DNA from: Thraustochytrium sp. TN22
Taxonomy: Eukaryota > Sar > Bigyra > Thraustochytrida > Thraustochytriidae
Assembly: GCA_013306675.1 (NCBI GenBank)
Contig: JABLUY010000038.1
Location: 1-64,000 of the forward strand
DNA length: 64,000 nt
Reading direction: 5' to 3'
The notes below the pieces were generated by a model. That model had not been told where the DNA came from and did not search any database. It saw only the letters and a program-made list of their open reading frames with translations. A program made the translations under genes and the position numbers. Below are positions 1 through 64,000 of this stretch, in pieces (the first letter of the stretch is position 1; each line of letters opens with the position of its first letter).

Positions 1-441
1 GAGCGCTGCGCGGCGTCAAGGATTCCAGGCGGGCAGGCAGGCAGGCAGGCAGGGTTCCTCTTCTTTCGGAGATGGACAGCCTTGCCTGCCTCATGTCAGC
101 CAGCCAGTCAGCCACTGGCCATTGGTTGGCTCGGCTAGCTGGAGAGATGATAACAAGATAGAGAGCGAATGTGTGGCTGCGCGGTGCGCCTGCTTGCGGC
201 GGGCGAGCGGCAGGAGCCAGGGACAGGCGCCGGGGGGGCCCTGCGGGAGGAAGCGGCAGCGAGGTGGAGCAGCAGGAGGAGGAGGAGGACTGCTTCACGA
301 CGGCCGCGATCGCCGCTGGCTGGCTGGAGGCTCGGACCCGGAGCTGCCGCCTGGCAGTGGCCGCTCCGTGCTGCCCGGCAGCCGGGAAGGCTTGACTTTT
401 CTTTTCATTCGCTGTCGTGAATCGTCGTGAAAATCCTCAGC
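1..441. other. 5' flank of the acetyltransferase gene, no gene seen
   Basis: No protein of recognisable family is encoded here in any frame. A GGCA tetranucleotide run lies at about 32-54, and short CAGC/CAGT repeats lie at about 98-120. The stretch probably holds the promoter and 5' UTR of the downstream GNAT gene; no core promoter motif is identifiable by eye. Confidence 0.5.
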
Positions 442-1545
442 ATGGACGCTGTGGAAGAGTGGGCCGCGTTCTGCGAGGCGTGCTTCGCGCACAAGAAGGC
501 GGCGCCGTCGGCGGCGTACTTCCGGGACAAGGTGCAAGGAGATCCGTGGTTCAAGACGGAGCACGTGCAAAGGCTGCGCGGCCAAGACGGCGAGCTCCTG
601 GCCACGGCGCGGCTCTTCGCGCGGAGCGTCTGGTGGAAGACCGGCTTTGTGGATGCCTTCGGCGTGGGCGAGGTCTGCGTTGCCCCGGACCATCGCCGCC
701 AAGGCCATGGCCGCCGAGTCATGCAGGCGCTCATCGCCTCAATGAAGGGCAAGCCAGCCTTCTTGCATGCCGGCGATCCTGGCGCACGCGCCCTCTATGC
801 ATCTCTGGGCTTTCGCGTCCTACCAGTACTCCTCTGCGACTTCACCCCTGCCTTGGCGGCCGCCGCCACCACTGGCAAGGCCGCGACCCGCCACTCTCAC
901 GATTCGGACCGCGACGGCGACAAAGACGGAGAGGAACGAGAAAAAGGAGAAAAACAACAACATCTTGCCCCAGTCGTAAAGCGCGTCCAGGACCAGGACC
1001 TCGCCGCCGCCTTGCCAGCCCTGGCGGCCGTCTACGCGGCCTCCGCCTGCAGGACTTCCGGCCAGGTCCGGCGCGACGAGCGCTACTGGCGCGACTGGGT
1101 CGTCCCCGCTTGGAGCCCGTCGCGGCGTGGCGGCGGAAACGACTGTTCGCTCTGGACGCTTGGCAGCCCGACCATTTCGGCGTATCTCTTCGTCTGCCAG
1201 GACCGCGCGGGCCGCGCAGCCACGGGATGTCCCGTCATCGTTGCCGACTTCGCCTGCGTCGAGACGGCACACTCGAGCCCGGGTGCCGCGTTTTTGGCGC
1301 TCGCGCGCGCCGCGACGCCCGAGGGCCACCGTCTGCAAGCCGCCGCCTCCCTCCTCGAGGTGCTGGGCGTCCAGCCGCAGGACGTCCGGGAGACAAAAGA
1401 CGACGGCTGGATGTTTCTTGGTTTCGAGGACAAGGACGAGCGCAAGCGCGAGCGCGAGGGCGAGGGCGAGGGCGAGGGCCAGGCGAACGCGCCATCGAGC
1501 CGCCGCCACCACCATATCTGGATCCCGGCGACCGACGACATCTGA
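442..1545 (+). CDS. GNAT-family N-acetyltransferase
   Basis: Predicted 367-residue acetyl-CoA-dependent N-acetyltransferase; the substrate cannot be told. The first ATG is at 442 (MDAVEEW); the open frame extends upstream only from a GTG at 427. The N-terminal ~150 residues carry the GNAT core: a strand ending GEVCVAP followed by the R-R-Q-G-H-G pyrophosphate-binding loop (around residues 82-92), then a helix and a GDPGARALYASLGFR segment typical of the C-terminal GNAT strands. After this comes a low-complexity linker rich in D, E, K and R. A second half (about 180-330) could be a degenerate second GNAT-like lobe, but I see no second pyrophosphate loop. Near the C-terminus a GGGCGA hexamer repeat encodes an EGEGEGEG run. 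The gene converges on the membrane-protein gene at 1690 with a 144-nt repeat-filled spacer. Confidence 0.8.
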   Translation: MDAVEEWAAFCEACFAHKKAAPSAAYFRDKVQGDPWFKTEHVQRLRGQDGELLATARLFARSVWWKTGFVDAFGVGEVCVAPDHRRQGHGRRVMQALIASMKGKPAFLHAGDPGARALYASLGFRVLPVLLCDFTPALAAAATTGKAATRHSHDSDRDGDKDGEEREKGEKQQHLAPVVKRVQDQDLAAALPALAAVYAASACRTSGQVRRDERYWRDWVVPAWSPSRRGGGNDCSLWTLGSPTISAYLFVCQDRAGRAATGCPVIVADFACVETAHSSPGAAFLALARAATPEGHRLQAAASLLEVLGVQPQDVRETKDDGWMFLGFEDKDERKREREGEGEGEGQANAPSSRRHHHIWIPATDDI

Positions 1546-1554
1546 CTCACAAAC

Positions 1555-1560
1555 CGCCTG

Positions 1561-1592
<32 letters not shown>

Positions 1593-1678
1593 CGCCAAGC
1601 CAGCCAGCCAGCCAGCCAGCCACTCCCTCTCTCTCTCGCTCTCTCGCTCTCTCGCTCGCTCGCTCATTCTCCTCACAC
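1555..1678. repeat. (AGCC)n then (CTCT/CGCT)n simple repeats between convergent genes
   Basis: The whole spacer between two convergent stop codons consists of about a dozen AGCC units followed by a CT-rich tract. Both genes' 3' UTRs must be built from it. Confidence 0.9.
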
Positions 1679-1689
1679 AGCGAGACGCA

Positions 1690-2688
1690 TCAGCCGGGCC
1701 CCGCGTCAAGCACGGCTTGCGCAAGCGCATCCAAATCCGGACGCAGGTCGCGCCGGTGCAGAACATTGGCGTGCCAGTGCCAGAGGAGCGGCGTGATGAC
1801 CCAGGCCGCCACGACGTCGGCCGTGTAGTTGCGGCGTGTCATGATGAGCAAGGCGGACTGTAGCGCGCACAGCAGCACGAGCGCGGCCGTCAGCACGTGC
1901 GTGCGGCGCGGCGAGATCCAAAACGCGGACTCCGCGTAACAGTGCACGGTGAAGACCAACACGAGCATGAAGAGCACGTGACTGGAGAACATGAGGTCGC
2001 CGCAGCTGTGGCGCCAGCTCGGCACCGTGTAGAAGCACTGCGCCAGCGTCGGCTTGAAGCGCTCCGGCTGCGCCCCACTCAGGCAGTGGTCTGGCCCGCC
2101 CGGCACCGAGGTCGTCAGGTACAGCGCGGCACGCAGCGCCTGGCCCAGCGCGTACACGGAGGTGGCACGCAAGACTACGTTGACCATGTGCGGCTTCGGG
2201 TTGCGCGTGCCAGCCGACGCATTGTTCACAAAGAGCGCCGCCAGCATGGCGCCCGCCACGCCGCACGCCACGAGCAGCGGACTCTCGCCCAGCACCGAGC
2301 CAGCTGCGTGCGCATCCAGTGCCGGCAGCACGCTGTACCCCAAATCCGGTAGCCGCTGCGTCGCCATGTCACCAGGGTACAAGAGAAGCGCCAGGTTCGC
2401 CAGCACCACGCCCACGCCGTAAAGGAGGAAGACCAGGTTGCGGGCCAGCAGGTGCCACTGCTTGCGCACAAGGTAGGCCTCCTCGCGCAGGCGCCACCGC
2501 AGGCCGCCGCTCACGGCCAGCGCCTCGCTCACCGCCGTGCCGCCGTCCGTAAACAGCGTCGTCACGCTGCACACGCTCTCGCCGCGCTCCACGCCGCGCC
2601 GTCGCGCCAGGCGCGCGCCCACCTCGGTCTCGTCCTCGCCCTCGTACCCGGCCAGCAGCGGGTTGCGGGACCCGGCCAGGCTGCCCAT
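1690..2688 (-). CDS. Sphingomyelin/inositol-phosphorylceramide synthase-like membrane protein
   Basis: A 332-residue, multi-pass protein (about six hydrophobic segments from residue 80) of the PAP2-like, sphingomyelin synthase family. These enzymes move a phospho-headgroup onto ceramide in Golgi or plasma membrane. The four family motifs are recognisable in order: LPDLGY near 113-118 (D1), an RATSVYAL...TTSVPGG block near 174-198 (D2), SCGDLMFSSHV at 228-238 (D3, with His237), and NYTADVVAAW at 287-296 (D4, with Asp291). The catalytic triad of characterised members is His-His-Asp. Here the D4 histidine is asparagine (Asn287, codon AAC), and the D3 SGHT is SSHV. It may therefore be an inactive paralogue or use altered chemistry. 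ATG at 2688 is the only sensible start. It shares a 263-nt divergent promoter region with the aldolase gene. Confidence 0.75.
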   Translation of the reverse strand: MGSLAGSRNPLLAGYEGEDETEVGARLARRRGVERGESVCSVTTLFTDGGTAVSEALAVSGGLRWRLREEAYLVRKQWHLLARNLVFLLYGVGVVLANLALLLYPGDMATQRLPDLGYSVLPALDAHAAGSVLGESPLLVACGVAGAMLAALFVNNASAGTRNPKPHMVNVVLRATSVYALGQALRAALYLTTSVPGGPDHCLSGAQPERFKPTLAQCFYTVPSWRHSCGDLMFSSHVLFMLVLVFTVHCYAESAFWISPRRTHVLTAALVLLCALQSALLIMTRRNYTADVVAAWVITPLLWHWHANVLHRRDLRPDLDALAQAVLDAGPG

Positions 2689-2951
2689 GGCGAGCGAACC
2701 CGGGACGGCCGCCCCCGCCTCGCGCCTCGCGCCCGCGCCGCGCCGCGCCGCGCCGCGCCGCGCGAGCCGCCGCGCGCTTGCCGAGCCTGAGGTATCTTGT
2801 CGGTCTGGACGGGACTTCCTTCCAGCCCTGCCCGCCCTGGATGGATGGGATGGATGGATGGATGAAGAAGGATGACGCAGAACCGCCCTCGGCGCTCCGC
2901 TCCGCCTGGCTGCCAGGCTGCCTGCCTTTGCCCGGCGGCGCCGGCGCCGTG
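2689..2951. promoter_or_regulatory. Divergent intergenic region with GCGCC and GGAT repeats
   Basis: Lies between the start codons of the synthase-like gene (-) and the aldolase gene (+), so it should contain both promoters. It holds a (GCCGC)n run near 2738-2763 and an ATGG minisatellite near 2840-2865, which also supplies three in-frame ATGs (2841, 2850, 2862) upstream of the preferred aldolase start. Confidence 0.5.
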
Positions 2952-4109
2952 ATGGACCTGCGCGCCGACCACGTGAGCGGGGCGCTGCCCGAGGTGCTGA
3001 GCGCGGTCTTCGAGGCGCTGGGCCCCCAGGCCGGGTCGGCGCCCTCCTACGGCGCGGACGAGGCGTCGCGGCAGGCCGCGGACCGCCTGCGCGAGGTCTT
3101 CGAGGACGAGTCCGCGCAGGCGCTCCTGCTCACCAACGGGACGGCGTGCAACGCGCTGGCGCTCGCTTGCGTGTGCCCTCCCTTTGGCGCAGTGTTGTGC
3201 TCGGAGAGCGCGCACATTCTCACGAGCGAGTGCGGCGCCCCGACCTTCTTTACGGGCGGTGCCCAGCTGCAAGCGCTGCCTTGCGACGCAGAGGGCAAGA
3301 TCGACCCTGCTGCCCTGGCCACCGCGCTGCAGGCCAACAAGGGCAGCCCCCGCTTCCCGCACGCCGTCGAGCCGCGCGTGCTCTCCATTACGCAGCCCAC
3401 CGAGGCGGGCGGCGTGTACTCCGTGGAGGAGGTCACGGCGCTGTGCAACCTGGCGCATGCGCATGGGCTGCGCGTGCACATGGACGGCGCGCGCCTCGCG
3501 CATGCAGTAGCGGCGCTCGGGCGCCCGCCGCCCGCCGCGCTCACCTGGCGCGCTGGCGTCGACCTGCTCTCGCTCGGCACCACCAAGGGCGGCACGCTCT
3601 GCTGCGAGGTGCTCCTGCTCTTCGCGCCCGTGGCGTCGCTGGCGCGCGAGGCGCACCTGCGCTGCAAGCGCGCGGGCTTGCTCCTGGAGAAGCAGCGTTT
3701 CCTCGCTGCGCAGCTCCTTGCCTTCCTCAGGGACGACCTCTGGGTGCGTGCCGCCGAATACGCCAACCGCCAGGCCGTGCGCCTCGCCGAGGGCATCGCG
3801 AGCGTGCCGGGCTGCACCGTATTGCGCAGGCCGGCCGTTAACCTTCTCTACGTCGAGATGGCGCGCCCTTTGCTCGAAGCGCTGCAGGCGGGGGGCGTGC
3901 AGCTCTCGCTGCAGGCGGGTTCTGGCATCACCCGCGGCGAGCCCAGCGACCCTGTGCGCTTTGCGCGCTTTCGAATGTGCACGCACTGGGCGCTCACCGA
4001 AGACGCTGTGGATGGTGTCCTCGAAATCCTTGCCAGTGCTGCCGTCGGTCTTGCGGCTGAAGCAGCAGAAGAAGATGATGATGAGGATGAGGGGGATGAA
4101 AATGAAGCA

Positions 4110-4144
<35 letters not shown>

Positions 4145-4172
4145 AGAAGAAGAAGAAGAAGCATCGCCATGA
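2952..4172 (+). CDS. Low-specificity threonine aldolase (PLP-dependent)
   Basis: A 406-residue fold-type I PLP enzyme of the threonine aldolase/beta-eliminating lyase family, which cleaves L-threonine or allo-threonine to glycine and acetaldehyde. The ATG at 2952 gives MDLRADHVSG, matching the conserved start IDLRSDTVT of the family; in-frame ATGs at 2841-2862 could add 30-37 residues, and the frame opens at a TTG. Visible landmarks are the active-site loop TNGTACN (61-67), His88, the cofactor aspartate in HMDGAR (Asp178) and the Schiff-base lysine in LGTTKGG (Lys212). The last 45 residues are an unusual Asp/Glu tail with an 11-Asp run encoded by a GAC repeat, outside the catalytic domain. 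It converges on the DDX41 gene with a 145-nt gap. Confidence 0.88.
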
Positions 4173-4317
4173 TTCTCAAAGGCTGGCACAGAAGAAATCT
4201 GGTTGGTTAGTGTTAGATGGTGGTACTGGTACACGCATTGACATTCATGGAGACACGCGCGAGCGCACGCATGCATCATACACAGATACACAAGAACAAA
4301 AAAAAAGGCAATCGCGC

Positions 4318-6252
4318 TCAGTAGTCGCCGCCAAAGGCCGCACCGCCCACGACGTCGCGCGAGGAGGCCTGATCCTTGCGCATCTTGGCGGCCAGCGCAG
4401 GGCAGACGGTGATTTGGTGGCCGAGGCCGCCGCAGTATGCGCACGAGGTGTCAGAGGCGTCGGCGCCAGCCGCGCCGGCCGCCGCAGCCGAGACGTACTC
4501 GGTCGGGTCGTCCAGCTGTGCCAGCACGGGCGGAATGCGCTGCTTGGCCTCCTTGAGCAGGTGCTTGAGGTCCAGCAGCACCGAGGTATCCGTGGCGCTG
4601 TTCAGAAAGGTCGTGGCCACGCCCGTGCGGCCGCCGCGGCCCGTGCGACCGATGCGGTGCACGTAATTCTCGATCTGCTGCGGCATATCGAAATTGATCA
4701 CGTGCTGGATGTTCTCGATATCGAGGCCCTTGGCCGCCACGTCTGTGGCCACCAGCACGTCCTTACGGCGCGCCTTGAAGTCGCGCAGGCCCTGCGTGCG
4801 GTCTTCCTGCGACTTGTCGCCGTGAATCGCCACGGCCTCCACGCCCTTGAGCAGCAGGTACTCGTAGATCTCGTCCACGTCCTTTTTGTTCTGCGAAAAG
4901 ATCACCACGGGCGGCGGCGTCTTCTGCAGCGTCTGCAGCAAGTGCGGGATGCGCGCCTCGTCACGCAAGACGTCAATCTCCTGGATCACATTCAGATTCG
5001 CGGCGCCCGCACGGCTCGCGTTCACCGTGATGGGCTGCACCAGCGAGGTCTGCGCGAACTCCACGAGGCGCGTCGGCATGGTGGCGCTAAAGAGCAGCAT
5101 CTGCCGCTGCAGCCGGCAGTACCCAAGCACGGTCTGCAGCTCCTCGTCGAACTCCGAAATCATGCGGTCGCTCTCGTCCAGACACACATAGCGGCAAATG
5201 TCCAGGTTTAGCTGGTTGTACGAGAGGAAATCGATGATGCGGCCGGGCGTGCCCACCACCACGTGTGCGCCGTCGCGCGCGTACGCGCCCAGCTGCTCGC
5301 GCTTGTCCTGGCCGCCTATAGCCAGGATTGCGCGCAGCGGTGGGAACTTGTCGTCGCGCAGCGCCGCGCACTGCTCCTGCAGCACCTCGAACGTCTGCGT
5401 CTGCAGCTCGCGCGACGGCCCCATGATGATGCCCGCCGGGCCTTCGCCGCCCTGCAGCGGCTCGCGCAGCTCCATACCCAGCGCGAGCAGTACCAGCGGC
5501 AGCGTGAACGTCAGCGTCTTGCCTGACCCGGTAAAGGCGATGCCAATCATGTCGCGCCCGCTGAACGCAACCGGCAGGCCCTGCATCTGGATCGGGGTCG
5601 GCCGCTTGATGCCCTTATTCTTGAGCATGCGTACGATGGCCCGCGGAATGCGCATCGCCCAAAACGAGTCAATCGGCGGCGGGATGTCGTCCCCGTTCAC
5701 CAAGATGTGGTTCTCCGTGCGCAGCCGCTTGCGCGTCTCCTCGTCCATGCCGCGCATGCGCCGCGTCGGCCGCCACCCGGTCTCCAGCCGCTCCGTGAAC
5801 TGGGTGCCCTTGGCGCGCTCCTGCGCCGACGCCAGCGCCACCTGCTGCGCCTTGACCGTCGCGAGGAACTTGGCCTCCTCCGCCTCGCGCCGCTCTGCCT
5901 CGTAGTTCGGGTTCGCGCGCAGCTCCCTGGCCAGCGCCACCAGCGACTTGCCCTTTTGCTGCTGCTGCTCCGCCTCCGCGGCCTGCGCCTGCGCCTGCGT
6001 CTGCGCCTGCTCTACCGCCCGCTCGCCGCCTTCGCGCGCCGCCTTGGCCCCCGCCTGGCCATCCTCCTGCGCCGCCGCCGCCGCCGCCGCCGCCGCCTCC
6101 CCGTCCCGCGCCAGGCCCACGTCGCCGCCGCCCACCGAGCGCCGCGCCACCGCCGCCGTCGACCCGCCCACCACGGCGCGCCGCGACCGCTCCGCCGCGC
6201 GCTTGCGCTGCCGCGCCGCGGCCGTCGTCACCACGCCCGCGTCCGCCTCCAT
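4318..6252 (-). CDS. DDX41: DEAD-box RNA helicase DDX41 (Abstrakt) homologue
   Basis: A 644-residue ATP-dependent RNA helicase; DDX41 works in spliceosome-associated RNA remodelling and, in animals, in DNA sensing. The low-complexity N-terminus (Ala/Gln-rich to about residue 100) is followed by the DDX41-type Q-motif region (PTPIQMQG), motif I AFTGSGKT, PSRELQTQT, TPGRIID, motif II, SAT, and HRIGRTGRGG (motif VI). The diagnostic C-terminal zinc knuckle CAYCGGLGHQITVCP is present, which separates DDX41 from other DEAD-box proteins. Motif II reads Asp-Glu-Ser-Asp (359-362) instead of DEAD. Length is close to the ~620 residues of animal DDX41. It is head-to-head with the dynamin gene across 1.2 kb. 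Confidence 0.93.
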   Translation of the reverse strand: MEADAGVVTTAAARQRKRAAERSRRAVVGGSTAAVARRSVGGGDVGLARDGEAAAAAAAAAQEDGQAGAKAAREGGERAVEQAQTQAQAQAAEAEQQQQKGKSLVALARELRANPNYEAERREAEEAKFLATVKAQQVALASAQERAKGTQFTERLETGWRPTRRMRGMDEETRKRLRTENHILVNGDDIPPPIDSFWAMRIPRAIVRMLKNKGIKRPTPIQMQGLPVAFSGRDMIGIAFTGSGKTLTFTLPLVLLALGMELREPLQGGEGPAGIIMGPSRELQTQTFEVLQEQCAALRDDKFPPLRAILAIGGQDKREQLGAYARDGAHVVVGTPGRIIDFLSYNQLNLDICRYVCLDESDRMISEFDEELQTVLGYCRLQRQMLLFSATMPTRLVEFAQTSLVQPITVNASRAGAANLNVIQEIDVLRDEARIPHLLQTLQKTPPPVVIFSQNKKDVDEIYEYLLLKGVEAVAIHGDKSQEDRTQGLRDFKARRKDVLVATDVAAKGLDIENIQHVINFDMPQQIENYVHRIGRTGRGGRTGVATTFLNSATDTSVLLDLKHLLKEAKQRIPPVLAQLDDPTEYVSAAAAGAAGADASDTSCAYCGGLGHQITVCPALAAKMRKDQASSRDVVGGAAFGGDY

Positions 6253-6462
6253 CCCTGCCGCGCCGCCGCTGCCGCCCCGAAGCGGACTGCCGCCGCAGGG
6301 CCGGCGCGCTCCGCGTCGCAGCGCTGGAGGGCGACCGCGCGACCACGCTCGCGCCTGCCGCGCTCGTCATGGCGGCCACGACGCTCGCGGCGCTCGCCGG
6401 GTACGAGGAGCTGGAGACTAGCGCAGCGAGGGCGAGGGCGAGGGCGAGGGCGAGGGCGAGGG

Positions 6463-6494
<32 letters not shown>

Positions 6495-7495
6495 ACGACG
6501 ATGGCGAGAGACCCGCGAGGCCTGCTGAGCCCAGCTCGGCGCAGGGCAAAGTTCGCAACGCGAACTTCGTCGCCGTGGCCGCGGAATGCAAAAGAACCAC
6601 GCATCCTCGCGCGTCCGAGGTTGGCACGCGAGGCCACACAGGCTCGCACAGCAACGATTGGCCAGGGTGTTCGCCGGCTGGCCCGGCCCCAGCGTGGAGA
6701 ACCTGAGGTCGCGAAGGCGACGGGACGCGCCTTCGCGAGCCGTCGCACGGCCTCGGTCGCATAGCGCCCTCATCGAACGTGGCAGCCCCACGTGGCAGCC
6801 CCACGATCGATCTGGACGCGTGGACCTAGCTCGTGGCATCGCTGACACGCTCGCCGCTCGCGTCGCGTTCACGACTGCACTCCCCATGCCTCGGCTCCGA
6901 TCGATGAATGCAGCACGGCTCTGTCTGTCTGTCTACTACAAAGCCAAATAACCGCCGCAAATTCGAAAATAGGCCTCGTTCCTCGGATCGCCGCGCGGCA
7001 CTCCAGAATCGCATCAGCGGTGGCAGCGTCGACTTCTACGCGCGCGCGCGCGAGGCAGCGCAGCGAGGCGCAGCTAGCTGCCCGGCCGCCCGGGCAGCCT
7101 GCGGCGCGCGCGGCTCGGCGCGCGGCTCGGCTCGGCTCGGCCCGGCGTGTTTACCCGCCTGGCCGCCTGCCTGCCTGCCTGCCTGCCTGGCCGGTCACCC
7201 ATCCCCAACTCCTCCGGCCACCCGCGCGTCGGCGCGCGCGAGCGGCGCGGCTGCAGGGCGCGGCGGGCGCTGCCCGCCCCGGCGGCTTGCGCGCGCGCGT
7301 CTAGACCCCGGCCCGGGCCGGCGGACGCTCGCTCGCTCCCTCGCTCGCGGAGGCGAGGCGCAGGCGAGCGGCGGTGAGGCAGGCCAGGCCAGGCCAGGCC
7401 AGGCCGAGCCGAGCCTAGGTTAGAGCGCACGGTTACTAGCTGGCTAGTGCGGCCACTGTCTATCTGTCTGTCCGTGAAGTGAAGACTTGGCCAGG
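6253..7495. promoter_or_regulatory. 1.2 kb divergent spacer with (GGGCGA)n and (GCCT)n
   Basis: No convincing gene. About ten GGGCGA hexamers occupy 6427-6487, just upstream of the DDX41 start. Further on are CG-rich runs near 7040-7150, a (GCCT)n tract at about 7166-7192 and GGCCA pentamers near 7380-7405 before the dynamin ATG. Both promoters should lie here. The stretch 6540-6960 is less biased and shows nothing recognisable. Confidence 0.5.
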
Positions 7496-9799
7496 ATGGA
7501 GGGCCTCATCCCGGTGGTGAACAAGCTGCAGGATGTGTTCAACACGATCGGGTCGCGCAAGGTGTCGCTGGACCTGCCGCAGATCGTGGTGATCGGCAGC
7601 CAGTCGTCCGGCAAGAGCTCGGTGCTGGAGAACATCGTGGGGCGCGGCTTTTTGCCGCGCGGGTCGGGCATCTGCACGCGGCGGCCGCTGGTGCTGCAGC
7701 TGTACCACACGGAGGACGGTGAAGAGTATGCGGAGTTCCTGCACGTGCCGAACAAGCGGTTCACGGACTTTGACGACGTGCGCCGCGAGATCGAAAACGA
7801 GACGGACCGCGAGACCGGCAAGAACAAGGGCATCAGCAACAAGGCGATCCGCCTGCGCGTGTACTCGCCACACGTGCTCAACTTGACGCTCGTGGATCTG
7901 CCAGGCATCACCAAGGTGCCGGTGGGCGACCAGCCGAGCAACATCGAGGAGCTCATCCGCGAGATGTGCCTCGAGTACGCGAGCAATCCGCTCAGCATCA
8001 TCCTGGCCGTCTCGCCGGCCAACGCGGACCTGGCCAACAGCGATTCGCTCAAGATGGCCCGCGAGGTGGACCCGCAGGGCGACCGCACCATCGGCATCCT
8101 CACCAAGCTGGATCTGGTCGACGAGGGCGTCGACGTGCTGGACGCGCTCAATGGCAAGGTGATTCCTCTCAAGAAGGGCTATATTGGCATCGTCAACCGC
8201 AGCCAGGCGGAGATCAATGCCAACACCTCGCTGCTTGACCTGCGCAAGAAGGAGCGCGCATTCTTCCTCAACCATCCCAGCTACCGTAGCGTGGCGTCCA
8301 AGCACGGCACCGAGCACTTGACCAAGACGCTCAACGCCATTCTGCTCACGCACATTCGCGAGCACCTGCCGGAGCTCAAGGCCAATGTCCAGCGCCAGCT
8401 GCGCGATGTGGAACGCGAGCTCGGCTCGCTCGGCACCGAGCCGGTCGACTTCACCGACAAGACGTCCGAAGGCCAGCTCATCCTCGGTCTGCTCAGCAAG
8501 TACTCGACGCACTTTGTGGACTCCATCGAGGGCCGCGCTCGAGGCGGCCCGGAGCGCGCCTCGCGCGCCACCGACGGCCTCTGCGGCGGGGCGCGCTTGG
8601 CGCGCGCCTTCAAGTCATTTACGGAACGCCTCATGCAGGTCTCCGCGCTGCAGAACCTGTCGGACGGTGACATTGGCACAGCCATCCTCAACGCCACGGG
8701 CCCGCGCCCGAGCCTCTTCGTCCCGGAGCTCTCCTTCGAGATCCTCGTCAAGCGCCAGCTCTCGCACCTGCGCGAGCCCTCGCTGGGCTGCGTCACGGAG
8801 GTCTTTGAGATCCTGCAGGAGGTCGCGGACCAGGCCTCCTTCCCGGGGCTTGCGCGCTTCAAGTACCTGCAGGACCGCGTGCTCGAGGCCGTCCAGGGCA
8901 TGCTCTCCGACAGTCTCGGCCCGACGCAGGAGATGATCGAGAATCTCATTCGCATCGAGCAGGCCTTCATCAACACTAGCCACCCGGACTTTTCCAACAA
9001 GCTCAGCCTCATCCGCAACATGCCCTACACTGCCTCGGAGAATGCGCTCGACGGCTACGTCGGCGAGCCCGCGCGCCCCTCAGACTCCGCCTCCTCGGTC
9101 GCCTCGCTCTCCTCGGAGCCCATGCGCAACTCCCTCCCGCCCACGCATCCGCGTGCCAAGACCTACTCGCTCGACCTCGACGGCGTGCCTGGCATGGACA
9201 CCGACGCTGCCACCGCCGAGAGCGGTCTGGTTGGCAGCAACAGCCAGGACGACGAGGAGGTGCTCGGCGCTGCCGAGGCGGTGCCGGAGCGCAGGACCAA
9301 CTTCATGTCCTTCATCTTCAACGAGCGCGTCAACTCCGGCTCCGCCGGCTCCGGTGCCGCCTCGGCCGTCGCCTCGGCGCCCGGCGGTACGCGCTCGCAC
9401 CGTCACTCCTCCACCTCGAGCCGCTTCGTCTCTTCCTTTACCAAGAGCGCCACCATGCTGCACAACGAGGGCGGCTGGAGCGACTCCTATGAGGCCGAGG
9501 CCGAGGCGGATGCGCAGATTCGCATCATCAAGCGCCTCATTGAGACCTATCTCAACATTTCGCGCGCCACCGTCCGCGACCTTACGCCCAAGACCATCAT
9601 GTTCTTCCTTGTCAACCACATCAAGGAGGGCATCCACACCGAGCTCATCCGGAAGCTGTACAAAGAGGAGCTCTTCGACGACCTCCTCAAGGAGGACGAC
9701 CAGGTCGCCCTCGCGCGTTCCAACCTCAAGGAGACCGCCCACCTCTTGCGCCGCGCGCTCTCCATCCTCACCGAGGTGCGCGAGTACAAGCTCGCATAA
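7496..9799 (+). CDS. Dynamin-related GTPase (DRP1/Vps1/Dnm1 type)
   Basis: A 767-residue large GTPase that would assemble into membrane-scission helices on mitochondria, peroxisomes, vacuole or trans-Golgi. The ATG at 7496 (MEGLIPVVNKLQD) is the family start; a TTG nine bases upstream merely extends the frame. The GTPase domain has GSQSSGKSS (G1, 34-42), DLPGITKVP (G3) and TKLDLVDEG (G4). It is followed by the middle/stalk domain with the LCGGAR segment, a Ser/Ala/acidic variable region (roughly 520-660) and a C-terminal GTPase effector domain (about 670-767). There is no PH or proline-rich domain, so it belongs with the organelle-fission DRPs rather than classical dynamin. The variable region sits where DRP1 has its phosphorylated B insert. 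Confidence 0.93.
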   Translation: MEGLIPVVNKLQDVFNTIGSRKVSLDLPQIVVIGSQSSGKSSVLENIVGRGFLPRGSGICTRRPLVLQLYHTEDGEEYAEFLHVPNKRFTDFDDVRREIENETDRETGKNKGISNKAIRLRVYSPHVLNLTLVDLPGITKVPVGDQPSNIEELIREMCLEYASNPLSIILAVSPANADLANSDSLKMAREVDPQGDRTIGILTKLDLVDEGVDVLDALNGKVIPLKKGYIGIVNRSQAEINANTSLLDLRKKERAFFLNHPSYRSVASKHGTEHLTKTLNAILLTHIREHLPELKANVQRQLRDVERELGSLGTEPVDFTDKTSEGQLILGLLSKYSTHFVDSIEGRARGGPERASRATDGLCGGARLARAFKSFTERLMQVSALQNLSDGDIGTAILNATGPRPSLFVPELSFEILVKRQLSHLREPSLGCVTEVFEILQEVADQASFPGLARFKYLQDRVLEAVQGMLSDSLGPTQEMIENLIRIEQAFINTSHPDFSNKLSLIRNMPYTASENALDGYVGEPARPSDSASSVASLSSEPMRNSLPPTHPRAKTYSLDLDGVPGMDTDAATAESGLVGSNSQDDEEVLGAAEAVPERRTNFMSFIFNERVNSGSAGSGAASAVASAPGGTRSHRHSSTSSRFVSSFTKSATMLHNEGGWSDSYEAEAEADAQIRIIKRLIETYLNISRATVRDLTPKTIMFFLVNHIKEGIHTELIRKLYKEELFDDLLKEDDQVALARSNLKETAHLLRRALSILTEVREYKLA

Positions 9800-9837
9800 C
9801 GAGACCAGGAAGAACGTAATGAGTTTCTGATTGATGA

Positions 9838-9972
9838 CTGACCTGCCTAACTGGCTGACCGGGTGCTGACCATCTGATTGATGACTGATCTAACTGGCTC
9901 ACTGACTGGGTGCTGACCATCTGATGGATGACTGACATGACTGGCTCATACTGACCGGGTGCTGACCATCTC
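9838..9972. repeat. ~50-bp tandem repeat, about 2.5-3 copies
   Basis: A unit containing GGGTGCTGACCATCTGAT, then GATGACTGA and ACTGGCTCA, recurs between the convergent dynamin and RNA-repair genes. Copies are imperfect. Confidence 0.8.
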
Positions 9973-10044
9973 GCTCGACCCCACGGCGCGCACCGTGCCG
10001 CGCCTTTGTCGGCGGCGAACTTTGCGCGCGCGTACGCACTAAAC

Positions 10045-13000
10045 CTACGCGGAAAGGAGTGCCTGGATCACACGAGCAGAGTCGGCCGCGACATCGCGCA
10101 CTGTCAGGATGCGCGCCGCGCGCTCGCTCGCCGCATCTGTCGGCGCCTCCAGCCTGCGCAAGAAGGAGTCAACGATGCGCCGCGCCGAGGCTGCATTCTG
10201 CGTCGTGATCGTCGGGTGCCCATCGCGGCGCAGAATACGGTCCACCAGCACGTCCGTACAAGGCGGCTCAAAGTACACGACGGCCACCTGCTTTGGGCTG
10301 GCCATGGCCAGGTCGATCCAATACCGGCGGTCGGCGCGCTCCACGTTGCAGCGGTCCAGCACAACCGTCGTGCGCTTGGCGCGCCGCCCGATGAGGTCCT
10401 CACAGGCGCGACGCGAGCCGAGATCGTCCTGCGAGACACGCTCGCACTCGGCAAGGCGCTCCAACTCCGCGGCCAGCGTCGACTTGCCGCTGGCAGGCGG
10501 GCCCACGAGCACCACGAGACGATACTTGCAGCGGCGTCGACGGGCCGGGGCCACCTCGCCGCCGCCCGCAGCCGCATCAGCTCCGGTGCCGTCTGGCAGA
10601 GCCGCTGCCGAGCCCATCGCCGCCTTGGCCTTGGCCTTGGCGTTTTCCAGCACCCTGCGCAGGTCCGCAGCCGCCTGGCGGGCATTCTCAAAGAGGATGA
10701 AGGTGCCCCCGGCGGCTTCCCACGGCCTGCGTGCGCGCTCCCGGTCGTCAATGAGCACGCGGCCAAGCCCGCTGTACAGGTGCTTGTCGCGACTCGCGCA
10801 GAACACCTTGGCTACGTTCGGCCCGAGGCGCCGTGCGCACCACGCCGCCTTCTGGCGCTCGGCCCAGCGCGACGTGGACATGGGCACGCCCGAGAGGATG
10901 GTGGGCTGCAGCGGCGCCAGGTCCTGCTCCCAGAGCGCCTGCGCGCCTGGCATCCACTCCAGCGTGCCGAAAAAGTCGCGGTCGCCCTGCACGGCCCGCC
11001 ACATGGCCGCCACCGCCATGCTACGCGGCGGCTGCCCGCAGATGCGCATCACGCCGGCGTCAAAGTCCGCCAGCACACCGTCTAGGTCCACGAAGACCTG
11101 GACGGGCTGGTCAGACACTGGCGCGCGCACCGGCCAGCTCGCGCCGTATTGGATGCTCGCCTTGGCGCACGTACGCTTCCAGTCCGCGCCCGTCTGGACG
11201 TGACCCTCGCGCACGTACTTGGCGATGCTGCGCTCAAAGCTCCGCGCGTCCGCCGCAAACGCCTGCGCAACGCGCACCACGAAGCCCTCGCCGGTCACGT
11301 CGCTCGCAACGCGACTCGGCAGCGCCGCCTCCGCCTCCAAGAGCACGCGCAGCTGCTCCTCGTTCGCTAGGAGGCCGTCAAAGACCACAGGCACCGTGCG
11401 TAGGCCCACCCGGTCCGCCAGCATCGCCACCTCGTCCCACACCAGCCACTCGCCGTCCATGCGCACGGCAAACAGGTAGAACGGGACAGTCAGCCTGTCG
11501 TACGCGATGCTGTGCACAGCCGTCATGCACTCGCCGTACAGCTCCGCATCCCGATACCTGCCCTCCTCGAAGACATCGGGAAACTGCGCGCGCAGCGAGC
11601 GGTAGAGCTCCTTCACTGGGCCAAACGACCAGTGCGTCGCCTCCCGCCCGTGCGTACGCGCGTAGACCAGCCCGTTTGGCGCAAGGCAGCAGTTTCCGCC
11701 GTCCAGCTTTTCCGTCACCACGACGCGCTTGCCGAAAAACGCCTCGCTCGACTGCAGCGTCACGTCGTCCGCGTGCACGCTCGGGCTGCACGGGAGGTGC
11801 GGCGTGCTTGGGTACTTTTTCACCACCGCCTCCGCGTCCACGGCGGCGGCGGCTGCCACGACTACGATGCCATTGCGCACCAGCGACGACCGCGTCCAGT
11901 GCACGTCGATGGCCTGTGAGAACTCGGCGCGCACGATCTTTGCTCGCTGCACGAGCAACGACGAGCGCTTTTCCGTCTGCGCAACCCACGCCTCGCTGCT
12001 TCGCACGACCAGACCCTCGACGGGGCCGTCGTAGAAGGCGGACTGCGTCTCGGCGAGAAGCACCTGGAGGTCCTCGACGAAGCGCGCTTCGCTCGCGAAG
12101 CCGGCGTGCGCGATGCGGCGCGGAGGCGTAAGCCCGGCGCGGCTCAGGACCTCGTCGCGCGCCTCCGCAGACAGAAATTGGCCCGCCAAGCGATCGTACA
12201 CATCAAAGGCCATGTAGAGGTCCGGCAGCCGCGAGTATGGGATGCTGTGCCGCGCGTACATCCACTCGCCGTAGACCGCATAGCGCTGCCCGAGCACGTC
12301 ACAGAGCTGAACGCGGCGCGTCTCCAGCCACAGATCCAAACCGCCCCACTGCGGCGCTGTCTCTGAGCACACCGTGTGGCCCCGGTTCGTACAGACCACC
12401 TGCCAGCTCTCATTGAAGTGCAGGCCGAGATTCGCGCCGTCCAGCTTCTCTTCGATCACTACGGACCGCTCCGCGTTCGCCACGAAAAGACTCCGATCTG
12501 CGACCGGGAGCAGGAGGTCGTCCCGCGTCGCGCTTCCGAGGTCTACCACGTGCCTCGTCCGTGGAAACTTGGCCGGTGGCGCCGCAGGGAGTCCCAGTGC
12601 CGCCGCACGCCGCAAGAGCGTCTCCCACATCGCGCGGCGGCGCGGCCACGCCGCCTCCAGGCCGTCCTCGTACGAGCGCAGAGCTGCCGGCTTTTCGCCC
12701 AGCGCCCGCATGGCGTCGCCAAGCACGAGCGCGGCGCGTGGGTTCTTGGCGTCCAATTCCAGCGCGGCCTGCGCGTCCGCAGCGGCCTCCGCGAAGCGCA
12801 TCTCGCGACCCAGGTGTAACGCGCGACCTACAAGCGCACGAGCCTGCAGTCCGCCTAGCGCCGCACTGCGCCGCGCTGTCTCGGCCACGGCGAAGTTGCA
12901 CACGTCCAGGCTCTCTTCAGCGTGATCGCGCAGCAAAATTTCCATTTCCTCGCGGGAAATCTCCATGGTCGGCGCGCTCAGCGTCATCAGCGTTGACACG

Positions 13001-13425
13001 CCCTTGCCCTTGCGATCATGAATGTCCCGGTCCGAGAACCCGAGTGTGATGTGCAGGTCGCGCGTTGCGAGCTTGAGCTGCTCGCGACGCGCACGTTGCG
13101 CAGTCGGCCAGCTGATTACCACATACCAGGCCTCGGCCTGACCGTCCACGATATGGCCCACGCCAAGGCTTGCGAAGAAGCTGCCACGCAGCGCCGAGCG
13201 TAGATTATCGACCACCTGGGCCGCCGACCGCCGCAGACCCTTGACTTCTTGCGGCGTCAGCAGCGTCACATGCCTGCGGTCGTCCTCGTCGCGCACTCGC
13301 CGCCGCTGCCGTGCACTTTCCGGTACGGCTGCTTCCCATCGCGAGGCCGCCTCCTCCACGCCGGGCCCCACGGCCGCCACGGTGCCGCGCCACAGCACGA
13401 TGTCCACGCCGCCCTGTTGCGGCAT
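10045..13425 (-). CDS. Multifunctional RNA-repair protein: 2H phosphoesterase, TPR, two ligase modules, HAD phosphatase, P-loop kinase
   Basis: A single 1126-residue protein carrying most steps of RNA end-healing and sealing. The frame opens at a TTG (13443); the first ATG is 13425 and residues are numbered from it. Region 1: paired HVT (52-54) and HIT (125-127), the two-histidine phosphoesterase signature. Region 2: helical TPR-like repeats about 190-260. Region 3: nucleotidyltransferase ligase core, KLDG at 327-330 (adenylated lysine), YGEW at 385-388, EGLVVR at 470-475, AKIVR at 495-499. Region 4: a second core, KLDG 573-576, YGEC 630-633, EGFVVR 713-718, AKYVR 735-739. Region 5: HAD-type phosphatase of the 5'(3')-nucleotidase kind, DLDGV 780-784 and DD at 893-894. 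Region 6: polynucleotide-kinase-like P-loop GPPASGKST 975-983, with DRCN at 1024-1027. Trl1-type tRNA ligases combine one ligase, a kinase and a cyclic phosphodiesterase. This protein resembles them in content but has a different order, a duplicated ligase and an added phosphatase. Domain calls come from motifs; substrates are inferred. Confidence 0.85.
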   Translation of the reverse strand: MPQQGGVDIVLWRGTVAAVGPGVEEAASRWEAAVPESARQRRRVRDEDDRRHVTLLTPQEVKGLRRSAAQVVDNLRSALRGSFFASLGVGHIVDGQAEAWYVVISWPTAQRARREQLKLATRDLHITLGFSDRDIHDRKGKGVSTLMTLSAPTMEISREEMEILLRDHAEESLDVCNFAVAETARRSAALGGLQARALVGRALHLGREMRFAEAAADAQAALELDAKNPRAALVLGDAMRALGEKPAALRSYEDGLEAAWPRRRAMWETLLRRAAALGLPAAPPAKFPRTRHVVDLGSATRDDLLLPVADRSLFVANAERSVVIEEKLDGANLGLHFNESWQVVCTNRGHTVCSETAPQWGGLDLWLETRRVQLCDVLGQRYAVYGEWMYARHSIPYSRLPDLYMAFDVYDRLAGQFLSAEARDEVLSRAGLTPPRRIAHAGFASEARFVEDLQVLLAETQSAFYDGPVEGLVVRSSEAWVAQTEKRSSLLVQRAKIVRAEFSQAIDVHWTRSSLVRNGIVVVAAAAAVDAEAVVKKYPSTPHLPCSPSVHADDVTLQSSEAFFGKRVVVTEKLDGGNCCLAPNGLVYARTHGREATHWSFGPVKELYRSLRAQFPDVFEEGRYRDAELYGECMTAVHSIAYDRLTVPFYLFAVRMDGEWLVWDEVAMLADRVGLRTVPVVFDGLLANEEQLRVLLEAEAALPSRVASDVTGEGFVVRVAQAFAADARSFERSIAKYVREGHVQTGADWKRTCAKASIQYGASWPVRAPVSDQPVQVFVDLDGVLADFDAGVMRICGQPPRSMAVAAMWRAVQGDRDFFGTLEWMPGAQALWEQDLAPLQPTILSGVPMSTSRWAERQKAAWCARRLGPNVAKVFCASRDKHLYSGLGRVLIDDRERARRPWEAAGGTFILFENARQAAADLRRVLENAKAKAKAAMGSAAALPDGTGADAAAGGGEVAPARRRRCKYRLVVLVGPPASGKSTLAAELERLAECERVSQDDLGSRRACEDLIGRRAKRTTVVLDRCNVERADRRYWIDLAMASPKQVAVVYFEPPCTDVLVDRILRRDGHPTITTQNAASARRIVDSFLRRLEAPTDAASERAARILTVRDVAADSARVIQALLSA

Positions 13426-13929
13426 TTGCTCACTCTCAGCCAACTGGTCTTCGCGTTGCCTAGTTCGAGTCCGAGTCTGCCAGCCGTGCGCCTTTTGCGA
13501 TTCTGACGGCAGCCTGCTTGGTCTCTGCCGCGCTCTCGAGTTGCACGTCTGTAGCGCCGCCTGCGTCGCGCGTCTGCGGCGCCTCAGGCGCGCCTGGCCG
13601 CTGCGCGCGTTGCTCGAATCCGCCGCGTGCGCAGCCGCACGATCTTGTGCTGTTGGACGCTGTTGGACTGTGTCGCTCTCGTTCCGTGCACGTGCTGCGT
13701 TGCAGTGCGTTCGTGCTGGGACGTCCTCGCGCCCCCTCTTGTGTGGGTGCGCAAAGTCATATGGGCGTCATCATCATCACGGACGCGTCACGACTTGGAG
13801 AGATGTAAAGTTTTAAAAATGCTCAGCAGGAATGGCACGAGTTTGTGGGTCGTGAGAAGCTGACGCTGCTCGTCGAAGTCGTTGGAAACACGGGCGCTGC
13901 ACGTGGAGGCGACTGGAAACCCCAATTTC
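13426..13929. other. Spacer between two minus-strand genes
   Basis: About 500 nt with no recognisable gene. It must contain the 5' UTR/promoter of the RNA-repair gene and the 3' UTR of the gene upstream of it. The part near 13760-13930 is less GC-rich than the genes on either side. Confidence 0.5.
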
Positions 13930-15969
13930 TTACCGCTCGGATTCTTCCCGCTCGCAGGGACTGCACGGGCCGAACAGGTGAGCAACAACTAAATTCTCAG
14001 CGCCGTGCAAATCGGCATCGTACGGGTCAAGCAATGCCGAGAGATCCACCGGAGGCGGCGGGACTACAAGCTTAGGACCCGATGGAGGATCCGCAGACAC
14101 CGGAGTGGAGGTGCCAGGCGGTTTCTTATCGGCCAAATTGCGACGATGGCGGCGGCGGGCCGCGGCCTCGTCCATGCGAGCGAGGAACTCGGGGTCGGCG
14201 CGCGAGGGCCGACGACGGCGCACGCTGGGTGATTTTTGCGCGTCTTCAGGCTCGGACTCTTGTTTTCCGCCGGTGTTGCGCGCCATGAAGCCGTCCTTAA
14301 CACGATCCCAGCGAACAGCATGACAATAGGGCACTCTGCATTCGGTGCAGCGCTTCTGACGTTTGCGAACCTGGTCAAAGGTCTGTTCGCGCCCGCACTG
14401 CGGACACGCCTTCTTGCGAAGGCTCGCCGCGTAGTCAAGGCGTGCCTGCTGCTCTTCGGCCGCGAGGCGCTTCTGCTCCGCGCGCTGGTCCATGCGCCGC
14501 AGAAAGGCAAGGTCGTCGTTCGCCGTAGCGGGTTGCGGTCTGCGCCGTCGGCTCGGGTCGGCCTTGGTGGCCGCCTTGGGCGTGCCGCTTGGTCTCTTTC
14601 GCGTGGGCGATTTGGGCGTGATGGGCCTAGCCGGCCGATGCCTGGACGCTGCTGGCGGCTTGGGCACGCGCTCCTGCTCAAAGCGATCGGTGCGGTAGAG
14701 CTCTTGCATTCCAGCGGCATGCGCCGCAGCTTGCTTTGCCTTTTTTGTGCGCGGAGTCTCCTCTGCATCGTTCGCACGGGGAGCCTTCTTCTCTGCTTCT
14801 TTGGTGCGCCCCGCCGCCTGCTGCTCTTGCCGTTGTTGTTGTTGTTGTTGTTGTTGCTGCTGCTGCTGCTGCTGAAGCTTGCTCTTCCTGCGAAGGTCCA
14901 GATTATCGTGCGTGTCAACCGTTTTAAGCGCGGGCATCATCAAGCCGCCGTGCTGGAGGTTGTGAGCCGCATGAGACTTATGGCCAGACACATAAGCGGC
15001 ATCCTCCAGGTCATCGTCGTAGGCTGCTTCCGAGCTGTTGTCTGTGTGCTGCGAGGCCTGGTCCGAGGCTGCATGAGTCGCGCGCATTGGGATGTCGCCC
15101 TCCTCCGGCGCCATGCCAGAGTCATCATCTTCGCCGGCTTCGCTCGACTTGTCTGTCTCGTAGACCGCCTCTGGCACTTGATCATCGTCGTCGTCGCCGC
15201 CGGCCTCGCTGGAGTTGTCTGTAAGTTCTGCGGCAGGGGACGCGTCCGCGCGGCCGGAGCCCAGCCCCATGCCCGCGTCATCATCATCCTCCGCCTCGCT
15301 GGAGTTGTCTGTCTCGTATACGTGAGCGTCGCCGTCGTCGTCCTCGTCAGCCTGGCTAGAGTTGTCTGTGAGCTGTGCGTCCTCGGCGGCAGACTGTGAG
15401 GGTGGGATGGCTTTGGCCAGCTTGGTGGGCTTGGCGGAGCCCAGACGCGGCGGCGCGAAGTCAGCAGACGCGGACGCGGACGCGGACGAGGACGAGCTAG
15501 AGGACGACGACGACGACGAGGAGGAGGAGGAGCTACGTGCCGATGCTTGCACAGCGCCAGCCTCGCGCTCCTTGCTAATGTGCGCACGGCCTTGGGGATC
15601 ATAGAGTACGCTGCAGGTGAGGCCGCACATTGTATTGTGCATGCTGTCGACAAAGATAGCGGTCTGAGGTGGTGTCCAGCGGCCCTTGCTGGCCAGCGCG
15701 GGCAGTAAGTCGAGGTCTGCGCTGCCGAAGGTCCCATCGTCCCGCTGCACGTTCAACATAAGGAGAAGCGCCTCGCTGAGCGGGTGCGCCCGCGCGTCAT
15801 ATGGGATGGCGATCTCCAGCATTCCATCAGTGCGCAGCCTCTCGAGCGCGTACTCCCGCAGGTCGTCGTCCTCGTCAGTGTCCTGCGCCGGCGCAATGTC
15901 CGCCGACAGCACGTCGTTCTCCTCGGGCTGCGAGGCCGCGTTCACGACGCCAAGCCGCACGCTGAACAT
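13930..15969 (-). CDS. Unknown acidic protein with TDNSSEA repeats, poly-Q and a zinc ribbon
   Basis: I do not recognise the family. The ATG at 15969 (MFSVRLGVVN) gives 679 residues; the open frame begins at a GTG. The N-terminal ~140 residues look globular and end with a Cys-containing segment. The middle is disordered: a poly-Ser run, then five copies of T-D-(N/K)-S-S-(E/Q)-A each followed by an Asp/Glu cluster. A run of 13 glutamines follows, encoded by mixed CAA and CAG. The C-terminal third is Lys/Arg/Pro-rich and holds a four-cysteine ribbon, CPQCGR then CTECRVPYC, about 20 residues apart. The mix of acidic repeats, basic tracts and a zinc ribbon suggests a nuclear, perhaps transcription-related, scaffold, but that is inference. 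It is divergent from the gene at 16428 across 458 nt. Confidence 0.65.
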   Translation of the reverse strand: MFSVRLGVVNAASQPEENDVLSADIAPAQDTDEDDDLREYALERLRTDGMLEIAIPYDARAHPLSEALLLMLNVQRDDGTFGSADLDLLPALASKGRWTPPQTAIFVDSMHNTMCGLTCSVLYDPQGRAHISKEREAGAVQASARSSSSSSSSSSSSSSSSSASASASADFAPPRLGSAKPTKLAKAIPPSQSAAEDAQLTDNSSQADEDDDGDAHVYETDNSSEAEDDDDAGMGLGSGRADASPAAELTDNSSEAGGDDDDDQVPEAVYETDKSSEAGEDDDSGMAPEEGDIPMRATHAASDQASQHTDNSSEAAYDDDLEDAAYVSGHKSHAAHNLQHGGLMMPALKTVDTHDNLDLRRKSKLQQQQQQQQQQQQQQRQEQQAAGRTKEAEKKAPRANDAEETPRTKKAKQAAAHAAGMQELYRTDRFEQERVPKPPAASRHRPARPITPKSPTRKRPSGTPKAATKADPSRRRRPQPATANDDLAFLRRMDQRAEQKRLAAEEQQARLDYAASLRKKACPQCGREQTFDQVRKRQKRCTECRVPYCHAVRWDRVKDGFMARNTGGKQESEPEDAQKSPSVRRRRPSRADPEFLARMDEAAARRRHRRNLADKKPPGTSTPVSADPPSGPKLVVPPPPVDLSALLDPYDADLHGAENLVVAHLFGPCSPCEREESER

Positions 15970-16427
15970 GGCGACCAACTGCACGCGCGCGCGTTCGTCG
16001 TGCGTGGCGTGGCGTGGCGCCCCTCACGGGTCGCCTCGGCGCCTCACCTCGATTTTGGCTGACTCTGACGCCGACGGCAAGCTCGACGTGAGCCTGCTCT
16101 GCAGTGGGTTGGTGTCCAAGGCTCGTCAACGGCCAGACGGGGCCTCCTGCACGATCGCAGGAATTGCATTGCATTTCCTGCACCCCGTGCCAAGGCTCCG
16201 AGGCATGCCAAGCTCTCGCCTCGCCTCGCTCGCCGCGCGCGGGGGCGGTGCGGCCGTGGCGAAGCTCGCCGGGCGCCGCCGCGCCGCAGAGGTGGACCTC
16301 GGTGAGATGGAGATGGAGGGAGGTGCAGCCTGACGCACGGCCGCCACGGCGCTCGGCAAGGGCATCTTGGGTGGCGGGCCGCGCGCAGACCAGACCCGGA
16401 CGACTCCGCGCTCGCGGCCGCGGCGAG
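15970..16427. promoter_or_regulatory. Divergent promoter region, 458 nt
   Basis: Separates two head-to-head genes. No repeat or motif stands out. An open plus-strand frame runs through it into the downstream gene from 16104, but its composition is Arg/Pro-rich and unlike a conserved N-terminus, so I treat it as 5' UTR. Confidence 0.45.
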
Positions 16428-17372
16428 ATGGCGGCCGAGGGCGCGCGGGAGGTGGGGGCGCTGGCGCGCGAGGCCGTGCGTGCCGCGCTGGCCGAGGCGC
16501 GCAAGCGAGGCGACGCCTGCGGGACGGAGCGCGACGATGACGAGTGGCTGGACGCGCTGCGGCGCGCGTGCGAGCTGGAGCGCGCGGACCGCGCGCTGCG
16601 GCAGCGCGTGGAGGAGGACCTCTTCGGCGGCACCATCTTCGAGGCCGGCCTGCGGCCCTGGGCGCTCGAGAAGCTCTTTGTGCGCAAGCGCGAGGTGACG
16701 GCCTGCGCCGGCGCGCAGTACCATGAGCTCGAGGTCGGCGGCTTTGGCGCGCACCACGCCACGGTGCGCGCGGTGTACCGGCAGGACGACGCGGCGCGCG
16801 AGGCGAGCTTCCGGCTGGCGGCCTTCTCGGACGTGGACCCGGTGCAGGAGCTCATCGTGCTGACGGCGGCGTGGACCTGCGAGACGCACGGCTTCGAAGA
16901 GGCAGACTTTGAGTCGCCCGAACAGATGTACTGCGCGACGTGCGACGGCCCGCGCTCGCCGAGTCTGCTGCAGTTGGGCCACCCGGGCTTGGTCACGGGC
17001 TGGCTGCGGTCGGCCGGCGCGCACTTTGATGACGAGGAGGCTGACGTGCTCACCTTCCTCTTTCTCTTTACGCTCTTGGACGCGGAGATGATCGCCAGTA
17101 AGCTGGCTAACTTTCTCTTTGCGCCGACGCCGGAGCTTGAGGCCGAGTATGATGCCAGTGGCGACGCGCAGGACAAGGCGCAAGAAGACGACGAAGAGGA
17201 GCAGGATGGCGTCGACGACGAGGTTGAGGAGGGGGAGGAGGCGGAAGAGGAGGATGAAAAGGAAGAGGAGGAGGAGGGTGAAAAGGAAGATGGAGAGGAG
17301 GAGGAGGAGGAGGAGGATGACCAAGAGAATGAGGTTGCATCCGCGCCTGCCTCGAAGCGGCGGCGTACGTAG
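16428..17372 (+). CDS. Unknown protein with long acidic C-terminus ending in a basic KRRRT
   Basis: A 314-residue protein starting MAAEGAREVGALAREA at 16428; I do not recognise the family. Residues about 1-225 look folded: an Ala/Arg/Glu-rich helical N-terminus, then a conserved-looking core with LFGGTIFEAG, WTCETHGFEE and a Cys pair in YCATCDG. A hydrophobic helix (LTFLFLFTLLDAEM) follows that could be amphipathic rather than membrane spanning. The last ~90 residues are almost entirely Glu and Asp, ending SKRRRT, a plausible nuclear localisation signal. Acidic-tail proteins of this shape are often histone chaperones or nucleolar factors, but nothing specific supports that here. Its 3' end is duplicated downstream (see the 17430-17670 entry). 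Confidence 0.6.
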   Translation: MAAEGAREVGALAREAVRAALAEARKRGDACGTERDDDEWLDALRRACELERADRALRQRVEEDLFGGTIFEAGLRPWALEKLFVRKREVTACAGAQYHELEVGGFGAHHATVRAVYRQDDAAREASFRLAAFSDVDPVQELIVLTAAWTCETHGFEEADFESPEQMYCATCDGPRSPSLLQLGHPGLVTGWLRSAGAHFDDEEADVLTFLFLFTLLDAEMIASKLANFLFAPTPELEAEYDASGDAQDKAQEDDEEEQDGVDDEVEEGEEAEEEDEKEEEEEGEKEDGEEEEEEEDDQENEVASAPASKRRRT

Positions 17373-17429
17373 TGCGCCAGTCGTGCAGCGCGCCATCCGC
17401 GTATGGGAAGCTCTTTAATGTATAGCACT

Positions 17430-17670
17430 TTTCCTCTCCTTGAGGGCATCGACAAAGGGCATCGATAAAGGATCTCTTGATCTGCTGGTGACGTGCCTGT
17501 GCAGCTTTGAGCTCTTCTTGACCTTGTTGAAGGATGGGAAGGAGGATGAGGACAAAGGATGAAGCCGTCCCCGGGCCTGCCTCAAAGCGGCGGCAAAGCA
17601 GCGGCAAAAGTACCCCATTTCCCCCTTCCCGCCTCCTTTTCGTCGCGCCGCGCCGCCAGTCGTACAGCGC
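17430..17670. pseudogene. Decayed tandem duplication of the tail-to-tail junction between the acidic-protein gene and TAF13
   Basis: This spacer contains a diverged second copy of both flanking gene ends. On the minus strand, 17460-17530 repeats the TAF13 C-terminal coding end: GAGCTCTTCTTGACCTTGTTG occurs at about 17509-17529 and again inside TAF13 at about 17811-17831, each with CTCTTGATCT nearby. On the plus strand, 17530-17670 repeats the end of the acidic gene: GCCTGCCTC(A/G)AAGCGGCGGC, then GCCAGTCGT(A/G)CAGCGCG. The order is gene end, copied TAF13 end, copied gene end, TAF13 end, as expected from one ~300-nt tandem duplication of the junction. The copies are fragments with many differences and no intact reading frame. 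Confidence 0.75.
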
Positions 17671-17713
17671 GTAACGTGTGGTACGAACGATGTCTGTTAT
17701 GGTACACATAAGA

Positions 17714-18157
17714 TCACTTCTTCTTGAGGCCTTCGAGCATGGAACTCTTGATCTGGATGCTGGCAAGCTGCTGGTCCATGGTGGCGGCCACGGTGGTGCT
17801 AAGCGGCTGCGAGCTCTTCTTGACCTTGTTGGAGCCCTTGATCTTCTTCTTGGCGGCCTTGTCGGCAGCAGCCTTGCGCTTCTTGGCGGCCCGCGCGGCG
17901 GCCGCCTTGTCCTCGCGCTTGAGCTTCATGTCGCGCTCATTGATCACCTCCTGGTGCATCTTGATGAGCTGGCGCACGCGCTCGGCCTTGCGCGGGTCAC
18001 GCCGGATCGCGAACTCGAGGCCCTTGGTGTTGAGGTTGGCGCCGAAGGTGTTGGCCAGCGCCTCGCGCGTCATGCCCTCCATGTACTCCACCACGATGGC
18101 GTTCATCAGGTCCAGCGTCTCCGTCAGCTGCTGCCGCTTGTCGCCAAACCCGTACAT
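17714..18157 (-). CDS. TAF13: TFIID subunit TAF13 homologue
   Basis: A 147-residue histone-fold protein. TAF13 pairs with TAF11 within TFIID and contacts TBP during RNA polymerase II initiation. The ATG at 18157 gives MYGFGDKRQ, which matches the conserved TAF13 opening MYGFGD; the open frame upstream starts at GTG. The histone fold spans about residues 8-70, including TETLDLMNAIVVEYM and the diagnostic FAIRRDPRKAERV. The C-terminal half is Lys/Ala-rich and ends MLEGLKKK. Yeast and animal TAF13 are of similar size. A truncated, decayed copy of its 3' end lies 3' of it, and the S-adenosylmethionine synthetase gene is head-to-head 1.15 kb away. Confidence 0.9.
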   Translation of the reverse strand: MYGFGDKRQQLTETLDLMNAIVVEYMEGMTREALANTFGANLNTKGLEFAIRRDPRKAERVRQLIKMHQEVINERDMKLKREDKAAAARAAKKRKAAADKAAKKKIKGSNKVKKSSQPLSTTVAATMDQQLASIQIKSSMLEGLKKK

Positions 18158-18716
18158 GACGCTCGCCACTGCTCGCCGCGCGCGCAGGCCCAGGCCGCCC
18201 GTCAGTCTGCCGCCTCGCGCGCCACTTCATTTCAAACCGCCCCGGCCGCTCCCCAACCTACGCTCGCCGCGGAAGTCCTGCACGTCCGCCTCCGCGCCCG
18301 TGCGCGGCATGCTGCCCGCCGCGCCGCCGCGCCGCCGCCCGCGCGCCGCCCGCGCGCCCGCCCGCGCGCCGCCCGCCCGCGCGCGCGCTGCCGCTCTGCT
18401 CCTTCGCCTCCTCCTCCCCGCTCCAGGCGCCTCCCGGCGTTCCCGGTGTTCCCCGCTATGTTCCCGCGTTCGCGCCCTCCATGCGCCCTCCCTTCCCGCG
18501 CACCCCCTGATGGCTGGTCGTGACGTGACGTGAGGCATGTGTGATGGCGTCACTCCACGTGTTGCGCGATCAACGTGAATCACCGTGAATCAACGTGTCT
18601 CGCTGGACAACTTCCTTCAGCCGCACGTTTCGCTGGCCTGGCTGCCGCCAGTGTTCGGCGGGCGGCGCGTCGGGCCAGTGGCCAGCCCCTTCGCCGTGGC
18701 CTTCGCGATGCGGTGG

Positions 18717-18747
<31 letters not shown>

Positions 18748-19309
18748 CGCCTTGGTCCGAGTCGCGACGCGACGCGACGCGACGCGACACGCCGGCCAGG
18801 CTCCAGCCCCCGCGGGGCGAGCCTGAGCTGAGCGACGCCGACGGTATCCATCGCTGACGTGATGGTGACTTGACAATGCCTTGACGGACGGAGGATTCGA
18901 TCGATTCAATCAAGGCTGTGCGCAGAGGACCAAGGGCGGTACCCGCGGCGCGGTCCCGCGGACAGGGACATCCAGCACCGTGCACGTTATCGCGCCGGCT
19001 ACCGACGTCAGCGGGCGACCCCGGGGGCTAGTGTTTCGGCTAGGTGCGGCGCTAGGCGTCTCTGCGCGGCGAATCTTGCGGCGCCGCCTTAGCCGGCCAA
19101 GATCGGGCGGCGTCGCGGCACGGGCCTAGGGTTTGCGCTGGTGCGGCGCTAGTGGCCCGCGCGCGCGAGGCGGCGCGTAAGGCGGTGGCGCGCCGGCTGC
19201 CGCCACGAATGGAGGCCGGGTTTCCAAGCAAACCTGCGCTCGCTGCAGACCGCAATCAACGCCGCCAGCCCGTCGCTCCTCCCCGCTGCCACGCACGCCA
19301 GCTAGCACC
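18158..19309. promoter_or_regulatory. 1.15 kb divergent spacer with GAT and GCGAC microsatellites
   Basis: No convincing gene. It includes a (GCGCC)n-type stretch near 18305-18400, a perfect (GAT)n microsatellite at about 18717-18744 and a GCGAC pentamer run at about 18766-18788. GGCGCTAG-like blocks recur near 19047-19155. It should hold the promoters of TAF13 and the methionine adenosyltransferase gene. Confidence 0.5.
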
Positions 19310-20762
19310 ATGACCACGCGCGAGTACCTCTTCACGTCCGAGTCGGTCAACGAGGGCCACCCGGACAAGCTCGCCGATGTCGTGAGGTAAGTCAGACAGC
19401 GCACGTCGCGGCCTGCGATGAGCGGCTGCGCCATCAGGACGGCCGAGGACAGCCGCCGCGCCGAGAGGTACTCTCCCTTTTCCGCGCGCGCGCCGGTCGG
19501 TCGGTCGGTCGGAGAGGGCGAGCAATCCTCTCGCTGTCGCGAGTTGTCTCGCTCTCGCTCACGTTGTCGCGCGCGAGAGAGTTTCTTTTTTTCTTTCCTA
19601 CGGCGCGGGAAGCGGGCATGGCTGGCTGTGGACGAGCAGAGAGACTGACTGACGCCCGCGGGAATGAATGAACAGCGATGCCGTCCTCGACGCCTGCCTG
19701 GCGCAGGACCCGGACAGCAAGGTCGCCTGCGAGACCGCCACCAAGACCAACCTGGTGATGGTTTTCGGCGAGATCACCACCAAGGCGACGGTGAACTACG
19801 AGCAGGTCGTGCGCGAGGCCGTCAAGGGCATCGGCTACGACTCGGCTGACATCGGCATTGGCTACGACTCGTGCAACGTCATCGTGGGCCTCGAGGAGCA
19901 GTCCCCTGACATTGCCCAGGGCGTCCACATCGGCAAGGCCGAGGAGGAGATTGGCGCTGGCGACCAGGGCATCATGTTCGGCTACGCCTGCGACGAGACC
20001 GAGGAGCTCATGCCGGCCAGCCACCTGTGGGCCACCAAGATCGGCAAGCGCCTGACCGACGTCCGCAAGGATGGCACCCTCGACTGGGTTCGCCCGGACG
20101 GCAAGGTGCAGGTGACCGTCGCGTACAAGGAGACCAACGGCGTGACCGAGCCCCAGTACGTGCACACCGTGCTCATCTCCACCCAGCACAACGAGGGTGT
20201 GACCCAGGAGCAGATCGCCGAGGACCTCAAGCGCGAGGTCATCAGCAAGATCATCCCGGAGAAGTACCTGACCCCGGAGACCAAGTACGTGCTCAACCCG
20301 AGCGGCCGCTTCGTCATTGGTGGCCCGCACGGCGACGCTGGCCTCACTGGCCGCAAGATCATCGTCGACACCTACGGCGGCTGGGGCGCCCACGGTGGTG
20401 GCGCCTTCTCCGGCAAGGACCCCACCAAGGTCGACCGCTCCGCGGCTTACGCCGGCCGCTGGGTCGCCAAGTCCATCGTCGCCGCCGGCCTCGCCCGCCG
20501 CTGCCTCGTCCAGCTCGCCTACGGCATTGGCGTGGCGGAGCCCATCTCTCTGCACATTGAGACCTACGGCACCGTCAAGGAGGGCATGACCGAGGCCGAG
20601 ATCAAGAAGATCGTCGAGGCCAACTTCGACCTGCGCCCGGGCTGCCTTATCCGCGACCTCAAGCTCAAGCGCCCCATCTACTCCAAGACCACCTGCTACG
20701 GCCACTTCGGCCGCAACGACCCGGACTTTGGCTGGGAGCAGCCCAAGGAGCTCAAGTTCTAA
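19310..20762 (+). CDS. S-adenosylmethionine synthetase (methionine adenosyltransferase), two exons
   Basis: Makes S-adenosylmethionine from methionine and ATP. Two exons, 19310-19386 and 19676-20762, join to 387 residues, close to the usual 380-400. The join creates the serine of [15 protein letters not shown], exactly the conserved N-terminal stretch, so the splice is secure. Motifs: [13 protein letters not shown] (ATP/metal site), [12 protein letters not shown] (family signature 1) and [14 protein letters not shown] (P-loop-like signature 2). Codon use is extremely GC- and C-ending, as expected for a highly expressed gene. The intron is the longest found in the window. Downstream it converges on the TLC-domain gene with a 557-nt spacer. 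Confidence 0.96.
19387..19675 (+). other. Intron (289 nt) in the S-adenosylmethionine synthetase gene
   Basis: GT-AG intron with donor GTAAGT, acceptor AACAG and a CTGAC-type branch candidate at about 19644-19653. It separates codons for the second and third bases of one serine (phase 2). It sits just 77 nt into the coding sequence, a position typical of 5'-biased introns in intron-poor genomes. Confidence 0.93.
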
Positions 20763-21319
20763 GAAGCCAGCTAGGCTGCCCGACCACTCTTTTCGTCGTG
20801 TGACGGCCCTTACTTCTCTACAGTGCCGGGCCTGATTGCTGCCGTGTCCATTCGCTGACAATTTTCTCTCACTGCTTTGTTCGATACGTTACATGTGAAC
20901 ATTCCGAGAGTACGGAGTCTCCTGCGCGATCTCCATGTCACCCACACGCGCGCAAGTAGGAAGTAGTGAGGAGAGTTCTTTACACTCTTCGCCACCAAGA
21001 TATATTTTCCCTCGTTTTGTAATCGAAGCTGTGAGTGAAACAGCATCCAAGGCTGCTGGAGAGCGGCAGCTTCAAAGCTACGTGCCTGGTCGTGCGACGC
21101 GGACTCTCATGAGAGGACCTGGAGCCAAACTTCAAGCACGGACGCGGCCGAGCGTACACAAGCCAAGCGCACATCTCGAGCGTACAAGTTGTGCCAGCTT
21201 CTCCGACTTGTCATGGCCTCACTTCTCGCTACCACTCACTCTTCTGATTTTCGTTACCACGTAGACTATGTTTGGGTTTGGTCTCTCTCACTGGCACTGC
21301 GCGCTGCTCCTGGTCAAAC
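20763..21319. other. Convergent 3' spacer, no gene seen
   Basis: A 557-nt stretch of clearly lower GC than the flanking coding regions, between two stop codons. It must hold the 3' UTRs and polyadenylation sites of both genes. No repeat or gene is visible. Confidence 0.5.
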
Positions 21320-22126
21320 TCATGCGGCCTTGGGCTTTTTCATCATGCGCAGAATCTTGTTGAACCACATGCAGTTGAGCAGGCTGAGAATAGTGTTGGT
21401 GACAAAGAGCATGACGTAGTGTGCAAAGTATGTGATGCGGCCGGCGCGCAGCGCCAAGGTGCCCTCGTACGTGCCGTACATGGACATGGGCAGCCCGAAC
21501 ATGATGCGCGCCACGAGGAAGCACACGCCGAACATGACCTCGGCACGCTTGACCACGTCCGCGCCCTTGTAACCGAGCGCCAGCATGATGGACCGGAAGC
21601 TCATGAAGGGCGTCGAAGTCTCATACAGCGTACAGCAGAGCCCATAGAATTGCATGAACGGGTGAAGCATGGTGATCAGCGTCATGATGCCAATCACGTG
21701 GTGCGCCAAAAAGCCCAGGTCCACCTTGGGCGACATGAAGACCATCACCAGGTCCCACAGGAAGTACGCCACGGTAAAGTTGAAGAGCGTATTGGAGTTT
21801 TCGGACCACCCGTACAGCCGGTCTGTCACCACGGTCCCGTCGCTGCTGAGGATGATGTACAAGGCCGCCACGACGCCGCTCACCGCATGAAAGATGCTCA
21901 CACACCACCCGGCCACCTTGAAGCGCTCTGCAAACTTTAGCTTGCCCCACCGCTCCGCTGGCGCGAAGGCCGCCAGCAGCTGCCAGCACACGGCCTGCAG
22001 GCCGAAAAAGAGCGCCAGAAAGAACGCCACGCGCCACGAGTGCTCTGCCGTCGCCGCAAACCCAAGGAAGGCCACGCTCGACTCCAGCAGCTCCGTTCCA
22101 TTCGCCTTCTCCATCGTCTCAGCCAT
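21320..22126 (-). CDS. TLC-domain (TRAM-LAG1-CLN8) multipass membrane protein
   Basis: A 268-residue protein with about six to seven hydrophobic segments, of the TLC family. The family includes ceramide synthases and TMEM56/TLCD-type lipid-handling proteins of the ER and plasma membrane. The central block FLWDLVMVFM...LGFLAHHVIGIMTLI matches the TLC core, where the His pair HH and upstream Asp are the conserved polar residues. It lacks the Hox-like and Lag1p motif of true ceramide synthases, so a TLCD-type role in lipid composition is more likely. The C-terminus KPKAA fits the KxKxx ER/Golgi retrieval signal. ATG at 22126 (MAETMEKANG) is preferred over the GTG-opened extension. Exact activity unknown. 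Confidence 0.78.
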   Translation of the reverse strand: MAETMEKANGTELLESSVAFLGFAATAEHSWRVAFFLALFFGLQAVCWQLLAAFAPAERWGKLKFAERFKVAGWCVSIFHAVSGVVAALYIILSSDGTVVTDRLYGWSENSNTLFNFTVAYFLWDLVMVFMSPKVDLGFLAHHVIGIMTLITMLHPFMQFYGLCCTLYETSTPFMSFRSIMLALGYKGADVVKRAEVMFGVCFLVARIMFGLPMSMYGTYEGTLALRAGRITYFAHYVMLFVTNTILSLLNCMWFNKILRMMKKPKAA

Positions 22127-22654
22127 GCTCGCCTGCGTGCGTTCCGCTCGCGCTCCTGTCACCACGCATTCTCATTCCAGTCAGTTTAGCCGTCCTTGTG
22201 CGCCGTCCTGCCCGACCTTGACCTGGCGCGAAAGGCGGCGACGACCGCCATGTGCACAGCCCAGGGCTTGCTTGCTCGCTCGCTCGCTTGCTCGCATTGC
22301 GGCGCGCATCCCGGCGCATCCCGGCGCATCCCGGCCCAGCCCACGCCATCCGGGGTTCTTCCCCGCGCGCCCGCCGTCACGCCACCTCGCCGCTCGCGCG
22401 CGCCTCGCGCCTCGCCGCGTCGCCGCCCTCGCCGGCGTACGGGCCCGTCCTGGCGCGCGTGCCCGCCCGCCAGCCTGCCTCTCGCCACTGCGGCATGCAA
22501 GTCCGCCTCCGCCGCTCGCGCCACTCACCTCTGTCGCGCCTCGGGCCGCGCGGCAGCCGCCCGCCCGCCCGCCCGCCGCCGACTGCCCGCCTGCCGCCGC
22601 CCGCGCGCGCGCAGCGACCGTTCTGCCGCCTGACGCGTGGCAAGCCTGGCAAGG

Positions 22655-22870
22655 CGAGGCGAGGCAAGGCAAGGCAAGGCAAGGCAAGGCAAGGCAAGGC
22701 AAGGCAAGGCAAGGCAAGGAAGGCAAGGCAAGGCAAGGCGAGGCGAAAGACTCCGACCAAGGCAGACTCCAGTCAAGGCAAGCTTCGCCTTGCCTTGCCA
22801 AGACCTTGCCAAGACCTTGCCAAGACCTTGCCAAGGCTTGCCAAGGCAAAGCAAGACTCCATCCACCATG
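22655..22870. repeat. (GGCAA)n array followed by complementary CCTTG-rich tract
   Basis: About 20 GGCAA/GGCGA pentamers run to ~22745. A tract from 22785 follows with CCTTGCC units, including an 11-mer CCTTGCCAAGA repeated three to four times. The two parts are reverse complements and could fold into a long imperfect hairpin; CAAGGCAAG and CTTGCCTTG flank a short loop near 22778-22798. Confidence 0.85.
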
Positions 22871-23320
22871 GCCAGGCAAGCCAAGACTCCAGGCAAGCCC
22901 AAAGACCCCCGCCAAGCCAAGACAAAGGCTGTAAAGCAAAGCTGGGCCGGCCGCCATGGCCGGCCCGGGCCGCGCTCGTCAGAAAGCCGCCGGTGACGGC
23001 AGCCGAGCTTAGCCCGGCCGCGCTTTTAGTAGAGGAGTACACACGTGCACGTGAAGTGACACCCCGCAACCCACACTGCGAGCCACTGCGACCGTGCCAG
23101 TGGCCATGATGGGTGGTGAATCGGACCGAAAGCTGTTACGGCACGTCGGGAGGTTTGACACGCGGTTTCGAACTCTGGCTCGGTGCCGTTGCGGCCGGCC
23201 ACGGTTGCGCGCGACGGGGGCGGCGCTCAAGACCCTCAGCTGCAGTGCTGGCTGGCGGTCGTTTTCGCTCGGCGATGCTCAGCGCTGATCTCGGAAGACA
23301 GGCATCTCGAATGACTGCGT

Positions 23321-23347
23321 GCAGTGCAGTGCAGTGCAGTGCAGTGC
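23321..23347. repeat. (GCAGT)n pentanucleotide repeat
   Basis: Five perfect tandem GCAGT units, plus a partial sixth, in the spacer upstream of the sulfatase gene. Confidence 0.9.
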
Positions 23348-23862
23348 TACCAGCGCAGCGGGGCCCGCGGCGCCTGGAAGGGAACGCTCAACTGATATGA
23401 GCTGGCTGAGAGTGCAGTGCCGAAGGCTCAACTGATATGACGGGGCCGTCACAGTGGCGCACGCCCGCGTCTGCCTTCTGCGGAGCTTATGCGGGAGGGC
23501 TCTGGGGAAATGCGAGCAGCGAATGGTCGGTCACCGCTTCGGCCATTGCGCGTGCCTCAAGGCTGTGGTCTTGCTTTTCCTGACGTGTGGCCGTCGACAC
23601 GAGGAGTGTTGAAATTGCTTCCACGGGACATTTTGCGAACTTTTTGTCCGGTACTCGTGGCTCGGCCAAAGTGCCCCCAAGCCAATTCGCCACAAATTGT
23701 TTGTAGGCGCCGCTGATTGGCCGGGTCAACACGTTTGCTGCAGCCAGCATCCGAGTCGCTGCCTGGCAGCTGTCGGGCGTTCTGGAGGCACTGGCAGGCG
23801 GGCAAGCAAGCATGCATATCCGGATGACCAGGCTGACGCTGCGAAGCTAGGTCTCAGAGGAT

Positions 23863-25455
23863 ATGACGATGCAGACGCAGTGGCTGGTGGCCAGCCTGGC
23901 GGCGCTGACAACCCTACGATGTAGCGCAGCGGCGGTCAAGTGCTCACTGCCCACTACAAGGCCGAACGTGCTAATCTTTTACACGGACGACCAAGGCTAT
24001 GGCGACCGGCAAAAGTACAATCCGGAGATCTTGGCGATGCCCAATTACGAGAGCGTCGCGAGCTCGGGAATCGACTTCTATGACGGCCACTCCGCGAGCT
24101 CGGTGTGCACGCCGTCCCGGTACGCCCTCATGACGGGCGAGTTCAGCTTCAGAGTGAATCCGCATGGCACAGCGATCGCGGCGGACGCGACACCGCTCAT
24201 CTCGGAGGACACCTACACGCTGGGTAAGCTCTTCCGGGAGAGCGGCTATCGCACGTACATGGTGGGCAAGTGGCACCTCGGCATGAAGATGCCCGAGGAC
24301 GGCAACACCGAGGCGCTCCTGACGGAAGACATTGGTGGCGGGCCGCTCGACAGCGGCTTTGATCGCTATCTGGGCATCCCGACGGCAATGCGCAGCTATG
24401 CCTCCGTGATCGAGGATCGTCGCTTCACGGAAGCGCCCGACCACTACACCACGGAGACGAAGAAAGACGGCTATGTGAGCTGCCCCGGGCGTGGATGCGC
24501 CACGCCGCGCTTCGACACGTGCAACAGAAAGAAGAAGGACGTCTGCGACGAGGAGGGCGCATACTTCAACAAGCCGGTGGACGGGCGCAAGTCGACCATT
24601 GGCAAGAACTACAACCCGCACACCCTGCTGCACAGGTTCACGACCAAGGCGATCGAGTACCTCGATGATCATGAGACCAACTTCGCGAGTCGGCCCTTCT
24701 TTTTGTATATGGCCATGACGGGCCCGCACACGCCGCATGCGCCGCACCCTGACTTCGAGGGCGTCTCGAACTGGGGCAACTACGCCGACGTGCTCATCGA
24801 GCTCGACCATCGACTGGGCCAAGTGTTGGACAAGATCGAAGCCATGGGCCGCACTGACAACACGCTCATCGTCATGAGCAGTGACAACGGCCCGGCGGGC
24901 AAGAGCAAGTTCGAGGAGAACGGGCTCCAAAGTACGCACATTTTCAGCGGCGGCAAGACTTCGCTTAGCGAGGGCGGGCACCGCGTTCCATTTGTCGTGC
25001 GCTGGCCTGCTTTGCATACGGCCATGGGCACGCCCCTCGGCACGCGCGCCTCGCATCTCACGGTAAATCAGATCGACCTCATTGCCACCTTTGCGGACCT
25101 TCTTGGCGCCACCCTCCCCGAGACCGCGGCGCCGGACTCCGTCAGCTTCCTCAAGGCAATTTGCGATCCGGTCAATGCCAGAATGTCGAACCTGCGCAAG
25201 GGCCAGCCCATGCTTTACGAGCATCCCGTTGGAGCGAAAGACGGGAAGCAGCCTGTGGCGATCCGCTGCGGCAATTATAAGCTGTTCATGTCAGGCAGGT
25301 GGAAGCTCTACGACATCACCAGCGATCCTGGCGAGACGAAGATGCTCGCCAAGGGCAAGAACCGCAAGACCTATGCGGCCCGTACTCTCTCCCTCCAGGC
25401 GGCCCTCAAGAGTATCTACGAGGAGGGCTTCAGCTCCGCCACCGCCATCTGCTGA
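23863..25455 (+). CDS. Secreted arylsulfatase-type sulfatase
   Basis: A 530-residue sulfatase that would hydrolyse sulfate esters after export. Residues 1-24 form a signal peptide (hydrophobic core LVASLAALTTL, small residues before the cut). Metal ligands TDDQG lie at 41-45. The sulfatase signature V-C-T-P-S-R puts the formylglycine-forming cysteine at Cys82, implying a eukaryotic or aerobic Cys-type maturase. GYRTYMVGKWHLG (signature 2), TGPHTPH and SSDNGPAGK complete the active site. Several Cys pairs in the 190-235 insert suggest disulfides. Third codon positions are visibly less GC-biased than in the neighbours (CTA, ACA, TTT, CAA, AAT codons are common), which may mean lower expression or later acquisition. 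The substrate cannot be told. Confidence 0.9.
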   Translation: MTMQTQWLVASLAALTTLRCSAAAVKCSLPTTRPNVLIFYTDDQGYGDRQKYNPEILAMPNYESVASSGIDFYDGHSASSVCTPSRYALMTGEFSFRVNPHGTAIAADATPLISEDTYTLGKLFRESGYRTYMVGKWHLGMKMPEDGNTEALLTEDIGGGPLDSGFDRYLGIPTAMRSYASVIEDRRFTEAPDHYTTETKKDGYVSCPGRGCATPRFDTCNRKKKDVCDEEGAYFNKPVDGRKSTIGKNYNPHTLLHRFTTKAIEYLDDHETNFASRPFFLYMAMTGPHTPHAPHPDFEGVSNWGNYADVLIELDHRLGQVLDKIEAMGRTDNTLIVMSSDNGPAGKSKFEENGLQSTHIFSGGKTSLSEGGHRVPFVVRWPALHTAMGTPLGTRASHLTVNQIDLIATFADLLGATLPETAAPDSVSFLKAICDPVNARMSNLRKGQPMLYEHPVGAKDGKQPVAIRCGNYKLFMSGRWKLYDITSDPGETKMLAKGKNRKTYAARTLSLQAALKSIYEEGFSSATAIC

Positions 25456-26081
25456 TGATACCCAGCTTGATTGAACAGAAAGACTCTGGCCCGCCCCTGG
25501 CCCTTGCTTGATTGCGTTCGTCTCCCTCCCTCACACCCAGCGGCCATCTGATCTGCTCGGCGCGCGGCGCGAGAGCAAGCAAGCCGTCATCGGCACATGC
25601 GTTTCCGTGCGTTTTCTCTCGCGAGCCTGCCTCTTGCCGTGCCGCCTCGCCTTCCTCAGGCTAGCTATCCAGCAAGCTAGCGGTCTTCTTCTTCTGCCTC
25701 GAGGCTCCGGTTGCAGCGCATCGCACATCGCAGCGCCGCGCGCCGCGCCCGAGCTGGAGCCGAGCGCGACCTTTGTTGACCGCTGTCAGACTGTTAGTGA
25801 TGTGAGTGCAGCACTCGGAGAGCGCGGCCTGCGAGCACGTGTCCCGGCAGCTCGGTTGCAACGGCCGCTCGGCGGCGGCGCCAGACCAAAGCGGCTTCGC
25901 TCCGCGCGGTAGGTCGGGCGCGCGTGCGGGCGGCGGCGGCGGCGGCGGCGGCGGCTGGTGCGGCGGCGCGAGGCGCGCGCGGTCCGCGCGGCTCCGCGCC
26001 GGGCGCCGCCGCGCGGGAGATGGGAGAGATGGCGCGGGGGGCAGCGGGCGCGGCGAGGGACGGCGACTGACGTTGCGCGCG

Positions 26082-26121
<40 letters not shown>

Positions 26122-26170
26122 GCAGGAGCAGCAGAGCAGAGCAGAAAGCAGGAGCGAGCGAGCCGGCAAG
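25456..26170. promoter_or_regulatory. Spacer and 5' UTR upstream of EB1, with (CGG)n and (CAG)n
   Basis: About 700 nt between two plus-strand genes. A (GGC)n run lies at about 25930-25953 and a (CAG)n run of about 11 units at 26086-26120, the latter within 60 nt of the EB1 start and so probably transcribed in the leader. No gene recognised. Confidence 0.55.
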
Positions 26171-27169
26171 ATGGCGACCGACCGCGCGGTGGGCATGATG
26201 AACGAGGCGTACTTCGTGGGGCGCCGCGAGATCATCGACTGGCTGAACGGCCTGCTGCACCTCAACCTGGCCAAGGTGGAGGAGACGGCCAACGGCGCGG
26301 TGGTGTGCCAGGTGCTGGACGCGCTCTTCCCGGGCAAGGTGCCGATGAAGAAGGTGAACTGGGGCGCCAAGAGCGACCACGAGTTCGTGGCCAACTACAA
26401 GGTCATGCAGGCGGTCTTCGACAAGGTCGGCATCTCCCGTGCCGTGCCTGTGGACCGCCTCATCCGCGCCAAGTACCAGGACAACCTGGAGCACCTGCAG
26501 TGGGTGCGGTCCGTTTTCTTGGACCACGAGGGCAACGTGCCCGATGACTACGACCCGATCGCCAGGCGAAACCTGGGCAAGAACGTGTCCAGCTACAAGC
26601 CGGCCACGGGCGGCGCCGCCCCTGCCAAGCCGCCCTCCGCGGCGGTGCGCAAGCCGGTCGCGCGCAAGCCGGTCGCTGCGGCAGCGCCCTCCGCGCCGCG
26701 CTCCTCGCCCAAGGAGGAGAAGGAGAACGCGCCCCGCTCCAACAAGGCGGCCTCGCCCTCCGTGCCGGCCGGCAAGCAGGACGCCCTTGTTGAGGACCTC
26801 CAGTCCCAGGTCAAGGACCTCCAGGCCCAGCTCTCCGAGATCAAGATGACCCACGACGGCGTCATTAGCGAGCGCGACTTTTACTTCGACAAGTGCCGCG
26901 CCGTCGAGATTCTCCTTCAGGAGTACCGCGGCACCGACCGTGCCGTTGTGCTCGAGATCCTCAAGATCCTCTACTCGAGCGAGGGCGACACCAACGGCGA
27001 GGCCGCCACCGCCGCCGCCGAGGCCGTGCTCAACGACGGCGGCCTCGAGGCCGACGATGACGCCGAGGACGGCCACCAGTCCCCGGGCGAGAGCAAGGAG
27101 CGCTACGAGCCCGACGATCTGGCCAACCCGACTGCCTCCCAAGAGACGGTCTTCGCCGAGGAGTACTAA
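26171..27169 (+). CDS. EB1-family microtubule plus-end tracking protein
   Basis: A 332-residue end-binding protein that tracks growing microtubule plus ends and recruits CAP-Gly and SxIP partners. The calponin-homology domain spans about 10-125 (GRREIIDWLN, VNWGAKSDHEFVANYKVMQ, VDRLIRAKYQDNLE). A basic Pro/Ala linker follows (140-200), then a coiled coil and the EB1 homology domain with the FYF motif at 237-239 (ERDFYFDKCRAVEILLQ). The tail is acidic and ends Glu-Glu-Tyr, the terminal motif that binds CAP-Gly domains, as in animal EB1 and alpha-tubulin. ATG at 26171 is the first in frame; the frame opens from a GTG at 25958 through a CAG-repeat leader. Confidence 0.95.
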   Translation: MATDRAVGMMNEAYFVGRREIIDWLNGLLHLNLAKVEETANGAVVCQVLDALFPGKVPMKKVNWGAKSDHEFVANYKVMQAVFDKVGISRAVPVDRLIRAKYQDNLEHLQWVRSVFLDHEGNVPDDYDPIARRNLGKNVSSYKPATGGAAPAKPPSAAVRKPVARKPVAAAAPSAPRSSPKEEKENAPRSNKAASPSVPAGKQDALVEDLQSQVKDLQAQLSEIKMTHDGVISERDFYFDKCRAVEILLQEYRGTDRAVVLEILKILYSSEGDTNGEAATAAAEAVLNDGGLEADDDAEDGHQSPGESKERYEPDDLANPTASQETVFAEEY

Positions 27170-27733
27170 GCAGTGGGCTCGACGATAATGCGCGACTCTC
27201 GACCGGATGCCCGGCCTTCTTTTTACCTTACCTTACCTTTTACCTGGCGAACATGATGTGACTGACATGAATGGCATGAATGATGGAAAGCTAAGTAGTT
27301 AAGCCTAGCCCACCACCCTTGTGCACACTCAAGTAGCCCCCGGGCTTGCCAGTGGAGGTAATGGCGAAGTAGCCGAGATCCCGCGAGGGTCACTGAACCC
27401 AGAAGGACTCCGCATGCGCGCGGCGCGCGCCGTCGTATGAGCAGCGTAGCCAAGTAACTTATCTCTGAGAGTGGGAGAGTGGTACCAGGAGGTAACTTAC
27501 CACCTGCCTGTGGTAGGATAGTTGCCGCCGCACATTGTGCCGTCGCTTCGCGGTGCCGGCGCGTCTGCGGCGGACGACAAACGCCCTCACTGGGCCTCAC
27601 ACCAACCAAGACTGCCAGCGTTCACGTGCACCCATCACCTCCTGTCTGGCGTGAGCAGTGTCTGCGTGTGCGACTGTCCGCGTTGGGAGACAGCAAATCG
27701 AAGAGCTGGACGGGCTGCGGCCCTGTGACGACG
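27170..27733. other. Spacer between EB1 and the RND-family gene
   Basis: About 560 nt. A CCTTA/CTTTT-rich stretch at 27220-27245 probably belongs to the EB1 3' UTR. An open frame runs into the RND gene from a GTG at 27479, but its first ATG is 27734, so this part is taken as leader. Nothing else recognised. Confidence 0.45.
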
Positions 27734-30571
27734 ATGCAGCTCCGCGGGCTGCGCGGGATGCGCGGGATGCGCGCGGAGGATGCGACGCGGTGGCCGCGGC
27801 TGCTGCTGCTCGCGGCCGTGGCACTGCCAGTGTCGCTCGGCGCGCTGGCCTTGACGCGCTTCGCCATGAACGACCTGCAGGGGTGGGCCGTCGTGACGAG
27901 CGACAGCGCGCGCGCTCTGGACGCCTACACAGCGGCGCTTGAGGAGGTCCAGGCGGCCAACGCCGCCGAGGTGCAAAACGCGAGTCTGCGCACCGTGCAG
28001 GCCTCGTCTTCGCTCGACATGTACTGGGTGGCGAGCGGCGGGACTGACCTCCTCGATGCGCCCGAGAGCCTGTACGCCATCCGCGAACTGGAGGCGGCCG
28101 TGCTCGCGGAGCCAGCTATGCAGGATGTCTGCCTTTTGTCCGCAGCCAACGGGACCTGTCTGCCGGTCCTGTCCGCGACGGCGCTGCTCCCGGCGGCGCA
28201 AGCAGACTACGACCGCGACGCGTTCGCGTCTGCGCTGCTCGCCAGCAGCTCTGTCGGCTTCTTCGTGAGCGTCGACTTTGACCTCGACGCCACCGACACG
28301 GCCGCGCTGCGCCTGCCCATGCTCCGCTCGCGCATGCGCTGCGGTCTGCCGCTTGAGGGCTACGGCAGCCCCGAGGACCGCGAGAGCGACCAGGAGGATC
28401 TCATCCTGGAGCACATCCAAGATGTGGCGCTCGGCGTGCTACTGCCAGTGCGCTTCGCGAACCCGGGATTTGAAGTGCTCTTCGACTTCGAGGACATCAC
28501 CTCCTTCTTTGCCTTCCGCACGCTCACCAGCGACAGCGCCTTCGCAGGCGCCGCAATCGCCATCGTGCTATTCATGCTCTGCGTACACACCCGCTCGCTC
28601 TTTTTGGGGTTTTGTGGCCTGCTGCAGATCCTCCTGTCCTTTCCCTCCGCCTACTTCGTCTACTACTTCATCTTCGGCATCAGCCACTTCGGCACGCTGC
28701 AGGTGCTCGCCATTTTCCTCGTGCTGGGCATCGGCACGGACGACATTCTCATTCTCTGGGCCGCCTTCAAGCAGTCCGAGGTCATCCTCGCGCGCGAAGC
28801 CGACGCGCACGCGGGCACCAGCACCGCGCCGCAGCGCGACCGACTCGCCGCGCGCCTGGGCTGGAGCTTCCGCAAGGCGGCCGGCGCCATGCTCGTCACC
28901 AGCCTCACCACCTTCGTCGCCTTTGTCGTTACGGCCCTCTCGCCCATCATCAACATTCGCTGCTTTGGCATCTTCGCGGGCCTGCTCATCCTCCTCAACT
29001 TCCTTCTCGTCATCTCCATCTTTCCCTGCCTCATCGTCGTCCACGAGCGTTACGTCAAGCACATCAAGGTGCCGTCCCTGCGCAAGCTCATGCAGCGGGA
29101 CGCGCCCAGCGCGCTGATCGCCCCCAAGGCAGCGGGCGCCGGCGCTTCGGACGAACAGGCTGCCGCCACCTTTGGCCGCGTCGAGCTCTTCTTCCGGGAT
29201 CGCTACATCCCCTTCATCGTGCGTGTGCGATGGCCCATCCTCGCGGCTGGCCTTGTCCTCTCGGTGACCTTTGCCGTCTTCGCCTCGAACTTCAAGCCGG
29301 GCACCAGGCGTGTCGGCGACATCTTTGCCGACGACCACCCGCTCACCGTGGTGACGAACCTCAAATACAGCGACTTTACCTTCTCAAATACTGCCTACTT
29401 CTCCGCCTCGGTCGTCTTCGGCATGGACCTCATCGACCGCTCTGGGACCTCCCCGTTCGACCCGCTCGACACCGGTACGCTCGTCTACAGCGACGACTTC
29501 GACCCGCTCGCCGCCGACGCGGTCGCCGCGCTCATGGCGCTCTGCGACGATCTGGCCGACGACCAAGCCGTGCCAGCCTTCGTTCGCCCGGCCACTGCCA
29601 GCGAGGCAAGCGTCCAGTGCTGGGCCACAGCGTGGCGGGCCTGGGCCGCTCAGGAACGCAACCTGACGCTGCCCCTCGCGAACCGCACCGAGGCCGCTGC
29701 GCTCCTGAATGAATGGATCCTCGACGACGTCGACGCGCAGGAGCTCGCGCCAGCCGCGCTCTTTGGCGCTGTCTCGGAGGACGGGCCGGCGCCCGACCCC
29801 ATCCGCTTCACCAGCATCGACGTTACGCTCTCGCCAACGCGCACCGCCCCGCTCAACAGCAAACTGGACGCCTTCCGCACCCTCACCACGTACGTGCACG
29901 ATCGCTTCTCGGACGGTCCGGCCTCGATCGGCGCGTCCATCATCGTCTCCTACGACTATGTCATCCTCGAGATGCAGGAGGTCCTCGTGCAGACCGCCAT
30001 GATCGGTCTCGGCGCCGGCGTCGGCTTTGGCTTCGTCTGTCTGCTGATCATGACCCGAAACATCGCCATCAGCGTGCTCTCCACGCTCAACATCCTTGTT
30101 GTCACCGCGCTCGTGCTCGGCACCATGCAGCTTTCCATCGGAGAGATCGGCTTCATGGAAGCCATCTCCATCACCGCCCTCGTCGGTCTTTCCTTTGACT
30201 ACACCCTGCACTTCGCCATCGCATACGTCGAGTTCGAGCCCGGGCACGCCGCCTCCATCGCCGAAGTCACGCCCGACAGCTGCCGTCCCGGCGACTTTTA
30301 CCTTCTCAACGGCCAGTATGTTCCGTCGCGCCTGCTCCGCACACGCTGCGCCTTTACGCGCATCAGTGTCAGCGTCCTCTTTGGCGCCGTCACCTCCATC
30401 ACCGCCGCCGTCGCGCTCACACTGTGCGAGATCCAGTACCTCTCCCTCTTCGGCCAGTTTCTCCTGCAGGTCATCGCCTTCTCGCTCCTCGCCAGCAACA
30501 CTGTCCTCCCCGCGCTGCTCTCGGTCTTCGGTCCGCAGGGTCCCCTGGAGCGGACGTCTCTCAAGCCATGA
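27734..30571 (+). CDS. RND-superfamily membrane protein, Patched/Dispatched-like
   Basis: A 945-residue multipass protein with two repeated halves: a single N-terminal membrane helix, a large lumenal/extracellular domain, a five-helix bundle, a second helix plus domain, and a second bundle. Proton- or sodium-relay aspartates stand where RND transporters carry them: GIGTDD in TM4 (332-337) and GLSFDY in TM10 (818-823). These GxxxD motifs are shared by Patched, Dispatched and bacterial RND pumps. The TM2-TM6 bundle is sterol-sensing-domain-like. In protists such proteins are usually sterol or lipid transporters of unknown cargo; no hedgehog ligand is implied. The C-terminus is short after the last helix. 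ATG at 27734 (MQLRGLRGMRG) is the first in frame. Confidence 0.85.
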   Translation: MQLRGLRGMRGMRAEDATRWPRLLLLAAVALPVSLGALALTRFAMNDLQGWAVVTSDSARALDAYTAALEEVQAANAAEVQNASLRTVQASSSLDMYWVASGGTDLLDAPESLYAIRELEAAVLAEPAMQDVCLLSAANGTCLPVLSATALLPAAQADYDRDAFASALLASSSVGFFVSVDFDLDATDTAALRLPMLRSRMRCGLPLEGYGSPEDRESDQEDLILEHIQDVALGVLLPVRFANPGFEVLFDFEDITSFFAFRTLTSDSAFAGAAIAIVLFMLCVHTRSLFLGFCGLLQILLSFPSAYFVYYFIFGISHFGTLQVLAIFLVLGIGTDDILILWAAFKQSEVILAREADAHAGTSTAPQRDRLAARLGWSFRKAAGAMLVTSLTTFVAFVVTALSPIINIRCFGIFAGLLILLNFLLVISIFPCLIVVHERYVKHIKVPSLRKLMQRDAPSALIAPKAAGAGASDEQAAATFGRVELFFRDRYIPFIVRVRWPILAAGLVLSVTFAVFASNFKPGTRRVGDIFADDHPLTVVTNLKYSDFTFSNTAYFSASVVFGMDLIDRSGTSPFDPLDTGTLVYSDDFDPLAADAVAALMALCDDLADDQAVPAFVRPATASEASVQCWATAWRAWAAQERNLTLPLANRTEAAALLNEWILDDVDAQELAPAALFGAVSEDGPAPDPIRFTSIDVTLSPTRTAPLNSKLDAFRTLTTYVHDRFSDGPASIGASIIVSYDYVILEMQEVLVQTAMIGLGAGVGFGFVCLLIMTRNIAISVLSTLNILVVTALVLGTMQLSIGEIGFMEAISITALVGLSFDYTLHFAIAYVEFEPGHAASIAEVTPDSCRPGDFYLLNGQYVPSRLLRTRCAFTRISVSVLFGAVTSITAAVALTLCEIQYLSLFGQFLLQVIAFSLLASNTVLPALLSVFGPQGPLERTSLKP

Positions 30572-31716
30572 TTGGAGTAGCCTTTCAGCGTCCACCTTCC
30601 CCGGGCCAGGTTGCGCCGCCGCACCGCATTGATCACCTGTTGCAACTATGTTAGTAGCTTCTGCCTGTGTATTTCGTCTTGTTCATAGCTCCTGCCTGTG
30701 TGTTTCGTCTTGTTCACCACGATTGGTCTCTCCAAAGAGAAATCCGAGCAAAAGCAAGTCTTTGTAGCCGTAGCGCAATCCCGCCGCACTGCAGCGCAAT
30801 CCCGCCACACTGCAGCGCAATCCCGCCACAGCTCGATGCCGTTGCAGCTCGATCCTGTCGCATCGCGATCCTGTCGCAGCTCGATCCCGTCGCAGCTCGA
30901 TCCCGTCGCAGCTCGACCCTGTCAGACGCAGGTCGCTGCCGACGCAGGTCGATCCCACCGCTAAAAACTTTGGAGCGAGCGCCTCCCAGGCAGGCTTCGC
31001 CGGAGTGCTTGGTCGCATCAAGCTAACTGTCCTTCTCCGTCTGTCAAGCTTTGACTTGGACGTCAAAGATGGGCTCGCCGTCAAGCACCAGCGCGTCGTC
31101 CAGCCGGAGCGCGTCGTCCAGCCGCAGCTCGATCATCCCACCTAGGAAGACCTTGAAGCGCCCCCCCCCCCCCACGCACGGTCAGGCAGGCTTTCTCAGA
31201 GTGACTGCTCGCTGTCACACCCGTCCGTCATCGTGCTGCTCATGCCTTGCACGCCAAACTCGGTCTCTCCGTCAAGCACGGGCGCGCGCCATCCTGCCGC
31301 GCGCCATGCCTCAGGCTCGCCACACTCAGGCTCACCGCGACAAAAACTTGCAATCCTTTCTACGCAGGCTCACAACAGTCTGCCGGCGGTTCTCATCTCG
31401 ACGCCTTTGTCGATGTCATGGACCTCCCACTTCCTCTCCTCCGAGTCAGGCTTGTCCGCCATGGTCTCGGCCACGGCATACTCATCTTCATCTTCTTGCG
31501 CTGGTCAGCTCAGCTGAAGCTAGCTCGCTCCCCCTGCCGGAGGCTGGGACGCGACGGCGCCTCCCGATTTGCAGTGACGCTGCTGTCACGGTGGCCAGTG
31601 GAACTGGACTCCGGGTCGAGCACGAGCCTGACGAGCGGCTCGACGCTCGCGGTGGCGAGGCCAGACCGCGGCACGGCGTCCAGACGCGTGACGTGCCGCT
31701 CGCTCGCGCGGCGGCT

Positions 31717-31754
<38 letters not shown>

Positions 31755-31768
31755 GCGGGCACGGCGGG
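30572..31768. other. 1.2 kb repeat-rich spacer upstream of the PDZ gene
   Basis: No gene recognised. It holds a 31-bp direct duplication (30659-30719), 21-bp and 16-bp tandem arrays (30773-30925), an imperfect ~190-bp duplication (about 30945-31290) and a C13 homopolymer (31161-31173). A (CGG)n run near 31715-31745 lies just before the PDZ-gene start. Composition is less GC-rich than the genes. Confidence 0.6.
30659..30925. repeat. Cluster of three tandem repeats (31-, 21- and 16-bp units)
   Basis: A 31-bp unit containing CTGCCTGTGT(A/G)TTTCGTCTTG occurs twice at 30659-30719. A 21-bp unit with GCAATCCCGCC(G/A)CACTGCA follows, about 2.8 copies at 30773-30828, then about six 16-bp GCAGCTCGATCC(C/T)GTC units to ~30925. 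Confidence 0.85.
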
Positions 31769-32602
31769 ATGGAGTGGGAGACGACGCGGCTGACGTACGA
31801 GGAGCGGTCGGACGAGGCGGCCGGCAAGGGCCATGGCGGCGCGGCGCGAGGCGCCGTGGCGGGCCGCGGTGCCGCGCGCGGCTCAGACGGCGGCTTCGGG
31901 AGCGGGCGCGGCGGCGGGCCAAGCCCGCGCAGCGCGGGGCCGGGCCAGGGCTTTGAGGTGGTGAACAAGCCGCTCTCGCACATGTCGCTCAAGACGCAGA
32001 TCCAGGTGTCGTCGCTCATCAAGCGCGAGCCGCTCATGCAGGCTTGCGGCCGCGTGGTGCGCGTGCAGTTCGAGGCGGGCCCGCTCGGCCTGCAGCTCGC
32101 CGATGTGGGCCCACGCGTGCTGGTGACGGCGCTCGAGAACGCGCCAGACGGCTCGCCCGGCCAGGCCGAGAAGAGCGGCGTGGTCGAGGTCGGCCACCAG
32201 CTCGTGGCCGTGGCCGGCCGTTCTTGCCTCGGGCTGTCCATGCGCCGCCTGCTGCAGCTCATCGCCGAGGCGGACCGGCCCATGGCGGTGGACTTCCAGC
32301 CGCTCATCATTCCCAAGTTCCCTTCGCGGGACCGCGAGACCATCTTCTCCCGCCTCGGCAGCGATGGCGAACTCGAGGTGCGCGGCGACCCGTACGAGGT
32401 GGAGTTCGCGCAAAAGTTCCTCGGCCTCAACATCGGCAATGTGCATGGCATGGTGGTCGTCTCGCAGTTCATGGATGGCGGCGACGCCGAGACACTCGCG
32501 CCCATTTCGCTCGGAGATCGGCTGCTCGAAGTCAAGTCCTGCCAGCCAGACCATGGCACGCACGTAGCTGCCCGCACCGAGGAGGATGAAGACGACAACA
32601 AC

Positions 32603-32633
<31 letters not shown>

Positions 32634-33085
32634 GAGACGGCCTGGTGCCAGGCGTGAAGCGGGCCTCGGGCTCGCGCCGGCGCTGGCGCGTCTTCGACTG
32701 CCGTAATCTGGACTTTGCGCAGATCGCCGCCATCGTCCGCGACGCGGGCCGCCCGGTGCGCATCGTCTTTGAGCCGACGCGTATCGTACGGCGGCCCATC
32801 AAGAGCCGCACGCTGCGGGAGAGCGACGCCGATGCGGAGGCTGCTTGGCGGACGGACACACCGCGCTGCCCCTCGTGCCGCTCGCGCGGCCCCGACGACG
32901 CCCGCTTTTGCTGGAAGTGTGGCTACAGGCTCGTGGCGGCCTCCCCGGACCCAAGCCGCGCGCGAAAGTCCAAGAGCGGCAAGGACGAGCGCGAGTCGCT
33001 TCTTGACTTTGGCGACGACGGTGGCGGTGGCAGCGGCAGCGGCAAGGGCGACGCTGAAGATGACGAGGATGAAACGAGCTCCTGA
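31769..33085 (+). CDS. Protein with two PDZ-like domains and a C-terminal zinc ribbon
   Basis: A 438-residue protein of unrecognised family. The ATG at 31769 (MEWETTRLTYEERSDEA) is the best start; the upstream open frame is repeat-derived. After a Gly/Ser-rich N-terminus, residues about 95-180 resemble a PDZ fold: GPLGLQLADV as carboxylate loop, then VVEVGHQLVAVAGRS. A second, more degenerate copy at about 205-345 (FLGLNIGNV, ISLGDRLLEV) is interrupted by an acidic Asp/Asn/Ser insert. A CPSCRSRG...FCWKCGYRL ribbon near residue 375 is a typical double-Cys zinc ribbon. The tail is acidic. It could be an adaptor that binds C-terminal peptides; partners are unknown. Confidence 0.7.
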
Positions 33086-33149
33086 CCAGGCGGGACTTTG
33101 AAACATGATGGGCTGCGCTTGTGTGCGTGTATGCGGCGGCGTATAGAGG

Positions 33150-33155
33150 GAATAA
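33150..33155 (+). terminator. Candidate AATAAA polyadenylation signal
   Basis: AATAAA occurs 65 nt after the PDZ-gene stop codon in an otherwise GC-rich spacer. Position fits a 3'-end signal, but six-mers occur by chance and usage in this organism is unknown. Confidence 0.35.
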
Positions 33156-33369
33156 AGGCTTGCCGCTACGCGCTGCAGAGTCGTATTTAGTTATAGAGTA
33201 GCGCCTGCGTGGCGATAAGGAAAGTCAGAAATAGGAAGGGCACAAAGGCGTAGACTGGACCAGGTCTCGTGTGTCTTCGCGTGTGCGTGGGATCGACTCC
33301 GATCGAGAGAGCGCATTGGGTTTACATGATCAAGCTCGGGCCGCGCCGCACCGCGCGATGTCGGATGCG

Positions 33370-33476
33370 CCGCCCCGCGCTGCACTGCGCCGCGCTGCAT
33401 TGCGCCGCGCTGCACTGCGCCGCGCTGCATTGCGCCGCGCTTCGCCGCGCTGCGCCGCGCTGCGCCGCGCCGCGAG
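33370..33476. repeat. Tandem CGCTGCACTGCGCCG-type repeats
   Basis: Alternating CTGCACTGCGCCGCG and CTGCATTGCGCCGCG units fill the spacer between the convergent PDZ and VAT1-like genes. Confidence 0.85.
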
Positions 33477-33512
33477 GTACAATCACTCGCCGCAGGCAGT
33501 CCGTACGTACGT

Positions 33513-34760
33513 TCAGCAGGTGAGCACAACCTTGCCGGTGGTGCCGCCGTCGCGCAGGGCGCGTAGCGCCTCGACCAGGCGGTGGAACTTGAATTCGCGG
33601 CTAACATGCGGAGGCGGCAGGTCGAGGCCCTCGATCTCTTCAAACAGGGTGACGAGTGTCTCCGCGTCATTCAGGCAGTGAATGAGGTTGAAGCCCATGA
33701 CGGACTTGTTGACGCCAATCAGGTCAAAGGGGTCCACCATTGGCCGGCGCACGTACTGGTACGCGAGGCGCGCCCAGTCCGGCAAGCGCAGGCGGTCGTC
33801 CGGCGGTGTCATGGAGGCCGCGCCGTAGACGACGTAGCGGCCGGTGGGACGCAGGGCGGCCATACCGGGCTCAAAGTACGGTCCCATGATGGCGTCCAGC
33901 ACAATGTCCACGCCCGTGACGCGCACCTTGCGGCAGGTGCGGAGGTAATCGAGCGCCTCTTCGAGCTGGCGTGCAAAGCCGCTCGAGGTCGGGTCGCGCA
34001 CGATGATCTGGCGCGCGTCGAGTGAAGGGAAGCGGTCCAGCAACGTGTCAACCTTGGACGCGCTGCCCACGGTGCCAATGACGTAGGCGCCAAAGCGCTG
34101 GCAGATCTCGAGCGCCTGCATTCCGCAGCCGCCCGAGGCGGAGTGAACGAGGACGACCTTGCCGGCACGAAGGTTGCCCAGCTCTTTAAGTGCGTAGTAT
34201 GCAGTGAGCGTCTGCACGGGGAAGGCGGCGGCCTGCTGAAAGGTCCAGCCTGCCGGCACATGGCGCACCTGGTGCGCCGGCACGTTGATGCGCGTCGCAT
34301 AGGCGCCGAAGCGCATGGCGCCCATGACGCGATCGCCCACCTTGAAGCGCGTCGCCTCGTCGCGCGCTAGTTCCCACACGTGGTCGTCCAGCAGCACGAG
34401 CTGGTGGCCGTGCTTCATCTGGCTCTCGCCGTCCAGCGTGTCGGGCCGCTTGGTGTCCTCATTCGGCTTGCCGATGCGCTCCACCACGCCGGCAAATTCA
34501 AGCCCTGGCACGAAGCGGCCCTGGATCTCGCCGCTCTTCACCGGCGAGTACAGCCCGAGGCCGGTGAAGACGTCGGCGAAGTTGAGCCCGATCGCCTCCA
34601 CACGCACCGTCAGCTCCCCGTGCACGGGCTCCTCCAGCGCCGCTACGTGCTCCACCTTGAGCGCCGCCAGGTCGCCGCCGCGCGCGGGCAGCACCCAGTG
34701 CTGACGCGGCAGCTCCACGCCCTCGGCGGGCGCCTCCTCCACGTCCTTGCGCACCAGCAT
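33513..34760 (-). CDS. VAT1/quinone-oxidoreductase-like medium-chain reductase
   Basis: A 415-residue zinc-independent medium-chain dehydrogenase/reductase, closest in feel to the synaptic vesicle protein VAT1 and NADPH:quinone oxidoreductases. The GroES-like half (about 35-190) includes GLNFADVFTGLGLY and PGLEFAGVVERIG. The Rossmann half has HSASGGCGMQALEI (about 220), the nucleotide-binding Gly-rich loop, then VDIVLDAIMGPY and the VAT1-type ending with a conserved FHRLVEALRALRDGGTTGKVVL. No catalytic-zinc Cys/His set is present, as expected for this subgroup. Translation starts at ATG 34760. The gene diverges from the unknown gene at 35399. Confidence 0.88.
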   Translation of the reverse strand: MLVRKDVEEAPAEGVELPRQHWVLPARGGDLAALKVEHVAALEEPVHGELTVRVEAIGLNFADVFTGLGLYSPVKSGEIQGRFVPGLEFAGVVERIGKPNEDTKRPDTLDGESQMKHGHQLVLLDDHVWELARDEATRFKVGDRVMGAMRFGAYATRINVPAHQVRHVPAGWTFQQAAAFPVQTLTAYYALKELGNLRAGKVVLVHSASGGCGMQALEICQRFGAYVIGTVGSASKVDTLLDRFPSLDARQIIVRDPTSSGFARQLEEALDYLRTCRKVRVTGVDIVLDAIMGPYFEPGMAALRPTGRYVVYGAASMTPPDDRLRLPDWARLAYQYVRRPMVDPFDLIGVNKSVMGFNLIHCLNDAETLVTLFEEIEGLDLPPPHVSREFKFHRLVEALRALRDGGTTGKVVLTC

Positions 34761-35398
34761 CTCTCACTCTCAGAGCTCTCCAGGTCTCCGCTTCTGGCCT
34801 GCCTTTTCTCGACTGCCGCGTGCCAGTCAGCCTCACGCCCGCGCGCGGCTCGGAGGCGCCTCGCGCGCCGCGTCGTTGCGAGGCGGCTCCAGCTAGCCCA
34901 CTGCGCGAGTCATCACCGCGCCGCGGTAGGTACTAAACCGCCAGTACCGCCGGCGGCGGCAGTGGCGCCGCGCGCCGCGTTTCTGGGGCCGTCGCAGCCC
35001 TCGGGCGGGCGCGAGTGCTCGCGCGTGCGAAGCTCGCGCGCCGCCAAGTCCGAGTCTCACACGAGGTTCGAGCATCGAAGGACTCGGACTCGTCGTGACC
35101 ACCTTCTGAGTTGCCAACTGACAGTGAAGTGATGATCACTAAGTTAGCCGTTTCGTGGAGGCTGCGGCCTACGGAGTGGCCGGGCCGCGCGCACCGCTGG
35201 TTCACAGGCAGAATCAGACTGCGGCCGCGCGGCGGCTCGCTCTCCGAGTCCGAGACGAGGCTCTCTCTCGCTCTCACATCGGGCACGTCAACGCCAGCCG
35301 GACGAGGCTCGGTCTGGCGCGGCGCCAGAGTGCGGGCGCGAGCCGAGCTGAGCGGGCGCGAGCCGAGCTGGCCAGAACTACACGCTCACAGTCAGGAC
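34761..35398. promoter_or_regulatory. Divergent promoter region, 640 nt
   Basis: Between the head-to-head VAT1-like gene and an unknown gene. An in-frame ATG at 35132 could extend the latter by 89 residues, but the added peptide looks unconserved and Arg-rich. No motif recognised. Confidence 0.45.
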
Positions 35399-36391
35399 AT
35401 GGCGGCCGTGGCGGGCCTGCTCAAGGAGCGCTGGAGCCCGCGCGAAGAATACGATGAGGGCGGCGCTCTGCGCAAGCTAGAGGGCAAGGACGCGCGCGCA
35501 GAGGTGGCCACGCTGCGGCCCTTGGAGGACGCAGGCAAGTGGTGGGTCTTTGAGAACGCGGATGTCGAGTCATCCTTCGCGGCGGCGCGAGCAAGGGCAA
35601 GGCGCGACCGCCTAGGCCAGCTGGCCTCGCCCGGACCGGCCACCAGTCTGGACGACCGCGACGGCCTGCCGTGCTTTGCGCGGCCAAGCGGCTTCAGCTA
35701 CTCTGCCTGCGGCCAATTTATTGACGACCTGGAGCCCTCGTTGGCCAAGAGCGCGCGGCGCGGCGCCAAGCTCCCGCACGCACACCGCCGCCGCAGCGCG
35801 GCCGCCAAGTTGCACGCCAAGATCCTCAGCTCACCGCTCCCTACACCGGACCAGCTCATGCAGCGCTCGCAGGAGAAGCTTGCGCGCATCCGCTTCGAGA
35901 ACCTCAAGCTCAACCCGCTGCCGGACGCGCGCGCTTGGCGCTCGCCCGGCCCTCGCGTCAACTACGGCCTTGGCCCGCAGCTGCCTCCGGCCGCGGCCTT
36001 GTCGTCCTCTCTTTCCACGCCCTCGCTCTCCTCCTCGCCCGCGGCTGGCCAGCCCTCGACGCTGTCCTCCACCTCCACGGTCCGCAGCGGCCTGCGCTTG
36101 CGCCAGTCCGCGCTCGCTCGCGTCGCAGCCAAGATTGAAGCTCGTCGCACCGCGTCCCTCCAGGAGGAGGGCGATGTCCCTCCCAACGCCGCCAAACCTG
36201 ACGATGCCGCTGATGCTGATGGCCTGCTCACCGTCGTCCCCAAGCCTAGTCCCGACGAGCGTGGCAACGACGACGGCAACGGCGCCGACAGCGACGGCGA
36301 CGGCGACGGCGACACGGTCATGGACGCCGTTGCCGCCTCTCGGCCGCAGCCTGAGACCAGCGAATCGGACTCGGCCGCACCCTGCACATGA
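35399..36391 (+). CDS. Unknown protein, disordered C-terminus
   Basis: A 330-residue protein starting MAAVAGLLKERWSPREEYDE at 35399; an in-frame ATG at 35132 is possible. I do not recognise the family. A compact N-terminal part (to about 195) has KWWVFENADVESSF, FARPSGFSYSACGQFIDDLEPSLAK and a Lys/Arg-rich helix, then LARIRFENLKLNPLPDARAW. The rest is Ser/Pro- and Asp/Gly-rich, probably disordered, ending in an acidic tail. Composition resembles cytoskeletal or flagella-associated scaffolds, but nothing conclusive is seen. It lies 749 nt upstream of the ubiquitin-conjugating enzyme gene on the same strand. Confidence 0.55.
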   Translation: MAAVAGLLKERWSPREEYDEGGALRKLEGKDARAEVATLRPLEDAGKWWVFENADVESSFAAARARARRDRLGQLASPGPATSLDDRDGLPCFARPSGFSYSACGQFIDDLEPSLAKSARRGAKLPHAHRRRSAAAKLHAKILSSPLPTPDQLMQRSQEKLARIRFENLKLNPLPDARAWRSPGPRVNYGLGPQLPPAAALSSSLSTPSLSSSPAAGQPSTLSSTSTVRSGLRLRQSALARVAAKIEARRTASLQEEGDVPPNAAKPDDAADADGLLTVVPKPSPDERGNDDGNGADSDGDGDGDTVMDAVAASRPQPETSESDSAAPCT

Positions 36392-37140
36392 CAACCAAGT
36401 CCCAACCAGCACAACGAAGAACGATATCTTGCCTGCCGCTGGCATTGCTGCTTCCACCTCTTGCCAACCATGCTCCCTCCCACCATGGCCCCGCGCTCCA
36501 GCAGGTCCTCGCTTTCGCCAGCCGGCCCGTCGTCAGCTCAAGGCAGGCAGGCACTGCAGCTCCGGCCTAGCCTAGCCAGCTCGCTCTCGGGGACGGGCAG
36601 GCTGCTCCACTCGTACCGCGCCTCGCTGGCCTGCACGTGCACAGCCTGAGCTCAGACTCGGGGTGCACCATGGCCATGACGATGGCCTTCACCTCTGCAG
36701 TCACGATCACGATCGCGGTGCTTGGCTTCGCTTCGCCCCGAATCGCATCGCCGTCCCCGCGCGGCCGCCCTCGGTCCCGCCGTGCCCTCCGGGCCTCCGG
36801 CTGCGCGCCACGCGTGGCGCAACTCGCCGCCTGCTCCTCCGCGGGGCGCGCGCCGCGCCGGGGCAGGCGGCACGCGCCGGCACGCGGGCGCGGCACGGTC
36901 CCGCCGCAGGGCAGGGCGCGCCTGGCAGCAGACCCGGACTCGGAGGGAGGCGGGCGCGGCGGCGGGCGCGGGCACGCCGGGCCGGGCGGTGCGCTCGCGA
37001 GTCGCGGCGGCAGACCAGACCAGACAGTGACGGACAGGCCGCGACCGCCTCGGGCGCCGCGCCGCGCGCGCTCGGCCAGTCAGTCAGTCAGTCCAGGCCG
37101 CTCGGGCGGCGCGAGGGCGAGGCGACCGCGACATCCGGCC
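36392..37140. other. Spacer and 5' leader of the E2 gene
   Basis: About 750 nt with long Arg/Pro-rich open frames but no recognisable domain. GTCA repeats (CAGTCAGTCAGTCAGTC) lie at about 37078-37093, shortly before the E2 start. Confidence 0.45.
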
Positions 37141-38052
37141 ATGGCCTTCGCGGGGCACTTCGTGGTGGGCAGGGAGTTCCACCACCTGTGGCGCAAGCCG
37201 CGGTCGAACTACTTTCAGGTGCAGGACTACCTGGATGATGACATCATGTGCTGGGAGGTATTCATCATCGGCCCGCCCGGCACGCCGTATGCGGGCGGCG
37301 CCTTCCGGGCGGTCGTGCGCTTCCCGCGCTCGTACCCGATGGAGCCGCCCTCTGTGCAGTTCACGAGCCCCATGCACCATCCCAACATCTTCCGGGACGG
37401 CAAGGTCTGCCTGAGCACGCTGCAGGTTGCGCCCAAGGGTGCCAGCAGCTCCGACGAATATTGGCGCCCCATTCTGCGCGCGGAGCACGTGCTGCTTTCC
37501 GTCGTCTCGCTTCTCTCGGACCCTAACACGGACGACCCAGCCAACCAATTCGCCGCCAAGGAGTGGACCTGCGACCGAGCCAGCTTCATGCGCAAGTGCG
37601 AACTGCTCAGCAAGCGCTCCCGAAAGGCGCTCCCCAAGGACTTTATTTTCCCGGTCGTCGTCTCTGGCCCAAGTAGCAGGCCTCAGGACCGCAGCACGTC
37701 CACAGGGCTCAAGCGGCCTCTCGCCACGGTGAGCGCTTCCTCCTCTTCCTCCTCTTCCTCCTCTTCCTCCTCTGCTTCATCGTCATCACCAGCGCCGTCG
37801 GCCGAAGCGGGACAGCGCGATTCAAGCGCGAACCTCGGAGCACCCAGGCTCGCGGACGCAGACGCGTCCAAGGTCGGCCAGCAACCAGTAAAGGACGACG
37901 AGGAAGAAGACGAAATCGAGTACGTGTACTCGGACGAGGACGAGGATGACGCTCAGGAAGCCGACTACGAGGACGTTGACGAAAACGACAAGGACGCGAG
38001 CTCACAAGCTGACGAGCCAGTTAGCAAACGGTCCCGCACCTCCGCTGATTGA
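37141..38052 (+). CDS. Ubiquitin-conjugating enzyme E2, Cdc34/UBE2R-like
   Basis: A 303-residue E2 that would accept ubiquitin on Cys90 and pass it to substrates with cullin-RING ligases. The UBC fold covers about 5-180: FIIGPPGTPYAGG, the HPN tripeptide at 80-82, GKVCLSTL with the catalytic Cys, and the 10-13-residue loop insert after it (GASSSDEYW) that marks the Cdc34/UBE2G/UBE2R group. The C-terminus is a Ser-rich linker, then a strongly acidic tail (EEEDEIEYVYSDEDEDD) like the one Cdc34 uses to dock on cullin, and a terminal basic SKRSRTSAD. ATG 37141 is immediately before the fold. The stop lies only 79 nt from the convergent F-box gene. Confidence 0.92.
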   Translation: MAFAGHFVVGREFHHLWRKPRSNYFQVQDYLDDDIMCWEVFIIGPPGTPYAGGAFRAVVRFPRSYPMEPPSVQFTSPMHHPNIFRDGKVCLSTLQVAPKGASSSDEYWRPILRAEHVLLSVVSLLSDPNTDDPANQFAAKEWTCDRASFMRKCELLSKRSRKALPKDFIFPVVVSGPSSRPQDRSTSTGLKRPLATVSASSSSSSSSSSSSASSSSPAPSAEAGQRDSSANLGAPRLADADASKVGQQPVKDDEEEDEIEYVYSDEDEDDAQEADYEDVDENDKDASSQADEPVSKRSRTSAD

Positions 38053-38131
38053 TTGACCTCTTCTTCAAGGCACCGCCGCTTGCGTGAACTCCGAGCGCAG
38101 CCAATTTTCTCGACAAACCTCAGTTTTATTA

Positions 38132-39847
38132 TTATTGATGGAGTCGCGTTGCCGCAGCACGCCGAAGGCTCTCAGCTGGCCTGGCAAACCATGCGGCGAT
38201 GGCTTCGAAAGAAAGGTCCATGGAGAGCGTCTTGACAACCAGACCACGATCTCTCATGGGCACGACCGTCATGCGCAAGCAGCCCTTGGCAGCATCCTCA
38301 TGCCGCACAGCGAAGCCAGCACCTTGAACGCCGTCCTCGAAGTCAAAGCACAACGTCTCCGTCGCGTCGATCGGAGACGTCGAAAGAACACGGGAAAACG
38401 CCCAGAAAGGCTTCCCGTGCTCATCCCAAAGCGTAAAGTCGAGGACGACGGCGTCATCGAGGTTGCCGGTGAAGGCGTCCGTGCGAAAGTAGAGCAGGGG
38501 CCGTGCCGGCAGTGCATCCGTCAGACCTTGTTGCTGGTGCTGGGCCTGGCGCTGGCGTTGCGTCGCTCCGGCGCTCGGCATGCGCATGTTGACCTTGCGC
38601 GTCACGTCACCCTCGCAGTTCTGCGCGCCAAGCATGGGGAAATGCGCGGCGGAGCTGCGAGCCTCCTCCTGCCCGCCGACGCGGAGATCAGTAAATGTGC
38701 CGTCCCACCATGTCTGGCCGAGACTACGCAGCGTGATGGCGCATGTGTAGCCGTGTAGCCCGTAGTTGCGGTCCAGGTCGTCCTCGAGGGGCACGTGCTC
38801 ACCGCCGGCAATGCCAAGGGCTGCCAGCACGTCCAGATGATGCACATTGACGACCATGAGGGCAATGCCTGCGCTCGAGGCTCCTGTGGCGTCCAGCGAG
38901 CCCACGAGCGCGGAGCTTCGGCCAAGGTCGATCTGCTCAAAGCCGGAGGCGCCGATTCGCTCGGGCGTGCTGGCGACGCTGCGGTCCCACCGCAGCACGC
39001 GCACGGCGCGAGCGCGAGCGAGCTTGGCGCTGGTGCAGGTCACCTCGAGGCTACGGAAACTGGCTCGTGTAAGATCGGATGGCGGCGAAAGCTTCAGAAC
39101 GGCCACCTCATCGAAGCGCAGCGCGCCCGTGGCAAGGTTAGGCGCCGGGGTGGCGGCATGGACGCGAAACTGCTCCTTGCAGCTCTGCTGGGTGCGTCGG
39201 CGAAAGGCGAGCAGAGAGCATGGCTCGCCGTTGACGTGCACCGCGAGCTCCACGCCAAGGCGGTCGATGGCCTCTGTGAGGCAGCTGGCCATGCCGGCGC
39301 GACTCTGGATGCGCTCAAACGTCCGCTGTAGCGCAGCGGCGCGCCGCAGAGCGCTCTCTTCGCGCCAGGCCAAGTAGCGCTCGCGCGCGGATCGTGCTGG
39401 CCTGCCGGGTGTTGGCGTGGTTGCCCTTCTTGATTCCACGGACGGCGGCAGGCGGTCCTTCCACAGCAGGTCGCTGCCGGCGAGCGCGAGCATCTCCTTG
39501 CATGTGGCACAGGCCTCGGCCAGCGACACAACGTCCAAGAAGGACAGCACGTGGTACGCGACGTGCGCCACGGGAAGCAGCTGCAGCAACGACCTACGAG
39601 TCAGCCGCCTGCGCGGCTGCGCCAGCCTTGAGATCCTGTCCATGTCCGCGGTCCGCGTGGTGGCCGCTCGCCGCGACCCTGGCCTAGGCCGCGGCCCAGG
39701 TCGCGCCGCGTCGCGCGCGCCCGAACTTGGGCGACGGGTGGCGTCTCCGTTGTCGCGCTCTACCCGCGCATCCGGCCGGGTCGCGGCGCCAGTCTTGGCG
39801 GTCTTGACGCCCGGGTCGTGGCCGCGCCGCAGCCCGCCCCGCTGCAT
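38132..39847 (-). CDS. F-box protein of unknown specificity
   Basis: A 571-residue protein with an F-box near residues 88-135 (LLPVAHVAYHVLSFLDVVSLAEACATCKEM...LLWKDRL), the module that binds SKP1 in SCF ubiquitin ligases. The remainder (about 180-571) is a globular C-terminal region with no repeat I can name; it contains several WD-free beta-rich stretches such as GYTCAITLRSLG and AVVLDFTLWDEHGKPFWAF. The start is uncertain: ATG 39847 gives an Arg/Ala-rich 68-residue leader, and ATG 39643 (MDRISRLAQ) starts close to the F-box. It is tail-to-tail with an E2 of the Cdc34 type, its natural pathway partner, but such adjacency may be chance. Confidence 0.8.
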   Translation of the reverse strand: MQRGGLRRGHDPGVKTAKTGAATRPDARVERDNGDATRRPSSGARDAARPGPRPRPGSRRAATTRTADMDRISRLAQPRRRLTRRSLLQLLPVAHVAYHVLSFLDVVSLAEACATCKEMLALAGSDLLWKDRLPPSVESRRATTPTPGRPARSARERYLAWREESALRRAAALQRTFERIQSRAGMASCLTEAIDRLGVELAVHVNGEPCSLLAFRRRTQQSCKEQFRVHAATPAPNLATGALRFDEVAVLKLSPPSDLTRASFRSLEVTCTSAKLARARAVRVLRWDRSVASTPERIGASGFEQIDLGRSSALVGSLDATGASSAGIALMVVNVHHLDVLAALGIAGGEHVPLEDDLDRNYGLHGYTCAITLRSLGQTWWDGTFTDLRVGGQEEARSSAAHFPMLGAQNCEGDVTRKVNMRMPSAGATQRQRQAQHQQQGLTDALPARPLLYFRTDAFTGNLDDAVVLDFTLWDEHGKPFWAFSRVLSTSPIDATETLCFDFEDGVQGAGFAVRHEDAAKGCLRMTVVPMRDRGLVVKTLSMDLSFEAIAAWFARPAESLRRAAATRLHQ

Positions 39848-40989
39848 GCGGCCCGCATGCAGCGCGCCGAGGCTGCGCCGCGCAGGCCTTGATCAGACTG
39901 TGAACTGGCCGCAACGCTCACTCTCTTGAAGGCTACATGGCTCGAACTTTCAAATATCGCTGACTGCATGTACAAGATGGCCCCGCGTGCCGTTGCGAGG
40001 CCGCGCGGGTGGCGCAACGCGCGAGTGCAAGCGTGCGGCGGCCCGGTCGACAGGCCCGAGGCTGGCGGCTGCCTGGCTGCCAGTGCAGCTTCCTTCTGCC
40101 TTCCAGCCATCCTGCCTTGTGTTCCATTCCTCGCTCGCTTTGGCTTACGTGCTCCCTTCATCGGAGTTCATCCGGGGATTTTGAAGCGAGCAAGGGTCAC
40201 TGTGCGACCTAGCATACTGGCCTCGGGACTCGCGCGAGCTCCCGAAGGACCCCAGTCTTGCCCTCACTTCCTAATTGGCGCCAGGCCTGAGCGAGGCTAA
40301 TGGAAAGGCTCGCCCATCACGCTCGCACGCACGCTCGCTCGCTCGCTCGCTCGCGCGCGCGCGCGCACGCACGCACGCACGCACGCAAGCAAGCAAGCAA
40401 GCAAGCACGCACGCATGCTCCTCGCACGCATGCACACCTTCACCGCTCGCTCACGAGGCCTCGCAGACGCTTCCGCATCGACCTCTGCGCGGAGGCCGAT
40501 CGACGCCGCCTTCGCCGATCCCTGCTCAGCTTGCCTTCGCCAGTCCCTGCTCAGCTTGCTCTCTCCCTGCTCCTGGGCCTACTCTCTGTCGCTGTCTTTT
40601 CCTTGCTCGCAAGGCTAAGAGATGGAGAACACGTGTAGTGGGACGCTTTGTCCGCAGCCAAGTGGGACGCGGCGCCGGCCGACCCGGGGTGGTCAGTCAG
40701 CCGCGGGCTCCGAGGCGAGGCGAGGCGAGGCGGCCAGCCGGCGGGGCGACAGTCGCAGCACCGAGAAGGAGAGGGTCAGTGACGGTGAGTGGGGCGCAGG
40801 TGGAGCCGCCGCCCGTGGGCAGGCCAGCAGCCAGCCGGCGGGCAAAAGTGCGCTGCAAAGGCGACAATTCTGTGTGCCAGGGCAAGGTTCGCTTTCCGCG
40901 CAAGGCTGAGGCGGGTCGTAGTCGGACGGCCGAGGGCGATCGTTTCGGTCCGCGTCAAAGGCGGCACTGCAGGCTGACCGGCTTGCTAG

Positions 40990-41021
<32 letters not shown>

Positions 41022-41219
41022 CCCGTTTGCCTACCTACCTGTCTGCGTGTGACTTCCCGAGGCGGGGAGTGCGTGCAAGCGGCGGCGGGCAGTTGAGGCC
41101 AATCCTACTTCGCACGCTGCTGCCCGGGCAGCGTCGCGGAGCGCGCGGAGCGAGGCACCGGGAAGAGCCCCGTGCGTGGCGTCTCGCGTGGCGCGGCCAG
41201 CAGCACAGCGAGCGGAAAG
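39848..41219. promoter_or_regulatory. 1.4 kb divergent spacer with several microsatellites
   Basis: No convincing gene. (GCTC)n, (CG)n and (CGCA/GCAA)n tracts run together at about 40320-40412; a GAGGC run lies at about 40711-40731; and a (CCTG)n tract of about eight units lies at 40998-41030, before the myosin start. Promoters of the F-box and myosin genes should both be here. Confidence 0.5.
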
Positions 41220-44200
41220 ATGGCGAGCGCCGCGGTGCGCGTGCGCGTGGAGAGCGATGTGTGGATCCCGGCGAGCAAGGGCAATGAGCGCGAGGTTTAC
41301 GAGGTGGCCAAGGTGCTGTCGATGGACGATGACGAGAAGATGTGCACGGTCAAGCCGGCGAACGGCAAGGAGCGGCGGTTGTCGGTGGATGAGCTGCAGC
41401 TGATGAACCCGCGCGTCGTGCCGGACATGACGTCGCTGTACCACATCAACGAGGCGGGCATCCTGCACAACCTCAAGGTGCGCAGCGAGAAGGACCTCCC
41501 GTACACCATGATGGGCTCGGTCCTGGTGAGCGTGAACCCGCTGCACCCCGTGGCGGACCCGGAGGTGGGGCCCAACAAGGTGCTTCCCGCGGACGTTCCG
41601 CACCCGTACTCCATCTCCGAAAACGCCTTCAAGAACATGACCTTCTCGTACGAGCGGCGCCAGCAAGTGGCGCGCCAGGTGGAGATCATGGCGCGTGCTG
41701 GCCAAGACGTGACGGCGCTGAACGAGATCGAGCTGGTGGTGAACCAGTCCGTTGTGATCAGCGGTGAGAGTGGGTCGGGCAAGACGGAGGCCGGCAAGCG
41801 CGTGCTGTCGCACCTGGTGTCCCGCACGTGCAGCCAGGAGTCAGGCAACTCCAAGCTCGACACGCAGCTGGCGGGCGTGGGCCCAATTCTTGAAGGGTTT
41901 GGTAACGCCTCCACGGTTTGCAACCACAACTCGTCGCGCTTCGGCAAGTTCTCCAAGCTGCACTTCCAGCAGTCCTCGCAGGAGCGCTCGCGCGGGCGCA
42001 CCTGGGACCTGGTGGGCGCCACGGCGGAGACCTACCTGCTGGAGAAGTCGCGCGTGGTCAACCACAGCAATGGCGAGCGCAATTTCCATGTCTTCTACCA
42101 GCTCATCAACGGCGCCGACGCGGCGCTGCGCGCCAAGCTCGAGTTGCCCGACTCGGCGCAAAACGCGCGCACCTTCCGCTACATGACGCCCGGCGCGCTT
42201 GCCCAGAGCGCTCCGCCCGCCGGCGCGGGCGGTGCTGCTGCCGGCGCTGGCGGCGGCCGTGCCCGCCGTCGCGGTGCTGCGGTCGGCGGCGCCGCCAGTG
42301 CCCCTGCCGCTGCGGCCGGCGGCATGACCAAGACCATGACCGTGTCGAACGAGCGGTACCTGGAGCCGCACATCCTGGCCAAAGACAAGGCCAACTTCGG
42401 CTACCTCACGCAGGCACTCGAGGACATCGGCAAGTCGCCGGCCGAGGTGGAGCAGCTCTTCTCCGTGGTGGCCGGCATCCTGCACCTGGGCAACGTGAAC
42501 TTCGTTAACGACGAGGCCACCTCGGATGACGCTGCGCGCGTCGGCGACGACGGCAAGAAGGCCTACGCCAAGGCGGCCTCGCTTCTTGGCGTGCCCGAGG
42601 CCGCCTTGGCCGAGCTGCTCCTCGAGAAGGAGGTCAAGGCCGGCCTGGAGCTCATCAAGACTCGCCTCGACGTGACCGCGGCGCAGTATGGTCGCGACGC
42701 GCTGGCCAAGTGGACCTACGGCATCGTTTTCGACTGGCTCGTGAGCGAGATCAACGCCGTGCTCATGAGCTCCTACACAGACGCCACGCCCCTCGGCGAG
42801 CTGCCCTTCATCGGCGTGCTGGATATCTTCGGCTTCGAGTCCTTCGTCAAGAACGGCTTCGAGCAGCTCCTCATCAACTACACCAACGAGTCGCTGCAGT
42901 CCACCTTCAACTACCAGGTCTTCGTGGCCGAGGCGGACCTGTACAAGCAGGAGGGCCTCATCCTCGAGGGCGAGCCCTTCGCGTGCCCGGCGGACGACGG
43001 CGCCTGCCTGGACCTGCTCGAGGGCCGGCCCGGCCTGACCGGCATGCTCATGGAGATCGACTCCGAGTCGCGTGCGCCGAAGCCGTCCGACGAGAAGATG
43101 AACCGCCGCCTGCACCAGTGCTTCGGCAAGGAGAAGGCCTTCCCGCGGCCGCACCCCAAGGACATCGACCACAAGTTCCTCGTCTCGCACTACGCCGGCA
43201 CGGTCGAGTACACGGTGGGCGACTTCGTCGAGAAGAACAACGACCGCATTCCGGCCAAGATGCATAAGCTCATGCGCGCCAGCACCAACTCCATCGTCGC
43301 GGCGGCCTTCGAGAAGTGCTCGGACGGCGGCTCCGGCAAGGCCAAGAAGACGGTGGTGGCCAACTTTGGCCGCCAGATTCGCGGCCTGGTTGAGACGCTC
43401 GAGTCCACCAAGTGCAGCTTCATCCGCTGCGTCAAGCCCAACCCGGAGATGAAGTGGGCGCGCGGCACGAACTGGTTCAACAACCAGTATGTCGACGAGC
43501 AGCTCAAGTGCCTGAGCATCCCGCAGACCGCCGCCGTGCTCAAGAGCGGCTTCCCGACGCGTATCGAGTACGACTCCATCGTCTCGGCCTACCAGTCGGC
43601 GCTGCCGCCGGACGCGCTCGACGTGTGGAACCGCGCCAACTCTAATGGCAACAAGCAGAACGGCCGCACCTTCTGCTGCGCGCTCTTCTGGGCATTCAAG
43701 GTGCCGCAGGAGGCCTACCGCCTCGGCCTCTCGCGCGTCTTCTTCTCCTCGGGCATGATCGACCTGCTCGACCGCATCATGAAGGAAGCCGCCGCCTGGG
43801 CCGCGGACGAGGGCAAGGAGAGCGAGGAGAAGCGCGAGGTTGGCCGCCGCTTCAAGCTCTACTACGCGCGCCTGCGCTGGCGCCGCTGCGCCGCCAAGGT
43901 CATTGCCTGCAACAAGTTCCTCGCCGTGCTCAAGGCCTCTCGTGCGCGCGGCAACGCTGCCCGCGTCGCGCAGCGCGCCGTGCGCTCCTTCCTCTTCCGC
44001 CTCAAGATCTACCGCCGCGTCCAGAAGCGCATCGAGGCCCGTCTCGCCGCCGAGCGCAAGGCGCGCGAGGAGGCCGAGCGCAAGGCGCGCGAGGAGGAGG
44101 AGCGCAAGCGCCGGGAGGACATGGACAAGGGCAATGTCTCGCGCAAGGACGCCGCAGCAATCTTCTCCGCTGCCTCCCCCGACACCCCGCCCAAGGCGCC

Positions 44201-44585
44201 CGGCCGGGCGGCGGCGCCCATGTCTGGCTCCAAGCTCAACCCCATCGTCGTCGATGCTGCGGCACGCTCCCCTGGTGGCGCGCACCTCCCGCCGCTCGCC
44301 AACACGCCCAAGGAGTCCAGCGTCAATGCCCGCCAGCGCTATCGCAGCGCGAAGCGCATTTCCGGGGGCTGGAACCTCTCCGGCGCACTGCGCACGCCGC
44401 GAGGCTCGCTCAACCCGGACTTCCTCGAGCTCGTTGACCTTGCGCAGCAGGGCATCAAGAAAGAGAACCAAGAGCTCCGGGCGGCCAACGAGCGCCTTCG
44501 CTCCGATCTCGAAGAGCTCAAGGCCGACCTGCAGCTCTTGCGCAAGGCCACCACGCCCTTCCAGCACGTCCTGCACATTGTCTGA
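41220..44585 (+). CDS. Unconventional myosin heavy chain
   Basis: A 1121-residue actin-based motor. ATG 41220 follows a GTG-opened leader. An SH3-like N-terminal subdomain (15-65) precedes the head: P-loop GESGSGKT 182-189, switch I NHNSSRFGKF 235-244, switch II DIFGFESF, and the actin-binding/relay region through CSFIRCVKPNPEMKW. Between the upper 50-kDa strands there is a Gly/Ala/Arg-rich insert of about 40 residues (near 325-365) in frame. After the converter come one or two IQ-like basic helices, a short charged coiled coil (RIEARLAAERKAREEAERK), a disordered Ser/Pro linker and a terminal coiled coil ending FQHVLHIV. The tail is short and lacks FERM, MyTH4 or PH domains, so class assignment is not possible by eye. 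Confidence 0.95.
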   Translation: MASAAVRVRVESDVWIPASKGNEREVYEVAKVLSMDDDEKMCTVKPANGKERRLSVDELQLMNPRVVPDMTSLYHINEAGILHNLKVRSEKDLPYTMMGSVLVSVNPLHPVADPEVGPNKVLPADVPHPYSISENAFKNMTFSYERRQQVARQVEIMARAGQDVTALNEIELVVNQSVVISGESGSGKTEAGKRVLSHLVSRTCSQESGNSKLDTQLAGVGPILEGFGNASTVCNHNSSRFGKFSKLHFQQSSQERSRGRTWDLVGATAETYLLEKSRVVNHSNGERNFHVFYQLINGADAALRAKLELPDSAQNARTFRYMTPGALAQSAPPAGAGGAAAGAGGGRARRRGAAVGGAASAPAAAAGGMTKTMTVSNERYLEPHILAKDKANFGYLTQALEDIGKSPAEVEQLFSVVAGILHLGNVNFVNDEATSDDAARVGDDGKKAYAKAASLLGVPEAALAELLLEKEVKAGLELIKTRLDVTAAQYGRDALAKWTYGIVFDWLVSEINAVLMSSYTDATPLGELPFIGVLDIFGFESFVKNGFEQLLINYTNESLQSTFNYQVFVAEADLYKQEGLILEGEPFACPADDGACLDLLEGRPGLTGMLMEIDSESRAPKPSDEKMNRRLHQCFGKEKAFPRPHPKDIDHKFLVSHYAGTVEYTVGDFVEKNNDRIPAKMHKLMRASTNSIVAAAFEKCSDGGSGKAKKTVVANFGRQIRGLVETLESTKCSFIRCVKPNPEMKWARGTNWFNNQYVDEQLKCLSIPQTAAVLKSGFPTRIEYDSIVSAYQSALPPDALDVWNRANSNGNKQNGRTFCCALFWAFKVPQEAYRLGLSRVFFSSGMIDLLDRIMKEAAAWAADEGKESEEKREVGRRFKLYYARLRWRRCAAKVIACNKFLAVLKASRARGNAARVAQRAVRSFLFRLKIYRRVQKRIEARLAAERKAREEAERKAREEEERKRREDMDKGNVSRKDAAAIFSAASPDTPPKAPGRAAAPMSGSKLNPIVVDAAARSPGGAHLPPLANTPKESSVNARQRYRSAKRISGGWNLSGALRTPRGSLNPDFLELVDLAQQGIKKENQELRAANERLRSDLEELKADLQLLRKATTPFQHVLHIV

Positions 44586-44814
44586 CAACCTCACCTTGTC
44601 CATACAGATCCTACCTCTTTAAAAAGTAGCGCTCTCCCACGGTGGTACGACGACCACAAGACGCAACTACACGAGTTGTTGGTACCACCACCGCCAAAGA
44701 AAACGATCTTTCATATACGAGCAACGACACAGAACAACAGCAACAAACGGGACTCAAATCGCTTCGACATCACTTCGAACCTTGCCGCAAAACTGCGCCG
44801 GGGATTCAGAGTCT

Positions 44815-44849
<35 letters not shown>

Positions 44850-44924
44850 ACTCGGGAAGCTTCCTTCAAACGTAAAACAAGCTTGCTCTTCCAAAGCAAG
44901 CTTGCTGGCATAGCCTCATCTCGA
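44586..44924. other. Convergent spacer with (TC)n(GC)n
   Basis: A 339-nt AT-richer stretch between the myosin and PP2C-CCCH stop codons. It contains a dinucleotide tract at about 44812-44850, (CT)n running into (CG)n. It is probably UTR sequence of both genes; no gene seen. Confidence 0.6.
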
Positions 44925-47183
44925 TTAGCTCGCAGCCGGCGAGGCATGGACGAACTTGCACGTCTCGCCAAAACGGCAAGCGCCCTCCTTCTTGAACGTA
45001 AAGCATAGCTTCTGGGCAGGCGCGACCTTCTTCGACCTCTTGGGCGTCTCGACAGACGTGGTTGCCTCCGCTGTCGTGGGAGTGGTGTGCGCATACCGGC
45101 AGCGGTCACCAAAGCGGCAAGCACCATCCTTCTTGAAGTGCATGCAGACGCGCTTGGAGGAGGCCGCTGGGCGAGCCTTCGGCTTGCCGGTGCCGGCAGC
45201 GCGGTCTTTGGCGTTGTTCGGCATGGGCGAAGAAGTACCCTCGCCCTCGCCCTCGCCCTCGCTCTCGCTCTCGCGCTCCGCGTCCACGGGGTCTACAGGC
45301 TCCACAGGCTCCACAGGCTCTGCGGAAGCCGGGTCCACGATCCCGGCCTTGCCGGCCTCGTCGCCGGCTGCCGAAGCCGGCTTGGGGTTGTGCAGATACT
45401 GGCAATTGTCGCCGCGGAAGCACGACCCCTTGCGCTCAAAAGCGAAGCAGACCTTGGACGGACGGGGCGCCGGCGCTTCCGCGGCTTTGCCCGGCGCCAC
45501 CTCTCCAGGCCGCGCCTGAGAATCGGCGACGATTGGGGCTTCGCCATGAACAAACTTGCACGTGTCGCCAAACGGGCATGCGCCGGTCTTCTGAAAGGTG
45601 AAACAGACCTTCTTCTTCTTGGCACGAGGCTTGCGCGTTTGAGCCGCGGTGGCCGCAGAAGAACCCTCCTCCTCAGTGGGAGCGCCAGCGAGGTCCACCT
45701 TGCTCTTGTTCTCGTCCTCCTCGCCCGCTTCCGTCCCGGACGCGGGTGCATGAGTATCCGCCCCCTCTGCCTCCCCGGTCGCAGCGGTGGGCGAGGCGGC
45801 GCCCTCTGAATTGGTCTCGTCCGCAGCGCTGGCGTCGTCGGCGCTCGCGGCGTGCGAGGAGACGCGGCGGCCACGCGTCTTTACGCACTCCCAGCCATCA
45901 TCTTCATCCTCATCGTCCTGCGCGTACAGAGCGGCCTCAGCGGCGGCCTGCTTGGCGGCTTCGAGCGCAGCATCATCGTCGTTGCCGTCGTGGCTCGCGC
46001 GCAGCGCCGCTCGAATTTGGGAGCGCTCTTCCAAGGCAGCCTGGAGCTCGGCCTCGCGGGTCTCGCGCTCGGCGCGCACGGCGGCCTCGGCTTCGGAAAT
46101 CGCGGCGCGCGGGTGGTCATCTCTGAAAGGGTCCCAGGAGTAGAAGAGCTGCATCTTCCGCGCGATGGGGCCCGGCATAGAGGCGGCCGAGGCAACCGAG
46201 GAGAGGCGGCCGCGCGCTGTCGCAACGCCCTTGGCCGTCGCGTGATCGGCGTCGGGGCTGACGTCGACGAGCACAATGGTGACGTCGTCGCCGTCCTTGC
46301 CAGCGGTGCGCACGGCGGTCTTGACGAGCTCGCTGGTGGCGGCCTGCGGGCCGCGCTTGCGCACGAGGGAGAAGGACTGCTTCGGACGCACGGCGTCCCA
46401 TAAGCCGTCCGAGGCGAGGATGACGCGCAGGGGCACCGGGGTCTCCTCGTCAGTGTGGAAGAGGCGCACCAGCAGGTTCTGAACCTCCGGCGTGGCGATG
46501 GCCTGCGTGGCGTCCGGATCGCCGATGGTGCGGCTCATCATGAGGCCGCCAGGCCAGAGGCGCCACGGGTCGGCAGCGTTCTTCTTGGTGGACCCGGAGC
46601 AGCGAGCGACCTCGCCGCCCTGGGTTTTGACGCGCTCTCGCTCGGACGCGTTGTTATCCAGGCGGTGGTCCGCCGAGAGGAGTACGACCGAGCCGGCCAC
46701 TTCGGCGTAGGCGTGCGAGTCGCCGACGTTGGCCACAGTGAGCAGCGCCCAGCCGTCGCTGAGTATCCTGTCCTGGCGCGTGACAATCATCACGGTGGCG
46801 GTCGTGCCGGAGGTGCCGAGGTCGCTGTTGCACAAGTCGTTGAGCTCTTCAAAGGCCTCGCGTAGCGCCCGGGGCAGAACCTGTTGCGCCCAGCCGGCGC
46901 CCTCGTCCGCGTCCGCGTCCTCGCGGCTCGCGGCCTGTAGCCTGTCCACAAGCGTGCGCGTGAAGCGCTGTGACGAGAACTGCGCCGCCTCGGGGCCGCC
47001 GTGTCCGTCAAAGACGCCGAAGACGTCAAAGTCGCGCCCCAAGGCGTGCAGACCCACCTCCGCCACATCATAGTCCTCGCCCTTGAGCTTCTTCTGCTGC
47101 GTGTTGAACTTCACCGCGGGCACGTTCTCTCTCTCTGCCGCGTCGCCCGTACAGACATCCTGCTCGCCGCTTATCGCGCCCAT
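44925..47183 (-). CDS. PP2C Ser/Thr phosphatase fused to four CCCH zinc fingers
   Basis: A 752-residue protein. Residues about 1-310 are a metal-dependent PP2C phosphatase: FGVFDGHGG (metal aspartate), SGTTATVMI, ANVGDSHAY, LSADHRLDN, GGLMMSRTIGD, LASDGLWD and DDVTIVLVDV. The usual Asn of the last motif (DNxT) is Asp here. A long acidic and coiled linker (310-530) follows, then four C-x8-C-x5-C-x3-H fingers, at about 45545-45605, 45390-45455, 45085-45150 and 44945-45010 on the minus strand. Such fingers usually bind single-stranded RNA. The third spacer has a GAGGGC-type hexamer run coding EGEGEG. I know of no standard family joining these domains; an RNA-targeted phosphatase is the obvious inference. 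ATG 47183 is clear. Confidence 0.9.
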   Translation of the reverse strand: MGAISGEQDVCTGDAAERENVPAVKFNTQQKKLKGEDYDVAEVGLHALGRDFDVFGVFDGHGGPEAAQFSSQRFTRTLVDRLQAASREDADADEGAGWAQQVLPRALREAFEELNDLCNSDLGTSGTTATVMIVTRQDRILSDGWALLTVANVGDSHAYAEVAGSVVLLSADHRLDNNASERERVKTQGGEVARCSGSTKKNAADPWRLWPGGLMMSRTIGDPDATQAIATPEVQNLLVRLFHTDEETPVPLRVILASDGLWDAVRPKQSFSLVRKRGPQAATSELVKTAVRTAGKDGDDVTIVLVDVSPDADHATAKGVATARGRLSSVASAASMPGPIARKMQLFYSWDPFRDDHPRAAISEAEAAVRAERETREAELQAALEERSQIRAALRASHDGNDDDAALEAAKQAAAEAALYAQDDEDEDDGWECVKTRGRRVSSHAASADDASAADETNSEGAASPTAATGEAEGADTHAPASGTEAGEEDENKSKVDLAGAPTEEEGSSAATAAQTRKPRAKKKKVCFTFQKTGACPFGDTCKFVHGEAPIVADSQARPGEVAPGKAAEAPAPRPSKVCFAFERKGSCFRGDNCQYLHNPKPASAAGDEAGKAGIVDPASAEPVEPVEPVDPVDAERESESEGEGEGEGTSSPMPNNAKDRAAGTGKPKARPAASSKRVCMHFKKDGACRFGDRCRYAHTTPTTAEATTSVETPKRSKKVAPAQKLCFTFKKEGACRFGETCKFVHASPAAS

Positions 47184-47874
47184 CGCGCGCCGCTAGCGCC
47201 CTCGTCTTCCGCGACGCGTCTGTCGCTCTGCTCGCTGCGCCGGAGAGACAACAAGGAAGGAAAAGGGAGAGAAAGACCAGCTGCCGATCCCGCCGATGCC
47301 TCGCCGCTGCGCAGCCGCGCTGGGCTCCTGCGCGCGCGCGGGCGTGGGAGGCGTGGGAGGCGGGGTGGGGGGGGAGGCCGTCCGACTGCTGCTGCTGCGC
47401 GCTCGCACGCCGCCCGCTTGCCAGCGCCGCCGCGCGCCCGTCCGCCTGTTGCCTCTTTGCTGCTGCAGCGCCGTGTTCCCGCCGCGCGGCGTCCGAAATC
47501 TCGAAGAAACTCCCTCCGAGACGCGTCCTAAACTCCCGAGGTCCCAGGAAAGCAGGCCTCGGCGCCGTCCGCGACACCCGTCCGAAACGCCCCGGCTCAG
47601 CTCGGCCGGTCTGCGCCCCCGCGGGCCCGAACTCCGACACACGCGGGGGAAATTACTCAGTGTCGTGCACGACTCTGCGTAAGCTTCGATTCGGATCATC
47701 ATCCGTGGCGCATCACAGGGCCGACCCCGACGATGCTCCGCGGCCTGGGCGGCCTGGGAGCAAACCCAGAATCGCGGCGCGCTCGCTTGTCTGTCTCCCT
47801 GCCCGCCTGCGAGCTCACGCACCCGCGCTTGCTCCAGCTCGTGCCAAGCGCGAAGAAGCGGCAACGCAAGCAAG
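47184..47874. promoter_or_regulatory. Divergent promoter region, 691 nt
   Basis: Between the head-to-head PP2C-CCCH and epimerase genes. A GGGAGGCG-rich stretch at 47343-47375 is the only visible feature. No gene recognised. Confidence 0.45.
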
Positions 47875-48774
47875 ATGCCGACGGTCAAGGAGGTGCAGCT
47901 GGGCGGCACGGCCCACGGCGGCGCGCTGGAGGCGTGGGAGATCACGAGCGAGGAGACGGGCGCCAGCGTGTGCGTCAGCAAGTTTGGCGGCACCCTGTAC
48001 TCGTACAAGACAGCGGACGGCGAGGAAAAGCTCTTTTTGTCGGCGGAGTCGCGCACCGACCGTACCAAGCCGGTGCGCGGCGGCGTGCCGCTCGTGTTCC
48101 CGCAGTTTGGCGCCGGCCCGCTGCCGAACCACGGCTTCGCGCGCACGAGCGAGTGGGTGCTGGAAGACTCGCCCACTGAGAAGGACGGCCTCGTGGCGGC
48201 GTCCTTTGTGCTGTCGAGCAATGACGAGACCATGGCGCAGTGGCCGCACCCGTTCAAGCTCGTGCACACCGTCATGTTCGGCGCATCGCAGATGCAGACC
48301 AGCATGAACGTGACCAACACGGGTGATGATGACTTCGACTTCCAAACGCTTCTTCACACCTACTATCGCATCTCGGACATCTCGGCGCTCTCCGTCAAGG
48401 GTCTCAAGGGCCTCAGTTACGTGGACCAGCTGCAGGACAGCAAGACGTTCACGGAGGAGAACGACGCGATCGAGTTCGCCGGCGAGACGGACCGCATCTA
48501 CACGGACGCCAAGGGCCCAATCGAGCTCTCGGATGGCAAGGATCTCATCTCCATCGACCTCAGTTTCGTCAACGAGGGCAGCGAGAGCCCCGCCGCCTGC
48601 GACGCTGTGCTCTGGAACCCGTGGACCGAGAAGTCGCAGCGCACCGCCGACTTTGGCGACGACGAGTTCCACGTCATGGTCTGCCTTGAGCCGGGCTGCG
48701 TCTCGCGTTTCGAGACCTGCAAGCCTGGCGAGACTTGGGTGCTCACGCAGGCTGTCACCTTTTCCAAGATCTGA
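47875..48774 (+). CDS. Glucose-6-phosphate 1-epimerase (hexose-6-phosphate mutarotase)
   Basis: A 299-residue galactose-mutarotase-fold enzyme that interconverts the alpha and beta anomers of hexose 6-phosphates in the cytosol. The family core is plain: VRGGVPLVFPQFG, LPNHGFARTSEW (substrate-phosphate Arg and catalytic His region), the second catalytic stretch HTYYRI, and the C-terminal WNPWTEK and VCLEPG. Length equals the usual ~290-310 residues, with no extra domains. ATG 47875 (MPTVKEVQLGG) is the only reasonable start. Codon use is strongly GC-ending. Confidence 0.93.
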   Translation: MPTVKEVQLGGTAHGGALEAWEITSEETGASVCVSKFGGTLYSYKTADGEEKLFLSAESRTDRTKPVRGGVPLVFPQFGAGPLPNHGFARTSEWVLEDSPTEKDGLVAASFVLSSNDETMAQWPHPFKLVHTVMFGASQMQTSMNVTNTGDDDFDFQTLLHTYYRISDISALSVKGLKGLSYVDQLQDSKTFTEENDAIEFAGETDRIYTDAKGPIELSDGKDLISIDLSFVNEGSESPAACDAVLWNPWTEKSQRTADFGDDEFHVMVCLEPGCVSRFETCKPGETWVLTQAVTFSKI

Positions 48775-49067
48775 TAGAAAACAACAACCTAAGCTTGAAC
48801 ACAAAAGCCAAGACGCGAGGTGTGCGATGATGGATGTGTGTGTGCCAAGGAGGAGTCTGCAGCAGACCAAAAGGCCTTGAGGATTGCGCACTTTGCTTTG
48901 GCACGAGACATCGTGAACAGCGTCATTCCGAGAATGAATGATGAAACTTCAGAATGTTTGTCTCCTCTTCTACGAGAGCTAAGCATGCGAAGTACGGGTC
49001 GAGGGTAGGGGAAGCAGGTACCACCACGAAAAGAAAACGTCAGGGTGGTGACTGCTTGTTGTGGCGG

Positions 49068-49100
<33 letters not shown>

Positions 49101-49235
49101 GGCGAAAAGGGCGCCACCCACGTCGATGGCCGCGTGATGAAATGAAAAACATCGATGGCCCGAGTGGCTGGCTGGCTGGCTGGCTGGCAGATGGAGAGCG
49201 GGGAAGAAGCAAACAGCCAACGCGAGGCGAATTCC
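48775..49235. other. Convergent spacer with (GA)n and (GGCT)n
   Basis: A 461-nt stretch between two stop codons, less GC-rich than the genes. It includes a (GA)n tract at 49069-49094 and a (GGCT)n tract at 49166-49188. No gene recognised. Confidence 0.6.
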
Positions 49236-50846
49236 TTAGGCCTGACCGGCGCTGGCGAGAACATCGTCGACACGGAGGATGAGCTTGGCGAGCTGGTTAG
49301 CCATCTGGACCTGGGAGATCTTGCTGGTGAGGGTCTCAAAGACCAGGGCGTTCTTCATGTTGGCCTCCTGGTTGCCCATGGCGTCGATGCCGATGAACGG
49401 GTTGTTCTCGCTGACCTGGCGCGCCTTGATGTTGGAGAGCATGGTGATCGGGGGCAGGCCGGAGTTCTCGGCGAGGGCCATGGGGACGTCGTCGAGAGCA
49501 TCGGCGAAGGCGCGGATGGCGTACTGCTCGATGCCAGTGATCGTGTCAGCGTAGTCGGAGATGGCAAGCGAGCAGGCGACCTCGGCGGAGCCGCCGCCAT
49601 AGACGATGCGGTTGTCCTTGATGAGGTTGCGCGTGACGCACATGGCATCGTGGAGCGAGCGCTTGCCCTCGTCAACGACCATCTTGTTGCCGCCGCGCAC
49701 GAAAACGGTGACGGTCTTGGAGTTCTTGCAGTCCTCGATGTACATCATGCGGTCCTTGGTGGTGCCAAACTGGACCTCGCGCACGCGGCCGGCGCGGCCG
49801 AGCTTGTCCGGGGTGATCTCCTCGAAGCGCGGCACGATGCGGGCGCCGGTGGCCATGGCGAGCAGCTCGACCTCGACGCCGCCGACCCAGCGCACGGCAG
49901 GCAGCTTCTCCTGCACGAGGATGCCGAGCGAGTCGTCCTCCATGCCCCACTGGCAAAAGACAACATTCGCGCCGGAGTCCTTGCACATCTTGACCATGTC
50001 GGTGTAGTACTTTTGCTCCTGCTCGTAGAGCGCCTTGTAGGCCTCGGCGGACTTAATATCGAGCTTGTGCTTGGTCTTGGGCTTGGGCGCCTCAAACGGG
50101 CAGGTGAGGAGGAGGATCTTGGCGTCCTCGACCTGCTTGGGCATCTGCGGGTGCGCCCAGTCCTTGTCGAGGATGACGCCGTCGACGAGCTCGGTGTCCT
50201 CCAGGGTGCCACCGACCTTGCCCTCCATCTTGATGAGATCGAAGTTGACGTCCTTGCGGTCGAGGTCCGCCACGGACAGCACCGCGTCCACCGCGATCTG
50301 CGCCATCTTCTGCTTGTAGCGGTGCACGATCTTGGAGCTGAGCGTGGTGGACGCCGTGCGGATGAGCGGCTCCAGGTTGTCCTTGCTAAACTCCACGGTG
50401 TCGCAGATCTCCTCGAGCTTCGCGACGGCCACCTCGCAGGCCTTCTCAAAGCCCTCGGCGATGCGCACCGCGTGGATGCCCTCGTCCAGCAGCTTGCTGG
50501 CCTGCGCCAGCAGCGCGCCGGCCAGGACCACCACGCCGGTCGTGCCGTCGCCGATCTCGTTGTCCTGCGACTGCGAGAGCTCCACCATGAGACGGGCCAC
50601 CTGGTGCTCCACCTCCATCTTGTTCAGGATGGTGGCGCCGTCGTTGGTGATGGTCACGTCGCCGTCGGGGGAGACCATCATCTTGTCCATGCCCTTGGGC
50701 CCCAGCGACGACCGCAGAAGCCCGGCCACCGTGCGCGCCGCCAGGATGTTGGCCTTCTGCGCGTCCAGCCCCTTGAGCCGCTGCCGCTGCTCCTGCTCGC
50801 GCATCACGATGAACGGCCGCCCGAACTCATCGAAGACCACGCTCAT
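49236..50846 (-). CDS. CCT5: Chaperonin CCT/TRiC subunit epsilon
   Basis: A 536-residue group II chaperonin subunit; eight different subunits form the cytosolic ring that folds actin, tubulin and others. The start at 50846 gives [15 protein letters not shown], matching the epsilon-specific opening FDEYGRPF. Motifs are the nucleotide-binding [11 protein letters not shown] and [12 protein letters not shown] (with the catalytic Asp), then [15 protein letters not shown] and [10 protein letters not shown]. The [10 protein letters not shown] block and FGTTKD are closer to epsilon than to any other subunit. Length is typical (about 540). The frame upstream of 50846 is repeat-derived leader. Confidence 0.95.
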
Positions 50847-51153
50847 CTTTTCTGCCCTCGCTCGCTCGCTCGCTCGCTCGCTCCGCGCTCGCCGCGCTCC
50901 CTGCTCTGCTCTGCTGGCTGGCTGGCTGTTCTGCCCTCCCGCCGCTCCTCCCTCTCGCTGGCCGCCGCGGTTCAAACCGCCGCGTGCGATGCCCGATCCC
51001 TCGCCTCGCCTCGCCTCTCCTCGCCTCGCCTGCCGCCGCCGCCGACCGCGCCGCAGCGCCCGGGGCCGGGCCTCGCGCCGCCGCCGACTGCTCGCCGCGC
51101 CGCCCGCTCGCCCGCTCGCCGCGGCGCCGCGCGCGCTTCTCCTTCTGCCGCGC

Positions 51154-51184
<31 letters not shown>

Positions 51185-51604
51185 GCGCCCCTCCTTTCGC
51201 GAAGAGGGCCGCCTCGATCCCAACGGGCGCTGGCCGCACTCTCCCTCTCTGCCCCCTCTGGGGCTGCTCCAGCCGCGCCCCCCTCCTCGTTGCTGGGGTG
51301 CAACGCAGGAGTCTCAAAGTTGTGAAGAGCCCCCGTGGTGCTAGTCGCGGCGGGCGTTAGGCGCTTTTAATTCACGAAGGACTGCCACCGGCGCGGGGGC
51401 ACTTTGCAAGTAGTGCGCGGCGCGGCGGGGTGCGCGCCGAGATCTGAGTGGGCGTGGTTCGCGTTTTGTCTCTGTCTCTCCTCCAAGTTGGAGAGATCAT
51501 CTGCCACGTGAAGAGCGAGTCAAGGGCGAGGCGTAGGAGCGCGCAGGGTGCAAAGCGGCGAACACGCTGCGAAGCGACGCGACCTGCCCTGGCTGGCTAG
51601 CGCA
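50847..51604. promoter_or_regulatory. Divergent spacer with (GCTC)n and (CCG)n
   Basis: About 760 nt between head-to-head genes. A (CGCT)n run at about 50857-50882 is in the probable CCT5 leader. A (CTCGC)-type run lies at 51000-51030 and a (GCC)n run at about 51157-51185. The last 250 nt have balanced composition and may hold the histidine-phosphatase promoter. Confidence 0.5.
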
Positions 51605-52512
51605 ATGCACAGGCGGCTGCGGACTCAGGAGGTGGTGCTGCTGCGGCACGCAGAGTCCGAGGCGCAGTGCGCGGAGCGGGACCTGCGCAAGCGTAGCTTA
51701 GACCTGCTGGACGCGAGGCTGGCGCCCGCGGGCCGCGCGGCCATGGAGGCGCTGGGGAGCGCCGCTCCGCGCGACGCGTTGCTGGGCGCGGTCACGCTCG
51801 TGCTCTGCTCGCCGCTCTCGCGCGCCATTGAGACGGCCTGTCTCGTGTTCAAGAACGTGCGCTGCCGCATCGTCATTGTGCCGGAGCTCTCGGAGTTTGC
51901 GCTTACGCGCAAGATGAGCGGTTACGAGAACCGAGGGCGCCCGTGCGCGGCGCTCCTGCAGGACGTGGACCTGCGTGCGCTGCCTCGCTTCGCGGACATC
52001 GACTTTACGCTCGTGCACAACTACGAGGCGAACTACGGCGAGCCGTGGTGGTCTGGAGGGTAGGTTTCTTTGTCAAAAGACGGTACCATACAGGAAGGAG
52101 CGAGAGAGGCTGACGGCTTTGGGCCTTGGGCTGCGTTGGACGTTTCTGCAGGTACTTGCCCGCGAAATCCGCTGCGCAGATCGCACGCCTCCGCAAAATC
52201 CTGCTCGCCTTTCCCGAGGATCGCCTCGCTCTCGTGGGCCATTGCTGCAACGTAAGTCTTTGCAGGCTCTCGGCCATCTTCTTCCACCAGGCTGCTGACG
52301 TCACACGAGTACCACGACGTACATACGCACAGTTCATGAAGCTCCTGGGGTCCTTTTCACGCATCCCGAACGGCATCCCGCTCGCCTGCACGGTCTCGCT
52401 CCGAGCGAGCGGCCACATCTCCGTACGCCGCCGCAGCCGACGACGGCGGTCCACCTCGGCCCGCATCGCGCCGGCCGCCGTGCCCTCGAGGCAGCCAGCT
52501 GGCGTCAGGTAG
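51605..52512 (+). CDS. Histidine phosphatase (phosphoglycerate-mutase-like), three exons
   Basis: A 244-residue branch-1 histidine phosphatase if spliced as exons 51605-52059, 52152-52251 and 52333-52512. The catalytic RHAESE lies at the N-terminus (LLRHAE), followed by LCSPLSRAIETA with its conserved Arg, PELSEF, and the second catalytic histidine in LALVGHCCN. Splicing the second intron joins GHCCN to FMKLLG, matching the family pattern G-H-x-x-F-x-x-x-L-L. Substrates in this family range from sugar phosphates to proteins and cannot be told. The C-terminus after residue ~205 is Arg-rich and may be disordered. ATG 51605 is the first in frame. Confidence 0.82.
52060..52151 (+). other. Intron 1 (92 nt) of the histidine-phosphatase gene
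   Basis: Donor GTAGGT, acceptor TTTCTGCAG. Without it the frame stops at TAG 52061-52063; with it exon 1 joins a frame that continues the phosphatase fold (phase 2, glycine codon). Confidence 0.88.
52252..52332 (+). other. Intron 2 (81 nt, in frame, stop-free) of the histidine-phosphatase gene
   Basis: Donor GTAAGT directly after GHCCN, branch-like CTGAC at about 52290, acceptor GCACAG. It is a multiple of three with no stop, so retention would insert 27 residues next to the active-site histidine. Family resemblance favours removal. Confidence 0.7.
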
Positions 52513-53096
52513 CAAGCCGCGGGTCGGCAATCTTCGCTCTCGCGGCGCGCCCTCTCAGCTCGCTCTCGCTCTGCTGGCTGCTGGTCGTGTTGTTGGTTCG
52601 AGTTGGCTGCCATGCGTGGCATGCTGCTGTAAGTTAGTTTTTGTTTTGCGTGCCACTTGCAGTGTTGTTGTCTACCTACAGTGCTTGCGCGCCTGCGGTC
52701 GCCGCACCAAACCCGGACGCTGCCGCCGCCACCGCGCCGCCGCCGCGCCGCCGCGGAGCGCGAGCGCGCAGCGAGCGCGCAGCGAGCGCGCCGTGCCGCC
52801 GCGCCGCCGCCCGCGCCGCGCCGCGCCGCCGCGCCGCGCCGCGCCGCGCCGCCGCCACCGCCGCCACCGCCGCCGTTGCGGCATCGCGCGAGCGGGGGCG
52901 GGTAGCGGCGAAGGGGGAGGAGGCGGAGCGCGAGCGGAGCAGGAGCAGGGAGGAGGGGCCGGGCGGCCCGGCGCGCGCGCGTGAGCAGCCCGTCTGCGTG
53001 CTTGCGGCTTGCGAGCGTGCGAGCGTGCGAGCGTGCGAGCGTGCGAGCGTGCGTGTCTGCTCGCGTGCCCGGCGTGCCTGGCGTGAAAAGCCGAGG
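52513..53096. other. Spacer and leader between histidine phosphatase and ataxin-2 genes
   Basis: About 580 nt, including GCCGC runs near 52735-52875 and four to five GCGAGCGT units at about 53012-53052, likely in the ataxin-2 5' UTR. No gene recognised. Confidence 0.5.
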
Positions 53097-54799
53097 ATGA
53101 ACGGGCAAAAGAGCGCGAGCGCGGCAGCCAAGGACCGCGTGGCCTTCGCGCTGGCGTACCTGGTGGGTCAGCGCGTGGAGGTGACCAAGACGGATGGGAG
53201 CGTGCTGGTGGGCGTGCTGACGGGCGCCAAGCACACGACGGCGGACGAGGGCGCGACGCTGGAGGGCGTGACGCTGCAGTACGCGCGCGTCAAGGGCGAC
53301 ACGAGCGGCACGGCGCCGACCAAGGCGACGACCAACGTGCTGTGGAGCGAGACGACGAGCATCTTCGCGGCAGATGCCGGCGGCCTGGTGGGCGCCGTGA
53401 CGGCCGAGACGAGCGGCGCGGCGGCGGGCGCCGGCAGCGGCTTCCGCACGGACACGGACATCAGCAAGAACGCGCGCGGCGGTGGCGGCGGCGCGCGGCA
53501 GCTGCAGTCCGCAGCGTGGCTGGCGAGCCCGCCCGTGGCGGGCGGCGGTGCCGGCGACAGCTCGCTCAAGGGCAGCACCCTGGAGGACGCGGGCAAGGCG
53601 GGCGGCGGCCAGTGGGACCAGTTCGAGGCGAACGAAAAGCTGTATGGCGTCAAGTCGACCTACGATGAGAGTCTGTACACGACGGTGCTGGACAAGGGCA
53701 AGGTGTCAGAGGCGGACCGGCGGCGCGCCGACCGCGTGGCGCGCTCCATCGAGACGCAGTCCTCGAGCAACTACCACGTTCTTGAAGAGCGTGGCCAGCA
53801 GCCTCGGGGCCCGGGCGGCGAGGAGCCGGATGAGGAGGCCAGGTACTCGTCCGTCTCGCGCACGGAAGGGAGCTACGAGCCTCCGCACCGCCGCGCCACG
53901 CCAGACGCTTCGAACGGCGGCAGCGCCGCTCCCGCCAGCAGCAGCGGTGATGCCACCAAGAATGGAAACAACGGCAGCAAGCCTGCGGCCACACCCAAGG
54001 GGGCTCCGCCCGGGATGAGCTGGGCCGCCCGCGTGCGCGGTAGTCAGCAGGCTGAGACAGAGCAGCCTCCTGCTGCTGCAGCAGCAGCAGCAGCTGCTGC
54101 TGCTGAGGCGGCGCCGGCCAAGGCCTCTGCCGGCGCTGCTGCTGAGGCGAAGGCTTCCGAGGCGAAGACTGCCGATCCCAAGCCCGTCGAACCTAAGCAT
54201 GCTGCTGAGGGCAAGGCCAAGCCGGCGCCGGCGCCAACCAAGCAGCAGTCGGGAGCGGCCAAGAGCGGCCAGGCTGCCGCGGCGCCTGCAGCGGCTGGCT
54301 CTGCGGCGGATGCCAAGCGTGCGGAGCGGCAGCGCGACATTGATGGCTTCAAGCAGTTCTCGGAGCAGTTGAGCTCCAAGACGCATGCGAATGCCGCCGG
54401 CAATGGAGGAGAGGCCGCGAAGGCGGTGGAGTCCAAGGCGGCGGAGGCCAAGGCGGCTAACCCCAAGGCCGCGGAGCAGCCCAAGAAGCCGGCCAAGGCG
54501 CTTAACTCAGAAGCCAAGGAATGGCGACCAAATGTGAATGCCAAGGAGTTTACACCATCGCAACCGCAGCCCGCCCAACAGGTGCAGCAGCCGCAGCAGC
54601 AGCAGATGGGACCTGGCGGCTACATGGGCCCAATGGGACAGCCCTACATGGGCCCGGGTGGCTACATGCAGATGGCGCCCGGGTATGCATATCCGCCGCA
54701 AATGATGTATCCCGGCATGCCTATGCCTGGCCCGGGCATGTATCCCGGCGCCTACGGCCAGGCTCCGATGGCGTATTACGGCGGCCCGCCGCCTCCGAT

Positions 54800-54846
<47 letters not shown>

Positions 54847-54905
54847 CGCAGCAGCAACCGCAGCAGCAACAACAAACCCAGGAACAGGCAGGTGAGCAGC
54901 AGTAG
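53097..54905 (+). CDS. Ataxin-2/Pbp1 homologue
   Basis: A 602-residue RNA-binding regulator of mRNA stability and stress granules. An Lsm fold occupies about residues 10-85 (VGQRVEVTKTDGSVLVGVLTG). The LsmAD domain follows, with FRTDTDISK near 120 and WDQFEANEKLYGVKSTYDESLYTT near 175-200. A long Ala/Lys/Gln low-complexity stretch leads to a PAM2 motif (RPNVNAKEFTPSQ, about 479-491) that binds the MLLE domain of poly(A)-binding protein. The C-terminus is Pro/Gly/Met/Tyr-rich and ends in a poly-Gln run coded by CAG (about 54798-54845), as in animal ataxin-2 but at the other end. ATG 53097 follows a GTG- and repeat-rich leader. Confidence 0.93.
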
Positions 54906-55526
54906 AGCAAGAAAAGTGACATGGCACAGGCGCATGCCAAGACGACGACGGTACGGCACGGATCAACAGGTGCAGCAGGAAAGGCGGGGAGGATGGGGGG
55001 AGTGTCCTGGACACGAACGCGAGGCGAGGTAAGGCAAGCGAGTTGCGCAAGGGCTGAGGCTTTGCTTGCAGACGAAAAGAGTAAAGGAGAACAATGCAAG
55101 TTCATCTTGAGAGCCATGTTTGCACAAGCAAGTTCATGATGAGACCCATGCTTGCACGAAAAGCAAATTTACTCATCCTATCAATGAGACTCATGTTCGC
55201 ACAAGGAAGCAAGTTCATCGTGAGACCCCTCCGAGTACAACTTTTGATCTCCTTCTTCTTTGCGCCTCGATTCTTGGCGCACCTGTTCGTTCCTCAGGTC
55301 AGGACGATTCCTCCAAGACTTGAAACATCATCTTCAACATCATCTTCATCTTCACGTCTTCACACGGCCATTGCGCGCGTCGCGCAAACCGTCACATCAT
55401 CGCTGTCGTCGGTGTGGTCAAATATACAAGGGAAAAGAAAGCGGGCAAACGCGCATGCGTGCAGTGCATGCCGCGTGTGTTTGTCGTCGTGTGCGTGTGT
55501 GTGTTTGTGTACAATTGTGTCAGCCG
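54906..55526. other. Convergent 3' spacer, lower GC, with short imperfect repeats
   Basis: A 620-nt stretch markedly poorer in GC. Between about 55095 and 55225 the phrase GTTCATC.TGAGA.CCATG.TTGCAC recurs three to four times at ~35-nt spacing (an imperfect tandem repeat). A GTGTGTGT tract lies near 55488-55508. Both 3' UTRs should be here. No gene seen. Confidence 0.6.
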
Positions 55527-57068
55527 TCAGCAATAGTTGGAGAGCTCCTCCTGCAACTGGATGTCCCACATCTTGTTGCAGAGCTGCGCATAGAGCTCGG
55601 ACTGAGGACCGGAGGCCACCTCGGCGTGGGCCTTGACCGGGTCGATCCAGCGGCGCATGCCTTTGACGGAACCGAGCTTCTCGCAGGCGCCGAGCGCATC
55701 ATATTCCGTGCGCAGGAGCGCCCCGGGCGTGCAGAGGGCGGGCTCCTCGTGCAGCAGCGCGAGGCGCTCGTCGACGAGGTTCAGAGCCTCCTCGAACTCC
55801 CGCGCACGCAGCGCGTCCGCGATGTCCTTGTCGGTGGACACGAGGCGCTCGCGACGGCGCTCAGCGAGCTCGAGGTCCTCGCCCTTGAGCGAGCAGACCT
55901 CGCAGGCGCAGCGGAAGGCGTAGCGCTTGCGCAGTTGCGCGCGGCGGTCGGCACGGGGCAGTGACGTGTCGACGTATGAGACGTAGAGCTCTTCGCCGGG
56001 CGCCAGGTCGCGCAGCGCGTAGAATTCGAGCATTCCCGAGGCCTCGTTGAAACGGTAGCTCATGTTCGGGCTGCAGGAGTGATTGAGGCGCGAGGCGAAC
56101 TCAAAAACGCCAAAGGTGTCAACGCCCTTGGCGTCCTTGCCAATCGGGAGCGCGTTGGTGCGGCACACGCCTACCGGCGTCTTGCTGCCGCTGCTACTGC
56201 GGCGGCGGCGAGGACTGATGCTCTTGCTGCCCTTGCTACTCTTGCTGCTCCTTCTGCTCTTGCTGCTCTTGCTGCTCTTGCTGCTGGTGGGCGTCGCGGC
56301 GGCGGATGCCGGCTTGCGCGTGCCCTTGGTGTTGACCTGGTCGTTGTTGCCGCCGGGGATGGCCGTGGCAGAGGAGGTGGCAGCCTCCTCGGCCTCGGCC
56401 TCGGCCTCGGCGTCCGTGGCCTCGGTCGAGGCGGTGGACACGGTACAGGCTGAGCCTGTGGAGGCGGTGCGCAGCGACGAGGGGCGCGCGTCGGGCTCAC
56501 TGCGGCCGCGGCGGCGAGAGGATGCGGACTGCTGAGCCCTCGGGGCATCGGCAAGCTGCTGGTGCCTTCTTTGGAGCTGGCGACGGCGCTGCTCGAGGTT
56601 CGCCGGCTTCTTCTGCTCCTCGTCGTCTTGCTGCTTCAGCTTCTGCTTTTGCTGCTGCTGCTGCTGCAGGCCCGCTTCGTCCTCGCTGCCGACGTAAGCG
56701 TCGTGCAAGTTGAAGAAGACGTCGCGCTCCTCCTTGGACAAGTTGTCCTCGACCGCGAGTGCGACGTCCTCGCCGTTGCGGAATTGCAGCAGCGGCTTTT
56801 CCATGAAGACGACCTCGTACGTGAGGAAGGCGAACCGCGAGCGCAGCCCGCAGCCCTCGACGGCGCCCTCCGTGGATACCTCCACGCAGGCCTCGATGTC
56901 GGCGGCGCGCGCCTTGGGCGTGGTGCACCCTGTAATGAGGCCACCACGGGCCATCGCATAGCCCAGATGCCCGCCACTGCCGGGCGAGCTCGGCCACGTC
57001 GCGCTCTCGTCGCCGCTCGACATGCTCCTGGCGTCTAGCGCGTGGCGATTATTCTCCACGGGCATCAT
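55527..57068 (-). CDS. SET-domain methyltransferase-like protein, SMYD-type, with split SET
   Basis: A 513-residue protein with a SET domain in two pieces. The N-SET part covers about 62-125 (VEGCGLRSRFAF...VVFMEKPLLQF). It is interrupted by about 175 residues of Gln-, Glu-, Ser- and Lys-rich low complexity, and resumes at about 304 (TNALPIG...FEFASRLNHSCSPN). The catalytic NHSCSPN is 329-335, followed by LAPGEELYVSYVD. A post-SET zinc site CxCxxC lies at 387-392. No MYND finger is seen in the insert position used by SMYD proteins. The C-terminus has a short TPR-like helical region (about 400-500). It probably methylates lysine on histones or other proteins; the substrate is unknown. Confidence 0.85.
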   Translation of the reverse strand: MMPVENNRHALDARSMSSGDESATWPSSPGSGGHLGYAMARGGLITGCTTPKARAADIEACVEVSTEGAVEGCGLRSRFAFLTYEVVFMEKPLLQFRNGEDVALAVEDNLSKEERDVFFNLHDAYVGSEDEAGLQQQQQQKQKLKQQDDEEQKKPANLEQRRRQLQRRHQQLADAPRAQQSASSRRRGRSEPDARPSSLRTASTGSACTVSTASTEATDAEAEAEAEEAATSSATAIPGGNNDQVNTKGTRKPASAAATPTSSKSSKSSKSRRSSKSSKGSKSISPRRRRSSSGSKTPVGVCRTNALPIGKDAKGVDTFGVFEFASRLNHSCSPNMSYRFNEASGMLEFYALRDLAPGEELYVSYVDTSLPRADRRAQLRKRYAFRCACEVCSLKGEDLELAERRRERLVSTDKDIADALRAREFEEALNLVDERLALLHEEPALCTPGALLRTEYDALGACEKLGSVKGMRRWIDPVKAHAEVASGPQSELYAQLCNKMWDIQLQEELSNYC

Positions 57069-57869
57069 TCCCCTCTGGCGCGCGCACTGCAGCCCTCGTC
57101 GCGGCTGCCCGACCCCGCGGCCCGCGCGCTTTCACCTGCGCACTCACGGGCCTGCCCTGCTCGGGCCAGGCCTCGAGCGCACACGAAGCGCGCCCGCTCG
57201 CTGGCTCGCCGCCGCACCGCACGGGCGCGACGGTCGTCGCCTCCGTCAGCGCGGCACCAGCCTGCCCCAGCCCAGAGCGCTCTCTCTGCAGGTCTGCCGC
57301 GTGCTGCGAGCGGCGCGCCGCGTGCTGCGCGCGCGCGTTCTTGCTCTCGCCTCGCAGGCGAGGCTGCGGCTGCTGCCTGCCTGCCTGCTGGCTCTGGCTC
57401 GCCTCGCGGAAGCGGCAGCAGGCAGGAGGAGGGAGGAGGCTCGCGGCGAGACTCGAGCCGCTAGCTTGCCTCACGAGCCGAGACGCTGCGCCGCTGCCGC
57501 AAAAGCGCCGCACGCCACGGCCTCGCTGCGCCTGAACGCCGCGCCGCGCCGCGCCAGTCGCGCCGAGGATCGACCGCGACGTCTCGACTCGACTCGACTG
57601 CCAGGAGCTCTTGGCTCGAGCGAGCGTGCTCGTGCGCCAAGCGCGAGACGCGCGAGCAGCGCGAGCGCCGAAGCGGGTCTGCCGCCGGGACTCGCGACGC
57701 GGCCCGTGCGCGCGCCTTGTGCAGTATTTCTCCCTCGGACAGCAGCAGCAGCAGCTAAATTCCTTCGCTGCCCGCCGTCACCGGCCGCGCGCAGCCAGGC
57801 GCGGCGCTCTCCGACTCGCGCCGGCCGGGGCGGGACTCGTGCGCGTCCTGTCTGACTCTTGCTCTTGCT

Positions 57870-57900
<31 letters not shown>

Positions 57901-59700
57901 CCGCTCTCGCTCTCGCGGCTCGCGACCCGCTCGCGCGCGCTCTCCGCTCGCCCGGCCGAGCAAGCACAACGCGCCGCGAGCAGCCGAGGCGGCTCACGAG
58001 GACCGGCAACCCAACTCGATATGCGCTCTCCCGTCGACACGCCTCTCCTTGGTTCCCCTCGCCTCGTCGTGGCCCTGGAGACAGCCGCAGCCCAGATTCG
58101 CGCGCGCGCGCCGCGCCGCGCCGCGCCGCCGGCCGCGGCCCGCTCCGCGCGCTCCGCCCGCTGCGCCCCGGCCGCTGCGCTGCGCTTTGCTCGCCGCCTC
58201 TGCTCGCCGCCGTCACGTCGACGCGTCGCGCAGCCTGCCGCCTCGCCCCGCGAGATTTCAATCAACAGCAACTCTGTTTGTCTGTCTGTCTGTCTGTCTG
58301 CCGCCGCCGTCGCCGCCGCCCGCGCGGCGCTCGAGGCGCTGCGGCTGACCGCCCGGCCGCGCGGAAGCGGCGCTGCACAAGCTCTCCTCTCGCGCCGCGC
58401 CGCGCCGCGCCGCGCTGCGCCGCGCCGCTGCACGCGCGCCTCGCCTTCCTCGCATCTCCGAGGCGCCGCGACGAGCCTTGTTACCTGAGCCAACACTCGG
58501 CGGAGCGCGAGCCGACCCAGCCCGCTCGGTTCCGCCGGTTCCAGCGGTCCGGCCCACGGGAGGCCGGCGCTCCGTCCCTCCCTCGTCCCCTGCCCGCGCC
58601 CTCCCGGCCCCCTGCCGCCTGCTCCTCGGCCGGCGGTCGCGCGCCGGGGGGCGGCCGGCCAGCCGCACGCGGCGCGGCGCGGCGCGGCACTGCACGGGCC
58701 GCCGGCAAGGGATCGCGCGCGCGCGCGCGACCCCGAGGCGGCCAGCAGAGCGGCGGAGCGCAGGTCCGCGGCGGCCGCCCGCGGGCGGGGCTGGTCCCGC
58801 ACCAGCCCCGCAGCCTCCCTTGGGCTGGGGGCTGTTTCGGCACGAAGCTCCGCTCCCCGGCACCCGCAGCGTGCGCACCGCTTGGGTCTCTCCGCGTGGC
58901 GTCCCCTCCTGCGCGCCGCGGACTTCACCGTGCATCGCCGCGCAGCCCCCGCAGCGCCCCGCGGACTGCGCGCCGGAGGGGACTTGGCGCCGCCGTCCAG
59001 CGGTGACCTGGTCGGCGTTGCTGCAGCGAGCTTCGGCGAGGCAAGCTCCGGAGAAGCAGCCGCTGCACCGCCGCGGCTCAAGGCTCCAGTCGCGCCCCAA
59101 GCCTTGGCGGCCGCCAGGTCCTCGCTCGTCTCGTGACCCGCGCCCGCCTCGAGCGCGACCGCCGGCCAGCCTCCGAGTAGCCAAGGCGGACGGCCAGCGC
59201 TGGCAGGCCAGGCCTCCCCCCTGCCAGGACTGCCAGGACTTGACTCGCCCGGGCTCGATTGGGGCGACCGTTAGGCTCGCCGCCGCACTCGAAATCAATC
59301 GTCCAAGGCGCCTGCTCGGACGCCGGCCTGCAGTGGCTCGCTGTAGTCGCCGCGCGCGCGGCGGCTGCTCGCGCGCGGCGCGTGGCGGCGGCACGAGGCA
59401 GGGCGAGCGCCACGGCGGGATCATGATCGACTCGGAGGCGGCGGCCTGCCAGGACTTGCTGAGCCCGGCGACGGACGAACTGCAGAGGCCCAACGGTCGC
59501 GGCGCCCGGTCCCGGCGAGGGCAGCGGCGCGGCGGCGCGCGGGTCCGAGTCCACCGTCCAGGCCCGCGGCGCCGTGCTCGCTGGCCAGCCTGAGAGCTAG
59601 CTAGTTTTCCACCAGCTCGCGCGCGTTCTGGCTCGCCGCACGCGACGCCGCGCGCTTCGAGTTGCACGTCATGTCATCCGAGTCTCATGTCATGCGAGAA
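57069..59700. other. GC-rich segment, no recognisable gene
   Basis: Long open frames exist on both strands, but their products are almost wholly Arg, Ala, Gly and Pro with no domain, and overlapping frames look equally protein-like, as chance ORFs in GC-rich DNA do. It contains a (GTCGCC)n run at about 57866-57901, a (TGTC)n tract at about 58277-58300 and CCGCG runs. The SET gene promoter is presumably at 57069-57500. A low-expressed or non-coding gene cannot be excluded. Confidence 0.5.
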
Positions 59701-61251
59701 AGACAAGACAACAACCACAGGCGTCTCAGGCTGGCCGGCGGAGCGGCGGAGCGGCGCTCGCGTGCAGCTTGAAGTTCGCTTGAAGTTCGAGTTCCTGGCG
59801 GCCTGCGTGTCAGAGGCGGCGGACGGCCGCGCTGCGAAGATTTGTCGCCGCGCCGCGCGGAAAGCGCGCGAGGCGGCAGGTGATCAGCCAGGTGAGGCCG
59901 CCACTCGCGAGCTCCGAGCAGTCCGAGCAGCGGGCCGCGTCGGGGCCTGCAGCTGGCGTTTGGCTGCGTGACCAACCACCGCGCGGGGGGGCAAAGGGGC
60001 GGCGCCGTCGCGTCGACGACGCCGGCAGCTGAGCTCAGGCTGGCCGCCGGGAGCGGATCGTAGGCCGTCCAACGGCGCTCGAGCCCGGCGAGCCGCACGT
60101 GCATGCGTACAGACGAGCAGGCCGGCGCGCCGCCGTTGAGGATTGAGCCAGCGGCCAGCCAGCAGCCAGCTCGAAAGACACTGTGGCTTGGTCTGCGCTG
60201 CGCGTGCCCCGCGCTCAGGCTCACTGGCAGGCTGCGTCACCGTCGCGTGCGATCTTCGTCGAGCCAGGAATTGTCCTCAAGTTCGATGAGCCGAGTCTTG
60301 CACGTTGGTTGCGTGTCTTCGATGATCGAGTCTTTGCACGTTGGCTGCGTTGCCGCCTGTCAACCAACCGCCTGGTCTTTCGCGCAGTCCGCTCAGACGA
60401 TCGCATCATCATCACTGGCAGCCGCAACCGGCCTACGTCGAGGCTGCTCCCTCTCTTGCTGGGTGATTCTTGGACACTTGGCGAGGAAGTGGAACGCAGA
60501 GCGGCACGTCCAGCTAGCTAGCTGGCTTGCGGACTGTAAGCCAGCCACCTCGCCAGCTAGCTGGCAAGCTCGTGCTGCGCGTCATCGTCATCCTGCCAGC
60601 AAACTGAACCCCTTTCGTTCAAGTTGAGCCAGCGAGCAAGCAAGCTCCAAGGCGATCCTTGTCTCTCAGACTCATCTTTCAATGGTCCTGGAGTCTACTC
60701 TACGTGTCTTTGCCTGACGCCAACCACGTAGGTCGCCGCGCGTCTGGTTTCAGTCATGCTGCTTGGCCAGCAAGAAATGAGGCGCCTCCTCCTCCTCCTC
60801 AACATTGGCGCCGTCCTAGCTGTAGACAGACGCCCACGCTCTCGCTAGCTGGGCAGACACCCAGCGTGCAAAGACGTTCATGCTGCACGCACTGCGTCAT
60901 CCTGGTGACGAGGTTGCGACATTGGTCCAGGAGCCAAATGCGCCAGCCGCCGTTTAATCCCGGAAAACATTGCGTTTGCTCGAGGAAGCTTGCAATCTTG
61001 GTCGTCTCTCAACCGGCCGTCCCACGGGGGTCTTTCGGCTGCCTGCACGTGCATCCCGAGATCTTCGTCTGTTTGGATGAATGATCCAAAAGTTCGCCTC
61101 CAAAAGCGTCTGCTGTTCATGAAGGACAGGTGAGGTGGTGGCAGAAAATATGTCAATCATGTCCTTATTGGCAAACGAAAAAGAAGCCCCGCGCCTCCAC
61201 CGCTGACGCGGCAGAGAGGTCGGGGCGAAAAAGGTTGTGTTTAATCGAACG

Positions 61252-61643
61252 CTTCTGCTCGTCGCTCTTCCGCTTCTCGCTTCTGCTCGTCGCTCTTCCG
61301 CTTCCCGCTTCTGCTCGTCGCACTTCCGCTTCTCGCTTCTGCTCGTCGCTCTTCCGCTTCTCGCTTCTGCTCGTCGCTCTTCCGCTTCTCGCTGCTGCTC
61401 GTCGCTCTTCCGCTTCTCGCTTCTGCTCGTCGCTCTTCCGCTTCACGCTTCTGCTCGTCGCTCTTCCGCTTCCCGCTTCTGCTCGTCGCACTTCCGCTTC
61501 TCGCTTCTGCTCGTCACTCTTCCGCTTCTCGCTTCTGCTCGTCGCTCTTCCGCTTCCCGCTTCTGCTCGTCGCACTTCCGCTTCTCGCTTCTGCTCGTCA
61601 CTCTTCCGCTTCTCGCTTCTGCTCGTCGCTCTTCCGCTTCTCG
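61252..61643. repeat. Minisatellite, 14 tandem copies of a 28-bp unit
   Basis: The unit is CTTCTGCTCGTCGCTCTTCC followed by GCTTCTCG. The block is 392 nt, exactly 14 x 28, with only point variants among copies (CTC/CAC, TCTCG/TCCCG, GTCG/GTCA). Because 28 is not a multiple of three, every frame cycles each 84 nt and yields stop-free Arg/Ser/Glu-rich nonsense on both strands; I do not treat these as genes. Confidence 0.95.
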
Positions 61644-62083
61644 CTTGCTAAGATCCTCGCTCTCCGGCGATTCAGATCTGCTCGCGGTCGGCATTGCTCG
61701 CTCGGCGAGCTCGGACACCTTCAAGTGTGTGCACGATCAGGTGCGCGAACGAGCTCTCACAACAAGCTTCCGGCGGGTCTCATCTCGACCGTGGCTTCGA
61801 CGACCTTGTGATCCTCATTGACCGGCCTCCATCCGTCCAATAGCTGGTCACGTTCCACCTGGTGCTTGGCACTTGCCGTGCGTGCGCAACATGCAGTTGC
61901 CTCGACAAAGGTAAGGATTCTTGATAAAAGGAAAAGCCAGGCCACTTCACTTCCCCCCGCTCCCCCTCCTCGCTCACTTTATCGTGCGAAGGCTCGCTTT
62001 CGATGCCAGTGCTCGATGAAGCGCGGCGCAGCTCACTCCTACATCGTCTTGGACCTGGATCAAGGCATGTCGAACATCGCCCA

Positions 62084-62540
62084 AGGCCAAGCGAAACGGA
62101 GCCGGATCGAGAGTGCCCTTGTGCTTTCTTAAGCGCCGCTGGTCTCACTCTTGCCGTGACACAAAGGTTGGCAAGGCTCAGGTTCTCTGCGGCTCTCGCA
62201 GCGACGTCAAGCGAGAGTTTCGAAAATGCGACTCGTCCGAGACCAGCTCATCCGAGCGAAGAGAGGCCGGATAGAGCGCCGTTGCATTCTATGCTTTCAA
62301 GCGCCGCTGACGTTCCATGTTGCTGCGACAAAGACATCATCACGGAGCGCACTCGTTGCCAGTGGAACACTGCACAGTCGCCGCATGTAGGCTCAGACCT
62401 TGATAAAAAAATGGAGCGAGCAACGTATGTGGAGCAGCGACACCAAGCGAAGAGAGGCAGAACGAAGCGTTCTTGCACTGGGTACGCCCACCGCTTAGCA
62501 AGCGCCGCTGGCGTCTTTGTTTGTTGCGACAAGAACACTT
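62084..62540. repeat. Three diverged copies of a ~180-nt unit
   Basis: Blocks starting near 62084, 62250 and 62444 share, in order, CC(A/G)AGCGAA, a G/A-rich stretch, TTGCA/TTGTG, AAGCGCCGCTG, and TGTTGC(T)GCGACAA. Spacing is about 165-195 nt. They may be old tandem duplicates; no ends typical of a mobile element are visible. Confidence 0.65.
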
Positions 62541-62824
62541 CTTTTCGCGCTTGATGAGGGTCTCGGCGTGGTATTTTGCGTGCTTTTCCTCTTCGTCGTA
62601 TGCCTGTGTTATGTCTCCACCATGTCGCAGGCTCTTCAACGGCGAGCTTGCACATTGACAACAAGCACCAACCAGACCACTTGCTTAGCACGGCGGAGCC
62701 GGAGGCCTGCGGCGCGAGCGGAGGGCTGGGGCGCGCGGCGCTGCAAGGCAAGGCAAGGCAAGGCAAGGCCTGGCCTGGCCGACGCCCGGCGACTGCAGGC
62801 GGCGGCGCGTGAGCCTCGGTGATC

Positions 62825-63691
62825 ATGGCGGAGCTGTTTAGCGCGGGGCTGGCGCTCGCGGACGTGCACCTGGCGACCAAGTGGCGCGAGGAGGAGATCA
62901 AGTACCGCAAGCTGGAGATCCTGCGGCGGCAGATCGACGAGAAGGTGGAGCAGCTGCGGTCGATTGCAAACCTGGCGGCGCTGATCGCGGGCTTCAGCGT
63001 CGTGGTGCTGATCGAGCTCAACGTCCCGGACGGGACGCCGGCGGTGATCTTGGGGCTGTGGGCGTTCTCGACGGCTGTGACGGTATGTATCATGAGCCTC
63101 TCGTTCGTGATTTGTACGCTCATGCTGGTGGGCGTGCTCAAAGCCTTCGACCTGGAGCGCGCCAAGATGCCCTTTCACAAGTTCTGGGTGTTGCGCTGCG
63201 AGGCGGACTGGATGCGCGCCTTTTGGTTCTTCACGGCGGGCGTGCCCATGTTCATGCTCAACCTGGCACTTGCCGGCTGGGTGCTCTTCTTCCACTACAA
63301 GGTGATTGCCTCGCTCATCTCGCTTGTCTGCGCGGTCGCCATCTTGTACTGGCTCTTCGTACATCTCAAGTGGGGCTCCTACCTGGCGGAGCAGGCCACC
63401 TTCCACGTGGAGCACTACCCGGGCGACTCGCAGCGCCACTTCCCTGCCTCGCCTTCCGGCTCGATGGGCGACCTGGACCTGGAGTCGCCGCCGGGCCGCG
63501 CCGCCTCGGGCCCGGCGGCGCAGCGCCGCGCCAACCTTCACGAGGCCAGCAGCGACGACCTCTCTGGCGCGGCCGCCTCCGTGGCCGCCTCGGCGCCAGC
63601 TGGTTCCCCGCACGCGCCCATGGAGCTTGCGGACCGCATGGAGCTTGGCTTTCTCGGCGCGGCCGAGGCCCACCAACGTCGCCGGAGCTAG
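62825..63691 (+). CDS. Orai-like (CRAC) calcium-channel subunit
   Basis: A 288-residue four-helix membrane protein. TM1 (about 50-66) reads NLAALIAGFSVVVLIELNV, which lines up with the Orai pore helix ALLSGFAMVAMVEVQL; the selectivity-filter glutamate is Glu64. TM2 (about 73-105) has WAFSTAVTVCIMSLSFVICTLML, matching the Orai second helix. TM3 lies around 138-165 (MRAFWFFTAGVPMFML) and TM4 around 172-195. A charged amphipathic N-terminal helix precedes TM1, as in Orai, where it extends the pore. The C-terminal 85 residues are Ser/Ala/Pro-rich rather than a clear coiled coil. It would form plasma-membrane calcium channels; no STIM partner is in the window. ATG 62825 follows an in-frame GTG. 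Confidence 0.82.
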   Translation: MAELFSAGLALADVHLATKWREEEIKYRKLEILRRQIDEKVEQLRSIANLAALIAGFSVVVLIELNVPDGTPAVILGLWAFSTAVTVCIMSLSFVICTLMLVGVLKAFDLERAKMPFHKFWVLRCEADWMRAFWFFTAGVPMFMLNLALAGWVLFFHYKVIASLISLVCAVAILYWLFVHLKWGSYLAEQATFHVEHYPGDSQRHFPASPSGSMGDLDLESPPGRAASGPAAQRRANLHEASSDDLSGAAASVAASAPAGSPHAPMELADRMELGFLGAAEAHQRRRS

Positions 63692-64000
63692 CTAGTGAGC
63701 TGAGCTAGCAAGCAAGGTCTGTTGGGCGCAAATGTGGAGCGGCACGTCGTTGTTGGCCGATGCCGAGCTCGCTCCATCCAGCGCGCAGACGCGTCATGAC
63801 TCGACTCGAACTCGGACTCGAACTCGAACTCGAACTCAGACACGGACTCGAACTCAAACTCAAACTCGAACTAGAACTCGAACTCGAACTCGACTCGACC
63901 TCGACCTCGAACTCGAACTCGAACCCAAACTCGAACTCGAACTGAACTCGAACTCGAACTCGAACTCGATCTCGAACTCGAACTCGAACTCGAACTCGAA
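63692..64000. repeat. (GAACTC)n hexanucleotide satellite to the window edge
   Basis: After about 100 nt of 3' flank, from ~63800 the sequence is a hexamer array (CTCGAA/CTCGAC variants) running to base 64000, so its full length is unknown. It is not a known telomere motif. Confidence 0.9.

Follow-up and report, generated by a model that had tools for sequence, protein, structure and literature searches.

The window, by which we mean the whole 64,000-nucleotide stretch of DNA analysed, carries a single open frame of 1126 residues on the reverse strand at positions 10045..13425, with its ATG start at 13425 and its stop at 10045-10047. This confirms the multi-domain frame of the first-pass annotation, as all 1126 codons are open from the ATG and every motif named there, namely two HxT motifs, two ligase sets, DLDGV and GPPASGKST, was located in the translation. 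The joint presence of all these motifs in one frame is far beyond chance. The codon usage of the frame has a cosine of 0.93 with that of the neighbouring dynamin- and DDX41-like genes, and two overlapping shadow ORFs have cosines of 0.46 and 0.77. The third-position GC is 0.78-0.89 across the six domains and 0.72 in a short linker.

From the N- to the C-terminus, profiles place a 2H-SAK phosphoesterase, a weak TPR, two PF09414 domains, an NT5C-like HAD and an AAA_33 P-loop kinase. The whole-protein Pfam search returned PF09414 (4.8e-50, in two stretches), 2H-SAK (1.1e-15) and AAA_33 (5.6e-10), with NT5C under its cut-off; as isolated segments, 2H-SAK, NT5C and AAA_33 all clear the Pfam curated cut-offs. 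The HMM check proposed with the first reading therefore supports all five enzymatic segments, each of which exceeds its curated cut-off alone or genome-wide. The 2H-SAK domain (residues 23-136; 13018..13359, reverse strand, as are all features below) scores 63.1 bits with PF22547 (cut-off 27) and retains both HxT motifs, HVT at residues 52-54 and HIT at 125-127, which a motif scan places at 13261-13272 and 13042-13053. A search of the genome returned this protein as the only 2H-SAK match. The TPR-like stretch (residues 201-261; 12643..12825) is matched by TPR_16 (E=0.00068) and by PDB consensus-TPR chains (E=5e-4), under the Pfam cut-off even as isolated pieces.

The two nucleotidyltransferase domains follow as ligase module A (residues 285-525; 11851..12573) and module B (residues 528-765; 11131..11844), with K327 and K573 as presumed nucleophiles. 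The PF09414 stretches score 87 and 85.9 bits against a cut-off of 27, and ligase motifs I, III, IV and V are all present: EEKLDGAN (325-332), YGEW (385-388), EGLVVR (470-475) and KIVR (496-499) in module A, and EKLDGGN (572-578), YGEC (630-633), EGFVVR (713-718) and KYVR (736-739) in module B. PHROG agrees, with 'RNA ligase' at 1.8e-49, and the PDB chains that the ligase profile matches include some with the name DNA ligase. The HAD phosphatase (residues 773-925; 10651..11109) is matched by phrog_2643, '5'-3' deoxyribonucleotidase' (1.9e-25), and by NT5C (27.0 bits, cut-off 24.8), so that its curated family is a nucleotidase rather than an RNA-end phosphatase. It exhibits DLDGV (780-784), S845, K881 and LIDDRE; D780, S845 and K881 presumably play the roles known from HAD enzymes in general. 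The kinase domain (residues 968-1107; 10105..10524) scores 51.2 bits with AAA_33 (cut-off 27), and its P-loop GPPASGKST spans residues 975-983. The PDB matches of the kinase are 9d8a, 'Rhizopus azygosporus Kinase' (E=3.2e-18), and 9drz (E=2.5e-16); a literature search on these two chains, the closest to the kinase, gave no paper on them among the matches listed. We infer that this domain is a 5'-OH polynucleotide kinase.

The first-pass annotation regarded the ligase as duplicated, which the family comparisons do not bear out. A family-A HMM gives 215.4 bits on module A and 74.7 bits on module B, whereas a family-B HMM gives 211.5 bits on module B and 80.0 bits on module A. The modules share about 32% identity with each other (50 bits), versus 36-40% (100-145 bits) with their best relatives, which belong to separate bacterial/viral families. 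The phylogeny proposed as a check for internal duplication points the same way, as module B falls inside a 50-row clade with an SH-aLRT of 100, and constraining A and B together lowers the log-likelihood by 69. The AU test against the joint A+B clade is barely significant (p=0.042), and the branches leading to the two modules are long (1.85 and 1.77). Module A retains 45 of the 50 columns that are at least 90% conserved among 75 relatives, and module B 34 of the 36 such columns among 49 relatives. These observations disfavour a recent duplication and suggest that A and B are two different ligases joined, or the products of a very old split. The adjacency of the modules, their common PF09414 assignment and the modest AU value on long branches favour a recent internal duplication with one copy decaying, but given the HMM scores, the cost of the joint clade and the preservation of nearly all conserved columns in both modules, we consider this very improbable.

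The relatives of the modules were sampled as the best 80 of at least 475 confirmed genome loci and the best 80 of 134 viral-contig loci, which is not a random sample; the 168 loci (L017-L184, with L017 and L025 covering one and the same piece of contig) comprise bacterial genomes, plasmids, phages and viral contigs. Among the family-A bacterial relatives, an HEC-03B candidate defence gene lies nearby in 68 of the 80 loci (best 80 of at least 475). Module A is 36-38% identical to three plasmid ligases of this HEC-03-linked family, and up to 42%. In contrast to module A, the ligases of this family are stand-alone proteins; in the plasmids examined they measure about 230 residues and are encoded next to HEC-03A and an ATPase, and no end-healing domain was detected in their frames. 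The family-B relatives are phage ligases and Deinococcus DRB0100-like ligases. In Deinococcus, the family-B gene is accompanied by PARG and HD-kinase genes, which corresponds to the DRB0098-0100 operon. Module B is 38% identical to a DRB0100-type ligase (L020), and the operon of Deinococcus radiodurans shares the kinase, phosphatase and ligase logic of the window protein; however, its genes are separate, and an HD-type phosphatase domain and PARG replace the HAD and 2H domains. One phage locus (L060) carries HAD, family-B ligase, AAA_33 kinase and Rnl1 genes within about 5.3 kb. Here too the genes are separate, in contrast to the window protein; a family-A ligase was not found there, and no ORF of the locus matched the window 2H domain at E<=1.

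None of the 168 ligase ORFs, which are those of the best-scoring relatives and not a random set, contains a second ligase module, and BLAST matched no part of these ORFs to the HAD, kinase, 2H or TPR of the window protein; BLAST misses distant domains, and an Embleya frame (L021) has a P-loop stretch downstream of its ligase that BLAST did not see. With tblastn, the window HAD and both ligases match phage records, whereas the kinase and the 2H domain do not, and a pure phage origin was rejected. Kinase-like ORFs close to viral ligases surface with a profile only. Scans of viral sequences with the complete protein and with module A as queries gave no lead. As gene-neighbour clustering fused 316 ORFs into one component, only single smaller clusters were used. 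PADLOC assigned the window protein to 0 families.

With regard to single-chain repair proteins, the closest in composition are the Swiss Army Knife proteins (PF22547, PF10307), whose make-up we take to be 2H, HAD, ligase and kinase. The window protein exhibits these four parts and a 2H-SAK above cut-off; in contrast, its HAD matches NT5C and not HAD_SAK, and its two ligases belong to two families. In the HAD region NT5C alone was listed at E<=10, with HMMER filters dropping most weak matches, and a genome search with PF10307 (HAD_SAK_1) gave no match, the controls being likewise silent. The remark of the first-pass annotation that it knew of no described protein with this order and a duplicated ligase needs to be narrowed: Pfam already names the 2H family 'Swiss Army Knife, 2H phosphoesterase domain' and has a family HAD_SAK_1, which shows that proteins combining several RNA-repair domains in this general way have been recognised. 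Trl1-type tRNA ligases are likewise single chains with ligase, kinase and 2H-fold phosphodiesterase parts, in the order PF09511 ligase, PF08303 kinase and PF08302 CPD. The window protein differs in its ligase family, its domain order, its extra HAD and its two ligases. Membership of the Trl1 family was rejected, as none of the three families scores above cut-off (PF08303 kinase match, E=0.011), and so was membership of the PNKP / T4 Pnkp family, as the window HAD is NT5C-like and not PNK3P-type.

Another repair chain was found in this genome, a HAD-Rnl1-kinase protein of 921 residues on C277. Its HAD is of the same kind (38-39% identity) and it also has a P-loop kinase; in contrast to the window protein, it has a single T4-Rnl1-like ligase, no 2H match, and the HAD comes first. 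This ligase was assigned to PF09511, which we take to be the ligase family of Trl1. Two Tpt1 matches, two matches to tRNA-intron endonuclease (5.8e-14, interrupted by one stop, and 1e-4) and a separate PNKP-aprataxin fusion were also found; the PNK3P-type HAD of the genome is on C177. A six-frame search of the genome, which an intron-split gene could escape, did not detect RtcB, whereas 9 of the 14 control genomes, all prokaryotes, gave a match. Searches with the Trl1 CPD and kinase families were silent in the genome and in the controls. The first-pass annotation included neither the TPR stretch nor these repair relatives. The genome also holds a PfaA-type PUFA synthase frame, which points to a thraustochytrid, probably a marine one, as the most likely host.

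Given the identified domains, the conservation of their catalytic motifs and the assignment of the ligases to two families, a one-chain 'heal-and-seal' RNA-repair enzyme is the best explanation, to which we give a probability of about 0.7. On our best reading, bacterial and phage conflict modules were assembled into a putative new architecture of the Swiss Army Knife kind, which is itself known. The one-polypeptide RNA-repair reading of the first-pass annotation is partly supported, less the duplicated ligase. The heal-and-seal explanation rests on the five enzymatic segments passing Pfam cut-offs, on the family-wide conserved columns kept in both ligases, on relatives of the parts in repair or conflict settings (the DRB0098-0100 operon, phage L060 and the HEC-03 pair for family A), on the C277 chain built from the same kinds of part and on the two Tpt1 matches. 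The reactions, their order, their substrates and the division of labour between the ligases would be as follows. Metal-independent RNases would leave 2',3'-cyclic phosphate and 5'-OH ends, and the 2H domain would open the cyclic phosphate. The leftover 2' or 3' phosphate may be taken off by the HAD, or the 2'-phosphate by the separate Tpt1 enzymes after sealing. The C-terminal kinase would phosphorylate the 5'-OH with an NTP, and one of the two ligases would adenylate the 5'-PO4 and seal it to the 3'-OH. As the ligases belong to different families, they probably serve different breaks, differing in RNA, end or duplex context, and the TPR stretch may dock the protein to a partner. Two reviews describe a comparable route, in which 2H enzymes open the 2',3'-cyclic phosphate to a 2'-phosphate, followed by a phosphatase or KptA/Tpt1, a kinase and a ligase (PMC7824862, PMC9503650).

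It is quite possible that the protein is, more specifically, a counter-defence or stress repair protein acquired from phages or bacteria, mending tRNAs or rRNA cut by the ribotoxins of competitors or viruses. This is compatible with, and not opposed to, the heal-and-seal explanation. Module relatives adjoin candidate defence genes and occur in phages, and one protist gene unites ligases from two distinct bacterial/phage families; however, the ligase trees compare the protist modules with bacterial and viral relatives alone. The long branches suggest an old acquisition. More doubtful is a role as the splicing ligase of the organism for pre-tRNA, and perhaps UPR mRNA, replacing Trl1 and RtcB, in which TSEN would cut, the protein would heal and seal, and Tpt1 would remove the 2'-phosphate. 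The RtcB result, the Tpt1 and endonuclease pairs and the sole 2H-SAK match of the genome are consistent with this role, but the C277 protein, with its PF09511 ligase, fits the role equally well or better, the Trl1 searches were silent in the controls too, and an intron-split gene could escape detection. Rather unlikely is the combined proposal that one polypeptide runs the whole break-to-joint pathway with ligases of different ancestry and substrate, the first taken from a bacterial candidate defence cassette (HEC-03) and the second from a repair cassette of phage/Deinococcus type, and is now a main (t)RNA-joining enzyme of an RtcB-less protist lineage.

A function outside RNA repair, either in DNA-end repair or as an RNA- or protein-adenylylating enzyme that caps rather than ligates, appears improbable. 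NT5C-like HADs act on nucleotides, which counts toward it, as do the PDB chains named DNA ligase. DRB0100, the Deinococcus family-B protein, was proposed for DNA repair and self-adenylates, with no DNA or RNA ligation found in vitro (PMC1997131). These points and the long branches also weigh against the heal-and-seal explanation. Nevertheless, RNA cyclic phosphates are 2H phosphoesterase substrates according to the review literature, DNA ends would suit the separate PNKP-aprataxin fusion, and modules A and B both match an RNA-ligase profile.

A literature search on tandem ligases gave nothing on the subject among the matches listed, and one pairing thraustochytrids with RNA ligase found none. 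A side result concerns the HEC-03 candidate defence system, to which a conserved RNA ligase adds a third gene and, with it, a testable RNA-based hypothesis. If active, the window protein could be a tool enzyme for handling, in one pot, RNA that ends in a 2',3'-cyclic phosphate and a 5'-OH, and would be a compact system for asking why two ATP-dependent RNA ligases share one chain. It would also be a test case for whether protists of the thraustochytrid type join tRNA halves with enzymes of bacterial or phage origin.

The gene lies on contig C321 of the 37.9 Mb, 453-contig genome, where a minus-strand frame at 13425-10045 encodes 1126 residues with no internal stop and contains all the motifs listed in the first-pass annotation. 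From N to C terminus, the protein comprises 2H, TPR-like, ligase A, ligase B, HAD and kinase segments. When the entire protein was scanned with hmmscan, PF09414 matched in two stretches (4.8e-50), 2H-SAK (1.1e-15) and AAA_33 (5.6e-10) were also found, and NT5C was below its cut-off. Scanned as separate pieces, the 2H-SAK (63.1 bits, cut-off 27), HAD (NT5C, 27.0 bits, cut-off 24.8) and kinase (AAA_33, 51.2 bits, cut-off 27) segments pass, while the two ligase stretches each exceed the cut-off of 27 in the PF09414 genome search (87 and 85.9 bits), so that the enzymatic segments proposed from motifs are borne out by profiles, with the HAD recognised as a separate piece. TPR matches stay below their cut-offs even in the separate-piece scan. 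PHROGs profiles concur (RNA ligase, 1.8e-49; deoxyribonucleotidase, 1.9e-25). The codon usage of the gene is close to that of its dynamin-like and DDX41-like neighbours (cosine 0.93), both eukaryotic-looking and labelled from our own reading of their translations, compared with 0.46 and 0.77 for two shadow ORFs. As third-position GC also agrees (0.78-0.89 over the six domains, 0.72 in a short linker), the segments look like a single coding unit. Imperfect repeats of the CTGACTGG/GTGCTGACCATCTGAT type at 9825-9975 separate the convergent dynamin-like and ligase genes.

Two PF09414 stretches are indeed present in the frame, as the earlier proposal of a duplicated ligase held, but the modules fall in separate families. 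Between modules A and B, identity is 32% (208 residues, 50 bits). Module A shares 36-38% identity with three bacterial ligases encoded on plasmids (124-137 bits) and 28% with a phage ligase (85 bits); for module B, identity to ligases of viruses, phages, Embleya and Deinococcus is 36-40% (100-145 bits). The 168 ligase ORFs collected, 96 closer to A and 72 closer to B, were reduced at 75% identity to 124 and placed with the two modules in a quick tree. Module B lies within a 50-row clade (SH-aLRT 100) and module A within the remaining 76 rows (also 100). Family HMMs, built from 75 (A) and 49 (B) relatives with the window sequences left out, score module A at 215.4 (family A) and 80.0 (family B) bits and module B at 74.7 and 211.5 bits; the relatives favour their own family by at least 137.9 bits (family A) and at least 172.3 bits (family B). 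Two results count against the two-family reading: long terminal branches lead to both modules (1.85 and 1.77), and a joint A and B clade is rejected only at p=0.042 in the AU test, with a log-likelihood difference of 69. Judged from the sequences, modules A and B are ligases of two families.

Among the columns at least 90% identical in relatives, module A retains 45 of 50 (all but residues 336, 346, 352, 404 and 441) and module B 34 of 36 (all but 591 and 748). As nearly all strongly conserved columns are retained in both, including the KxDG lysine, the GE pair, the EG pair and the motif-V lysine of the active site, both ligases are probably catalytic. Against the PDB, a joint profile of both families matches PAB1020 (3.5e-06); DNA-ligase-named chains, T4 Rnl2, the Naegleria RNA ligase and an ATP-dependent RNA ligase are also matched, with E-values up to 4.8e-4, and a tRNA ligase chain weakly (0.055). 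For the kinase, the closest chain is 9d8a (3.2e-18), named 'Rhizopus azygosporus Kinase', followed by 9drz (2.5e-16); the literature search found no publication for either.

In the three family-A loci examined individually, on Tistrella, Azotobacter and Aeromonas plasmids, an ATPase gene is followed by a small gene and the ligase; PADLOC's candidate defence pair, HEC-03B and HEC-03A, is matched by the first two genes of the Azotobacter and Tistrella loci. Relatives of this pair were searched by BLAST, with the Azotobacter proteins as query (E<=1e-10), in the fetched flanks of 80 family-A genome loci (L105-L184; the best 80 of 475 confirmed). HEC-03B was found in 68 of these 80 loci, HEC-03A in 58, and the strict one-strand order 03B-03A-ligase in 52; of the 12 without HEC-03B, three have fewer than 500 bases upstream and six have HEC-03A. 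Since the bacterial and viral sets differ in kind, the viral comparison alone is a fair control: the cassette occurs in 3 of 12 family-A and 0 of 69 family-B viral loci. It is also absent from three further family-B loci (two plasmid, one phage). The family-A ligase appears as a conserved third gene beside HEC-03B and HEC-03A, also at loci L018, L019 and L024; the PADLOC library gave no match to the ligase of L018, the one such ligase scanned. As in defence islands, the neighbours of family-A ligases also include a PglZ protein and an Eco57I-type methylase (6 loci each) and a DEAD helicase (5 loci) (L176:5860-7926, L138:2-3055, L116:3462-5825).

With regard to family B, a microbial PARG gene and an HD-kinase gene come after the ligase in the Deinococcus radiodurans locus, which is the layout of DRB0100-0099-0098 (PMC11833690). 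The KxDG lysine of this ligase is at residue 40, as in DRB0100. Among the 68 family-B loci in the best 80 of 134 confirmed viral loci, the fetched flanks hold Rnl1-like ORFs in six, HAD-like in six and kinase-like in eight. All three occur only in phage contig L060, where a cluster of about 5.3 kb (2155-7474) reads Rnl1, a HAD 37.6% identical to that of the window protein and the family-B ligase, followed by a P-loop kinase of the AAA_33 family and another NT5C-like HAD. In viral contig L061 (1188-9698), the family-B ligase lies within a 2837-residue stop-to-stop frame, perhaps a phage polyvalent protein. On the Embleya plasmid (L021:3674-5770), it is followed by a P-loop stretch, GRSGSGKST.

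In the host genome, profile searches place both PF09414 matches and the only 2H-SAK match in the window frame. A second repair chain on C277 (L013:1967-4732, 921 aa) comprises HAD, a T4-Rnl1-like ligase and kinase, with an N-terminal stretch of about 125 residues without an assigned domain. The C177 protein (L014:2045-4762, 905 aa) carries PNK3P phosphatase, kinase, HIT and C2HE zinc finger in one frame and is, from its predicted domains, a PNKP-aprataxin fusion. C255 holds a separate 159-aa HAD-like frame (L015:1683-2162) that matches the window HAD weakly (1.6e-4), and C113 a weak match to the window protein (925-1028) with one stop inside. Two neighbouring Tpt1 (PF01885) matches lie on the minus strand of C124 (44099-45398), about 8-10 kb from a PfaA-type PUFA synthase frame of 3044 codons (2539.7 bits including neighbours in frame, cut-off 1010.1). 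This synthase is a thraustochytrid hallmark among eukaryotes; its model matched 11 of 14 control genomes, none over the cut-off. tRNA-intron endonuclease matches were found on C270 and C422. RtcB gave no match in the genome search, versus matches in 9 of 14 controls, and the searches for the Trl1 CPD and kinase families were uninformative, matching neither the genome nor any control.

RNA-repair proteins with several domains are already recognised as a class, as Pfam has 'Swiss Army Knife' families for both 2H and HAD, which probably stem from a 2016 survey; HAD_SAK is not among the families listed for the HAD region of the window protein. No two-ligase protein was found among the 168 bacterial, plasmid, phage and viral ligase loci or, by title or abstract opening, among the papers listed, and the literature search returned no paper on a thraustochytrid RNA ligase. 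The window protein is regarded as a variant, with two ligases, of these already recognised proteins. Repair in such families proceeds through 2H action, phosphate removal, 5' phosphorylation and sealing. We infer every reaction of the window protein along these lines: the 2H domain would convert a 2',3'-cyclic phosphate to a 2'-phosphate, the HAD or KptA/Tpt1 would take the phosphate off, the kinase would phosphorylate the 5' end and an ATP-grasp ligase would do the sealing. The chain carries every part of this pathway but Tpt1, which is present elsewhere in the genome. Two reviews give 2H opening, HAD or KptA/Tpt1, kinase and ligase as the steps (PMC7824862, PMC9503650). Because phages with several ligases, including XacN1, are interpreted in PMC7824862 as having ligases for different substrates, our preferred guess, by analogy, is that the two ligases of the window protein may likewise act on different substrates.
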